DNA of 64,000 nt from NCBI RefSeq assembly GCF_026151205.1, contig NC_087077.1:14170983-14234982 (forward strand), in the 5' to 3' direction. Source of the stretch: Bolinopsis microptera (lineage: Eukaryota > Ctenophora > Tentaculata > Lobata > Bolinopsidae). A program made the translations under genes and the position numbers. This document shows positions 1 to 64,000 of this stretch, one piece after another (the first letter of the stretch is position 1; every line of letters starts with the position of its first letter). The notes under the pieces are model-generated. The model was not told the DNA's origin. It did not search any database and was given only the letters and a program-made list of their open reading frames with translations.

Positions 1-796
1 CCACTATATGAAAAGACCAGATCGCCACTTTATATTCTTATTCCTTGGTTAGTAAATTATACTTATAGTGATTCTAGTTCGTAAGTTATCTAGAAGTAGG
101 AAATTAATACCTATATTCCGTATAATTAGTGTGGTCTATTAAATTTGTATTGATATATGATCTCTTCACAGAGAGAGAGAGAGAACCGGAACAGCGACCT
201 CGTGAATCATCCTATTTAATCGCTTCACCCTCGCCACATTCGCTACTACTTCAATTATTGGGGTAAATGGACATTAAGACTAAGTTATGAGATATGAGAG
301 TTAAATTAATATTGTAGTCCTATTTAACCCAATTATTTTACAACCCTTTATTAATTTGTTTTAATTGGTTATCTTCCAGATATAAATTCACCTTAAATTC
401 TGAAATCCATAATTACAAAAGAAATTACTGTCCTAAAAATGTATCTGTACAAAGAGAGTTTGGGTTTGAACTGTGCCCCGAGTAAGTCTCAAACCGGGAG
501 GTATTCCATAATATCGGAACCTGAATTTCCATACTCTAGTTAAAAGGAGCCCATTATACGTAGTTAAATTAATATCATCACAATTTAATGAAATATAATA
601 AATAAATAATCTCTAGAAGTCATGGAAAATTGGAGTATTAAATAGGCCGTTAAGTAAGTTGTCGTGCTGAAACCCGAGTACGCCTCTTAACAACTAGTAG
701 AATTTGTACCTGACATATTACATTTAGTTTAGCGACCTTCACATGTGGGTCAAACTTAGTATTTCTGAAAGTTTCGCCAAATTTCATTGATTTCAG
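1..796. other. AT-rich non-coding flank
   Basis: No convincing coding exon is seen in this stretch. It holds a short GA microsatellite near 170-183 and otherwise unremarkable AT-rich sequence. No copy of the terminal repeat expected for the neighbouring gypsy element was found here, which matters because its left-hand LTR should lie on this side. Confidence 0.5.
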
Positions 797-1170
797 AAGG
801 TGTGGCAGGGTGTAGGCCATACACTGAGTAACATCTGCTTATTTAGTCAAACATCTAGTGTGGCCTTGCCCATCAGCAGCCAGTCCGATACTTGGAAGCT
901 GGAGAAATGTCGACTCCAACAGTCCTACCAGCAGTCTTCTGATGACATGATAAGGGCGATTCAACCGCAAGTCAGGTCAGGGAGAGTTTGGAGACCAGAC
1001 AAGGAACTAGATTGTGCTGAGAGGGACTTAGTCTGTGAAGAGGTGAGAGGAATGGTCCAGCCGTACAGCAGGGCAGGGATTTGTTTTGGAGAATGGAAGA
1101 AACCGTGGAAGAAGATGAACGCCCGGGAACAACAAGCTGAGGTCCTTCAGAGAGTTAAAAGAAACCTCGA
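797..1170 (+). CDS. Candidate host exon of an unidentified gene, next to the gypsy element
   Basis: An open frame follows a good splice acceptor (gatttcag, ending at 796) and runs in frame to about 1225. The translation has ordinary protein composition, with no low complexity, and includes stretches such as KLEKCRLQQSYQQSSDDM and GEWKKPWKKMNAREQQAEV. I do not recognise the family. The last 60-70 bases overlap, in antisense, the end of the retrotransposon integrase frame, so the true exon probably ends near a GT between about 1140 and 1180, where transposon sequence begins. A possible partner exon in the same strand is 5827-5900. An alternative is that this is only a chance open frame beside the element. 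The family is unknown and the exon is uncertain. Confidence 0.3.
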
Positions 1171-2741
1171 GCATGAAAGGGAAGTTCAATGCGGCTCTCT
1201 TGAGATGCAGTCTGTTGGTTACTAGTCACAGCTGGCGCTCCTTCTCTACTTGGACCCGGCTGCTGCTGAACTGTTATCACAGGTTGTTCAATATTCCTCG
1301 GCTCAGTGTTTCTTTCTGGTATCTCAATTTGCTGCTTCTGTAACTCGATTACTGGCACTAACCGTTTCTTCATCGCATCTACATGTTTCTTTATGATCCT
1401 GCCCTTGTAGTTCACATCATACCACAGTGATTCTCCGTGTCTTTTTTCAATCGTTGCTGGTTCGTACTCTTTCCGAGTGTCCGGTCGAACCCATATTGTT
1501 TGTTTCTCCTCAAATACACGTTCGTTTCTTTTACTGTCAACAACTTTTTGTTCATTATCAACATCCAGTCGTTCCGCTTCCATCTGATCACTGGGTCTGA
1601 GGTGATGTAACTTAGATCGTAAAGTTCGTCCGTACATCATTACTGCTGGTGGTTGCTTAGTTACAGAGTGTGGAGTATTCCTATATGCCATTAGGAAGTT
1701 AGCGAGATTTAAATCTAAATCCTTAGACTTTTCGTACATCTTTTTCATCGCTGACTTAAAACTCTGGACAAACCGTTCGCAGCTTCCGTTACTCCTCGGG
1801 GAGTATGATGGGCACAAAACATGTCTTATCTGATTCTTCTTTAGGAAGTTCTTGAATTCTTCACTGATAAATTGCGGTCCGTTATCGCTGACTAGAACCC
1901 AAGGTACCCCTGTTCTTGAAAATACTCTTCTCATTGCTTTTATCGTAGCTGGCGCAGTAGTGTTATGAGACATCTTGATAACTTCCGGCCATTTTGAGTA
2001 AGTATCGTACATCAGTAACCAATAGTTATTTTGGAATTCTCCAGCGAAGTCCACATGTACTCGTTGCCAGGGTCTTGTTGATTTAACCCAGGGATGGTCG
2101 ATGACTTTTGGTAACTTTTTCCCGTGTTTTTGGCAGGATGCACATGCTTTAACTAAAATCTCTATATCTTGGTCTATTCCTGGCCACCACACATAGCTTC
2201 TAGCCAGGCTTTTCATTCCAGTCATCCCTACATGTGTAAGGTGTAGCATCTTAAGAACCTCTGCTCTTAGTTTATGTGGAATGATTACACGATTTCCCCA
2301 TGTGATACATCTTTTTTCAGTCGTGAGTTGGTTCTTTCTATCGTACATGGCTTTCATCTCCTTGTGATCTTTGTCTATCTTTTCCGGCCAGCCATCTACA
2401 ATGTACATCGCTATCTTGCTCAGAATAATGTCTTTGGATGTCTCCCGGGCAACTTCTTTTGCATCTATCAGTGCGTCCTCCATGGTCAAAGAAAATGCCT
2501 CTTCACATTCGTTTGGCTCGTCCACATGAATGACTTTTTTCGGGAATCTGGACATTACATCAGCATTAGCATGCTCTTTTGTATTTCTGTATACTATGTT
2601 ATAATCGTAATTTTGTAACAGCAGTGCATATCTGGATAATCTGTTCGCCGTCATCTCTGGAATGCCTCTCTTAGGTCCAAATATATGTACTAACGGTTGG
2701 TGATCCGTCACTAGTTCAAAGTGTCTTCCATACAGATACAT
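1155..2741 (-). pseudogene. pol: gypsy pol, C-terminal part: RNase H end and integrase
   Basis: Frame of about 528 residues. It starts inside RNase H (motif near LVTDHQPL), continues with the integrase zinc-binding region (HLTHVGMTGM followed by CASCQKHG) and the DDE catalytic core: first Asp in VHVDFAG, second Asp in VSDNGPQF, Glu in NGSCERF, with a spacing typical of retroviral-type integrases. The C-terminal portion is Gln/Pro-rich. It lacks its own start because it is the out-of-frame continuation of the upstream frame. The final residues may already be host DNA read in antisense. The catalytic residues are present, but the split frame makes the copy non-functional as it stands. Confidence 0.85.
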
Positions 2742-2862
2742 ATGAAACCTTTTTATAGCCCAGACTATCCCTAAAGCTTCTTTGTCAATCTGGCTATATT
2801 TTTTCTCAGCATTCGATAATGTCCTTGAAATAAATTCAACCGGACGTTCATTTGTTCCATCA

Positions 2863-5700
2863 TCATCTGTGTGACAATACAGCTCCCAAACCCACGCTGC
2901 TTGCGTCTGTATCCAGCTTCAAACGTTTCAGCGGGTTGTAGAACGTCAATACTCTGTCAGAACAAAGTAATTTCTTTAATTCTTCGAAGGCTTTCTGTTC
3001 AGTCTTTGTCCATCGCCATTCAACTTCAGTCTTTCTCAACTCATCCAATGGAGCGATTATTGTCGACAAATCTGGTAGATACTTGCGATAATACCCAACT
3101 GCTCCCAGAAATGCTACTAAATTTTTCACATTTTCAGGTGCCTGTACTTTTAACAGATCGTCTATCTTGCTGTTGACTGGTGACATACCATGCTTGTTCA
3201 CCTTGTGTCCTAGATAAATCACTTCTTCATGCATCAGCTTAGATTTATTCAGTCTGCATCTGAAACCGTTTGCTTCCAGTCTTCTCACAACTTTATTCAG
3301 ATTATCTAAGTGCTCTTTGTCGTTCTTTCCTGATATTAAAATGTCGTCTATCCTACAGCAAACCATAGGTATACCCCGTAGTACATTGTCCATCAGATTC
3401 TGAAAGATTGCTGCGCTGCTATTTATTCCATACGGTAAGCGCGTCCACACATACTGTCCCATATGCGTATTCATTGTCGTGATGAGTTGATCTTCTGTTG
3501 ATAGCTCCACGTTATTGTACGCTTGTTTTATGTCTATGACTGAGAACTTTTCTCCTCCCGAAACGCTTGCAAAACATTCTTCTGTAGTTGGTAACGGGTG
3601 ATGTTTCATTTCCAATAGTTTGTTGACTGCTTTAAAGTCTCCACATATTCTCACACCGTCTCCTTTTTTCACTGGCATAACTGGAGTTCCCCATGGGCTC
3701 TCTTTGACTTTCTTCAAAATTCCTTGTTTCACCATGTTGTCTAACTCCTTTTCCAGTAAGTCTTTAATAGCAAAAGGTACTGCTCTTGATTTCTGCGTGA
3801 CAGGTCTGCTTCCCTCCTTCAATTGGAGTTGCACTTTATAGTTCTTTACCAGACCTAACTCATCTTTGAAGATGTCACTAGACATTATCTCTTGTACTGT
3901 CCGTATCTTTGTTGGTGTTCCAGGATCTGTTTCATCGTCCACACTAACAAAATTTCTCAACTGATGTGTTCTAGGAGCAGTCTCTTCGTCCTCACATCGT
4001 TGTCCAGTTTTAAACTTTCTCTTGGCGGTATCTGTCACTGATTCTGATTCCATAACTCCCAACACGTTCACTGTTCGTACTCCTTCTTGAGTCCCAGGAA
4101 ATTCTCCTTCGTGTGCGCTACAGTTTCCATCAGTTCTCTCCAGTTCAACCTCTTTTGTTGGTCTCTGTCCAACTTCTGCTGTTTGGCCCTGTGTTCTCGT
4201 TACTAACTTTTCTAACCAGTTTTCACCACAAAACTCTGTAATCCAAGAGCGTCCAAACAGTGCTGGAAAGTGATTATCCACCACATACAGTTCCAACCCT
4301 TTCACAATCTGGTTGTTTATCGCCACTTCCACAACTGCTTTACCGCATACCTGCTGGTATTGACCATTCGCCACACGCAGTTGCCTATCACTACTTCTCA
4401 ACTTAAACTCCACACCAGCTTTCTTCAGCATCTCTCTACTGCACACAGATACACTTGATCCACTGTCAAACTCCATCAGACACTCTCGGCGATTGATCCA
4501 AACCTTGATCAGGGGTCTAGAATCACGCAAAAAGTTCACGTTATCGAAGTAAACAGTGTTATCATGCAAAAACCTGTTATCATGCAAAATAATGTTATTG
4601 TCATGCAAATCAACATGCGAATCATCATGCAAATTACTACCATACAGAACACTATTATCATCATCCTGAATTTTAGAATCATCAATACTTGTCAGGTTGT
4701 TGCCCAAATTTGAAGATTTTTGAAACAAAACATTTAACTGGTCATCTAAACTTACGGATTTCTCCGACAATTCACAATAGTAAATATTTCGACTCACAAA
4801 CTGTTCTGTGTCCTGGTTTGAATCGCTGTTTGAATCGCTGTTGTTGCAGTCTGTTGATACATGATGTGTAGATTTACCACTCTGTTTCCAGGACTTGCGT
4901 TTCGTCTTCTTACGGCAGTCCTTAGCAGTATGATACAATTCACCACAGTTGAAACATTTAGTATAGCAGTCCTTGGTTGCATGCGATTTGAGTTTGCATT
5001 TATTGCATCTTGTCTCCTGATTGGAACTTCCCTGTGAAGATTTCCCTTGAGACTTCTTGCTGATCTGTACCTTATGTACAGTTTGCTGGGAGTTTTTAAT
5101 CATTGCAGCCTCTGATTTAGATCTGTCCATTGTCACCACTTTTCTATACGCTCTCTCTAGTGTCAGTTGTTCGAAATCCTCCTCCAATAGCAACTCCTGT
5201 GCTTCTGAGTTAACAATTCCCATTATAAATTGATCTAACATTGAACTGCCGAAGTCTGTAAACTTGCATTTGACTGCCAGTTTTTTTAACCTCGCAACAA
5301 AGTCTGCTGTTTTCTCCGACTGCTTTTGGTGGCATTTGTAGAATCTGAATCGCTCTGCCAAAACAGTCGGTTTCGGGACCATGTGATTTATGAGAATTGT
5401 CTTCATCTCGAAATATGTAAGTTCGTTGACGTCATTTGGAGATGCTAAAGACGTAAGTAGGGAAAAGATTTCTGGATCAATGCTCGTTAAGAAGTGAGGT
5501 TTGATCGTTTGACATAGCTGATTATATTCCGCTAACAGTTGTGCATGCGCGGTTCGTTGCGCTTCATTCGGATTCTCTACTAACGGTTCCGGTTCAACCG
5601 GATAGGATTTTTGGGACTTGAGAAACCATGTGTACTGCTCGAACCAGTCTTCCGGCGCGCTGACTGTAGCGGTCAGAGGATAGGGGTAGGATTTTGTCAT
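2863..5700 (-). pseudogene. gag-pol: gypsy gag-pol, N-terminal part: Gag, protease, reverse transcriptase, RNase H start
   Basis: Open frame of about 945 residues from the first ATG (5698-5700), two bases downstream of the primer binding site. The track-style extension to 5712 would need a TTG start. Domains in order: Gag capsid-like region (residues about 1-200), two CX2CX4HX4C zinc knuckles (about 229-262), aspartic protease with a DSGSS active site (about 410), reverse transcriptase with the catalytic pair in RIDDILI (about 787, where Tyr or Leu is more usual than Arg two residues before the Asp pair), and the start of RNase H with DTDASS (about 933). It then meets a stop; the homologous reading resumes one base out of frame, so a 1-nt insertion or 2-nt deletion near 2870 has broken it. 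Confidence 0.87.
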
Positions 5701-5701
5701 A

Positions 5702-5711
5702 CTCGTCGCCA
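5702..5711 (-). promoter_or_regulatory. gypsy primer binding site
   Basis: The minus strand reads TGGCGACGAG one base inside the presumed LTR end (...CATAACA). This is complementary to the 3' end expected of a tRNA-Ser primer, as known for Mag-type elements, and fixes the 5' LTR boundary at 5713. Confidence 0.6.
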
Positions 5712-5712
5712 A

Positions 5713-5820
5713 TGTTATGGACCAATGAAATAGACTGTCTTGCTAGACCTCTAAATAGAGGCTGAAATAGATTGATTAGTAATAAGAAATATACATCGTC
5801 ATATTATAATCAATAATACA
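5713..5820 (-). repeat. Presumed 5' LTR of the gypsy element
   Basis: The right edge of the element starts TG (5713) in window orientation and could end in CA at 5820, giving about 108 bp, a length in keeping with the short LTRs of Mag-like elements. No second copy exists in the window, so the outer boundary is inferred only from the terminal dinucleotides. Confidence 0.35.
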
Positions 5821-6631
5821 TTACAGGGTCAGTGGAGGGAAGAGGTTATGAAGACGGACATGAGCTGGCACACACTCTTTAAGTATGGTGATTCGCTCAC
5901 AGGTTTTATGCTCAGTGCGACTTATGGTACTGTGGTCACACCAAATTGATTTCTTCAAATAATCCAAATACAGGCAGCGATTTAGTCAACTTAAGTTTAT
6001 CATTTATGTAATTGAACATTAAAAATGATTCCTTCATAGAATTTTGCATTTTTCATTATCTCGAGGGTATAAAATTGTCAATTGAGAAACACGTCAAATC
6101 TAAACAAATAAGTTCATTAAAATAGCTATCAATCAGTAAATGAACGAACCTGTACATCTAGAAGATATGATGTAGGTCCACACTTGTAACTTGTCAGACC
6201 GGTTGTTGTACAGCTTCCTGTTCAGCCTGAAAACACATTTCTGTTACCATGACAATGTTACCATTACAAGATACCCGTGATGAGGAGTGTCATGACGTTA
6301 CGTCACTGATAAAGTTAATACACCTCCTCCCCACTAATAGTGCACTAACCTGGAAATGAGGGAGTAGTGAGGACCAGCGTCAGTAACTATAAAAAAAGCC
6401 CCCTATCATGATACTTTAGTTTCTCATGCAGGATTAAAAAATAGTAGTTGAACCCAACTTACACCAGATAAGATATGACTCAGTCACTTTATCTACATTA
6501 CCTGGCAGACGTAACAGCCGAAGTGCCGAACTTATAGACCACAAAGTCTTGAGGGGAGAGGTCGTTAAGATCAACAGGTATTAGCTCAGTATCAAAATCG
6601 TGTTCAGAGTTCAATTTTGAGATATACCCTA
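5821..6631 (-). CDS. Exons of an unidentified gene (two good, one doubtful)
   Basis: Exon 6502-6631 follows acceptor ccctcag and ends at donor GTAATG; exon 6150-6226 follows acceptor ttttcag and ends at donor GTTCG. The phases agree (AG|G), giving a continuous peptide containing LSPQDFVVYKFGTSAVTSAR and then LYNNRSDKLQVWTYIISSRC, which reads like a genuine folded domain. A possible terminal exon 5821-5929 ends in TAA but needs an alternative donor at 6145/6146 to keep frame, and the opposite strand there also has an exon-like frame (5827-5900, flanked by ttacag and a GT). I do not recognise the family. Upstream exons would lie beyond the satellite array, so the array would sit in an intron of this gene. 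Confidence 0.4.
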
Positions 6632-6770
6632 CTGAGGGTGAAAGTTTGGTTACCAAGTGAGATGACACAGTCAGTTACTTAGATACCGTGGTTACTAAAT
6701 GACGGCAAATCAGTGACTGTAGGGACGGAATTGTATAATAATTGCCAGAATTATGTCAAATAAGAAATAA

Positions 6771-9700
6771 GTGCCAAGAGTCAGTTTTGTGGGTTATCTT
6801 ACTGGCTGTAAAGGGGTTTTAAAAAGTGTAAATGGTTGAATAAGTGTTACTGGCTTTAACTTAGGGGTTTTAAATAGTTTAAATGGTTGGATAAGTGTAA
6901 AACACATTATTTGGCCGTTTGAGATCCTGAAATTAGTGCCAGGAGTCAGTTTTGTGGATTATATTGTTATCTTACTGGCTGTAAAGGGGTTTTAAAAAGT
7001 GTAAATGGTTGAATAAGTGTAAAACACATTATTTGGCCGTACGAGATCCTGAAATTAGTGCCAGGAGTCAGTTTTGTGGGTTATCTTACTGGCTGTAAAG
7101 GGGTTTTAAAAAGTGTAAATGGTTGAATAAGTGTAAAACACATTATTTGGCCGTACGAGATCCTGAAATTAGTGCCAGGAGTCAGTTTTGTGGGTTATCT
7201 TACTGGCTGTAAAGGGGTTTTAAAAAGTGTAAATGGTTGAATAAGTGTAAAACACATTATTTGGCCATACGAGATCCTGAAATTAGTGCCAGGAGTCAGT
7301 TTTGTGGGTTATCTTACTGGCTTTAAAGGGGTTTTAAAAAGTGTAAATGGTTGAATAAGTGTAAAACACATTATTTGGCCGTACGAGATCCTGAAATTAG
7401 TGCCAGGAGTCAGTTTTGTGGGTTATCTTACTGGCTGTAAAGGGGTTTTAAAAAGTGTAAATGGTTGAATAAGTGTAAAACACATTATTTGGCCGTACGA
7501 GATCCTGAAATTAGTGCCAGGAGTCAGTTTTGTGGGTTATCTTACTGGCTTTAAAGGGGTTTTAAAAAGTGTAAATGGTTGAATAAGTGTAAAACACATT
7601 ATTTGGCCGTACGAGATCCTGAAATTAGTGCCAGGAGTCAGTTTTGTGGGTTATCTTACTGGCTGTAAAGGGGTTTTAAAAAGTGTAAATGGTTGAATAA
7701 GTGTAAAACACATTATTTGGCCGTACGAGATCCTGAAATTAGTGCCAGGAGTCAGTTTTGTGGATTATATTGTTATCTTACTGGCTGTAAAGGGGTTTTA
7801 AAAAGTGTAAATGGTTGAATAAGTGTAAAACACATTATTTGGCCGTACGAGATCCTGAAATTAGTGCCAGGAGTCAGTTTTGTGGGTTATCTTACTGGCT
7901 GTAAAGGGGTTTTAAAAAGTGTAAATGGTTGAATAAGTGTAAAACACATTATTTGGCCGTACGAGATCCTGAAATTAGTGCCAGGAGTCAGTTTTGTGGG
8001 TTATCTTACTGGCTGTAAAGGGGTTTTAAAAAGTGTAAATGGTTGAATAAGTGTAAAACACATTATTTGGCCATACGAGATCCTGAAATTAGTGCCAGGA
8101 GTCAGTTTTGTGGGTTATCTTACTGGCTTTAAAGGGGTTTTAAAAAGTGTAAATGGTTGAATAAGTGTAAAACACATTATTTGGCCGTACGAGATCCTGA
8201 AATTAGTGCCAGGAGTCAGTTTTGTGGGTTATCTTACTGGCTGTAAAGGGGTTTTAAAAAGTGTAAATGGTTGAATAAGTGTAAAACACATTATTTGGCC
8301 GTACGAGATCCTGAAATTAGTGCCAGGAGTCAGTTTTGTGGGTTATCTTACTGGCTTTAAAGGGGTTTTAAAAAGTGTAAATGGTTGAATAAGTGTAAAA
8401 CACATTATTTGGCCGTACGAGATCCTGAAATTAGTGCCAGGAGTCAGTTTTGTGGGTTATCTTACTGGCTGTAAAGGGGTTTTAAAAAGTGTAAATGGTT
8501 GAATAAGTGTAAAACACATTATTTGGCCGTACGAGATCCTGAAATTAGTGCCAGGAGTCAGTTTTGTGGGTTATCTTACTGGCTGTAAAGGGGTTTTAAA
8601 AAGTGTAAATGGTTGAATAAGTGTAAAACACATTATTTGGCCATACGAGATCCTGAAATTAGTGCCAGGAGTCAGTTTTGTGGGTTATCTTACTGGCTGT
8701 AAAGGGGTTTTAAAAAGTGTAAATGGTTGAATAAGTGTAAAACACATTATTTGGCCGTACGAGATCCTGAAATTAGTGCCAGGAGTCAGTTTTGTGGGTT
8801 ATCTTACTGGCTGTAAAGGGGTTTTAAAAAGTGTAAATGGTTGAATAAGTGTAAAACACATTATTTGGCCGTACGAGATCCTGAAATTAGTGCCAGGAGT
8901 CAGTTTTGTGGGTTATCTTACTGGCTTTAAAGGGGTTTTAAAAAGTGTAAATGGTTGAATAAGTGTAAAACACATTATTTGGCCGTACGAGATCCTGAAA
9001 TTAGTGCCAGGAGTCAGTTTTGTGGGTTATCTTACTGGCTGTAAAGGGGTTTTAAAAAGTGTAAATGGTTGAATAAGTGTAAAACACATTATTTGGCCGT
9101 ACGAGATCCTGAAATTAGTGCCAGGAGTCAGTTTTGTGGGTTATCTTACTGGCTGTAAAGGGGTTTTAAAAAGTGTAAATGGTTGAATAAGTGTAAAACA
9201 CATTATTTGGCCGTACGAGATCCTGAAATTAGTGCCAGGAGTCAGTTTTGTGGGTTATCTTACTGGCTGTAAAGGGGTTTTAAAAAGTGTAAATGGTTGA
9301 ATAAGTGTAAAACACATTATTTGGCCATACGAGATCCTGAAATTAGTGCCAGGAGTCAGTTTTGTGGGTTATCTTACTGGCTTTAAAGGGGTTTTAAAAA
9401 GTGTAAATGGTTGAATAAGTGTAAAACACATTATTTGGCCGTACGAGATCCTGAAATTAGTGCCAGGAGTCAGTTTTGTGGGTTATCTTACTGGCTGTAA
9501 AGGGGTTTTAAAAAGTGTAAATGGTTGAATAAGTGTAAAACACATTATTTGGCCGTACGAGATCCTGAAATTAGTGCCAGGAGTCAGTTTTGTGGGTTAT
9601 CTTACTGGCTTTAAAGGGGTTTTAAAAAGTGTAAATGGTTGAATAAGTGTAAAACACATTATTTGGCCGTACGAGATCCTGAAATTAGTGCCAGGAGTCA

Positions 9701-12700
9701 GTTTTGTGGGTTATCTTACTGGCTGTAAAGGGGTTTTAAAAAGTGTAAATGGTTGAATAAGTGTAAAACACATTATTTGGCCGTACGAGATCCTGAAATT
9801 AGTGCCAGGAGTCAGTTTTGTGGGTTATCTTACTGGCTGTAAAGGGGTTTTAAAAAGTGTAAATGGTTGAATAAGTGTAAAACACATTATTTGGCCATAC
9901 GAGATCCTGAAATTAGTGCCAGGAGTCAGTTTTGTGGGTTATCTTACTGGCTTTAAAGGGGTTTTAAAAAGTGTAAATGGTTGAATAAGTGTAAAACACA
10001 TTATTTGGCCGTACGAGATCCTGAAATTAGTGCCAGGAGTCAGTTTTGTGGGTTATCTTACTGGCTGTAAAGGGGTTTTAAAAAGTGTAAATGGTTGAAT
10101 AAGTGTAAAACACATTATTTGGCCGTACGAGATCCTGAAATTAGTGCCAGGAGTCAGTTTTGTGGGTTATCTTACTGGCTTTAAAGGGGTTTTAAAAAGT
10201 GTAAATGGTTGAATAAGTGTAAAACACATTATTTGGCCGTACGAGATCCTGAAATTAGTGCCAGGAGTCAGTTTTGTGGGTTATCTTACTGGCTGTAAAG
10301 GGGTTTTAAAAAGTGTAAATGGTTGAATAAGTGTAAAACACATTATTTGGCCGTACGAGATCCTGAAATTAGTGCCAGGAGTCAGTTTTGTGGGTTATCT
10401 TACTGGCTGTAAAGGGGTTTTAAAAAGTGTAAATGGTTGAATAAGTGTAAAACACATTATTTGGCCGTACGAGATCCTGAAATTAGTGCCAGGAGTCAGT
10501 TTTGTGGGTTATCTTACTGGCTGTAAAGGGGTTTTAAAAAGTGTAAATGGTTGAATAAGTGTAAAACACATTATTTGGCCATACGAGATCCTGAAATTAG
10601 TGCCAGGAGTCAGTTTTGTGGGTTATCTTACTGGCTTTAAAGGGGTTTTAAAAAGTGTAAATGGTTGAATAAGTGTAAAACACATTATTTGGCCGTACGA
10701 GATCCTGAAATTAGTGCCAGGAGTCAGTTTTGTGGGTTATCTTACTGGCTGTAAAGGGGTTTTAAAAAGTGTAAATGGTTGAATAAGTGTAAAACACATT
10801 ATTTGGCCGTACGAGATCCTGAAATTAGTGCCAGGAGTCAGTTTTGTGGGTTATCTTACTGGCTTTAAAGGGGTTTTAAAAAGTGTAAATGGTTGAATAA
10901 GTGTAAAACACATTATTTGGCCGTACGAGATCCTGAAATTAGTGCCAGGAGTCAGTTTTGTGGGTTATCTTACTGGCTGTAAAGGGGTTTTAAAAAGTGT
11001 AAATGGTTGAATAAGTGTAAAACACATTATTTGGCCGTACGAGATCCTGAAATTAGTGCCAGGAGTCAGTTTTGTGGGTTATCTTACTGGCTGTAAAGGG
11101 GTTTTAAAAAGTGTAAATGGTTGAATAAGTGTAAAACACATTATTTGGCCATACGAGATCCTGAAATTAGTGCCAGGAGTCAGTTTTGTGGGTTATCTTA
11201 CTGGCTTTAAAGGGGTTTTAAAAAGTGTAAATGGTTGAATAAGTGTAAAACACATTATTTGGCCGTACGAGATCCTGAAATTAGTGCCAGGAGTCAGTTT
11301 TGTGGGTTATCTTACTGGCTGTAAAGGGGTTTTAAAAAGTGTAAATGGTTGAATAAGTGTAAAACACATTATTTGGCCGTACGAGATCCTGAAATTAGTG
11401 CCAGGAGTCAGTTTTGTGGGTTATCTTACTGGCTTTAAAGGGGTTTTAAAAAGTGTAAATGGTTGAATAAGTGTAAAACACATTATTTGGCCGTACGAGA
11501 TCCTGAAATTAGTGCCAGGAGTCAGTTTTGTGGGTTATCTTACTGGCTGTAAAGGGGTTTTAAAAAGTGTAAATGGTTGAATAAGTGTAAAACACATTAT
11601 TTGGCCATACGAGATCCTGAAATTAGTGCCAGGAGTCAGTTTTGTGGGTTATCTTACTGGCTTTAAAGGGGTTTTAAAAAGTGTAAATGGTTGAATAAGT
11701 GTAAAACACATTATTTGGCCGTACGAGATCCTGAAATTAGTGCCAGGAGTCAGTTTTGTGGGTTATCTTACTGGCTTTAAAGGGGTTTTAAAAAGTGTAA
11801 ATGGTTGAATAAGTGTAAAACACATTATTTGGCCGTACGAGATCCTGAAATTAGTGCCAGGAGTCAGTTTTGTGGGTTATCTTACTGGCTGTAAAGGGGT
11901 TTTAAAAAGTGTAAATGGTTGAATAAGTGTAAAACACATTATTTGGCCGTACGAGATCCTGAAATTAGTGCCAGGAGTCAGTTTTGTGGGTTATCTTACT
12001 GGCTGTAAAGGGGTTTTAAAAAGTGTAAATGGTTGAATAAGTGTAAAACACATTATTTGGCCGTACGAGATCCTGAAATTAGTGCCAGGAGTCAGTTTTG
12101 TGGGTTATCTTACTGGCTGTAAAGGGGTTTTAAAAAGTGTAAATGGTTGAATAAGTGTAAAACACATTATTTGGCCGTACGAGATCCTGAAATTAGTGCC
12201 AGGAGTCAGTTTTGTGGGTTATCTTACTGGCTGTAAAGGGGTTTTAAAAAGTGTAAATGGTTGAATAAGTGTAAAACACATTATTTGGCCGTACGAGATC
12301 CTGAAATTAGTGCCAGGAGTCAGTTTTGTGGGTTATCTTACTGGCTGTAAAGGGGTTTTAAAAAGTGTAAATGGTTGAATAAGTGTAAAACACATTATTT
12401 GGCCATACGAGATCCTGAAATTAGTGCCAGGAGTCAGTTTTGTGGGTTATCTTACTGGCTTTAAAGGGGTTTTAAAAAGTGTAAATGGTTGAATAAGTGT
12501 AAAACACATTATTTGGCCGTACGAGATCCTGAAATTAGTGCCAGGAGTCAGTTTTGTGGGTTATCTTACTGGCTGTAAAGGGGTTTTAAAAAGTGTAAAT
12601 GGTTGAATAAGTGTAAAACACATTATTTGGCCGTACGAGATCCTGAAATTAGTGCCAGGAGTCAGTTTTGTGGGTTATCTTACTGGCTTTAAAGGGGTTT

Positions 12701-13175
12701 TAAAAAGTGTAAATGGTTGAATAAGTGTAAAACACATTATTTGGCCGTACGAGATCCTGAAATTAGTGCCAGGAGTCAGTTTTGTGGGTTATCTTACTGG
12801 CTGTAAAGGGGTTTTAAAAAGTGTAAATGGTTGAATAAGTGTAAAACACATTATTTGGCCGTACGAGATCCTGAAATTAGTGCCAGGAGTCAGTTTTGTG
12901 GGTTATCTTACTGGCTTTAAAGGGGTTTTAAAAAGTGTAAATGGTTGAATAAGTGTAAAACACATTATTTGGCCGTACGAGATCCTGAAATTAGTGCCAG
13001 GAGTCAGTTTTGTGGGTTATCTTACTGGCTGTAAAGGGGTTTTAAAAAGTGTAAATGGTTGAATAAGTGTAAAACACATTATTTGGCCGTACGAGATCCT
13101 GAAATTAGTGCCAGGAGTCAGTTTTGTGGGTTATCTTACTGGCTGTTAAGGGGTTTTAAAAAGTGTAAATGGTTG
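6771..13175. repeat. Satellite array, 114-bp unit, about 56 copies with higher-order structure
   Basis: Head-to-tail copies of a 114-bp unit beginning GTGCCAGGAGTCAGTTTTGT occupy 6.4 kb. Internal copies are almost identical; the first two (6771-7057) and the last (from 13109) are divergent or partial, as expected for array edges. Two diagnostic sites vary: ggctGtaaa versus ggctTtaaa, and ggccGtac versus ggccAtac. Copies with the A variant are nearly always followed by a T-variant copy, and variants recur as a block of about five units (Ga-Tg-Gg-Tg-Gg) with extra Gg units. Two copies (about 6939 and 7742) share a 9-bp insertion. No open reading frame crosses the unit although 114 is a multiple of three. 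Confidence 0.97.
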
Positions 13176-14503
13176 GTGTAAATGTGAAATGGTTCGGAAT
13201 AAAACCGAAACCAAGTATGAAATAACAGATATAAATAACAATTAATAACTTACCGGTTCGTAAAAGTTATCCGACTGGCATTAATTAAAAACTTAAATCA
13301 AAACCCTATTATCTGTTATCGTGAATCGTTAATTGCAATATATAATACAACAGTCGATAACAGCTGACATTTTACAACGAGCAGAAATAACAAAATGGCG
13401 CGAAGTTATAATCTTCACATACGATCAGGTAAAAATGGCGCCATAGTGCTCCTTCATCAACTATTTTACGTTTTTGACGATTTTGACACGTAAATAGCGC
13501 GCTTAGATTTGCGCGGCGTATTAAAAAAATTTAAACCTTTCGGATAGGGGTTAATTTATTTTTCTACTGTCAACACAGCCCAAGTTATACATGTTTTAAT
13601 AACAAAAAATGTCCATTTTTTTGTATCAGTTTTAGTTAAATTTCTTTTCAAATCGCTGCCACGTCAAAACTATTTTACGAAAGTATATCAAATTTTCACG
13701 AAAAGCAAACTTAATCGATTTACAACTGTATTGAAAAAGAATTTAATACAAAAATATTGAAACTTTTAAATTATCAATGGAATAAATTGCCGACCTCTAA
13801 ATATGTGTAAAATACTGCGAATAGAGGTCACAACGCTGCGCGTGGGGGTGATTGAGAATTGACGATATATTATGATCTAATAGTAAATTTTACAAAGCTG
13901 GCTTTGGATTTAGGTAAGATTATAATTCATTTAAAAAAAACCACGGATAGTTTAAATTTATTTCTATTTGTTGTATAATCATAAACAATTTAATCCTGTT
14001 TTCAAGAATGCGCGGCTTTGGCGGCCAGTTATCACAATGCTGGCAAGCATTACCGTCGCCCTTATATTCACAATACTAGTTACCCCCTATACTATTATAT
14101 CCCCTTTATTGTTTTCCAGGCATTAAGACTCTTTCGAAAGTAGTTCAGCAGGTACATTTAAGTTCAAAACATTTTAATTCAATGTTAAAGATGACAGGAA
14201 TAAGAAATAGTTATATGGAGGTTTTAAAGAAATTTGCGCAAAATACGCGCCAGCATGTTATACGAAATTAGTAGGTAAAATAACCCAAAATCGCCATATT
14301 CAATTCGATTGCAGGTGCCTTAAAAACCATGTTAAAATTGAGTTAGAGATCTAAAACTTTGCAGGGCGTCTAGACCTTGTCCAAATCGACTGCAAAAAAA
14401 ATTTCATGTTTCAGGAGTATCGGGAAGTGGGTTTTCTGGAACCCCTGTTTTTCTATACAACAGATTGTCGTGAAGTATTGTATATATGTATATATATATA
14501 TAT
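13176..14503. other. AT-rich non-coding DNA
   Basis: I see no exon, RNA gene or complete element. It contains short GC-rich patches (for example near 13490-13520) in otherwise AT-rich sequence and ends in a TA microsatellite at about 14480-14505. Confidence 0.5.
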
Positions 14504-14511
14504 ATGTATAG

Positions 14512-14587
14512 TTACCTGAGGACCCCAGGCTTTAATGTTGTTAAATTAGAGATTAGGCGGAATGACAGGCTGAGCGCGGCCCAGTAA
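14512..14587 (+). mobile_element. Short non-autonomous element, family M3 (76 bp)
   Basis: Starts TTACCTGAGGACCCC and ends GCGCGGCCCAGTAA, flanked by a perfect 8-bp target duplication, atgtatag (14504-14511 and 14588-14595). A second copy at 32951-33032 also has a perfect 8-bp duplication. Terminal bases TTAC/GTAA are inverted. The 8-bp duplication is typical of hAT-type insertion, but the element is far too short to code for anything. Confidence 0.75.
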
Positions 14588-14595
14588 ATGTATAG

Positions 14596-15580
14596 ACGCT
14601 TTTGTAGTCAATTGTAGACTACATTTAAGTGTCTATATAGTAGATTCAAAAGTATAAACGTTACAGTCATTTCGAACCACAGGTTTTAAAGATAATCGTT
14701 TATACTTTAGTTTACATTATATCAAAAAATAATTTATCTCCATCATCATCACTTGATGACGTCATCAAATTAGGTGTTTTTAAAACTTTATTTTTGACAA
14801 AGTAATAACTTTTCAAATCGATTTTAAACCATTAAGGAGTAATTTTATTCAAAATCTGAGGTCATTTTTACCTTAGATAATTGTTCAAGCATTCTGAAAA
14901 TCTACCGGAAAAGTTTCTTACTTTGCTCCTTCATAAAGATATTCGCTATTGAAGTTAGTGCTTTTTTGAAGAATAATTTTATAAAAACACAAAAGTTGTG
15001 AATTAGTATTCTCTGGTGTTGGGCTATCCCTTGAGTTGTGGAGCTCAATTTTGCTTCTTAAAGATCTAAATTGTGTTATAGGCTAGTTTTAAAGTTGAAA
15101 ATCGAAAAGTTGCACACGTGGGGACACGCCCAAATTGATAGAAAATTGCTAAAATTACTGAAAATTGCTGTTTTCACCATTTTTATCAACTTTGGAGTCC
15201 CGTTGTGATCCAAGTTCTATATAAAATCTTCTGAAACTTTGCATGCTTATTAAACTATATATAAATTACTGCTATGCAAAAATTTACGGTGATTCAATAT
15301 TGTATGCGCACGCAACGTCCGCTCAAAGTTTGCACGTGCGAAAGGTGAGAATTTTGCTCATTCGTGATTTCGAATAAATTCTGCTTTCCCACGATATTTA
15401 AATTGCATTATATATGAATTTAATGCCAACTTGAATGAGTAAAAAGTGCCATATTCAGTCAGGTAAAATTTCGAAATCGATGAAATTACCTCCTAATTAT
15501 TAATATAAATATGAATGAAGATATGAGTTTACATTTCGGCTTTGTAAATTATCCTGACATTATAATCAAAAAGAGATGAT
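14596..15580. other. Non-coding DNA with small hairpins
   Basis: No gene seen. It holds two inverted repeats: gtagtc / gactac near 14609-14628, and AAAGTATAAACG / CGTTTATACTTT at about 14650-14712 (12-bp perfect arms). The rest is AT-rich. Confidence 0.5.
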
Positions 15581-15581
15581 A

Positions 15582-16041
15582 TTTGACCAAAACCCATAAT
15601 CATGGGTAGAGTGTACCGTTGTATTGTATTGTAGGTTTACAACCTACCAGGACGCGCGCCGAGTTGGACTCAATATATGTTGGTCCCAATATATGGAACA
15701 GATATTTTACGAGTATCACCCGTTAAAGTGTACCGCTGCCAGTGTCTCTCTTTTCCAAACAAAAGGAAATGATATTAATTTAAATAACCGTCCGCAAATG
15801 CAAATTGATACCGAGAATGAAATCGGACGCTCGCTTTTTCCAATCAATAAGCTTTATTACAATTTGTCATAATATAAGCCGTGATCGAATGGAAAAAGCG
15901 AGCGACCGATTTCATTATCGGTATCAATTTGCATTTGCGGACGGTTATTCAAATTAATATCATTTCCTTTTGTTTGCAAAATAGAGACACTGGCAGCGGT
16001 ACCAGGTACACTCTACCCATGATTATGGGTTTTGGTCAAAT
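15582..16041. mobile_element. Foldback/MITE element with about 150-bp inverted arms
   Basis: Left arm 15582-15855 and right arm 15890-16041 are inverted copies beginning TTTGACCAAAACCCATAATC and sharing almost all sequence up to a 35-bp spacer near 15856-15890. The left arm is interrupted by a separate element (15618-15726), absent from the right arm, which provides an empty-site comparison. No coding capacity is seen. The window sequence directly outside the arms does not show an obvious long target duplication. Confidence 0.85.
15618..15726 (+). mobile_element. Short element, family M2, nested in the foldback element
   Basis: The insert is flanked by an 8-bp duplication, agtgtacc (15610-15617 and 15727-15734); the right arm of the host foldback element has the site only once. 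Its core (from TTGTAGGTTTACAACCTAC to CACCCGTTAA) matches the copy at 18541-18637; this copy has 11 extra bases at its left end. The head forms a 7-bp hairpin GTAGGTT/AACCTAC. Confidence 0.75.
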
Positions 16042-16984
16042 TGACTTATAAATTAAATTGAATTTCAAATAGAAATGTGAATATATTAAAATTTAAAACT
16101 TTCAAAACGGAGGCTTATAAATATTATTATATTATGATTGTAAAATAAAGGATAAAATTTTAAATTTGTTTCACTAAAATTTGTTTCACTATGCAGCGCA
16201 CAGCTGACTGTGACAGCACACAGACCGCTAGGTGACAGGGATTTCGATTGGCGTGCCATGGCGGTCACTCATTGCCGGCCATGCATATTATTGCCTTATT
16301 GATTATTGCAGGTAAGAATTATACAAGCAACAAGTGGCCCACCAATCACATCGACGCGCACTCCACGGATGAAAGACGATCATATATGATATAGTCAACA
16401 CTACCAACTAACGTAATCATTTATAATTTAGAAACCACCGACACCTCCCTGTCAGTAATTACATACTATGTTAAACTTGATATAACGACCCCTAACGCAT
16501 TTGTCATACGTTGTATGACTCGCCGCGCACGAGTGTGGAGTGCGCGGCTCCCCCTGTATCGTAGAAACTCTACAGTGAAGCGACAGTGGGGGTCACCACG
16601 TGATACAATAACGCATAACGGGAATACATTACAACAATTCCAATTCCAAGGTCACAGGTGAGCTTCCCATTTAATTTTATTTATTTGCTGTTTTTCCCTT
16701 TAGTAAAGATGTATGTTCACAAATATAAAGACGGTCTTTTACATTTTATAATCATCGTGTATCAACAAATATGAACAATATATAATACATATAATAATAA
16801 GTATACTTTGTTTATTATTGCCATTGGTATTAGGGGGAAAATATTGTTTTTTGTTTGTACGTGTGTCACTGTAATCAGTCATGTGATAATCAATCATTTT
16901 AACTTTAAGTACTCAATCTGGGCGGCGTACTTTAAATGCAAAAAGGAATTAATGTTCATAATGACTCATGTATCGCTCCCACGG
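16042..16984. other. Non-coding DNA
   Basis: No exon or RNA gene recognised. The sequence is AT-rich with isolated GC-rich stretches near 16340-16600. The open frames here are short and lack splice-site or composition support. Confidence 0.45.
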
Positions 16985-17026
16985 TCTAATATTTGGAACA
17001 AATATTTTACGAGTATCACCCGTTAA
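16985..17026 (+). mobile_element. Truncated copy of family M2
   Basis: The 3' 40 bases of M2 (tttacgagtatcacccgttaa end) are present with the 5' part missing. No target duplication was found. Confidence 0.6.
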
Positions 17027-17140
17027 GGTGAATATGCAATATGGGTACGGAAACGAGTGCATGGAATGATGAATTGTGAATGAATCGTTTATAATTTTGA
17101 TTAAAAATTTACCCGTCTAAATTTTGAAATAGATTTAAGA

Positions 17141-20100
17141 TCAAGTTTTCAAACTATAATTTCTGATGTTTGATTTCTTTGTTCCTGAAGTAGGCCCAGC
17201 ATTCCGTCTCGAAGCACCTCTCATTACGAGTTTAGGAGTGGGTATGGTAGGTCGCGTTGCCGGAGACATCTGTTTCCCTGTCACCATTACATCACTACTA
17301 GCCACAGATAATGGTCTATTTTCCTCCGATTCCACCTGAACGGATATCTGTATTAAACTACTTTAATGTCAACAGTTGCAAGAAATAAATATCGTAATGG
17401 AGAAAATAATAAAAAGTGTATCGCCATGGTTGACAGACGACAGTGTATCTGATGCACAATGAAAGGTTCTGGTAAGAGATAAATATTTATGGTATATCGA
17501 GAATTAATTGAGAATAGCAAAAGAAAGACCGTACCATTCTACAAATATCCGACAGTTCCTCGTTGAGAGAGGTGTCTCCACTCATGTGTAGTAAACTCAT
17601 TTGGGACTGCGCGGATTTTGTTCGAGTCCGTTTCTCTCGTTCTATACCTGATATGAAGTTGATGTCACTATCAGTCAGTTCTGAGTGAGAGTTGAAGCTA
17701 CCATATTCAAGTAACATTGCGTTGTTATTGTGCAAAACTCATTTCCGGGTAAATATTTTGGCCCAACGCCATAGACAAGTCATAGCAGCTTATTTTAAAA
17801 TACAACACTATCAACAACAAAGCACGGTGTGTTCTAATGCCCCAGTGGCCAGTAGGAAAATGCAGGTCTCTCTATCTCAAAGCAGTCGGTCCAGGAAAGT
17901 TCATATTTTAAAATATTCTTTCGGTCCAGAAAAGTTCATATTTTAGAAGATTATATTTTCGTCCCATTTTGGTGATTTTCCATAGCACTAAAGTATCTCC
18001 GCAATACGCCAGTATTCCATACCTCAATCGTACAACTACATTACATAACCTTTTGAATGAAGTTGTCTGGAACTTCCGGAGCAAAGTAACCAACTCATTT
18101 ATAAAATACTCGTTGTTTCAACTGTCATACAATGCTTGATATAACATATCTCTTAATAAATTACCTTTTTGAATGGATGTTATTTTAAAGAATATCTCCT
18201 AGATTGTAACAATAAATTCTCTTTAAGAATAACGTTAGTAAGGTAAACATTTACATCTAAAATTTGACTGTCACGTCAAAATACATCAGAAGTTAAGAAT
18301 TATATTCGATCATGAAAGAGTTATCTTTCAAGAAGAAGGGTAAAAAGCAATCGCCAATAATGAACCTGGAACTTCAAATTCCAAATTCGCCGATAATGAA
18401 AGTTCTTCTCGAGTTTCCTAGCCATATTGCCAGATATTTGAACATGGTTTTACAAATTTTAACCATCTTACCAACCGGATCCCTAACGGACCGAATCTCT
18501 TCCGATTAATAAATAGAGCTAGTTATTAGTTATGAGAACGTTGTAGGTTTACAACCTACCAGGACGCGCGCCGAATTAGACTCGTCGACGGTCCTGTTAA
18601 TATATGGAACAAATAGTTTACGAGTATCACCCGTTAATGAGAACGTGGTTCTGGATCTGGTTAGGGTTTCCGACCAATCACCTGTCGTTTAAAGTATTCT
18701 ATAAATGTTTGGCATAGAAAAAACAAAAAACGGACTCGCCAAGGACTCATTCTTACTTGATGTGAGCGCAGATCTAGCAGACTGCAGCCTCGATGTGATT
18801 TCTTGTAACGGAACACCTTCTGCAGAGAATTACCGATTAAAAGTAAATCTATTTGTATAAAGTCACTAATATTTAAACATCCTTAAAATCACTACGTGGA
18901 GACTGCAATCAAACGTGCACTGTTTAAAGGTAATGTTAATTGTTAAATGTGGAAAACATCTCGTAATTGAGCACACTTACTCTTGCCATCATCTTGAAGG
19001 TTGTTCAACTGAGATCTGAGACTGTTGCTGAGCTCGAGAAGTCTGTTCCTTTCTTTTTCTACCTGCTGCAAACGCGATCTACATTCCAACAACTCTCCCT
19101 CGTAATTGTTTTGAGAAAGCTGAAACAATGAGGACTTAGTGCTGCTAAGTAAGCTTTAAAATGTAATTTTTAAATTAGGAAAAAACATTCAGGCAAGCAT
19201 TTGGTAATGGCTTGGTAATGCATTTAGTAACTGCATTTACAGGAAAATACCTCGCTGTTTTTAATAGAAATTATCGTTTTTCTAAGAAACATAACTTCTT
19301 CTCGCAATGTTTCATGTTCTTTTTCTTCTTGGAATGATTTCGGTCTTTCCTGTGGAGCTACTTCAATAGCAGCGGGTTCATCCACGGTAGACTGAATTTC
19401 CTGAAAAGTGATTGATATGTCAAAACGAGCGTTGTTACATTTCAATTAACGGGGATTTATTCTGTACATCAACGATCTGTTGAACAGCATTAGCTATAGT
19501 AACGGATTCAGCTTTGCAGACGACACAAAGCTGATTGGAGCTATCCGAGGAATGAGTAGTGTAGAGTTACTGCAAGATGATCTCAACATAGTCACGAGTG
19601 GTCACTGGTCACGTGTTAACAACATGGAGCTACACGAACAGAAGTTTTTGGTTGTAAACTACCCCCTGAATGGATCAAGAGCTCCCGTTCTACCCAGAGA
19701 CTGTTAAGTATACTACACCAAAAGGACACGCAATATCACCACAGGAAACTGTCAGGGACCTAAGGACCTTGGAGTGTATGTTAGCAGCAGTAGATCATGG
19801 GGTCCTCACATTGAGGAGACAGTTCAAGGAGCTAGAAAAATGGCAGCTAATTGGACATTGAGTGCCTTTAGAGACCGGTCACAAGTAGTCATGCTGACGT
19901 TATACAAAAGCATGGTTCGCTCCAAGCTAGAGTACTGCTGTCCAGTCTGGAACCCTGCAATAGTGACAGAGATACAAAAACTGGAGACTGTACAGAGATC
20001 CTTTACTAGAAAGATATCTGGCTGTCGTGATCTCCAGTACTGGGACAGGCTGAAGAAGCTTAAGTTGATGTTACTTCAGAGGCAGAGAGAGCGTTATTCC

Positions 20101-23100
20101 ATTATTCATTTATTCATGTATGGAAGATTCTTAATGAACATGCTCCGAACGATACGGGCTTCGAGTTCAAGTCACATCAAAGGCATGGCATTAAGGCAGA
20201 GATCTCAGCCATGAACAAAAGCGCACAGTTGTCTGTAAGAACAGATTACGACAACAGCTTTAGAGTTAGAGCAGCTCAGCTCTTCAACGTGCTCCCATCG
20301 GAGCTCCGGAGTATCACAGTGCTAGACAGTTTCAAAGTTGGTCTAGGCAGATTTATGGAACAGTACCCAGACACACCACCGGTTCCGGGCTACACTCCGA
20401 CAAACGATAACTCAATGCTGAGCTGGAGGAGGATGGACTCGATGCAGTTGTCCTGAGCACGCCCTGCCAAACTCACCAAAACGTACCAAAACATACGTAC
20501 TGTATAAGCGGTAGAATATGGTTAATTTTTTCCTTTTCACCCTTTTGAAAAAAGGCAATAGTGAAAGGTTACGAATGGAGGTTTTGGCAGAAAAACGTGG
20601 ATTTTGGAGATCGCGTTAGGCGGGTCTGAATATGGTGTCGTTCCGTATGTTACCAAGCAACGAAAAAGTTGGGCGCGCGCGAGGATTGCTTGCGGAGATG
20701 TGATGTATAGATAGCCTGTGATCTATGAATGCGCGGCGCGACTGTGTTTTAATGTATATGATGTAATGTATAATATTACTATTAGGTAATAGGCCCAATT
20801 TGTACGTGGCACGCGTATGGCGTAGTGTATTGATGTGTACACGAGTATAGTTTACCTTTGCTCACAATTTCTTGAATTACAGATACAAGTTAAGTTCTAC
20901 GGCAATTGAACTGAATTTCAAGTGTTTCCCGTATTTGATGCATAATTTATCAATATTATTATCATATAGATTGAAGTGAGCTGATTGGAGCTTATACTTA
21001 AATGTATAGTAAATGTGAAATGGAAATCTAGCGTCCGCCAAAACGAAACAACGGGCGCAATTCTTGTTAAAATTTGAGGAACTTCGATACGCAATTGTGT
21101 TTCTATTATATTTATTTTCATCAAATTGATTACATAAAATGTAGCGCGCGCAGCAATAACATAAATTATATACAAACGATAATATAATTTAATATAATTT
21201 AAATTAATAATTAACGATACAGTGTGTACACAATGCTTAAAAAGGGTGTTTTGATTCAAGTTATACCGCGCGCCCTCCGTTTACTAATATTGTCAACATT
21301 CTTATTACGGTTGACTGGCACTGCTTGGCGGGAACTAACTCGAATTTCCTGACCTGTGTTTTGTTTTGAGCAGCGATGTTCTCGATATCAGCGGACATTT
21401 GTTTAATAACGTCTTTTAAACGAGTGTTCTGATCTCTGAGAGCGCTAATCTCGGTATCCTCTTCGGTCTGAGAGATTTCACGGTCAGTTTTTGAATGAAA
21501 CCGGTCCTTCAACTACAATTCAATCGTCTAGGAAGGTCGAGTGAAAATGTTACACTCTTACTAGCTCTGAGGTGTCTTCGTTTTCTCTTCTCCTTATTTG
21601 GCCCTTCAGAACCTTGATTTCATCCTCAAACAGGAGCAAATCTGACTTCAAACGTTTAACATCCGCCAGCGCCTGTAAAAACGCGTGACATCAGATTTTA
21701 GAAATCGATCATAACAATACTTGAAAGTAATGCATCAAGACTTTTCAAGAGAAAAATGTAGCGTTCAACTTTCATGTTAAGTATTTTAACTTTGAGCAAC
21801 AAAAAATATACCTCAAATGTAACGCTGTATTCAAACCGCTGATTCACGTAATCACATTGTTAACTTTTATTCAATGGCACTCACACTCAAAAGTAACCAA
21901 AACTGAAGCTACCCGTTGATTTACAAAAACATTACCACATCTCTAGAAGACGTCAGATCTTTGACCAGATCCTCCTGCGAACTGTAAGCTTTCCTTTCTG
22001 CTTTCTCGCACCTGAACTTCATCAGCCTGACATCCTGATCTGATTCACTCCGAAAAGCTTCCTCGCGTTTTACGCTCACTGCAAGCTCTGTTTTATACCT
22101 AAAATTATAAGAAGTTAATTTATTGTCATTAAAGGTTAATTGACAAGGGAGCTCGAAACAGTTGTATTCTTTTTGGTTGCACTTGCTTAATTGATCATTG
22201 AAGAAGAAGAATTCAGTCAAAATAGTGAAATTTGGGTCGCGGAAAGTTGCAATTTGAAAATGTCCTACCTATAGGACATATTCAAAATTTTCATTGCATC
22301 AAAGTTTTCTCCGGATATACTGCTTCAAGTACCTTGATGGTGACTTGTGACAATAACACTGACCTCACTGGTTGGTCACTGGTCAAAAATTCAGTAAAAA
22401 CTATGAAATTTCGGTCAAGGAAACGGCAGAAAAGCTTCTACATAAAAATCTTCCGAAATGTCTGATGATTTTCCGTTTATCTAAGCTTTCTTTAGTAATA
22501 TGATTTTCAGTACCTCAATCGTGTCTTGTGCCATCTGCAGTGAACAAAAATTCAACAAAAATTTCTGCTGTTTCCTTGACCGACGGGGGCAGGTTTTGGC
22601 AGGTTGCATATATGCAAAAAAATTATTGATATAAATCTCTGAAAGACAGTGTTGATAATTTTAGAGCACAGATTTTAAACAAGAATTGCGCCCGTTGTTT
22701 CGTTTTGGCGGACGCTAGATTTCCATTTCACATTTACTATAAATTTAAGTATAACTATAAGCTCCAATCAGCTCACTTCAATCTTCATGATAATAATATT
22801 GATCAATTATGCATCAAATACGGGAAACACTTGAAATTCAGTTCAATTGCCGTAGAACTTAACTTGTATCTGTAATTCAAGAAATTATCAGCAAAGGTAA
22901 ACTATTATATATTTGTAGCGCAATGCACTAGCTACTGGGTCGCGCGCGCATCAAATAATGGTTCTCGCAACCAACGCTTCTCGCAACCAACGCTTCTCTA
23001 CCTTCGGTAGATCGGCGAGATGCACCACTGTGCCTCACCGAGCTGCGAAGGATTGACATCGTGAATCAATTATATATACTCGTGTACACATCAATACACT

Positions 23101-26100
23101 ACGCGTGCCACGTACAAATTGGGTGTATTACCTAATAGTAATATTATACATTACATGCATCATATACACAGTCGCGCCGCGCATTCATAGATCACAGGCT
23201 ATCTATACATCACATCTCCGCAAGCAATCCTCGCGCGCGCCCAACTTTTTCGTTGCATGGTAACGAACGAACACACGACATATTTAAACCCACCTATCTC
23301 GTTCTCCAAAATCCACGTTTTTCTGCAAAAACCTCCATTCGTAACCTTTCACTATTGCCTTTTTTCAAAAGGGTGAAAAGGAAAAAATTGGGTGCTCCCT
23401 TGCCCCCTCAATGTTACAATAAAACAATAGGTACGCGGTGCCCCAACATGGAGATATAGATTTATGTCGACTAAAATTAAGTCGGACTAAATGTTAAAAT
23501 GTTGATAATATTAACAACAAAGAGGTAGCACGGGGTAAAAGGAAAAAAGTTCATTATCTCTAGAAGGGACAAATAATAAAATTGAGGTGCAACTCTATGT
23601 AAGTCTATACTCTGTATGATAAATATATACATGTATGTATTATTGAACGAATCAAAAATATAATATCCGATATCTTTGATATTATAGAGCCTTGACCCTC
23701 ATGGAATATATTGTTGAAAAGAGTTACAGAGTTCACGTTTACGTGTCTAATTGCAGATAATAAAATTGGGGTGCACCTTTCTGTATGGTTATTTAAAGTA
23801 TATAAATTTTAATCATGCAGAGAGGTGCAGGTCTTAGCAATCATATGTTTCGAACGGAAGATAATCAAGCTGCACCACTATTGTCCTATATCTAAGGGAC
23901 CCTTGAAGCTCTATAAAGAAGTACGAGAAATGCTTAAAGAAAGGATTCGTACATCAAATCTTGGATGCGAGTACAACTCAAAGAAAACATTAAAAGGCAA
24001 GAAAAACAAAAAGTGTGCCAAGATAGAGCTGACAGCAAAAGATTGTGGCAAGAGTTGCGCAATTGACGGTGGTTGGAGTGACTTTGGAGATTGGTCTGAG
24101 TGCGATGCTGCATGTGGTGGAGGATCTGAAAGTAGGACCAGGACCTGTACTAACCCTGCACCTGAAATAGGCGGAGCTGAATGCCAGGGAAATGACTCAG
24201 AAAGGCGAAAGCCAAGATTGCAACACACACGCCTGTCCACCTGCCCAGTTGAAGTTTGTCTCTGCAAGATAGCACAGGGCATTCAGGAGTTGCAGACCGT
24301 GCTTTTGGCGGTAACACAGATGGGATCTATTTTAGAGGCTCCTGCACCCACTCCTCGGGAGTTGGGTACTATTGGTGGAGGGGTGTTTTTGCTCAGAACT
24401 CTGCTGTCAACAAGGTTATTATCCACAACAGGTCGGATTGTTGCGAAAATAGGATCAACGCTGCTCAGGTTTTCGTGGATAACGTGTATTGTGGCGAAGT
24501 TGCATACCAAGTTGGTAAGAAAGAGTATGAGGTTGACTGTGGCGGCAAAGATGGGACGAAAGTTAGAATAGGACTGACTGGTGTTCTGACATTGTGCGAG
24601 GTTGAGGTGAATTGGGACAGTAGTTTAAACAAGGGCTGGATTGCGAAGTTGAAGAGTAATGAGTTATGTTATGTTTTTAAAAGTGGTAATTTGATATTTT
24701 GCAAAATTTAAAGTTGGTTTAACTGTGTTTCCTATTTTGTCTCCATTATTTAAAAAAAAAAGAAAAAAAAAGAAAGCTTTCATAAACGGAAAACCTAGGA
24801 GATATTTCGGAGGATTTTTAGATAGAAGCTTTTCTGCCGTTTCCGAAATTTCACAGTTTTGACTGGCTGTTTGACCAGTGACCAACCAGTGAGGTCAGTG
24901 TCAGTAACACAAATCACCATCAAGATACTGAAAATTATCAAAATATCCTACCGGTAGGGCATTTTCAATCGTGTCTTGTGCCATCCAATTTGGTCACATC
25001 TTTCAAATTTCTGTTCGGAAATTTCATCTTTGAAAATGGGACAGAAATTGGAAAATATGAATTTTCGTTTTGCAATGCTTTCTGTAGTATGCTTCCTCCG
25101 ACCGGAATCAAACTTCCAGCACCTCGATTGTGTCATAATATGACATCTATAGTTAAATAAATCAAGGAAATGGTAAGTTTCAAGTTAATTGGAAATAAAC
25201 CACCTAGCAATATCTTGTTTCTTCATCTCGAGTTCAGTCCGGACTTCCCGGATCCTCTCCTCGCATTGTCCCTCGCTCAACTTCAGGTTTACTTCATGTT
25301 TGGCACACTTGTGTCGTTCTGTTTCCAGGGTTACTTGCTGCGTTTCTAGTTGAGACTGCAGTCTGGGAGAGCCAGTGTGAGGATAGAAGACCAGTTATTT
25401 GAAGTTTTAGGTGAGGAAGCTGCGATCAAACAGATCAGTGTTTTTAAGATAAGAAAAGTTAGAATTTGTCTATTTTTATTTTTCTCAACTCCATAGCTTT
25501 ACTGTTCGACAGCACAAATTGACCAATGTTAAACGAGATGACATGTTAGTAAGCTTATGGTGATCAAGTAGACTTGGAAATAATTTAGGCTCGTAGCCAA
25601 AAAGTTGAGGATTCTAACCCCCTGGTGTAAACTATTTCCTTACTCCCGCAATCTGCTCAACATATCCCCCCTGGCACTTCAAAGGGACAAGATTTGTTCA
25701 AACTTACCAACCTGTTACAAGCAGAGGTGTTTTCTGTTGATCCCTGATGATCAAGGGACTACAGATGCAGTCTATAGGAACTGCACAAAAGATAATATCA
25801 CTTCACTATAGAGGATTCTTTTATATTAATATTATTAATTATCTTAGATATGTGTTCTAAATAGTAAATACTTACTGCGAAACATTCTCATTAGCTTCTG
25901 TCAGTCTGTCCTCAAGGCGAGCCATATCACATTTATTTCTCAGTTTCAGCTGTTCGAGATTGTACGATAAGACTTGAGTTTCACTTTCTCTTTCTTTTCT
26001 TTCACTTTCGTGTTGCTCTTTTAAACGCTTGAGGGCGTCATCTTTTTCGGACACACGGCTCTCACAGACAGACAATCTGGGATAATACATCAAAGTTTGT

Positions 26101-29038
26101 GGAGGGCGCCTTGATACAGTGCTCTCACAGACAAACAATCTGGGATTATACATGACAGTTTGTGGAGGGCGCCTTGATACAGTGCTATAAATTAGGCCAA
26201 TCATAATTTTCCTCAAGACGACGTTCACCTCGTGACAAATTTGCTATTAAATAAATATTAGTAACCCTGTATAACAGACATAAAAAAACTTTATCTAGAA
26301 AGCGAACTTGACTCATTGACTGGGGGAGACTGTATTTATCGATCGGTTTCATAAACTCACTTGTTAGCCATGATTCTGGTCTTATCTTCAAATTGTTCGG
26401 CTTGTTTTGACAGCACAATCTCCAGCTCAGATATCCTGAAATTTATATTTACGTAAATGTTTCGAACATAGCGATCGTTACAATATTGCTGGCTCTAGTA
26501 CATTGATGATAACCCGACTCTGGTTGCTGGGAGTGGGAAGAACATTGAGAAATTCGATGACTTCGTATATTTGGGTAGTAGAATGAAGAGTTCGGAGAAG
26601 GACTTCGAAGTGAGGAAAGCTAAGGCATGGGGAGCGTGTCACCAGATGAAGCTTGTATGAAAGTCGGATATGCGTAGAGATCTCAAGATACGACTGTTCC
26701 TGGCTACAGTCGAGTCCATCCTTCTATATGGCTCTGAAACATGGACTGTCAGCCAGACCCTCGCAAAACGTATTGATGGATGTTATACGAGAATGCTGAG
26801 GATGGCACTGAACATTGACTGGAAAGAGCGGCAGACTAACGCCAAGGTGTATGGACACCTCATCAGAGCATCTGATAAGATAGCTGCACGGAGGATGAGA
26901 CTCGCAGGTCATTTAGCCAGACATGAAGAACTATTGAGTCATCAACTTCTCTTCTGGGAACCCCTTCAAGGACATCGTCGAAGGGGAAGACCACATCTCA
27001 CATACATTGACATCCTTCGGAAGGACACGGGGCTTGACGACAGCAAAGAGATTAACAAACTCATGCTGGATAGACAGATTTGGAAGAAGACTATTTCTGT
27101 TGGGACGCTGAAGCCGCCCTAAGTCGAGAGTAAGTCGAGTCTAGTACATTGCACCATGGATTAAGTTATTAGGATTACTCCACCTAGCCTGCTGAGCACT
27201 GATGTAGTTGTTCACATCCCACTCTGCGTGTTCCACCGCCTCCTCCATCTTAGTGATGTGCTGACTTTGTGTAGTAATACTCTCTTCCTGCTCGGATACT
27301 CTTAGACGCAGCGCCTCTCGCTCACTTGATACCTGAAGTTGTGACCTTATGTTTGTCTTGTTGGAGATTGTTACATGTTACCAGCCTAGGGAGATAGGGT
27401 TTAGAAAAGCTAGTTTAATTTCTACAGAATAGTTATTTTAAAAGTAGCTTAGGAAGGGGTTGGGTCTGAAAAGGTCAAAATCTAGCTTGCACAATATGTG
27501 AACGGCCCCTTACTAAAATCAAGGTGTAGCCATTAATATAGACTGAACAAATGTTACATGAGATCAAATAGTAGTAAGAAAGGCGATTAAATGTAAAACC
27601 TGCTTCAGTTTGGATTGGCATTGAAACAATTGTGTGTCATTATCTGAGATTTTATTTGAATGTTCCCTTATAAGAGAGTTTATCTCCTCTTCAAAATTCC
27701 GCTCCCATTCTCGTCTTTTTCTCTCAGAATCCTCCTGTTACACACATACAGTTCACAGAACACGTGTTACTAAAAATAAACAACATGAAAGTGTTTAAGA
27801 CGTATCGATTTCAAATCACAGTCTATAATGTAATAATTAAATTAATAAACTATTGAGGTTCATCATGTATCGATTAACCTGCAAGTCATTAAGTTTAACT
27901 TCCAACTGTTGCTTTAACCGTGCTGTGTCAGCAAGCTCCATGGACAACTGGGAGGTAACAATGATCATCAATGTAAATTAGAAAATGTTTGCTATGAATA
28001 TAACACAGGTTTTACAAGTCAATTACTATATATAGGATATTTATATTTGCAAGAAAGAAATCAATATTAAATACCAACCTTGTGCTCTTTAGAATCATAT
28101 TGACGTTGAATGTCATCCTCAATGTCTTTAATTTTGTTTTGAAATAACCTCTGAATTTCCTCCTTTTTGGCGTTATCTTCCAACAATTTTTGTCGAGCAT
28201 CAGCTAATTGTACCTAGATTTTAAAAAAATAAAACGTGGTAATCATTATCAAATTGAGCTCAAGTTCTGAGTTTATTAAAATAAACAGCAGAAAGAAGGC
28301 AGACATATTATGGTATTAAGCTAAGGTCTGCCTAGGTAATAATGAGTCATTAAACAATAAATCTCTATAAATTTGAAGTTATTTTACCTTAACATCCGAT
28401 AATTCTGCAGTCAAACAGTCACTTTTTTCATTCAGCTGAGTTATGACTGAAAAATACATATTGATTTGCAGTTGTACTACTATTCACAGTTGTATAAATT
28501 GAAATAAAAACTTTCATATGGCATAGACTTTGTCAGTGTATGGATTCGATGATGATAAACCATACAAGTAATACACAAGTTAATACACAATTTGATTAAA
28601 ATTGATATGATATTGTGTATCACATTACCGTAATGTTTGTTTACTAGGTAATTTATCTTTGATTTCATGCACAACCTAGCAGATGGTTTGTCTATTTAGA
28701 AGTTTTAAAATCTTACTTGTATCATAATTTCCTAACTCTTTGTCTCTTTCTGCTAAAAGCTCTAAATTGTATTGAAAGCTGTCCTTCAGTTCATTGTACT
28801 GCGCTCGCAATTCATTCAGTTGACTTTCTTTGATCCTAATTTGATGATCAGTAGTAGTACGTTTAGTCATTTAAAAATGTAATTTTAGGAGAAATATTTT
28901 TAAAAGTGATTTAAGATAATGTAAAACCTAGATCCTATATGTACAATACCCAATTTCGTCGTTTAAGGCCTGAATCTTCTTTCCTTGCAAATTCTTCAAC
29001 TCTTTCGATTTTTCTTCCAGTAATACATCTAGTTCCAT
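17141..29038 (-). CDS. CCDC57: Coiled-coil protein, CCDC57-like (17 exons, about 750 aa)
   Basis: Exons, 5' to 3': 28950-29038, 28717-28835, 28388-28446, 28079-28213, 27879-27947, 27600-27734, 27184-27332, 26361-26435, 25876-26076, 25204-25362, 21936-22098, 21562-21672, 21354-21512, 19251-19400, 18981-19119, 17535-17680, 17141-17335. All use GT-AG and every phase agrees, giving 2253 nt from ATG to TGA. The protein is almost wholly charged heptad-like coiled coil; the N-terminal LKDSFQYNLELLAERDKEL closely resembles vertebrate CCDC57 and the tail ends in IRNYSLKT. CCDC57 is known as a centriolar-satellite and microtubule-associated protein acting in centriole duplication and ciliogenesis. The orthology is from memory of the family; another CCDC family is possible. 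Introns are full of transposons in the opposite orientation. Confidence 0.72.
18541..18637 (+). mobile_element. Short element, family M2, complete (97 bp)
   Basis: Starts TTGTAGGTTTACAACCTACC and ends TATCACCCGTTAA, with a perfect 8-bp target duplication tgagaacg at 18533-18540 and 18638-18645. It lies in the CCDC57-like gene, between exons 15 and 16. Confidence 0.8.
19453..20456 (+). pseudogene. Non-LTR retrotransposon (LINE) reverse transcriptase, 5'-truncated and frameshifted
   Basis: The translation begins inside the RT palm (ILYINDLLN then FADDTKLIG, the catalytic DD box) and continues through the thumb and C-terminal region (SKLEYCCPVWNP, FNVLPSELRS, PDTPPVPGY) to a stop at 20456. This layout is typical of jockey/CR1-type LINEs common in marine invertebrates. 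The reading moves through at least three frames (breaks near 19700, 19775 and 20110-20120), so it is dead. It lies antisense in the intron between exons 13 and 14 of the CCDC57-like gene, starting only about 50 bp from the exon 14 acceptor. No clear target duplication was found. Confidence 0.88.
20523..21075. repeat. Left arm of a long inverted repeat in CCDC57 intron 13
   Basis: About 550 bp, from the tract aattttttccttttcaccc to gcgcaattcttgtt, reappears in reverse complement at 22672-23392 with modest divergence. The two copies are probably independent insertions of one non-autonomous element in opposite orientations. They lie in the introns on either side of exons 11-13. Confidence 0.88.
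22240..22470 (+). repeat. Dispersed repeat copy, inverted partner at 24780-24975
   Basis: Shares gacctcactggttggtcac and aacggcagaaaagcttct with the reverse complement of 24780-24975, also within intron 10 of the CCDC57-like gene. It is a diverged repeat family with no coding capacity seen. Confidence 0.6.
22672..23392. repeat. Right arm of the long inverted repeat, with nested M1 element
   Basis: Reverse complement of 20523-21075. It is longer because a 157-bp M1 element (22913-23069) is inserted in it; the left arm shows the site without the insertion. Confidence 0.87.
22913..23069 (+). mobile_element. hAT-like MITE, family M1 (157 bp)
   Basis: Starts TTGTAGCGCAATGCAC and ends CATCGTGAATCAA; target duplication ttatatat at 22905-22912 and 23070-23077. 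The ends are imperfect inverted repeats (9 of 13 bases). This copy has an internal tandem duplication of a 17-bp ctcgcaaccaacgctt segment not seen in the other copies. Confidence 0.8.
23900..24711 (+). pseudogene. TSP1 plus fucolectin-type (F5/8-like) domain protein, probable processed pseudogene
   Basis: An intronless coding relic lies antisense inside intron 10 of the CCDC57-like gene. It encodes a thrombospondin type-1 repeat (WSDFGDWSECDAACGGGSES, then RTRTC) and a galactose-binding fucolectin/pentraxin-like domain (RAFGGNTDGIYF, VIIHNRSDCCENRI). The frame breaks twice: near 24203-24209, where gaaag is duplicated as a 7-bp insertion, and again near 24255, before the lectin domain. An A-rich tract (about 24751-24776) follows the stop at 24711, which together with the lack of introns suggests retroposition. 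The start is unclear. The parent gene would be a secreted matrix or lectin-type protein; none is present in the window. Confidence 0.72.
24780..24975 (-). repeat. Dispersed repeat copy, inverted partner of 22240-22470
   Basis: See the partner at 22240-22470; shared blocks include agaagcttttctgccgtttc and gtgaccaaccagtgaggtca. It lies just beyond the A-rich tail of the TSP1-lectin pseudogene. Confidence 0.6.
26045..26195. repeat. Tandem duplication at the 5' edge of CCDC57 exon 9
   Basis: A roughly 70-bp segment covering the acceptor and first bases of exon 9 (ctctcacagacagacaatct, then gtttgtggagggcgccttga) is repeated directly upstream. The upstream copy therefore carries a second acceptor-like site. 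Confidence 0.75.
26506..27139 (+). mobile_element. 5'-truncated RTE-like LINE with 12-bp target duplication
   Basis: The insertion is bounded by tctagtacattg at 26494-26505 and 27140-27151. It encodes the C-terminal part of a LINE reverse transcriptase (FDDFVYLGSRMKSSEKDF, ESILLYGSETWTVSQTLAKR, RRRGRPHLTYIDILRKDTGL) and ends LKPP then TAA, followed by a short agtcgag-type repeat tail as in RTE elements. There is one in-frame TGA (about 26656) where Trp is expected. It is oriented antisense in CCDC57 intron 7. Truncation plus perfect duplication indicate a target-primed insertion of no great age. Confidence 0.88.
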
Positions 29039-29257
29039 GGGCTAATCTAGAAAAAGTAGGAAATTTCAACTTCTGATGTGAGGTGATTTATCAAACAGTC
29101 TGCTTATAGTTTTAATACTTTCAACACTACTATATATCGAATAATTTGAGGTTTCTATTGTTACCATACACCCAGATCTACGTTACTGTAGCTGTTTAAG
29201 TTTTTCTAAAAACTTACAGCTTATCTTGGGTATAGGACCTTGATTTCATTAGAAGGT

Positions 29258-29500
29258 ATGGATGACTTGAAGAAACTGGAAGAGAAGCTCGACCTAATCA
29301 ACGAAAATTCCTTTAAAGGTAAGAAAAAAAATTCACCAAGCAAAAGATTTAACAGAAAAAAGAAAGAACGTATTTTCAAGGTTTGTAAAGAACTATACAT
29401 CATTGCAACCAGGGCTATTGATCTAGCAAAGACCTCACAGGTCCTCCTTTCGGAACAGGACAGCCAAACTCTAGAAAACATAATTAAGAGAGCTGAGTGA
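29258..29500 (+). CDS. Small basic protein, 80 aa, divergent from CCDC57
   Basis: The first ATG (29258, context aaggtATGg) opens an 80-residue frame to TGA. The product is Lys-rich in its centre (KGKKKNSPSKRFNRKKKE) with predicted helices on both sides (KLEEKLDLINEN and CKELYIIATRAIDLAKTS). Amino-acid composition looks like real protein. It starts 219 bp from, and divergent to, the CCDC57-like start, so the two may share a bidirectional promoter. There is no signal peptide or membrane segment. Family not recognised. It could be a first or only exon. Confidence 0.45.
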   Translation: MDDLKKLEEKLDLINENSFKGKKKNSPSKRFNRKKKERIFKVCKELYIIATRAIDLAKTSQVLLSEQDSQTLENIIKRAE

Positions 29501-30176
29501 AGTCCTACCTAATCTTCTGAAAGAAGCTATTTCAGTGACTGCCATTTCCCCTGTGGAATCCCTACAAGTTAACCCCCCAATGTTAGTTTTCGTAACGTTT
29601 TTCACCAGACAAAACCTGGATTATCTCTTTAGCTATACAATATTTTTGAATGATGACTTTCACATCATTCTCAGGGCACTCTTAGCAAAATTTATTCAGT
29701 TAAACAAAAAATTTCAGTTAAACAAAAATTTCAATTTTATGCCATTTATTACAGATTAAACAAGTTAACAATAAATCAATTTGATATTTAACGGAATCCT
29801 AATTCAATGTGCAGTATGGTTGACACTCTTTAAATAGATTAGATATAGGTTGACAGGGCAAAGGAGTGTGCGTGCTGTTCGCTATTGCTCACACCAAATT
29901 CAGCAAGAAATAGCTTCCAATTTATTCAGGGAATCCTGGTGGGCCGTGAAACCCGATTACAAGAAATGTTTAAAAAAATGTATTTTTCGATTCTCCAAAA
30001 ATACAGGAATTGTTCTGTAAGTCTGGTTTTCACTATAGATGTTACCATGTGCCAATACAAGACCAATACAAAACCAATATAAACACGTGTGTAGAACATA
30101 GAAGGATAAACTTGTAGCCCAACCATACTGCCTGAGCCATTTAACAATTGAACAGTTTTTCGCCAATATATCGCTG
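29501..30176. other. Non-coding DNA
   Basis: No further exon is supported. It is AT-rich with short direct repeats (ttcagttaaacaaaaa near 29696-29725). Confidence 0.45.
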
Positions 30177-30185
30177 TCAGGGGCC

Positions 30186-30293
30186 TTGATTCACGATCCT
30201 TCGTCAATCCTTCGCAGCTCGCCGATCTACCGAAGTGGTTGCGAGAAGAATTATTTGATGCGCGGCGCGACCCAGTAGTGCATCGCGCTACAA
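30186..30293 (-). mobile_element. hAT-like MITE, family M1
   Basis: Starts TTGATTCACGAT and ends GCATCGCGCTACAA. The left flank tcaggggc(c) recurs immediately to the right, where it was then split by the next insertion (30301-30616). Confidence 0.75.
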
Positions 30294-30300
30294 TCAGGGG

Positions 30301-30616
30301 CAGTGGCGCAACTTTGCCTGTTGGCGCCCCCCCGCTCAGTGACGAAAAGCGCCCCCCTAAAAATTTTTGTGTCCCTAAAAAAAAAAAAAAAAAAAGGTCG
30401 GGTACTTTTTTTCTCGCCCCCCTACAGCTTTTTGCGCCCCCTGAAGCAAAAAAGGTACCCCAAATATTTTTTTCGCATCGACCGAACGCTAAATTGGACA
30501 GGGAAATACACAAACAAGGCGTTTTTTTCAGTGAAAGGGCCTAAAATTCAGGAAAATTGCGCCCCCCTTATACGGCGCCCCCCCCCCCCCCCGCGGGGCC
30601 CTAAGTTACGCCACTG
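30301..30616. mobile_element. hAT-type non-autonomous element (316 bp)
   Basis: Terminal inverted repeats CAGTGGCGCAACTTT and AAGTTACGCCACTG with a perfect 8-bp target duplication atcagggg (30293-30300 and 30617-30624). CAGTGGCG ends are classic for hAT elements. The interior is a run of A's, G's and C's with no intact reading frame. A relative lies at 48247-48554. Confidence 0.88.
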
Positions 30617-31074
30617 ATCAGGGGCCCTTTTAGAAAATTGCGAAGATAAAGTGTAGAGTGATTTAGCACGTTTGGTTGGTAGCAAATTATGACTCAGCTT
30701 TGTTATTGATGTTTTATCCCAATAGTCGGATTTATTCTTGTCTTTTAAAATTTAATTTCAGAACGACTGAGAACCGCACAAAGGTCAAAGAGTTCCAGTC
30801 CGACAGCACGGACTTCTAAATTTCCATTTTATATACTACTTAGGGACAGTCCAATTACAGATAGGGGTTATCACTGTTTGCAAGCTTGGTATTGTGGTAC
30901 TTGAAGCTCTCCACGGTGGTCACTTTTCTTTAAATATTTCTGTTCACTATGGCAATATCGTTATTTTCGATGTGATCTTTCTTCCGAGTCAGTTATATTA
31001 CAATTTTCGTGCCACTATCTGCATTAATCATGACTATGCTTTGCTTGAACTATTACACCCTTTTTTCTGGCTGT

Positions 31075-32284
31075 TTATTACCAATACAAAGTCTGATCTT
31101 CTACTAATAGACGTACAACTCACCCTCCACTGGGTACCGGCGCATAGTGGAATAAAAGGCAATGATCTCGCAGATTCTCTGGCAAACAAAGGATCCGACT
31201 CTCCTCCCATTGGACCGCCTCCTTTTGCCCCTTACACTCACTCCTCTCTCTCTAATATTTTAGACAGTTACTTTTCTCGACTTCACTATAATCGTTTATT
31301 ACTCTTCAGATCCTCCACTGATTTTCACCAATCCAACATTATTAGTTTCTTTGACAGACACCTTGACGTTAAACGACATAATAGAGACAATACCAGAATT
31401 CTTACCCATCTATTCACAGGATGCAGTTATCTCAGATATTTCCAAAACAAGATTGGCAACGAACCCAACAGCATATGCAAAAAGTGTGATGAAGACAAGG
31501 AAACTACAGCACACTACCTCACAAGCTGTCCAGCATTCTCCATACACAGGAAATACTACCTTGGTAACTATACCATCAGAGAGGACACCTTCCATCAAAC
31601 CTTCTCTATCAGTAACATAGTGGGGTTCGCTAGAGCTACCAAGTATCTAGATTTCTATGAACCCCCTTAGTCTCTTTCTCTTAGCCTTAGCTGACGTAAT
31701 TGTCCCTCTACCACAATCACCCTCCCCTCCCCAGATCGTGTTCAGACTTGCAGCAGGTCCTGCTACCCAGCCAGTTCTAAGGGCTCAATAGTCCACTGGA
31801 CGGCTCTCGTAGCTTGACTTAATGTTTGTCTCTCTCTCTCTCCCCCCTCACCCCTCTTTTTCTCCATTGCTGATTGTGGAAGGGACAACCACGTTACATA
31901 CTCAGTTTCCTTTTATTTCTCATTCACATGATTCAGTGACTTCCCCAGCCCTCTATATCTTTAACATGATACCTCCCAGGACCATAGTATTCCATACCAG
32001 ACATTTCTTTAACTCATCGTTACAGCAAGACTAATACAACACGGAGAAGAAAAGAAATAGAGACAAGAATACGACAGCCATGGACTCTTACAAAAGACTA
32101 ACAGAAGGAACATCCCGGTTTGATCCTTCTGAACTATGCATCTTATATCGGTATAGTATTGGTATCTATTTATTACCTATTGTTATTTTTTATCTTTGCT
32201 AGTTAATCAGGTTTTTGGGTATCGGGCCATCCTGATTACCCTGCTATGGGCCGTTCCCCTGGCTTCTGCAGGTTTATAGTTTAC

Positions 32285-32329
<45 letters not shown>
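31075..32329 (+). pseudogene. LINE 3' end: RNase H and CCHC-type C-terminal region, with UTR and AT tail
   Basis: The frame ending at 31670 encodes an RNase H C-terminal signature (LHWVPAHSGIKGNDLADSLA) and a cysteine/histidine motif (CKKCDEDKETTAHYLTSCP), the arrangement of I/LOA/R1-group non-LTR elements after their RT. No RT domain remains, so the copy is 5' truncated; the frame upstream of about 31075 is not recognisable. A C/T-rich 3' UTR follows and ends in an (AT)n microsatellite (about 32288-32329), a plausible LINE tail. Confidence 0.75.
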
Positions 32330-32332
<3 letters not shown>

Positions 32333-32336
32333 GTAC

Positions 32337-32461
32337 TTGACGGATGTTACTCGTCTAAATTTCTTCGAAGTAGCGCGCGCCGCTTTCTTCTCGAAATGTT
32401 TGGCCCGACGGCACGAGCTACGAAGTAGCGCGCGCCGGGCCAGATCATTAACAATGGTCAA
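32337..32461 (+). mobile_element. Short element, family M4 (125 bp)
   Basis: Starts TTGACGGATGTTACTC and ends CATTAACAATGGTCAA (terminal TTGAC inverted), with a 9-bp duplication tagacgtac at 32328-32336 and 32462-32470. It contains two direct copies of GAAGTAGCGCGCGCCG. It landed at the very end of the LINE's AT tail. Second copy at 34497-34634. Confidence 0.8.
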
Positions 32462-32489
32462 TAGACGTACAACATATTATGATTTTTCT

Positions 32490-32942
32490 GAGAACCGTGG
32501 ATACCGTGGATCTTTCGCATTTCAGATCGAAATTCTCGAATTTGATTCGAAAGATCAATGCAAATGGTGATGGCGATGTTATTATAGTCATACATATAAA
32601 CAGTAGTTTAGCCAACCATCAGACATTATGTTACAGCTTAAAGCACCGTATTTTGCCCCATTTTTATTACTATCCACCAAATTTTTCGGACAGTTGTGAA
32701 AGCCCTCTTGGAAGGTCGTCGCCAATTTTCGGAATGATCTCATTCAAGGAACCGAAGATATATTCGAATAATACGAAAAAAATCAACGAATTTGGTCAAA
32801 TTACGCAACGCGACTTTTACAGCTAATTTTGCTCTCAAAGCCGCGCACCATCAAACATGGCGAAACTCACTGATCTTTCCAAAAAGGTATGACAAATTTG
32901 GTATTGTGAAAATTCTCACAGTCTCTAGTATAGAAATAGTAT
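32490..32942 (+). repeat. Dispersed repeat, first copy (second copy about 33800-34210)
   Basis: Shares ggaaccgaagatat, caacgaatttggtcaaatta and ctgatctttccaaaaaggta-type blocks with 33800-34210 in the same order and orientation. No frame is conserved between copies, so this is non-coding repeat. Confidence 0.65.
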
Positions 32943-32950
32943 AGAAAATT

Positions 32951-33032
32951 TTACCTGAGGACCCCAGGCTATTATGTTCATTAACATATAATATAGATTT
33001 GGCGGAATGACAGGCTGAGCGCGGCCCAGTAA
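32951..33032 (+). mobile_element. Short element, family M3 (82 bp)
   Basis: TTACCTGAGGACCCCAGG to GCGCGGCCCAGTAA with perfect 8-bp duplication agaaaatt at 32943-32950 and 33033-33040. Matches 14512-14587 apart from a central AT-rich length difference. Confidence 0.78.
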
Positions 33033-33598
33033 AGAAAATTTAGTATAGAATTAGGCAGTGCGCCATCGACAATAAGACGCGCGCGCTGACCATTGAATGG
33101 TTTTTAGCTCTTATTTCGGCCAGCACATTATTTTGGAAACAATCAAAAAGTTATAATACTTCCCATATAACAATTTTGTTGAAATTTGGTCAGCTTACGT
33201 AAACACTTGCTCTATCCAGAGCCCTTGCGCTTGCAGTAGAGCGCGCCCGCCTCACGGCTCATTGGACCAAGTGAGCTTGCATGCTTGTGAATGTAGGTGT
33301 AAGTACAGCTGTACTGTATTTTATACCTAATTAACCCCTATATATACACTGTCACTATGCACTATAGAAACCTGAAAAGTGGTTACTGCATACTGCATGG
33401 AGGGAGAAGTGCCAAGACTACCTGCGCTACATAGACGCTGTTGTCAGCACTGCGCACGCGCGCACGGACCTTCCCATCGGGGTTCGTGGATAGGTGCTTT
33501 TATTGACTTGTGAAACAAGCGCACCCGAAGCGGCGCGAAAGCACATGGTTAGGTGAACGTAAACACCTATGTTCTATTGAACCTAATTTAGTTTGAGC

Positions 33599-33726
33599 TT
33601 GATTCACGATGTCAATCCTTCGCAGCTCGGTGAGGCACAGTGGTGCATCTCGCCGATCTACCGAAGTAGTGGTTGCGAGAAGCATTATTTGATGCGCGCG
33701 CGACCCAGTAGTGCATCGCGCTACAA
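33599..33726 (-). mobile_element. hAT-like MITE, family M1 (128 bp)
   Basis: TTGATTCACGATG to CATCGCGCTACAA with perfect 8-bp duplication gtttgagc (33591-33598 and 33727-33734). Confidence 0.85.
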
Positions 33727-33799
33727 GTTTGAGCAATTTCGATGCTCAGAATTTGAGTTATCAACGAATTTATACCTATTTTGTCATTTTTAGACCTCT

Positions 33800-34210
33800 T
33801 AATCAAGGCCAATCTCTCCCAATGCCAACTAAATTAGGTTCGGTAGTTAAGTATGATTGGAAGGTTTTGACAAATTTTCAGCATGATTCATGTTTAGGAA
33901 CCGAAGATATGACAAAATATATAATACGACAAAAATCAACAAATTTCGTCAAATTACGCGACTTTTACACCTAATTTTGCTCCAAAAGCCGCGCACCATT
34001 TGTAGCGCGATGCACTACTGGGTCGCACGCGCGCATCTAATAATGCTTCTTCGGTAGATCGGCGAGATGCACCACTGTGCCTCACCGAGCTGCGAAGGAT
34101 TGACATCGTGAATCAACGCACCATCAAATATGGCACCTAGGCGAAACTCACTGATCATTCCAAAAAGGTATAATAAATTTGGTACTGTAAAAATTCTCAC
34201 AGTCTCTACA
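33800..34210 (+). repeat. Dispersed repeat, second copy, split by an M1 insertion
   Basis: Partner of 32490-32942; the M1 element at 34000-34116 is inserted in it, and the first copy shows the uninterrupted site. Confidence 0.65.
34000..34116 (+). mobile_element. hAT-like MITE, family M1 (117 bp)
   Basis: TTGTAGCGCGATGCAC to ATCGTGAATCAA with perfect 8-bp duplication cgcaccat (33992-33999 and 34117-34124). Confidence 0.85.
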
Positions 34211-34496
34211 AAACGATGGTACAAAAATTTTGAAAATCAGAGCAAGTTTATTTTTATCGTGCACCGCTTACTAAAAAACAATGGTACACAAATTTTTAAA
34301 ATCCTGAATCCGAGCAAGTTTATTTTTATTTTGCACCCCCTAACAACAATTATTTCAAAATGACCTGAAACTGTAGACGTTCATGTAGGCCAAAAAACTA
34401 TAAAAACTGCAAAATTTGCGCGAAAAAAGCGCGCGCGGCGACATGAAATTAGCACCGTGAAGTATTTTAAACGAAAATTGCTACAGCATGCTTGCT

Positions 34497-34634
34497 TTGA
34501 CGGATGTTACTCTTCTAAATTTCTTCGAAGTAGCGCGCGCCGCTTTCTTCTCTCGCGCGCCGCGTTCTTCACACTTCACGATGGCACGTGCTACGGAGTA
34601 GCGCGCGCCGGGCCAGACCATTAACAATGGTCAA
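34497..34634 (+). mobile_element. Short element, family M4 (138 bp)
   Basis: Same ends and internal GTAGCGCGCGCCG repeats as 32337-32461. Flanks tgcttgct and tgcttgtt match in 7 of 8 bases. Confidence 0.72.
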
Positions 34635-34807
34635 TGCTTGTTGCACGGTGGAATTGTTTTACTCATATTTTTAGCATTTAGATAACTTTTCGTGCCAAAT
34701 TTATCAAAATCGGAGACAACAAATTCTGTGCCAACTCATTACATGGCGCTTATAACTACTGATTACATAGACTAAAGCTATTTAAGTGTCTTAGCTTATT
34801 ATAAGTT

Positions 34808-34865
34808 AATTGACGATGTCAATTCATCTCAGCTCGGCGCGGCACAGTAACGCATCGCGCTACAA
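34808..34865 (-). mobile_element. Deleted copy of family M1
   Basis: Keeps both ends (tgacgatgtcaattc and cgcatcgcgctacaa) but only about half the length. It shows that the family also exists as internal-deletion forms. Confidence 0.6.
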
Positions 34866-35935
34866 ATTATAAGCTATTGTACCGATATGGAACATTAATT
34901 AGCACTCGTCAGTGCATTATTCATTATTGTGTATTGATTATCAATCATCCACTCGACTTCTTCAGCATTCGGGTATGTTTAAAAATGGATTGACAAAATA
35001 AAGACGCCACATTTCCAATTTCAAATCTGCTAATTAATTGAGCAATGCCAGCATTGCAACAACATAACAATTTTTCGACCAGTAAACAAACAGCTGTTAT
35101 CGCACACATAATTCGAATGTACACATATCAATCAAAATATAATCAAACAAAAGTATTCTTGGGCAAAAATGTTTTGGTACCATCTATGGGCTCCAAATAA
35201 TTCAGTAATCAGTACACAGTAATGAAGAAAACTAATATTATCTCGTAGAAAAAGACACGAAATTGGGTCTGAAATAGATGTTAAAAGTGGAAATCAAATC
35301 AGAAATTCTATGATTAACCCAAAGATCTTAGAAACTTTGCAGAAAAATGCTCATCAAGTATCAAAACACGCCCGTTTTCCTAATACTGAAATAGCTTCAT
35401 TTGAAGCAAGCAAAATGAGCAAACCTTAAACCCTTAAGTTCTTAGATCAAAAGTATCGCCTGAGAAGTGAGAATGATCCATAAGTAAGAACCACATTTTC
35501 AGAATCCCACAAATCCTTGAACTACATGATCAACAATTAGGGGTCAACATAAACCATGATCTTTATGAGTCCATAATGTATGGAGATATCATTAAACTGG
35601 AATTAAAAACATCGCCTACAATGGACCATTCATCAGTCAAATATACTTATATCAACCATCAATGAATTTACAAAAAACACTTATTTATTTAGACCAAATT
35701 AAGATCATCGAATGTGCAAATAATTCTGCAGTTGGTTTACAACCCTACAATCTAACTAACGATTCAAACTGTACAATCAAGGTCACAAGAATAACTTGTA
35801 GTAAACGTTCTGCCACAAAAATATCCTCTTCGTTAAATAACATTTCATCCTAATTTCCATGGGCTTGTTAAGAGATATTATAAAATTATGTTTCCCAATC
35901 ATATTTCATATTCCTAATAAAATCAAATGCATGTA
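34866..35935. other. Intergenic DNA downstream of UVRAG
   Basis: No exon recognised; AT-rich. Presumably contains the UVRAG 3' UTR at its right end, but no clear AATAAA is visible on the minus strand within the first 100 bases after the stop. Confidence 0.45.
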
Positions 35936-38900
35936 TCAGTTCGTGTAGAATTCTTCAGGGCAAATATCTGGGGTAACCGAGTGAAGCTGCTCCGCTCGGT
36001 GACCGTTCACCGCATGTTCCAGGCCTTGATTAGTTAGCCGGTTTGAGGGAAGCCTCTGGTTGGCTGAAGATAAACGCGGAGAGTGCTGATTGGTCGGAGA
36101 AGATCGTGGAGAACGCTGATTGGTTGGCAAGTAGCCGGGAGCGGAGGAATGGATTATGATTGGACTGTCGAGGGCCATGTAGGTTTTAGTGATGTGATGC
36201 TGGACCGGTTGTATTCTTACTTCACTCCTGAAAATAAACCAGTTAGGATTGGGAAAAGAAGTTTGATAGACAAAAATCTTGCGGCAGACCATGCCCACAA
36301 AATGAGTGCAAAGTGTAAATGGTGCCACCAGTGCTACATAATGAGACATGCTGTTGCTTAAGCTTTCAAAGCTTAATCTGAAAATAATTTTAGTGTTAAG
36401 GGAAATTTAAATTATTGGATATAATGCTCTGAATGCAAGTATGCTGTGACTCACAGCGAGAGCTGTACTTGAGATAGTAGGCGAACATTTTTTCGTTCAG
36501 CGAATCTTGACTGGATTGGTAAACCATTTTTAGGTAGTATTTTTGGGTTATCATTAGACTTAACCAGTCGTTTAGGTATTATTTTGAGTCTAATGGATCG
36601 TTTTGAAGTTTGCAATGCATAAAAATTGTACCTTGACGGCGAACCAATTGACGAGGAAGCTTGTGAGACGTTGGAATCAGTATCTCCAGTATCAGTTCTG
36701 TTGGATTCAGGACTCGGCGAGCTAACAGACTCAGGGGTCCTGTTTGAGCTAAGAGACTCAGGAGATCTATTTGCGATAGGACTCCGATCACCGCTAACTG
36801 CTCCTAAAGAGTCTGTTCTGTCATCAGATTTGGGCGTGTCCGTTCTTTTAGGATGGCGGTAACTTTTGAAACTAGCAGACCGCTGCGCTCCGTCCTCAGT
36901 TCGTCCCCAAAGCTCGCTCCCACGTATGTAACTCTTGAAACTAGACCTACCCACCTCTGCTGAACGATTAAGGCTGGAACTGAGGGGAGGAGTGGAGCCA
37001 CTGGTCAGGGAACAGCCGATGGGCAAAGTGGACCCGCGGGGTGGGGTTGAGCTGCCCATCGGACTGGAGCTCAAGGACCCATTGTGAGTACGGACTGACG
37101 TTTCTTGTGACGTCTTGTCATTGGCTGTAACGTCATCAGTGCTTGTGAAGACGTCTGGGGGGCTGGCATCTTGCCAAGCTACACGGGACGATAGAGGGGT
37201 ATGAGGAGAAGTAGGAGGAGTCTGAGGTTCAGGAGTCTGGGCAGACTCGGAGCTTGCTGGCCGGGTTGTGGAGTCCGCTGTAGAGGACGGACCTGGCTCA
37301 TCGTCATCGAGCTCTTCCTCATTAAAATCTATTAGATCAGACACTTCTTCTTCTGAAATTGAGGGGTATCAAAATGAGATCTGAAAAATAAAGTTTTAAG
37401 TGAAAAAGATCGTGTTAATTACACCTTCGAATTACACATAATCCTGGCACAGGCAAAAGTCCTGCTCACCTAAGGACTGGCGCTAAGTTTCTCGATGTAA
37501 TCCGCTTTATATGACCCTAAATAACACAATTGACTCGGGTACACTTTTTCACGAGTGGGGCATTTTCCGGAATCACGCCCTTTTTGACCGCGCCCACATC
37601 GCGACCCCCACCATTGATTATCTCAGCTTCTGATTGAGATACAGACCTCAGACATAAACCAAAATGTGCCTAAGATGCATGTTTATATTAGTGCTATGAA
37701 CATACTTAAGGCCTCAGAGGCTTAGATTTTGAGAAATTAATAAAAAAACGATTTTAGGGTAAATATTGAAGCTCATACGCGTATCTCATGTTCTGATTGA
37801 GATACAGACCTCAGACATAAACCAAAATGTGCCTAAGATGCATTTTTATATTAGTGCTATGAACATACTTAAGGCCTAAGAGACTTAGTTTTTGAGAAAT
37901 CGCCAAAAATTCGATTTTACTATACTAGCAGTCTCGAGAGTAACAATTATCACACTTATTTCAAGATATCTCCGCTTCTGATTGGAGTTAAGCGCTCATC
38001 TTGGGCATTAAAATGGTCAGAATCATCATATTGAGTGGGGTAGAGCATGGTTTCAAAGTCTTCAGACTTCAGGTTGTTGAGTTATTAGGTCAGATCCCAT
38101 TTTTATGCTCTCGCGAGTAGCGATTGATGCACTTATTTCAAGATATCTCAGCTTCTGATTGGAGTTTAACGCTCATCTTGGGCATTGAAATGGTCAGAAT
38201 CATCACATTGAGTGGGGTAGAGCATGGTTTTGAAGTCTTGAGACTTCAGGTTGTTGATTTATTAGATCAGATGACAGATCCCATTTTTACGCTCTCGCGA
38301 GTAGCGATTGATGCACTTATTTCAAGATATCGCAGCTTCTGATTGGAGTTTAACGCTCATCTTGGGCATTGAAATGGTCAAAATCTTCAGATTGAGTGGG
38401 GTAGAGCATGGTTTCAAAGTCTTCAGACTTCAGGTTGTTGAATTATTAGGTTAAATCCCATTTTTACGCTCTTGCGAGTAGCGATTGATGCACTTATTTC
38501 AAGATATATCAGCTTCTGATTGGAGCTAAGCGTTCATCTTGGGCATTGAAATGGTTAGAATCATCACATTGAGTGGGGTAGAGTATGGTTTCATATTCTT
38601 CAGACTTCAGGTTGTTGAATTATTAGGTTAAAACATACTTTTACACTCTTGCGAGTAGCGATTGACACACTTATTACAAGATATCGCAGCTTCTGATTGA
38701 AGCTAAGCGCTTATCATGGGCATTGAAATGGTCAGTATGATCATATTAAGTGGGGTAAAGCATGTTCCTAGTGCTAGAGGTTTTAGTGACATTTTACTGA
38801 TATTTCTTGGCAAACAACTTTTTCCTGGCGATTAAGGGGGGGGGGGGGGGGGGATCATGTTATTTTTTGTCCGTTTTTGTCCGTTAATTTTTGTCCGTTT

Positions 38901-41900
38901 TGAAAATATAGCTGCCAAACGGACAAAAACGGAAAAAAACGGACAAAAATTGTAACTTTTGATTTAAATTTTCTCCACAATTTGTAACAGGCTATCTGCA
39001 GAAATGGGTAGCCCGGTTAATGACCATGGTCCTTTCTCAAACTTTCAATCTTCAATTAGGCACAAAGAATAGTCTACACATTTTTTAATAACATAAAAAG
39101 GGATGAAAAGTTTTATTACTGGAGAGCAAAACTTTGTTAAACACAATGATTCTTGAGCACATTTTGTGTCAGACTCAAATGCGCTTAAAAACATTTTAGT
39201 ATATAACAATAAATTATGTTAACAATAACACCAACAATAATTATAAATTGAACAAATTATTGATATGAGAGATGAAAGAAAGGAAAAGGAGGAGGGGGAC
39301 TGAGGAGGGGGACTGAGGAGAGAGAGGAGGGGGGCTGAGAAGGAGTGAGACTGAGAAGGAGAACTGAGGAGGAGGAATGAATAGGAGGAGGAGGAGAAGA
39401 AGGACTCAAGAGGAGGAGGACCCAAGAGGAGGAGGACCCAGGAGGAGGACCCAGGAAAAGGCCCCATGAAGCCATGAGGAGGACTGGGGAGGAGGAGGAC
39501 CGATGAGGACTGATGAGGACTGATAAAGAGGACTAAGGACGAGGAGGAGGAGGAGGAGGAGGAGAAGGACTGAGGAGTGAGGAGGAGGACTGATGAGGAG
39601 AAGAAGGTGTATGAGGAGGATGATGAGGAGAAAGGAGATGAAGGATGAGGATAAGGAGGACTGAGGAGGAGAACTGGTGAAGAGGACTGATGAGGAGGAG
39701 GACTGAGAAGGGGAGGACTTAGGAGGACTGAGGAGGGGAGGACTTAGGAGGAAGAGGAGGATTGAGGAGGAGGAGGACTGAGGAGTAGAAGGAGGAAGAA
39801 GACTGAGGAGTAGAAGGAGGACCCAGGAAGAGGAGGAAGAGGAGGAGGACTGAGGAGGAGAAGGAGGACCCAAGAGGAGGAACCAGGAAGAAGAGGAGGA
39901 GGAGGACTGAGAAGGAGGAGTGAGACTGAGAAGGAAAACTGAGGAGGAGGAATGAATAGGAGGAGGAGGAGAAGAAGGACTCGAGAGGAGGACTGAGGAG
40001 GAGGAGGACTAAGGAGAAGGATGAGGAGGAGGACCCAAGAGGAGGAGGACCCAAGAGGAGGAGGACCCAGGAGGAGGACCCAGGAAAAGGCCCCAAAAGG
40101 AGGACTGGGGAGGAGGAGGACTGATGAGGACTGATGAGGACTGATAAAGAGGACTAAGGACGAGGAGGAGGAGGAGGAGGAGAAGGAGTGAGCAGTGAGG
40201 AGGAGGACTGATGAGGAGAAGGAGGTGTATGAGGAGGATGAGGAGGAGAAAGGAGATGAAGGAAGGAGATGAAGGATGAGGATAAGGAGGACTGAGGAGG
40301 AGGACTGGTGAAGAGGACTGATGAGGAGGAGGACTGAGAAGGGGAGGACTTAGGAGGAAGAGGAGGATTGAGGAGGAGGAGGACTGAGGAGTAGAAGGAG
40401 GAAGAAGACTGAGGAGGATCAGGAGGACCCAGGAGGAGGAGGAAGAGGAGGAGGACTGAGGAGGAGAAGGAGGACCCAGGAGGAGGAACCAGGAAGAAGA
40501 GGAGAAGGACTGAGAAGGAGGACTGAGAAGGAGAAGGAGGACTGATGAGGAGGATGAGGATGAGGAGGAGGGTGACTGGAGAAAGGATTGAGGAGGAGGA
40601 GGAAGACTGAGGAGGAGGAAGAGGAGAAGGACTGAGGAGGAGAAGGAGGAGGAGGAGGACTGAGGAGGAGGACCCAGGAGGAGGAGGACGCAGGAAAAGG
40701 CCCCAGGAGGAGGAGGATGACTTGGGAGGAGGAGGACTGGTGAGGACTGATGACGAGGACTGAGGACGAGGAGGAGGAGGACTGAGGAGGAGGACTGAGG
40801 AGGACTGATGAGGAGGAGAAGTAAGTGGATGAAGAGGATGAGGAGGACTGAGGAGGAGGACCCAGGAGGAGAAGGAGGAGGACCCAGGAGGAGAAGGAGG
40901 AGGAGGAGGATAACTGAGGAGGAGGAGAAGGACTGAATAGAAGGAGGAGGAGGGGGACTGGGGGAAGACTGAGGAGGAGGACTGAAGAGGACTGAGGAGA
41001 AGGATGAGGAGGAGGACTGAGGAGGAGGACTGAGGAGAAGGACTGAGGACTGAGGAGGAAGAGGAGGAGGATGAAGAGGAGGAGGATGAAGAGGAGGAGG
41101 AGGAGGACTCAGGAGGAGGACCCAGGAGGACTCAGGAGGAGGAGGAGGACTCAGGAGGATGACTGAGGAGGTGGAAGAGGAGGAGGAGGAGGAGGAAGAG
41201 GAGGAGGAGGAGGAGGAGGAGGAAGAGGAGGAAGCATCTAAATGTTATTTCAATTTTTGTTATTTTTTGTCCGTTTTTGTCCGTTTTTGTCCGTTTTTGT
41301 CCGCTTTATTTTTTGTCCGTTTTGAAAATATAGCTGCCAAACGGACAAAAACGGACAAAAAAACATGATCCCCCCCCCCCCCCCGATTAATTACAGTTCA
41401 TTTAATAAATATTTTCACCATTGCAGTGACCATTCTTGCGAGAGCATAAAAATAGGGTTTAACCTAATAATTTAATAACCTGAAGTCTAAAGACTTTAAA
41501 ACCATGCTCGATGCTACTTAATTTGATAACTTTTACTATTTTAATGCCCATGATGAACGCTTATCTCCACACTCCACCATTTCAATGCCCAAGATGAGCG
41601 TTAAACTCCAATCAGAAGCTGCGATATCTTGAAATAAGTGCATCAATCGCTACTTGCGAGAGCGTAAAAATGGGATCTGTCATCTGATCTAATAAATCAA
41701 CAACCTGAAGTCTCAAGACTTCAAAACCATGCTCTACCTCACTCAATCTGAAGATTTTGACCATTTCAATGCCCAAGATGAGCGTTAAACTCCAATCAGA
41801 AGCTGCGATATCTTGAAATAAGTACATCAATCGCTACTCGCGAGAGCGTAAAAATGGGATCTGACCAAATAACTCAACAACCTGAAGTCTCAAGACTTCA

Positions 41901-44900
41901 AAACCATGCTCTACCCCACTCAATGTGATGATTCTGACCATTTCAATGCCCAAGATAAGCGTTAAACTCCAATCAGAAGCTGAGATATCTTGAAATAAGT
42001 GCATCAATCGCTACTCGCGAGAGCATAAAAATGGGATCTGACCTAATAACTCAACAACCTGAAGTCTAAAGACTTCAAAACCATGCTCTACCCCGCTCAA
42101 TGTGATGATTCTGACCATTTCAATGCCTAAGATGAACGCTTAACTCCAATCAGAAGCTGAGATATCTTGAAATAAGTGCATCAATTGCTACTCGCGAGAG
42201 CATAAAAATGGGATCTGAACTAATAACTCAACAACCTGAAGTCTGAAGACTTTAAAACCATGCTCTACCCCACCAATATGATGATTCTGACCATTTCAAT
42301 GCCCAAGATAAGTGTTAAACTCCAATCAGAAGCTGAGATATCTTGAAATAAGTGCATCAATCGCTACTCGCGAGAGCATAAAAATGGGATCTGACTTAAT
42401 AACTCAACAACCTGAAGTCTCAAGACTTCAAAACCATGCTCTACCCCACTCAATGTGATGATTCTGACCATTCCAATGCCCAAGATAAGCGTTAAACTCC
42501 AATCAGAAGCTGAGATATCTTGAAATAAGTGCATCAATCGCTACTCGCGAGAGCATAAAAATGGGATCTGACCTAATAACTCAACAACCTGAAGTCTGAA
42601 GACTTTGAAACCATGCTCTACCCCACTCAATATGATGATTCTGACCATTTTAATGCCCAAGATGAGCGCTTAACTCCAATCAGAAGCGGAGATATCTTGA
42701 AATAAGTTTGATAATTGTTACTCTCGAGACTCCTAGTATAGTAAAATCGAATTTTTGGCGATTTCTCAAAAAATAAGTCTCTTAGGCCTTAAGTATGTTC
42801 ATAGCACTAATATAAACATGCATCTTAGGCACATTTTGGTTTATGTCTGAGGTCTGTATCTGAATCAGAACATGAGATACGCGTATGAGCTTCAATATTT
42901 ACCCTAAAATCGGTTTTTTTATTAATTTCTCAAAATCTAAGCCTCTGAGGCCTTAAGTATGTTCATAGCACTAATATAAACATGCATCTTAGGCACATTT
43001 TGGTTTATGTCTGAGGTCTGTATCTCAATCAGAAGCTGAGATAATCAATGGTGGGGGTCGCGATGTGGGCGCGGTCAAAAAGGGCGTGATTCCGGAAAAT
43101 GCCCCACTCGCGAAAAAGTGTACCCGAGTCAATTGTGTTATTTAGGGTCATATAAGGCGGATTACATCGAGAAACTTAGCGCCAGTCCTTAGGTGAGCAG
43201 GACTTTTGCCTGTGCCAGGATTAACACCTATATAACTACAATAAAGACCTACCCTCTTTCTCCGGGACGGTTACAGTTATGTCTTCTGCTGAACTAGCTG
43301 TCTGCACAGGCCCCTCACTTATCTTTAGACCTGAGCAGAATAATTTTAAACTTAGATGGATAACAAATAAAACAATGCATGCTACGTTTTTTTCTCCATA
43401 TCTTAATACAATAGTTATTTCGGTGAATTTTAAGATGCTTCAACTTATCGCCTGAACAATAAACTTTGATGATTCTAAAATCATAATTACAGAATATTTT
43501 GAATCAGCTCTTTTTCCAAAAAAACATATTATGCTCATTGGAGATTGGAATTCTATAACTTACTGATAGATGAATTCCACGAAGAAACTTCGCTCGGAGC
43601 ATTTGAGTAAGTCGACCTGGCGTCTATCCCTCCCATATCCAAACTAACGTTAAACCTGAGGAAAAATATTTAAGGGATCTGAAAAACCGATAACTCTTAA
43701 AATAAGGGTTACATTTTATTAAGACATTCGAGCAGAAATCATGATTGGTACAATTCAATAGCTTAACGAGCCATCCGTAAAACGCTGGAAAAAAATATGA
43801 AGTTTCGAAAATGATAAGATGAGGACAGATGCAGATGGTTCAAAAAAATGCACAAATCACGCAAAGTGACAAGAAATTACTCCCTGTACTACAACAACTC
43901 ACTTTATCGGAGCAGATCTGACTCTTTTATGGGTCTTCTTGAAGGTGTCGGTGCTCCGGTGGCGAGATATTACCTTGTCGTTAGAAACTATTCGAGCTGG
44001 AGGGTGACACGACCTGCAAGTACGGTGTCATTTCATCTACTATGAACTAACGAAGAGTAACAAAACTAAAACGCTTCAACTGTTGTTAGAGAGGATTTAA
44101 CTTGTCAAGCGTCATCTTAATTACGGATGAAATTAAACTGATTAGAATTCTGAGAACTGTGACAAAAAAAAGTGATTACATAAAACGTAGCATTGGTTTA
44201 ACCACCTATTGTTTAGTCATACATTAAACACGCCTCCTGGCAGAGTATAGGTGATAAATCTACTGTAACCCTTTCCAACTTACATGGAATCCCGCAGCTT
44301 TGAATTCATAAGTTCTGTCAGATTACCAAGAGGTGCTTTAATCTCCTCAGTTCTCATTCCGCAATGATGTCTGATCTGAGCGATGTTGCGGTGCAACAGG
44401 AACACTCCGTAGCTGAAGTAACTCCTGTCTTTCCCCTTGATGTACAGTGGTAGGCTGAAGAATTTTCAGGCGTTATTTCCATAGTAAGGTAACAACAGTT
44501 AACACATCTCATTTAATATACTCTCTATTGAGAGAAAAGGAATTCTTCTCGTAGTTTTGGAAATACCTGAAAGTTTTTAATCATCTATGGTAATTGATAA
44601 ACCCAGAAGATACACGATAACAAGAAATGCGGCCTCTTTTCTTTTGTAGATGGCCGCTCAATTTCCCGATCCGTGATGGCGTATTTCATCATATTTCATA
44701 CAACCTGGGGACCCCAGGCTTTACTGTTTATAAGCATGCAGATAAAGCGGAGTGATAGGCCGAGCGCCGCCCAGTTAATTCCATATTGAATTTGAAAATC
44801 GTGTATATTTCTATGTAACCATATGTTTAATGTTTATAGTTTATGCAACCGGATACAGGATATGACACGGATTTGTGCAAAATGGAAAAATTAAAAAACC

Positions 44901-47900
44901 TTTGAGTAATTCTCCATTAATGCCATTTTATGCCATTGACCCCCCCCCCCCCTCCCCGGTAAGAAGACTCAGAACAGCATCCAGTAAATTGTAAATTCCC
45001 TGGCAGAGAATGATTCAGCAATTTCTTAAAAACTCAGAATAATCGCAGTATCATCCTCTGACTAGAGATCAGGCTTCCCCAAGTGTTAGTGAATTTACGC
45101 CCAATTTTCAAATCTGTCCCATAAATAGAAATTGTTTCTGAAATAATGTCGAAAAGAATATTTATGGTAAATCGAAAAAAATGACGGAAATGGTATCCAA
45201 TAGAAAATAAGTCGTATATAACTAATAGAGAAATTAATCACCAATTCGCAATCTTTCTATATATAAAGCGAGACGATATATATATCTCTCATATTGCACT
45301 GTCAGTAGAACGTGCTGATAAATTCATACTGTGTTCGCGAGCAGTACCTTGCACCCGAGATCTGACCCAGTCTCTCAGATTTTTCATTCTACAAAAATAT
45401 AGAACTGGATTGAGTGCTGCGTTCAACGCCGTGCAAAAAACATCAGAGATCAGCCAACTATAGAAAAACATGAATTTATTCGCGTAAAAAGGCTCAGGAT
45501 ATTCAGACTTATAACTTAGTTCAGTCATGAACCATAAAATGTTGTTCAGGAAACAGGGGAGGTTGCATGCCAGAAAAAGGATTGTGAATATTCCCATGGT
45601 CACCGATGCTTGGTGATTCCTTTTGTTTGTTTTTGAAGTTCGTCTCTTCTTCATCAGCACGAAAAAGAATACAATGAAACTGGTGGTTGTTACGATCGGG
45701 GGAATGCCAATAGACATGTTGTGAACCAGTTGGTCAATGTAAGAGAATGGCTTTTCTTGAAGGTCATAGTAGCAGTACACGTCAGAGGACGAGTATCCAT
45801 AATTGTTTTCGCCCCCAAAAAGTTCAGCCAAAATGTTGTGAATGATTATGAATCCAGTGTAAAGAAGAATCGATACGATGAGAAATCTCCTCTCGATCTT
45901 GTGGAAGAGAAAGATTAGCTTTATGGATCGTGAAACACTCATTAGCATCACCAGAAACATCGACATGAGTTGGAGATAATAGAAGACCACACTCCACCCA
46001 ACGCAGAATATAGTTTCTCCGAAGATCCCCGGTCTTCTGGCGTTATAGAGAGCTATCATGACTGGTATTGGGATAATACAGGTACCGATGTCAATACAGC
46101 ACACAAACATGTAGATCAAGTTGGAAAAGCTTCTTTGTTTTGCGGAGTAGAAGTAGAGCAGGGAGACAATGTTACCTGGGAGACCGACTAGAGTACATAG
46201 AGTAAGAATGACTGCTAGAAGGGTGTCGTATATTCTGAACTGCTCTTCTGACAAGAACTCTTCTACATTGGGAGTTGGGGGAAGTGGTTCTGTAGTTGTC
46301 ATCTCTGTCTCGAATCTCTAGAATGTCAATGTTAAAAAGATATGTGTCGTACAAATTTATAATCCAATTTATTAATAGCAATTAAACACTAAACAGGAGA
46401 AATCTAACAACTTAAACTGCTGATCAAAGAACAATGCACATCATCTTCAAGCTCGAAAAAAATTTAAAAATGGGTTTGTAAGTTAATAAGAAAGTTAACT
46501 CATCCTCAATGGCACACAACTAGGTCAAGTCAGTCCAAGTTCCCACATTATGCAATGTCATGTGACTTATCACAGGACAAGGACCAATTTGAAATCACAT
46601 TTATAATTTTATCACACACCCTATTGAGATCATGCTTGTGATTTACCATTGTTTAGTTTACTAAATAACTTAAATATCTCATCGAAACTTTAAATTTGAT
46701 TACTACACACACAGCATAATGAATGTTTTGATAGCTAAAGGCTTATGCTGGAAAGGAATAAAGTTTAAGAGAAAAAGCTATCTTAAAATTATTAAATAGC
46801 CCAGATCGAAAAGTAATATCCGTACTAAATTAGTTATGAAAAGGATTTTAGTCCTGAAAATAGTGGCAACACCTGTCATTATCAGTTTAGGAAAGCAAAA
46901 TCGAACTTACCACGCACAACAAACAAAAAATGAACGGAAGAATGACACAGTTTTTTCTTGCTCCATAAATTAGTTAACCTTGGGCAGAATTCTTATTAAG
47001 TTATTAAGGGGTCGTTCACATATTACGTAATCATTATTTTAGCAATTTTGACCCTCTCTCCCCCCTCCGTAATCAAGCTCCCCAACCCCCCCCCCCCCCC
47101 CCCTGACAGCAATATTACGTAATCATGGCCTGACCCACACCCCCCCCCCCCTTTGACTTTTTTCCCTGGAAATCATTTTTCTTTACGTTTCATGCTACCC
47201 TGATCATGATGAGCCGATATCATTGTTATGATATCCGGCCAAGCACCTTTCAAACTACTTACTATAGTCGGATATCCGATCAATTTCTAAATTTTATCAC
47301 TATCAGAATGAAATTGAGTGGAATTTGAAATAAAATATTGTCCAATTGTTATTATTCTAGAGGGTAAAAAAGAGAATCTTGATTACGTAATCAACGACCA
47401 AACCCCCCCCCACCCCCGTAATCAACAGTAAGTATTTGGAACCCCCCCCCTCGGCTGATTACGTAATAAGTGAAAAAACAATAGAGAATACCGGCTACTC
47501 GACCCTAGTTGAACGTTGAGTAAACCGGTTAACAATAAACAAGTAACAACTACGTATCCTATTCTTCAACGATGTCAATGATGCAATTAAGCATCCAATT
47601 CGAACTACAGACAAATAGTTGTCGTCGACATTCGACAAACATATAGCTGAAAAGAACTGACAGATACGATAAGAGTCTGAATTGTTTCACCAACATGTTT
47701 ACTGCGTGTTATAATATTTAGAAGCCATGTGCGGTTCTTTACTAACTATGAGAGAATAATGAACCACATTGTCTCATGTTGAATGTTGCATAATAGTTCA
47801 ACATAGTAAATACCGACAACCGTTATGGATAATTGATCATATCATCTTAATTGAAACAACTGTGGATACTATACATTTTCAGGACCTTCAACCTTGGTGG

Positions 47901-50900
47901 GTAGTAGTTTTGGCATTTCCTCTACACTAAGAATCAGTAGACAGTATATTCATTTTCATCTGCCATAACTAAGGCAAATTTACGAATCTCTGTTGCCAAT
48001 GGCATAAAATAGGACTTTTTCTATATGTAGAAAATGAAAAACCCTTGAGTAATTCTCCATTTATGCCATTTTATGCCAGTGCCCCCCCCCCCCCCCCGAG
48101 ATACGTACATGGTGAAATTAACGATTTACTTGATCAGTTCAGCGCCGCGCGCCAATAATAATTTAATTCAGAATATCTCGCAAAATAACTTTGCGCAGAT
48201 TTATTAGGAACGTGGGCGACATTTGTGCGCTCGGGCACGTACGTATCAGTGGCGGAACGAAGGGCCCCGCTGACCCCGCTGTGCGGGGGGGGGGGGGGGG
48301 CCGTCTTAGGGGGCGCCAAATCGTCGTTTGAATGTGGAACAATTTCGAAAACTTAACTAAAGTACTAGCAAAACTGCGCCTTTTGCTCTAGATACACACT
48401 TTTTTAGAGATTTTACCGGTGTATCCTCTAAAATCACCTAATTTGTTCAATTTTAGGGAGGGGCACCAAAAGGGGAGGGGGCGCCAACAGGGGGGCGCTT
48501 TTTCGGCGGGGGGGGGGGGGGGGGGGGGCGCCAACAGGCAACGTTACGCCACTGGTACGTACGCAGGCAGGCAGGCACGACGGTCGCAAGCTACCATATA
48601 ATACAAAAAAAACCTCGTTTGTTAACCCTTAATCTTAACTCTTTCGTGCCTCCGGCACAGGAGTCATAAATCGGGAAAAATATGACGAAAAGGAAACTAA
48701 CACTCGTTTCTCATCCAGTTTAGCGGTGATATCATCCCTGATAGTGGACAGAGAGAGGGCTGGAGTCAGAGGGAACCTCAGAGGAACATCAAACAGAGAG
48801 GAAATCAGAGTGACGAGGTGCGCTGCATAACCGAGCGCTGGCCCTAACTCCTCCTCCTCGCTCTTATCTGGGATGTCATGTGGTTACAGAACCGGTCACG
48901 TGTCAACACTTTTATTTCAAACTAATATTTAGCATGCCACTGGATATGACCTTAGTTGTGTATACATAATTATTGAGTTTTCTTTAAACCTTAATCTAAT
49001 GAAACATACCATTTATTTGATCCTGAGAATGTATCTTCAATCCGAATATCATCATCTTATGACTCTTGTCATCTTGAGTAATGTGAAATATCTGTCTCAA
49101 CTGTCCAACCAACGTTTGTTGCCTTTTCAGCAGCTTCAGTTTGCTCTTCACCACGTACCGCACCATCCAATCCATTTTGTCGAGTTCTTCCGCCAACAGA
49201 TTTCCACATTCTCTGACTGATTTGCGGAGATTGCCTCTACGGAGTAAATGTTGTGCGTTCTGCTCTCTCATACGTTCCAACCTGTCTTTATCTGAAATAA
49301 AAGCGTCAAAAACAAGCTCATGGTACAGATAATGTAGGTGAACTTTTAGACAATAAATCATGGTTACTTTAGATGGATAAATCCAAGTCTTCTTAATAAT
49401 GAGCAGAGGAAGGCACTCTGCCGTTCAGCCGGGAAAATGTCAGTGTTCACTGTTCTGTACAGGGACTGATTTGGACGGACTTCAAGTCTCCGTTTATTTT
49501 GCAACTGTGTCGATGTTGTGATTATCACAAAGATCATGCGTGCGCTTACATTCGAACGTTTGAGTAGAATAAAAAGCTTTATATCGCGATTAGATATTTC
49601 CGAATACTATTACTATTTCTATTTTCAAGCACCAGCCACCAGACAATAATTTTAGGACGTCCACGGACGCCCTAAATAGCCGCCTTTGTTGTGATAGCTA
49701 GTGAAGTTGTCCCAAGCATTTGCAAAAACATTTGACTTATATTTCTGACGGAGCTTTATTGTTTATGTAATGCATCTCGCTTGAAACTAAAGTACTAAGT
49801 AGTATACAACGTAGCCTTTTTCTAAAATTGCTGAATAATCATTCAGATAGACGATACTCGACAGTCAGATTCAATCTTCAGACAATAGACAGTTTTTAAA
49901 TCACAATTTCGTCCGTCGGTCATTTTCGAAATTTATTTAGATTAGATACGCGCGCTACTTTTACGTTAACAACTTTTGTTTACGACAAATTGCTGTCTTG
50001 GCGTGTTACAAATATATGACGCGCGCACTCAAAACAATCAACTTAGGCGCTAAGAATGTGCGGCGTGCGCCAGAGATTCTGGATTTCGGTTGCGAAATGC
50101 GAGTGCTATGGAATATCCAGAATTCTTCATTAACAGTACTGCAGAGGGAAGGATACAGCAATGTTAACTAACCTTTGGTGACTGATTCCACGAACTTTGC
50201 TCGGCGGTCCTGAAGATACTTTATCCTACATTTCAGTTCGTGCACCTTGTTGTTCTCGACTTGTGAGACGGACTGTATCCGTCGACCTATCTCCGCTCGC
50301 AGATTCACGGACGTGTTCTCAGCATCTATCACGGACTTGTACATCGCGTGCAAACTGAGGAGAAATAACAGGGGGTTAAAACACGAAGTTGGAATTACTT
50401 TCAAGTACTATTCTATGGACGACGTTTACGCATATTCAAAGAAAATCTAATAAGCATTAAACCACTTAAACGGTTAGATTACGAGAATGGTTACTACTTG
50501 ATTTGTTGAGAATGCTACTGTAACTCGATATTATGTAGTTCTTCACCATGACAGATTATTATCTAAGTGCAAGTTCCTCGACTTTTGCGTTGAGAACTGA
50601 AGGCATTTACTTTACCATTAAAATCAGATGGTTAGTGTAGAATTGAATGGTGCTCTGAACCCCAACTCTACGGATTTAAAGGTGACAGTTTGTTCAGATG
50701 TGAGGGACATTATTGTTCATGTTCCTGGATTTAAAAATGACAGTATATTCAGATCTGGGGGACATTATTGTTCATGTTCCTGGATTTAAAGGTGACAGTT
50801 TGTTCAGATGTGAGGGACATTGTTGTTCATGTTCCTGGATTTAAAGATGACAGTATATTCAGATGTGAGGGACATTATTGTTCATGTTCCTGAATTTAAA

Positions 50901-51626
50901 GATGACAGTATATTCAGATGTGAGGGACATTATTGTTTATGTTCCTGGATTTAAAGATGACAGTATATTCAGATGTGAGGGACATTATTGTTTATGTTCC
51001 TGGATTTAAAGGTGACAGTTTGTTCAGATGTGAGGGACATTGTTGTTCATGTTCCTGGATTTAAAGGTGACAGTATGTTGCAGCTCACAATCAATATGGA
51101 ATTTACTGAGCGGCGCTCAGCCTGTCACTTCGCCATATCTTTATGTAAATGAACACTAAAACATGGGGACCCCAAGTAATATAAAATATGGTAAGAGACG
51201 TCATCACGGATCAGGAAATTGAGCGGCCATCCACAAAAGAAAAGCGGCCGCATTTTTTTCCATCCGTCACAACAAAACAACATAATTTCTTGTTATTTCT
51301 TGTTGCCTTCGTCGCCATCATATCAAAGATCTTGCAATTTTTCAAGTGGGTGCCAAAATTAGAGAAATTCAGTAAACGATGAAAATATCTTTTCCATTTT
51401 GCCAAACATCGATGGTGAAAATGGAGGAAAATGTAAACAACTTTTCGGCATTTTTATCATAACTCAAACGTAATAAAAACTTAAGAAAGAATAAAAACTT
51501 ATGTCCTGAGGAGAATAAATATGGTACACCTCATTATCTCTGATAATTCCCGTTCTTGTTCAATATGTGCCGTTTGGAGTATTTTGTAATATAATAGAAG
51601 GTATGGCAGGGTAATTTCACTAGCTG
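35936..51626 (-). CDS. UVRAG: UVRAG homologue (C-terminal part, 8 exons seen, 5' end not found)
   Basis: Exons, 5' to 3': 51530-51626 (least certain), 50173-50354, 49010-49291, 48702-48867, 44284-44454, 43253-43317, 36632-37352, 35936-36227 (TGA). All junctions are GT-AG with matching phases. The match to UVRAG is strongest in exon 48702-48867 ([20 protein letters not shown]) and exon 44284-44454 ([18 protein letters not shown]), which correspond to the UVRAG/Vps38 C-terminal domain; exons 50173-50354 and 49010-49291 give the coiled coil that pairs with Beclin-1. The 36632 exon is a long Ser/Pro/Thr-rich disordered tail with two SFKSY motifs. UVRAG is a subunit of the VPS34-Beclin-1 complex in endosome and autophagosome maturation. 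The N-terminal C2 domain is missing from the window or unrecognised. Confidence 0.83.
37440..43222. mobile_element. 5.8-kb foldback element with tandem-repeat arms, filling a UVRAG intron
   Basis: Both ends carry AATCCTGGCACAGG in inverted orientation followed by the same roughly 180 bp (ctcacctaaggactggcgct, cggaatcacgccctttttga). Inside, each arm has about two units starting gagatacagacctcagacat and then about 177-bp units (from agcttctgattggagtttaa to tcaagatatctc): about 4-5 in the left arm (37970-38760), 7 in the right (41570-42700). Within the arms, a G-run/C-run pair (38826-38843, 41369-41384) with ttttttgtccgtttttgtcc repeats borders a purine-rich core. Arms of inverted tandem repeats are the hallmark of foldback transposons. 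The intron is 37353-43252, so the element leaves only about 30 and 87 bp of it. No transposase and no certain target duplication are seen. Confidence 0.85.
39255..41240 (+). repeat. 2-kb polypurine (GGA/GGACTGAGGA) tract
   Basis: Nearly pure purine on the plus strand, built from gaggaggaggactgaggagg-like units, with larger internal duplications (for example 39300-39900 resembles 39890-40500). Serine/proline frames on the minus strand and Glu-rich frames on the plus strand are by-products of this composition. It forms the centre of the foldback element. Confidence 0.95.
43318..44283 (-). other. UVRAG intron, no further feature
   Basis: Intron between the exons at 44284-44454 and 43253-43317. 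No conserved exon, RNA gene or complete element was recognised. Confidence 0.5.
44631..44800 (+). repeat. Dispersed repeat with M3-like core, copy 1
   Basis: Shares gatggccgctcaatttcc, gatccgtgatg and an M3-like block (CCTGGGGACCCCAGG, a 7-bp inverted repeat around one base, to CCGCCCAGTTAATTCCATA) with the reverse complement of 51088-51246. The M3-like block has the same position in both copies, so the composite seems to have spread as a unit. Confidence 0.72.
44872..44957 (+). repeat. Repeat ending in a poly-C run, copy 1 (copy 2 at about 48025-48098)
   Basis: Both copies contain ttgagtaattctccatt and atgccattttatgcca directly followed by 14-16 C. No coding capacity. Confidence 0.65.
45289..46302 (-). 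CDS. Class A (rhodopsin-like) G protein-coupled receptor, single exon, 337 aa
   Basis: ATG at 46300-46302, stop at 45289. Seven hydrophobic segments follow an acidic N-terminus. TM1 has the GN motif ([14 protein letters not shown]). A probable disulfide joins Cys in TIFCVGW and Cys in DVYCYYD. The DRY position at the end of TM3 reads SRS ([10 protein letters not shown]). TM6 has ACNLP in place of CWxP. TM7 has NPVLYF, the NPxxY equivalent. A short Arg-rich tail follows. The ligand cannot be told from sequence; it resembles the large orphan receptor sets of cnidarians, which are often intronless. The whole gene is nested in the same-strand UVRAG intron (44455-48701), so it needs its own promoter upstream of 46302. 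Confidence 0.88.
   Translation of the reverse strand: MTTTEPLPPTPNVEEFLSEEQFRIYDTLLAVILTLCTLVGLPGNIVSLLYFYSAKQRSFSNLIYMFVCCIDIGTCIIPIPVMIALYNARRPGIFGETIFCVGWSVVFYYLQLMSMFLVMLMSVSRSIKLIFLFHKIERRFLIVSILLYTGFIIIHNILAELFGGENNYGYSSSDVYCYYDLQEKPFSYIDQLVHNMSIGIPPIVTTTSFIVFFFVLMKKRRTSKTNKRNHQASVTMGIFTILFLACNLPCFLNNILWFMTELSYKSEYPEPFYANKFMFFYSWLISDVFCTALNAALNPVLYFCRMKNLRDWVRSRVQGTAREHSMNLSARSTDSAI
46303..47004. other. Non-coding DNA upstream of the GPCR
   Basis: AT-rich, with no exon seen. It should hold the receptor's promoter, but no clear TATA-type element stands out from the background composition. Confidence 0.4.
47008..47474. mobile_element. Palindromic MITE with TTACGTAA ends
   Basis: Left end GGGGTCGTTCACATATTACG (then TAATCA) is matched in reverse at the right end (tgattacgtaataagtga, near 47455-47474), and several internal ttacgtaatca motifs and C-runs lie between. 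The same left end recurs at 63321-63346. Such ends are known from IS-like ISL2EU/PIF-related families; the assignment is tentative. Confidence 0.6.
48025..48098 (+). repeat. Repeat ending in a poly-C run, copy 2
   Basis: See 44872-44957: the same cttgagtaattctccatt and gccattttatgccag blocks and terminal C-run. Confidence 0.65.
48247..48554. mobile_element. hAT-type non-autonomous element (308 bp)
   Basis: Ends CAGTGGCGGAACGAAGG and AACGTTACGCCACTG; flanks gtacgtat and gtacgtac match in 7 of 8 bases. Related to 30301-30616. Contains long G runs; no transposase. Lies in the UVRAG intron just before exon 48702-48867. Confidence 0.82.
49292..50172 (-). other. UVRAG intron, no further feature
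   Basis: Intron between exons 50173-50354 and 49010-49291. No exon, RNA gene or defined element recognised. Confidence 0.5.
50672..51080. repeat. 55-bp minisatellite, about 7.4 copies
   Basis: Direct tandem copies of a 55-bp unit starting ggatttaaaggtgacagt and ending ttcatgttcct at 50672, 50727, 50782, 50837, 50892, 50947, 51002 and (partial) 51057. It lies in the UVRAG intron between exons 51530-51626 and 50173-50354. Confidence 0.93.
51088..51246 (-). repeat. Dispersed repeat with M3-like core, copy 2
   Basis: Inverted partner of 44631-44800; contains ctgagcggcgctcagcctgt and ggggaccccaag in window orientation. Abuts the 55-bp minisatellite. Confidence 0.7.
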
Positions 51627-54600
51627 CTGTGGGTCAGATCATTGGCAAATGATCAAATTAGGTAGATTATGAGAATGATAGCCCATTCACTTCTCTCTTT
51701 TATATCGGTATTCGGGAAAAAATGCCTGCCAGAAATTAGTATCTTTGTGACCACTAAGACTGAACTATTTCGGGGATGTTGATTTCTGAAAGTCCTGCAG
51801 AAAAATGATACAGAAGCCAAGAAAAAAACTACAAACATTTTAATGAACTCAAGACTTGAGTTCATTAGCTACAATGATTTGTCAAATCTCGGAACAAATT
51901 ACCGGAATTGCCAGTAAATGCCGTTATGAACTCATCATCACAACATTATGGAACCGGCATGGGGTGGCTCTGAAGTATTTCTCTCTAAATTATTTCTCGA
52001 ATCACAATTTTTTGTTGCAACAAATTCTCAAGAATTCACAATCGAATCAGCACTCTTTTCATGATCAGCCTATTTTTCAAAACTTTTACCGTAAACTTCT
52101 TCCGTCACGGTTCAAGCCAGTTTCAAGAGTTTTTAGCTTCCTTAATATCCTTATTAATTTTTATGGGATAATATGCGATCATCCGAGAATATACCAGGAG
52201 ACTAAATCTGGCCACGTCGCAACATCCCATAATAAATAAATTCCTATCGTACGACAAGAGCAAGAAACAATGTTAGGACAGGAGCGGACTAATGAGCTAT
52301 TAAAAAGCAGTGAATTATTGTCTTGCACAGGCGACAGGGACCATGTAAGAAATTTAATCTGCAGATTTCAGAAGACCTGCAATGCAATATTATGATCGAA
52401 TCAAAGTTCATTTATTTTAAGAACAAATTACAAAGTTACAACAGATTAAGGGTCAATTCATGCGGATCAAGATAATCAGGGATAAATATTTCTTGTAGAA
52501 ATGTTTGGAAATAAATAGATTCAAAAGCTTCCCCTACAGCTCAGTAGCCACGTACCAAGCTTTGGATTTCGGCGGATTATGACCACCCGGGAAAATCTCA
52601 AAACTTCTGCAGAACTAAACTTTGGGATATAATAAGGAAATGTGGGGTTTAATTATCTTGTAACTGCCAGAGTAAATTACAGTTATATTAAGATTTTTTA
52701 AAAAAGAAGGGGATGCTAGAACTTTAGTGAAGTATACTCAAACATTTTATACACCACGTCATGTAGAAGATTAGTTTTATATTTATAATGCTTTGGACAC
52801 GAAGTGAAACACACAACGTAAGGCTTGAAATCTTCGTAAAACTGCATCAATAGAGCCTCAAATTATTTGTTAAATATAGTAGTGTTGAAAGTATATATAG
52901 TTTTATATTTAGTACTGTCGTTTAATTTACACCACATTCTTAATAAATATAGTTTATCTTGCGGCATGTGCGTTTTGTGGTGTAATGGTAGTAAGTACAC
53001 ATGTTAACAACATATTTTCTCGGGAAAAGAACACGGGATTATTTGATACTCTCAATTTATTTCTATCATATCATGTAAACAGGGATTGGCTAGTTAGAGG
53101 CGGTCCGTGTAGGCCTTACACTGTGCTTTCAGCAATACTCATACGCACACCATCGTGGAGTAAGCATTCTGATGCTTCTATAAATCTCAGTATTTTTAAA
53201 TATCACTAGCTTAGCTTGGTGTTGCAAGGTTACATAATTATTAAAAAAAGAGCTGGGATCAGCCGAAATATTCATAGGTTAAGTAATAGTTTTAGATCTG
53301 TTCACTTCTTAATTAAATCATCTGTACTTGTTACTCCCATCTCTAGGTTGGCGACCCGGTCCTTATAAATGGAGGAAATTTGACTGGCAGAAAATGTAAC
53401 GTCTCTTGTGTAAAATATGTAGAATGCTCTTTATATTTCAGTATAACATTGCAGTTTAGCCCCTCTTGTATTCTGGGACCTAATGTATCGTGCTTTCAAT
53501 TTTTAATGCCATCATAAATTATGAACCGCTATGCATGTTCACAGTAAAATGGAACCATGCGGCAAATTTGCAAACAGGTTTAGTATATAAAAACGGTTCA
53601 CACCATTGAGGATATATTGTTAAAGGGGTGTAAAATAATAACTCTATCCAATAAGACCCAATAATAGAAGATGAAGAACACTTCCTTAGAACATGTCCCA
53701 GGTACCATTCCAGTAAGACTAACATAAAGGAGCCCACAAAGTCTTTGCTATTTCATGACATGATTCACATGAAGAGCCTCTTTCTTCCGGAGCATATAGT
53801 GGAATTCACCAAGTTCGTCGCTCAGCTTTGCAGAATACGATTTCCTATCAAGAAGAAACACGAAAATTAGTGTCACAGTACGAGACATCACCATTCCTCT
53901 GCAGCCCCTTCATTTGCACTTTACATTTGCATTCCACTCCACCTCAATCACATCGTCGACTCCTTTACCACACCCACACGGACATATCTCAAGCATCTTC
54001 ATTCTTCACAATTCACGTTGTTTTTCTGTAAGGTTCTGCGTGCTTTTCTATCTCTTTGTTAGCTATTAGCCTGAACGATGCGATATGCACTCGCCTTTAG
54101 AGCAACATCATGAGTCATGACTTACTCTTGGTTTAAACACCTTAACGGTAACGGATCTTCTACTTGGATTTCGGACTGTGACTTTTTAGCAACGTTGATC
54201 TGACATTATTTCACTGCAATATAGATCTATTCCTTGTAAACCTTGTAATCCTTGTGAACCTTGAAATCATCAGATACTCAGGTAACATGTGGCGGGTCAC
54301 GAACTAAAAATTAAAATTAATGATAACTTACAAAATTCAGCAATGCAGGCGATTAGTCTTTTGCAAAAAACGTATCATATTGTTAAAACAGAGTCACGAT
54401 CCTCACAATTCTGTTACCCGAGAATTTCTACATGGTTAATACCAGCTAGACGTACAGGTCTCCTCCTATAATGTTCTAGAAAGGTACAAAATCAGGACAG
54501 GAAATTGAAAAATTAGGGCGGTTCGGTAGTTTTTCACGTCAAGGGTGGCACATGACTTGAAAAAACAAAGTTTGAATTTCTCAAACTCCGGCGATCTTTT

Positions 54601-54672
54601 CAAATAGTAATTAGATTTGAGCATGCAATTTAGCCAGGAGAGATTCCCCCGATGGGTCACTATTAGTTCAAA
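51627..54672. other. Gene-poor stretch with two weak minus-strand exon candidates
   Basis: The missing UVRAG 5' exons should lie here or beyond. Candidate 52538-52606 (acceptor ctgcag, donor GTAGGG) encodes FEIFPGGHNPPKSKAWYVAT; candidate 53754-53845 encodes KLSDELGEFHYMLRKKEALH before a stop. Neither could be matched to UVRAG or another family, and no phase-consistent chain could be built. Everything else is AT-rich with no exon seen. Confidence 0.3.
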
Positions 54673-57282
54673 ATGTTTGTCGCTGTTACCCTACTATTTG
54701 TAGGACTAGCTGCTACTGTTACAGCCGATGACAGCAGTGATGCTCTTGGATACGGATTGCCAGGACTGCCTCCGCGGTCAAGACGAATTGTCAGCGGTCT
54801 CTCGTGTCAGAACACTGCCGCCTTTGCTCTGACTGGAGCTCTAGAGATAGGTTACCAAAGGTTAACTGGGAATACACCTGTGAAGTTGGCTGAGCAGGAA
54901 ATAATAGATTGCTTCAGCTCTGGTTGCTTTCAGCCTAAATTTGGGATCAACCATCTAGCAAAGTGGTTGACCATCCAGCAGAGACTTTCTTCTGAGGCTG
55001 AATACTCAAACTTCTTCGGAGCTGGAGATCTCGGAAACAAGAACAAAATCTGTCGAGCAGCCCTAGCTCCCAACGCCCTGGAAGTAGAGTTGAAGCTGGA
55101 AAACTCCGAACTGACCCCGATCAAGCCTGATGAAGTGACGATGTGGCTCGAGAAATCAGGGTTCGTGTTCGCCATGATAAGCACCAGTAAGAACAAGTGT
55201 GCCGGGTATTACAATAGAAAAAGCAAGCTCCTCAACACACTGGATGCCTATTGGAACAAGTACCGGGATTCCGACAAGGATGGATTTATTGACGGTTATG
55301 AGGGCTGGTTGACTGGAAATGAGGGTCACGTGGTGGAGGGGGAGAGTACCGTCTACACCGACACCGATGTTCTGATCGTGGGTACGCACACGGACGGAAA
55401 TGACGAGTACTACGTTGTCAGAGACAGCAGGGGTGACATCTGGATGAGAAGGGGACATTTCCTGATCCGTAAAGGTGGTAATATCTGTGGTATTGAGAAC
55501 CACTTGAAATCTGCGGAAGTTGTCCTGGTGGAAAGAGAAGGACATGATCCAGTGACCAACTGTCCAGACCACTCACCTAAGTGGTGCGCTGAAACTAAGA
55601 CCTGTACTGGAGCAAACCAGGACTGTGTGGTTAACGAAACACCTGATGTTCTCGGATACGATCCTGAAACATCTGCTCCAGCCAACAAGGCCAAAGTGTG
55701 GGACTTCTCCGGGCGACCAGAATGCCAAGACAAACCTAGCTACGAGGCTATCTGTTCGGAGCTTGGAAAGTCTTGGAAGAACTGCATGAACGAGAAAGTA
55801 CAAAAAGTGTGTGCTGGAACTTGTTTGGTTTGTGCACGAGACACCTGCGAGGATCACGGCACTGTTCCAGGACAGTGTGAACAGTACTCCAGATTCTGTA
55901 AGGTAGCAGGAGTGATGGCAATGTGCGGTAAAACCTGCCAAATACATCCCAGTGATTGTGGCTCCATGGAGGTCAACATCTACCTGCTGTCTGGACTCTC
56001 AAAGCCGTCCATGGGATCGTGTTACGCACCTGTTATTGAGAACGGACGTGTCCTTAACAGCGGTATGCTACAAAATGGGGACAAGTTGGAGATTACGTGT
56101 GATTCTGGGTTTAACCTGGTTGGTGAACAGAATTACTGTGTCCTTCAGAATATGTACGGGCCTGACAGTAGGATCATGCAGAGCTGTGTTCAAACTGGAG
56201 GTGAGGACTGGAATGGGAACGGAAAGAACTACAACGGTAACAAGGACAAATCAGTGCAGCAGAGTCCGTGTAAGAACTGGAGAGAGGTGATTGTAAAGGG
56301 AACATTTAACCCAACACGACTAGAAGTAAGCTACGGACGAGCTGCCATGAAACAAGGGTCAAGTCTCAATCACAACTATTGCAGGAATCCTGAGGGAGCC
56401 GCACCAGTTCCTTGGTGCTTCGCCTCCGATATTGATCTGAACGTCTACGTAGGCATGGAGATCATATTCACCGGCATGGACCCACCAGAGGACGGTATCC
56501 TCAGAATTGACACCAGTGAGGTGATGTACTGTGAGCTACTGCCACGATGTGGAGGTGATTACTGTGCCAACGCTGCCAATGACCCTGTAGTGGAAATCTT
56601 CTGTTACTCTGACAATCCTAAAGGTGCCTGTAGCCTGGACAAGATCTCGAACGAATGGATGCAGCGGTATTGCCCTCGAATGTGTTGCGCAGAGGCTTCC
56701 AAGTGCGAAGAAACTCCGGAAGATTCAGGATTTGTATTTGACTTCGGAGACGATTCCGGCTTTGGTGACGGAGGAGATGATTTCGGAGGAGACGATTCCG
56801 GCTTTGAAGATTTCGGAGGAGACGATTCTGGATTTGACGATTTCGGAGATGATTCGGGCTTTGACGATTTCGGAGATGATTCTGGCTTTGACGATTTCGG
56901 AGGAGACGATTCGGGCTTTGGTGATTTCGGAGGAGACGATTTTGGAGGAGACAATTTTGGAGAAGATGATTTCGGAGGAGATGATGGTTTCGGTGATTTC
57001 GGAGGAGATGATGGTTTTGGTGATTTAGAAGGAGACAATTTTGGAGGGGATGATTCCGGCTTTGGGGATTTCGGAGGAGATGATTTCGGAGGAGATGATT
57101 TCGGAGGAGATGATTTTAGAGGAGATGATTTCGGAGGAGACGATTTCGGAGGAGACGATTTTGGGGGAGATGATTTCGGAGGAGACGATTTCGGAGGAGA
57201 TGATTTCGGAGGAGACGATTTCGGAGGAGACGATTTCGGAGGAGACGATTTCGGAGGTGACGATTTCGGCTTCGACTTTTGA
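54673..57282 (+). CDS. Secreted pseudo-papain/ShKT/sushi/kringle protein with Asp-rich repeat tail (gene A, 869 aa)
   Basis: Intronless. Signal peptide (about 1-18), then almost directly a papain-fold domain (about 38-290) with no inhibitor propeptide. Aligned to C1A proteases, the catalytic Cys is Thr48 (CQNTAAF for CGSCWAF), His is Thr231 (DTDVLIVG), Asn is Asp251 (RDSRG) and the oxyanion Gln is also lost, so peptidase activity is not expected. A 12-residue EF-hand-type loop DSDKDGFIDGYE (199-210) sits inside the domain. Then come a small Cys cluster (297-318), ShKT (351-387), a second ShKT-like module (392-429), sushi (450-505), kringle (about 513-626; NHNYCRNPEG, PWCF), a ShKT-like module (626-672) and an acidic DDFGG/DDSGF tail (685-869). 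Probable secreted or extracellular matrix protein binding Ca2+. Tandem paralogue of 58955-62365. Confidence 0.93.
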   Translation: MFVAVTLLFVGLAATVTADDSSDALGYGLPGLPPRSRRIVSGLSCQNTAAFALTGALEIGYQRLTGNTPVKLAEQEIIDCFSSGCFQPKFGINHLAKWLTIQQRLSSEAEYSNFFGAGDLGNKNKICRAALAPNALEVELKLENSELTPIKPDEVTMWLEKSGFVFAMISTSKNKCAGYYNRKSKLLNTLDAYWNKYRDSDKDGFIDGYEGWLTGNEGHVVEGESTVYTDTDVLIVGTHTDGNDEYYVVRDSRGDIWMRRGHFLIRKGGNICGIENHLKSAEVVLVEREGHDPVTNCPDHSPKWCAETKTCTGANQDCVVNETPDVLGYDPETSAPANKAKVWDFSGRPECQDKPSYEAICSELGKSWKNCMNEKVQKVCAGTCLVCARDTCEDHGTVPGQCEQYSRFCKVAGVMAMCGKTCQIHPSDCGSMEVNIYLLSGLSKPSMGSCYAPVIENGRVLNSGMLQNGDKLEITCDSGFNLVGEQNYCVLQNMYGPDSRIMQSCVQTGGEDWNGNGKNYNGNKDKSVQQSPCKNWREVIVKGTFNPTRLEVSYGRAAMKQGSSLNHNYCRNPEGAAPVPWCFASDIDLNVYVGMEIIFTGMDPPEDGILRIDTSEVMYCELLPRCGGDYCANAANDPVVEIFCYSDNPKGACSLDKISNEWMQRYCPRMCCAEASKCEETPEDSGFVFDFGDDSGFGDGGDDFGGDDSGFEDFGGDDSGFDDFGDDSGFDDFGDDSGFDDFGGDDSGFGDFGGDDFGGDNFGEDDFGGDDGFGDFGGDDGFGDLEGDNFGGDDSGFGDFGGDDFGGDDFGGDDFRGDDFGGDDFGGDDFGGDDFGGDDFGGDDFGGDDFGGDDFGGDDFGGDDFGFDF

Positions 57283-57298
57283 GGTGAAAACTTCCTGG

Positions 57299-57304
57299 AA
57301 TAAA
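57299..57304 (+). terminator. Poly(A) signal of gene A
   Basis: AATAAA 17 bases after the stop codon, within a 3' UTR segment (aacatgaacgccaaaaacta) that gene B shares. Confidence 0.6.
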
Positions 57305-58954
57305 CATGAACGCCAAAAACTATGAACCAGGCATCGGCTGAACTAGATAATCGGGAAATTTTCGTTTAAAATATTTTCTGACAAATCCAATGTCTCAAAA
57401 CTTAAGGATTTTGACAAGTTTAGAGGGATTTTCAAGGGTTTGTGTAATTTTATTGGGGTCCGTTGGATAAAAAAGTGTTTTATACAGTTTGAGACAATTC
57501 TAAAATTAAATTAAATGGGAATTATAGGGTAGAGTTTTACAGGATACCTCTGTGAACGTCAGATATTTTAACCGACAATTATGTGATTTTAATTCTATCA
57601 GTGATTGTTGAAATTTGATGATATTAATGTTATTGTTATGACCTGGTTTGATTCTATTCATGGGCAACGCAACGATAGTAATTATATTTATCTCAATGTT
57701 GTTTGCTAACTCACGACGAATTTAATTAACTTCCACGACATGCCCTCTGATTTGTCCTGTCTTCTATTTCCTAGATGTTTCAGCCTCCGCAAATATCCCG
57801 TCCTCTTAACAAAAAATGTAAATGAATCAGTCTCCTGCAAAATTGGTTCAGCAAAATATATTTAATCAATAAGACACGACGAAGAATAAAGCGATCGTAA
57901 AAATGGCAGTGTAAAACTGGAAACAAAGTACGAAATTCAGTTCCATATTGCGTGTTAGGTTGTTTGGTTTTTGTGTTTTAACCTAGCCGACGATCACAAA
58001 TTTAGTGGTTAATTCCGTTTACATCTTTTGAATTTAGACTTACATTCCATTCCCTGTGACCACTAGTGACGGGTGCTAATTCTAAGTAAGGTTTATTTTG
58101 AGAATTGTGGAACCAGGTAATACGAAAAATTTACATATTCATCTTTCCTAGAGCTTCAGATCAGCATAAACACTTGGATATGACGATAAAATCACCATTT
58201 TTAACAGTATGTTCGCAGATGTCAGTAGTAATCATGGATGAAAGCTTTAGAAAAACGCGCTTGTGCGAACAATGAACTCTTATTTAGAAGAGAATTGGAA
58301 ATCTCAAACTACGGATCCGGCCAACCCGTACTTGACACAGAATTAGAATACCCTGACCTTACATCCCGCAACTCTTTGACTGCCGGTTGCATTGAGTCGT
58401 GGCATCGTGTTGAGTCATTGCTATCTTTATCTTTAGAGCGACACGAGAGCATCCTGAATCTTGATCTGATGTCCCATAGATATTGTCACGCACATCGGTC
58501 ATGCCTCATGGTTGAACCACATGACTTCGCACGGAACTTTCCCAGGGTGCGATCTATTTTGAGCACAGGGTGAGCGTGAAGGTCCCCCCCCCCCCCCCCC
58601 GTGAAGGTGACCGGATACCTTTCCTTTCAAGACGCTAATCATCTGTGAAATAATACTCAGGGGAAGCGTGAAGGTGACCGGATACCTTTCCTTTCAAGAC
58701 GCTAATTATCTGTGAAATAATACACAGGGGGAGCTGGAGGGTGCGTGTAATGTGAATAGTCGAGGAAGTGACACGTAGGGATGCAAACTCGGACTGGGTA
58801 ACGGCTTGTAATAATACTGCAGCAGACAATTTTGATTGAATTTACTCTGCACTGGCTAATTCAAATCCTGCAACAAGTCGTCCAACGTAATTTGATTTTA
58901 GAGCGTCCCACGACTTTAGGAAGTGAATGAAGCTCATTACTTTCCTTGTTGAAC
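57305..58954. other. Spacer between the two tandem genes
   Basis: No firm gene. A 111-codon frame (58238-58573) with ordinary composition is present, but has no recognisable domain and no support. A tandem duplication of about 72 bp (gtgaaggtgaccggatacct ... aataatac) lies at 58600-58735 next to a 16-17 base C run. The promoter of gene B must be within the last few hundred bases; no unambiguous TATA box was seen. Confidence 0.4.
58600..58735. repeat. Tandem duplication, about 72-bp unit, two copies
   Basis: Both units contain ctttcctttcaagacgctaa and ctgtgaaataatac; they differ at few positions and follow a C run. Confidence 0.8.
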
Positions 58955-61900
58955 ATGTTTGCTGCTGCGCTCCTGCTCTGTGCAGGATTCCTTGCTGCTG
59001 AGGCTTTTAATACGAACTTTTATGACAAGGACCCAGCTGCTCTCCAATACGGTCTACCAGGATTACCACCACGCTCTCGAAGGGTCGTCAGTGGGATTCT
59101 CTGTGGTAACTCTGCTGCCTTCGCTCTCACCGCCGCACTGGAAATCGGATACCAGCATTTGACCACTAACATTCCGACCAAGCTGTCTGAGCAGGAGATA
59201 GTTGATTGCTTCTACAGTGGCTGCTTTGATGCTGATCTTGATCATCTTGCGAAGTGGTTGTCGGTTCAAGGAAGACTCGCTCCAGAAGACGGTTACACGC
59301 CTTTCCTCGGAGGCTGGGATGCTGAAAACTCTATCTGTAGGGCTGCTAATTCTCCTAACGCACTCGAAGTCGGTTTGGGCCCGTTGATCGGAATTAAGGC
59401 ACACCAGATAGATGAATGGCTGGAGAAATCAGGCTTCGTCTTTGCCAAGATAAGCTTAGCCCACGAGAAATGTCCCGGATATTACAAGAGAAAGAGTGAA
59501 GTGTTCGGAACTAACTTCATGAAGAAATACCAGGACGAAAATGATGACGGTCTCATAGACGGATACATTGAGTGGTTGACTGGAGAGAATGGCCACGTGG
59601 TTACCGGAACAGACACCATCTTCTCAGACACCTATGTCCTGATCGTGGGTCTCTACACCGACTTAGACGGAACAGAATATTACATCGTGAGGGACAGCAG
59701 AGGTGATGTCTGGATGAGACGAGGACATTTCTTGATACCCAGAGGTAACAATCACTGTGGTATCGAGTATAACCTTCAGGCAGCTGAAGTAAGTACAACT
59801 CACACACATAACGAATTAGGCTGCCCAGACAAATTCCCCACATACTGTAGTGAAACGATGACCTGTACTGGAGCTGACGAGGACTGTGTCGCCAACGAGA
59901 CCCCTGATGTTACTGGATATAATCCTGAAACATCTGCTCCAGCTAATAAGGACACGGTCTGGGACTTCTCCGGGCGACCAGAATGTCAAGATACACCCGG
60001 CTTTGAGAAGACATGTGGCGATATAGCTTCAACATGGGGAAATTGTAAAAGTGAAAAAATCAAGAAAATGTGCGCTGGAACTTGCTTGGTCTGCGCAGAC
60101 ACCTGTTCTGACTTTGAGAACGTCAAAGGAGAGTGTGCCAAGTATACCAGGTTCTGTAAGGTTGACGGCGTGGTCACCATGTGTGCTAAAACCTGCAACC
60201 TTCATCCAAGCGACTGTGGTAGCCTCGAGGACAACATCAACCTGCTGGCTGGAGTTGGAAAACCTTCTAAGGGAATGTGCTACGCACCCGTCATAGAGAA
60301 CGGAAAAGTCCTGAACAGTGGAATGCTGCAAGCTGGCGACGCTTTGCTGATCGAGTGCAATCCTGGGTTCACTTTGATCGGGGAACAGAATATTTGTGTC
60401 CTTCAGAATATGTACGGGCCTGACAGTAGGATCAAGCAGGCTTGTATCCAGATAGGAGACGAGGAGTGGAATGGCAACGGAAAGAACTACAACGGAGACA
60501 GGCAAACAACCCTGCAGTTCAGTGGTTGTGCCAATTGGCAAACAGTTGCTGCCACAGGTCTTTTCAACTTCAGAAGAGCGGATCTGAACTTTGTCAAAGC
60601 AGCCCTTAATCAGGGTTCAAACTACAATCACAACTTTTGCAGGAACCCGGATGGAGTAGCTGCCACCCCCTGGTGCTTCACCTCTGAGATCAACTTGGAG
60701 ATGTACAAGAAGCTTGCCATTACCTATGTAGGAGGAGAAGCTCCGGAAGATGGCAAGATAGAAGTTAATCTAGGAGAGATATTCTACTGCGACGGTTTGC
60801 CAAAGTGTGGCGGTGACTGGTGTGCTAACAGTGCCAACGATCCCGTAATGGGTCCTTTCTGTTACTCTGATTATCCACAGGACGATTGCTCCTTGGACGG
60901 TGTAAATGGTGAATGGATGCAAAGCTTCTGTGCCAACTACTGTTGCAGGGAAGCAACTGAGTGTGCAGAAACTCCAGAAGACGGTGGTGGCGGCGATTTT
61001 ATGGGAGACGATTTCGGAGACGACAGTTTCGGAGGTGACTTCGGAGAAGAAGACGACTTCGGAGATGATTCCGGCTTTGACGATTTCGGAGACGATTCTG
61101 GATTTGACGATTTCGGAGACGATTCTGGATTTGACGATTTCGGAGACGATTCCGGCTTTGACGATTTTGGAGGAGATGATTTCGGATTTGACGATTTCGG
61201 AGACGATTCCGGCTTTGACGATTTTGGAGGAGATGATTTCGGAGACGATTCCGGCTTTGACGATTTCGGAGACGATTCTGGCTTTGACGATTTCGGAGAC
61301 GATTCTGGCTTTGACGATTTCGGAGACGATTCTGGCTTTGATGATTTCGGAGGAGACGATTTTGGAGGAGATGATTTCGGAGATGATTCCGGCTTTGACG
61401 ATTTCGGAGACGATTCTGGCTTTGATGATTTCGGAGGAGACGATTTTGGAGGAGATTATTTCGGAGGAGATGATTTCGGAGGAGATGATTTCGGAGGAGA
61501 CGATTTTGGGGGAGATGATTTCGGAGGAGAAGAGGATTTCGGAGGAGGAGATGATTTCGGAGGAGATGATTTCGGAGGAGATGATTTCGGAGGAGATGAT
61601 TTCGGAGGAGATGATTTCGGAGGAGAAGAGGATTTCGGAGGAGATGATTTCGGAGGAGATGATTTCGGAGGAGATGATTTCGGAGGAGAAGATGATTTCG
61701 GAGGAGATGATTTCGGAGGAGATGATTTCGGAGGAGAAGAGGATTTCGGAGGAGATGATTTCGGAGGAGATGATTTCGGAGGAGATGATTTCGGAGGAGA
61801 AGATGATTTCGGAGGAGAAGATGATTTCGGAGGAGATGATTTCGGAGGAGATGATTTCGGAGGAGATGATTTCGGAGGAGAAGAGGATTTCGGAGGAGAT

Positions 61901-62365
61901 GATTTCGGAGGAGATGATTTCGGAGGAGATGATTTCGGAGGAGAAGAGGATTTTGGAGGAGATGATTTCGGAGGAGATGATTTCGGAGGAGATGATTTCG
62001 GAGGAGACGATTTTGGAGGAGATGATTTCGGAGGAGAAGATGATTTCGGAGGAGATGATTTCGGAGGAGATGATTTCGGAGGAGATGATTTCGGAGGAGA
62101 TGATTTCGGAGGAGATGATTTCGGAGGAGATGATTTCGGAGGAGATGATTTCGGAGGAGATGATTTCGGAGGAGATGATTTCGGAGGAGATGATTTCGGA
62201 GGAGATGATTTCGGAGGAGAAGAGGATTTTGGAGGAGATGATTTCGGAGGAGACGATTTCGGAGGAGATGATTTCGGAGGAGACGATTTTGGAGATGATT
62301 CCAGCTTTGACGATTTTGGAGGAGACGATTTCGGAGACGATTTCGGTGACTTCGGTGACTTTTGA
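58955..62365 (+). CDS. Secreted pseudo-papain/ShKT/sushi/kringle protein with long Asp-rich repeat tail (gene B, 1136 aa)
   Basis: First ATG at 58955 (frame open from a TTG at 58946); it gives a good signal peptide (about 1-17). Same architecture as gene A. Papain-fold domain with catalytic Cys replaced by Ser53 (CGNSAAF), His by Thr226 and Asn by Asp247. The EF-hand-type loop DENDDGLIDGYI (194-205) lacks the last Glu. The Cys cluster, two ShKT modules, sushi, kringle (NHNFCRNPDG, PWCF) and a third ShKT-like module follow. The tail runs from about residue 677 to the end (about 460 residues), made of DDSGFDDFG units first and then about 60 DDFGG/EEDFGG units, and ends DFGDFGDF. Extremely acidic, no basic residues. 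Ser for Cys recalls silicatein and TINAG-type proteins, but those keep or treat the other residues differently, so catalysis is unlikely. Confidence 0.93.
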   Translation: MFAAALLLCAGFLAAEAFNTNFYDKDPAALQYGLPGLPPRSRRVVSGILCGNSAAFALTAALEIGYQHLTTNIPTKLSEQEIVDCFYSGCFDADLDHLAKWLSVQGRLAPEDGYTPFLGGWDAENSICRAANSPNALEVGLGPLIGIKAHQIDEWLEKSGFVFAKISLAHEKCPGYYKRKSEVFGTNFMKKYQDENDDGLIDGYIEWLTGENGHVVTGTDTIFSDTYVLIVGLYTDLDGTEYYIVRDSRGDVWMRRGHFLIPRGNNHCGIEYNLQAAEVSTTHTHNELGCPDKFPTYCSETMTCTGADEDCVANETPDVTGYNPETSAPANKDTVWDFSGRPECQDTPGFEKTCGDIASTWGNCKSEKIKKMCAGTCLVCADTCSDFENVKGECAKYTRFCKVDGVVTMCAKTCNLHPSDCGSLEDNINLLAGVGKPSKGMCYAPVIENGKVLNSGMLQAGDALLIECNPGFTLIGEQNICVLQNMYGPDSRIKQACIQIGDEEWNGNGKNYNGDRQTTLQFSGCANWQTVAATGLFNFRRADLNFVKAALNQGSNYNHNFCRNPDGVAATPWCFTSEINLEMYKKLAITYVGGEAPEDGKIEVNLGEIFYCDGLPKCGGDWCANSANDPVMGPFCYSDYPQDDCSLDGVNGEWMQSFCANYCCREATECAETPEDGGGGDFMGDDFGDDSFGGDFGEEDDFGDDSGFDDFGDDSGFDDFGDDSGFDDFGDDSGFDDFGGDDFGFDDFGDDSGFDDFGGDDFGDDSGFDDFGDDSGFDDFGDDSGFDDFGDDSGFDDFGGDDFGGDDFGDDSGFDDFGDDSGFDDFGGDDFGGDYFGGDDFGGDDFGGDDFGGDDFGGEEDFGGGDDFGGDDFGGDDFGGDDFGGDDFGGEEDFGGDDFGGDDFGGDDFGGEDDFGGDDFGGDDFGGEEDFGGDDFGGDDFGGDDFGGEDDFGGEDDFGGDDFGGDDFGGDDFGGEEDFGGDDFGGDDFGGDDFGGEEDFGGDDFGGDDFGGDDFGGDDFGGDDFGGEDDFGGDDFGGDDFGGDDFGGDDFGGDDFGGDDFGGDDFGGDDFGGDDFGGDDFGGDDFGGEEDFGGDDFGGDDFGGDDFGGDDFGDDSSFDDFGGDDFGDDFGDFGDF
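60975..62362 (+). repeat. Coding minisatellite of gene B (15-nt and 27-nt units)
   Basis: The tail is a tandem array of GATGATTTCGGAGGA (Asp-Asp-Phe-Gly-Gly) and GACGATTCCGGCTTT GACGATTTCGGA units. Synonymous positions are nearly uniform, so the similarity is at the DNA level: recent expansion or gene conversion. A similar but shorter array occupies 56725-57278 in gene A. Confidence 0.95.
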
Positions 62366-62380
62366 AGTGAAAACATCCTG

Positions 62381-62386
62381 GATAAA
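62381..62386 (+). terminator. Probable variant poly(A) signal of gene B
   Basis: GATAAA 16 bases after the stop, at the position where gene A has AATAAA; the surrounding 3' UTR is shared between the genes. Confidence 0.4.
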
Positions 62387-63320
62387 CATGAACGCCAAAA
62401 ACTATGAACCAGGCATCGGTTAAACTAGATAATCGGGATAAAATTAAAGGGTTCTATTTACTTTTATTTAGACAGTTTTCATATTAAACCAAACGGGAAT
62501 TGTAGGGACTGTTTTACAGAATACCTCCTGATTTTGATGGAACCTAGACACTTTAAATCATATTTTGATATAAGTCGAAAGAAAAATATCTGAGAACTAG
62601 AATAGTGCTATATTAATTCCAGCTGTTAATTTTATGTAAATTCAATTTTATTTGCTGCAAAATATTTAGCTTCACACTTTGTTCCGTCATTCCGATTCAT
62701 CAATGAGTAATTCTCATTAAACGAAATTTTAAAGTGAACTGTCAGTTAACGTTTAATATCTCTGAAAATGATAGTTTCATCTCATTCCTAATGTAAACTA
62801 CAATCTGGAATATTCCCTTCTTCGCTCAGAAAACGACTTTCTTGGAGTTAAACTGACAGCACTATACAAATATAGTATACAAAAAAAATATAGTATACAA
62901 AATACAAATGTATACAAATAACAAATATATACCAATTGTATACAAATAATTTTTAACGAAATCACGAACCATCCAGAACCTTTTGAAATATAGTTTAGTC
63001 AACCCAAACTATATAATATCATGGCTGCGTCTCATTTGTTAATAAACGGAATATGCCCCAGGTGATTTGGAGTGTCGCTTAAACGTGAAAATGGCGATGG
63101 CAGCGCTCAGCCTTGTGATATTTCCAAAGCCGAGATATTCAAGCGGATTATAACATTTGAGTTTACACGGAGCTGTCTCACTTTCATTTTCCTAGCCTAA
63201 TTTTAAACAAAACTCGCAGTGAGTAACCCTAACCCAATCAGTGACGACCAAACCCTAAATTTCATAGCTAACCCTGTACGTATCGAAACTTATAATGCTT
63301 TTAGAATTTAGGCATTTAAA
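62387..63320. other. Downstream intergenic DNA
   Basis: No gene recognised. It includes a short tandem of atatagtatacaaa-like repeats near 62868-62945. Confidence 0.5.
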
Positions 63321-63346
63321 GGGGTCGTTCACATATTACGTAATCA
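63321..63346 (+). mobile_element. Single end of the TTACGTAA MITE family
   Basis: GGGGTCGTTCACATATTACG followed by TAATCA is identical to the left end at 47008. No matching right end was found, so this is a fragment or a diverged copy. Confidence 0.55.
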
Positions 63347-64000
63347 CTGTTTGGTAATCAGTTTTACACATAGCTATTGTCTTCAAATTATACTACCGTA
63401 ATCATTTAGAAACCCCCTGACATACCATTGACTTAAAACAATCGCACGCTCAAGAAAAACCATTTTAATAAATCCACTCGATTGTATGTTATCGCAGTGC
63501 CAATTTAATTTCCCGAATATTTGACCCCTATTGCACAGTGGCTTTTTTTACAATAATTTTTTCATAACTCTCATTCTATAAATCCAACTCAAAATGAAGT
63601 GTTCATAATATTAATATCAAGAAGTTAAGTTTCCGAGCAGAAACTGACCGAATCAAATAATTCCATTGAACGTTGTGACTGTTTAGTGTTGTGAACATAC
63701 TTACTGTCTGACCGCTTGCCGCACGATATACATTACTCTTCTAACTTCTTGTGAGAGTAAGATTTACGAGCTAAAACTAAAAGTCGCATATCTGACTAAT
63801 TGAATTGAACTGAAAAGCCCCTCCTGGCAAGCCAGGAGGGCACGTCCCTTAATAAGCAATCCCCATGGATACCCATGAGAAGTTGAAGAAACAGAAACTG
63901 AAACTGGAAACAGAAATTGGAAACAGAAACTGGACTGCCCTATGAGTTTATAAATATGTACAGCCAAGTAGACACGTGGTGCCTACCACAAGCAATGCGA
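63347..64000. other. Non-coding DNA to the window edge
   Basis: No exon recognised. Contains a 10-bp perfect hairpin CCCTCCTGGC-AA-GCCAGGAGGG at 63819-63840 and a short run of gaaactggaaacagaaa repeats (about 63893-63935). Confidence 0.5.

Follow-up and report, generated by a model that had tools for sequence, protein, structure and literature searches.

Two intronless genes, A and B, in the 64,000-nucleotide stretch of Bolinopsis microptera DNA that we analysed (the window), encode proteins that we interpret, with a probability of about 0.5, as secreted papain-fold pseudoenzymes derived from a modular zymogen protease and now acting as a calcium-binding scaffold or adhesive. Since the fold has been kept, the residues needed for cutting are gone and the ancestry leads back to a working enzyme, A and B probably bind or build rather than cut, and putative binding or structural work fits both proteins. 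Sequence, tree and fold support their descent from a cysteine protease made as a zymogen and already equipped with ShKT-like, sushi and kringle modules. The features are as follows.

54673..57282, + strand: gene A, secreted-type pseudo-papain, single open frame without introns, 869 aa
54790..55530, + strand: papain-fold domain of A, residues 40-286 (Pfam Peptidase_C1, E 5e-8)
54814..54816, + strand: Thr48 of A at the papain Cys25 position (alignment columns)
55267..55302, + strand: DxDxDG calcium-type loop of A, DSDKDGFIDGYE, residues 199-210, within an insert of the papain domain
55363..55365, + strand: Thr231 of A at the papain His159 position (alignment columns)
55423..55425, + strand: Asp251 of A at the papain Asn175 position (alignment columns)
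55429..55437, + strand: RGD tripeptide of A, residues 253-255 (papain 177-179), adjoining the former active site
55561..55626, + strand: Cys-rich motif CP..P.WC.....C......C of A, residues 297-318 (family alignment)
55723..55833, + strand: first ShKT-like module of A (six-Cys pattern)
55846..55959, + strand: second ShKT-like module of A (six-Cys pattern)
56020..56187, + strand: sushi module of A (Pfam Sushi, 20.0 bits, marginally below the cut-off of 20.7)
56212..56439, + strand: kringle of A, residues 514-589 (Pfam Kringle, E 9.3e-11)
56548..56706, + strand: third ShKT-like module of A (ShK, 12.4 bits against a cut-off of 20.9; Cys pattern conserved)
56719..57279, + strand: acidic D/G/F tail of A, 187 aa (71 D+E, 39 F, 64 G, 1 K/R)
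58955..62365, + strand: gene B, paralogue of A, without introns, 1136 aa
59087..59800, + strand: papain-fold domain of B, with Ser53, Thr226 and Asp247 (Pfam Peptidase_C1, E 5e-12)
59534..59569, + strand: calcium-type loop of B, DENDDGLIDGYI
59699..59707, + strand: RGD tripeptide of B
60470..60697, + strand: kringle of B (Pfam Kringle, E 1.6e-10)
60977..62362, + strand: acidic tail of B, 462 aa (195 D+E, 94 F, 157 G, 0 K/R)

The Peptidase_C1 profile scored above the Pfam cut-off in both proteins, placing them in the papain-fold superfamily, and the Kringle profile did so as well (42.3 bits in A and 41.6 in B, cut-off 34.3). At E up to 1, Pfam gave no family but these two in A and added a sub-threshold Peptidase_M7 in B. 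The ATG of gene B at 58955 is supported by its opening residues, which match the start of the homologue P0002, and the database homologue search also recovered P0001, a relative 93% identical to gene A. Sushi was matched in the homologue P0003 too. The kringle match is weak in P0008 (23.4 bits against a cut-off of 34.3), and P0010 gave no kringle match with an E limit of 1. The ShK profile gave no Pfam match to the first and second ShKT-like modules of A at E up to 10; a piece of the paralogue C3b spanning these two modules reached 22.6 bits, above the cut-off of 20.9. All four Cys of the Cys-rich motif are unchanged in 10/10 rows of the family alignment.

Catalytic positions, pro-region and predicted fold

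We aligned the papain domains of A and B with 39 papain frames from the same genome, taken from 40 loci hand-picked among at least 154 matches (one locus gave no frame). In the columns of papain Gln19, Cys25, His159 and Asn175, A has Gly, Thr, Thr and Asp and B has Gly, Ser, Thr and Asp; the last three fall at Ser53, Thr226 and Asp247 in B. The earlier note had read Cys, His and Asn as all replaced, and the alignment returned precisely its positions in both proteins. Neither protein has the Gln, Cys, His and Asn of an active C1A protease, nor the inhibitory pro-region: only 44 (A) and 49 (B) residues stand ahead of Cys22, against 126-140 in seven intact database proteins, which agrees with the missing propeptide reported before. 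Active protease identity was rejected on both counts, and catalysis has almost certainly been lost. The residue changes in A are not a matter of chance, because the papain domains of A and P0001 are 94.3% identical (233/247), a value near that of most other modules.

As in papain, the predicted model of the papain domain of A has Thr48 at the start of the central helix, Thr231 at the start of a strand and Asp251 after the strand that comes next, so that the retained fold proposed earlier is upheld by the model. Among the structural matches was a cathepsin/silicatein chimera (2vhs). The whole-protein model of A was poor (692 aa, 11 sequences, mean pLDDT 43.5, pTM 0.37); therefore only the papain-domain model was used, and the arrangement of the downstream modules was not taken from the larger one.

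The intact sister clade and the order of changes

The earlier note counted two paralogues, which was too few: the same genome also carries a third intronless copy (C) and three intron-bearing dead paralogues. An intact enzyme with the same module kinds had likewise gone unseen. This genome has it as C12, an intron-bearing paralogue with Gln, Cys, His and Asn intact and downstream modules of the same kinds; seven database proteins (P0012-P0018) are also of the intact type, and the pro-region, not located in C12, was seen in these. The modules of P0012-P0018 are of the same kinds and in the same order as in A and B, with one ShKT-like module before the sushi instead of two. C12 and P0012-P0018 thus share module kinds and order with A and B but differ from them in their intact Gln/Cys/His/Asn and in having neither loop nor tail. 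The tree places the intact and dead types as sister clades, and a single event in which both catalysis and the pro-region were lost would explain this most simply.

In this reading, one branch lost the catalytic Cys and Asn together with the oxyanion Gln and pro-region and retained the downstream modules; a later branch became intronless and gained the DxDxDG loop and the RGD in a Ser/His/Asp state; and a further branch lost His and acquired the acidic Gly/Phe tail. Most pseudoenzymes are known as end points only. This family offers a series, from an intact Gln/Cys/His/Asn zymogen through a Ser/His/Asp form to His-less forms, with module kinds constant, and the order of losses and gains is therefore testable.

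Our homologue searches scored capped sets of 8000 (first search) and 7998 (profile search) candidates, and remoter kin may be missed. Among the candidates scored, the wider profile search gave 10 matches, all of the same family, and the ninth match of the first search was a lancelet kringle protein. P0001-P0008 and P0010-P0018, leaving aside P0009, are probably of ctenophore origin. The earlier note knew of no named family with this architecture; we too found none in the homologue and open-licence literature searches, nor, among the literature matches listed, any prior account of the family.

Calcium-type loop, RGD and acidic tail

The loop pattern D.[DN].DG.[ILMV]D occurs in 12/12 members of the clade that holds A and B, and the DxDxDG loop in 0/10 other family members tested and 0/39 papain frames of the genome. 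Only 4/12 clade rows have Glu at loop position 12, Pfam gave no EF-hand match to the part of A that holds the loop with an E limit of 10, and this part is poorly modelled (pLDDT about 55-64). The RGD, on the lip of what was once the active site, is present in 11/12 clade members and absent from P0008. It is also found elsewhere (the tail of A, P0016 and L025), and it could be explained by chance or structure because little beyond a Trp to Arg change is required. Judged from sequence, the loop and the active-site-lip RGD are gains of the A/B clade, with putative calcium and integrin roles. The earlier note overlooked both and falls short as a full account: its papain-fold pseudoenzyme family under constraint stands, and its paralogue count, the intact sister, the loop and the RGD are where it was incomplete. 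The acidic tail is coded in A by a 15-bp tandem repeat, differs among members in length and repeat unit, and could be a neutral repeat expansion.

In present-day A and B, the papain body and modules would bind partners, receptors on cells may recognise the RGD, and the D/E-rich tail, whose Phe are regularly spaced, might let molecules associate in calcium-rich seawater into a gel, mucus, glue or matrix. The most likely role would be that of a TINAG-like calcium-binding adhesive extracellular scaffold, and we give a calcium or adhesion role slightly less than an even chance. A bolder proposal, that the dead active-site lip was turned into a fixed RGD which, with the calcium loop and a calcium-bridged tail, makes a ctenophore adhesion or gel protein independent of TINAG, is decidedly speculative and rather unlikely; if true, a protease active site would have been rebuilt as a cell-adhesion site. 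The family is a concrete candidate for a ctenophore matrix, mucus or adhesive protein, in animals placed as sister to all others in the available text of PMC10232365. The main text of the colloblast study PMC6278862 gave no match to papain, peptidase or kringle, and neither there nor in the available part of PMC11184263 did we match an expression mention of the family.

Rival functions and known systems

Pseudogenes or functionless retrocopies might be suspected from the missing introns of A, B and C. However, the frames are long and open, the modules are conserved, A keeps 93% identity to P0001 and selection is purifying, so that pseudogene status was rejected as hardly credible. The dN/dS check of A against B proposed earlier was run, but pS reaches 0.74 over the core, close to saturation, which leaves the comparison of B with C, at 0.154, as the only usable one for the papain domain. 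Tailless relatives raise another reading, in which they are working hydrolases of the serine type with a papain fold, and A and B are decayed relatives: four of the five (P0005, P0007, P0008 and P0010) align Ser, His and Asp at positions 25, 159 and 175. Such an altered enzyme is nonetheless very improbable, given that the oxyanion Gln19 has been replaced by Lys or Arg in 5/5 tailless rows and by Gly in 7/7 tailed rows, that Trp177 is Arg in the rows of one family alignment and in P0010, and that His159 has given way to Gln in the tailless P0006 and is missing from all seven tailed members, A and B included, none of which keeps a catalytic residue.

An HGF-like ligand, in which the kringle and the dead protease domain act on a receptor, would follow the same logic as HGF, and the kringles of plasminogen and HGF were the top matches when PDB sequences were searched with A. 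The resemblance is limited to the kringle, however, and the acidic repeat tail looks structural, which makes this ligand unlikely. The dead proteins may instead be decoys or regulators that tune the animal's active papains, the intact sister among them, by binding their substrates, partners or inhibitors. The very large papain set of this genome (at least 154 matches), the module kinds common to the intact sister and the statement, in the available text of PMC4671257, that pseudoenzymes of known role may often regulate active counterparts all favour this; but a decoy needs no acidic tail, loop or RGD, and the tailed group retains no catalytic residue, so that we consider it rather unlikely and prefer the calcium-binding scaffold or adhesive.

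This preferred reading has partial counterparts among known proteins. HGF and apolipoprotein(a) pair a kringle with a protease-like domain that does not cut, as A and B do, but that dead domain is trypsin-like instead of papain-like. Sponge silicateins have a cathepsin-L-like fold with Ser replacing the catalytic Cys, keep His, Asn and the propeptide, and are not known to carry added modules of this kind; all three catalytic residues are replaced in A and B, and silicatein membership was rejected on the lost His and Asn. TINAG combines EGF-like and somatomedin-B modules, and its catalytic Cys is replaced by Ser. TINAG membership was also rejected, as Pfam at E up to 1 gives no somatomedin-B or EGF-like module in A or B, and TINAG and TINAGL1 are not known to have the kringle, ShKT, acidic tail and loop that A and B carry. 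In Plasmodium, the papain-like domain of SERA5 carries Ser in place of the Cys, the protein has an essential role that is not enzymatic, and its putative triad keeps His762 and Asn787 (available text of PMC4671257); it differs from A and B in this retention and in not coming from an animal. TINAG and TINAGL1, described in the available part of PMC10318531 as catalytically inactive papain-like proteins linked to cell-matrix interaction, are the system to which the ctenophore family may be an independent parallel.

Genes A and B and their catalytic columns

Genes A and B, which encode pseudo-papains with ShKT-like, sushi and kringle modules and an acidic tail, lie about 1.7 kb apart, with a tandem repeat between them.

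54673-57282, + strand: gene A, intronless
58955-62365, + strand: gene B, intronless
58600-58734: tandem repeat between A and B, two copies of a 67-bp unit, 95% alike

The start of B was placed at the ATG at 58955 and not at an earlier TTG, because the database protein P0002 opens with identical residues. A hydrophobic, signal-like N-terminal stretch was read from the sequence in both genes, and both gave Pfam matches to Peptidase_C1 and Kringle; the Sushi and ShK signals of A are weak, those of homologues or paralogues clearer. The 77 bp 3′ of A's last sense codon (57280-57356) are 93.5% alike those of B (62363-62438) despite near-saturated coding synonymous sites, and these ends may have been homogenised by gene conversion. 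Elsewhere in the window, two long frames resembling a gag-pol retrotransposon (1155-5712, - strand) and a single-frame protein resembling a seven-helix receptor (45289-46302, - strand) were noticed by eye.

When the catalytic columns were read from one alignment of eight intact and 15 dead rows (P0011, present as its C-terminal part only, was excluded), the earlier note's claim that the papain Cys, His and Asn are replaced in A (T/T/D) and B (S/T/D) was borne out.

Residues at the Gln19/Cys25/His159/Asn175 columns (papain numbering; C to C12, copies in the same genome; P, database proteins)
Intact, C12 and P0012-P0018: Q/C/H/N in 8 of 8
A G/T/T/D; B G/S/T/D; C G/T/I/D
P0001 G/T/S/D; P0002 G/S/A/E; P0003 G/T/A/D; P0004 G/S/T/D
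Without acidic tail: P0005 K/S/H/D; P0006 R/S/Q/D; P0007 R/S/H/D; P0008 R/S/H/D; P0010 K/S/H/D
C2a A/T/V/T; C2b S/T/E/G; C3b R/A/E/T

Ser/His/Asp, found in four of the five tailless rows, is a change of kind, but the oxyanion Gln is absent from all five. The reported lack of an inhibitory propeptide also held, since eight dead members counted have 35-49 residues ahead of Cys22 versus 126-140 in seven intact database proteins, in whose pro-region Pfam detected no domain (E ≤ 1). By eye, the C2a, C2b and C3b frames have 43-51.

The genome is probably that of the ctenophore Bolinopsis microptera; for one of its ionotropic glutamate receptors, the three best PDB matches are all to receptor ML032222a, from Mnemiopsis. 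Its papain set is very large and many of the genes are intronless: at least 154 Peptidase_C1 matches were found, many of them a single open frame across almost the entire domain. By alignment reading, the Cys25 column appears altered in L026 (Ser), L041 (Lys), L043 (Ala), L046 (Trp) and L056 (Ser), as does column 159 in L038 (Leu) and column 175 in L042 (Gly). Papains of this genome may thus have lost catalysis repeatedly.

Relatives and the order of loss

A and B are not merely two paralogues, as had been thought. The pair, on contig 6, is real, but we also found C (contig 3, 786 aa, intronless, with an acidic tail) and the intron-bearing C2a and C2b (contig 2), C3b (contig 3) and C12 (contig 12). 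In C12, the exon with Gln19-Lys-Thr-Cys-Gly-Asn-Cys25 ends at a GTAAGT donor, as does the His159 exon, and Asn175 lies in the following exon, after a CAG acceptor. The active site of C12 is thus intact, though no pro-region was located; downstream stretches encode two ShKT-like modules, sushi, kringle and a final ShKT-like module.

Of the nine matches listed by a search with A, eight belong to the family and one is a kringle protein of a lancelet; the ten listed by a profile search are all family members. With C12 as query, seven of the 17 matches listed (P0012-P0018, 630-737 aa) share the modular architecture, and the other ten match the papain part only (35-37% query coverage). P0001-P0008, P0010 and P0011 belong to the family, and the combined architecture proposed as a search target was recovered in the intact P0012-P0018, with several module scores under the Pfam cut-off. 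Among P0012-P0018, which have one ShKT-like module before sushi versus two in A, B and C12, Kringle passes in one of seven (P0014; 24.4-31.2 of 34.3 bits in the other six), Sushi in three and ShK in none. As for tailless members, Kringle is weak in P0008 (23.4 bits), and Pfam detects none in P0010 (E ≤ 1).

In the main tree, with 12 same-genome papains picked from 39 as outgroup, the whole family forms one clade (100/100), in which an intact clade (96/91) is sister to a dead clade (99/98). Inside the latter, a group of three intron-bearing copies (97/90) has as its sister group the 12 members bearing a DxDxDG calcium-type loop in the papain domain (100/100), and the tailed members are a single clade (100/100), with which P0004 was placed on tree position. 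An earlier tree with 16 papains and without P0012-P0018 placed C12 as sister of all 15 remaining members (98/96); a full-length tree, in which C12 has a long branch, recovered the tailed and loop groups again. In none of the three trees do the five tailless rows form a clade, P0008 standing apart. Given the sister clades and the pro-region lengths, the simplest reading is that catalysis and the pro-region were lost a single time.

Constraint, loop, RGD and tail

The A-B dN/dS over the papain domain that the earlier note had proposed is confounded by synonymous sites near saturation, as in all A/B/C pairs, although the B-C pair gives 0.154. A and P0001 are 94.3% identical in this domain (233/247) and 92-98% in four of five downstream modules, with 79.5% in the first ShKT-like module. 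All 12 loop-clade rows match the loop pattern D.[DN].DG.[ILMV]D, against 0/10 other family rows (C2b not among them) and 0/39 own-genome papain frames. At the papain 177-179 position, 11 of the 12 loop-clade rows carry RGD (RGS in P0008) and none of the ten others does; RGD also occurs in the tail of A (816), in P0016 (444) and in the own-genome papain L025.

D/E, G and F abound in the tails of A, B, C, P0001, P0002 and P0011, each of which has 0-1 K/R; that of P0003 is acidic, with Tyr (48 residues), and that of P0004 is unreadable because P0004 ends out of frame. Another own-genome papain (L024:1201-2130) is followed by a D/S-rich acidic stretch, a second link between a papain and an acidic repeat.

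Possible function and known systems

The sequences themselves show the dead active site, the constraint, the loop and RGD kept within a clade, and the acidic tail. Proteins of the A/B type would be secreted, might bind calcium and self-associate via the acidic tail, and could bind partners through their modules and RGD. They could alternatively act as a protease or inhibitor decoy, or as an HGF-like ligand.

Dead papains are already known; in the open-licence literature, partially covered, we found no prior description of this architecture, intact sister, loop, RGD and graded series. SERA5 shows that an indispensable non-enzymatic role is open to a papain-like domain in which Ser replaces Cys (PMC4671257). 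The nearest functional analogue is TINAG, described as inactive papain-like proteins affecting cell-matrix interaction (PMC10318531).
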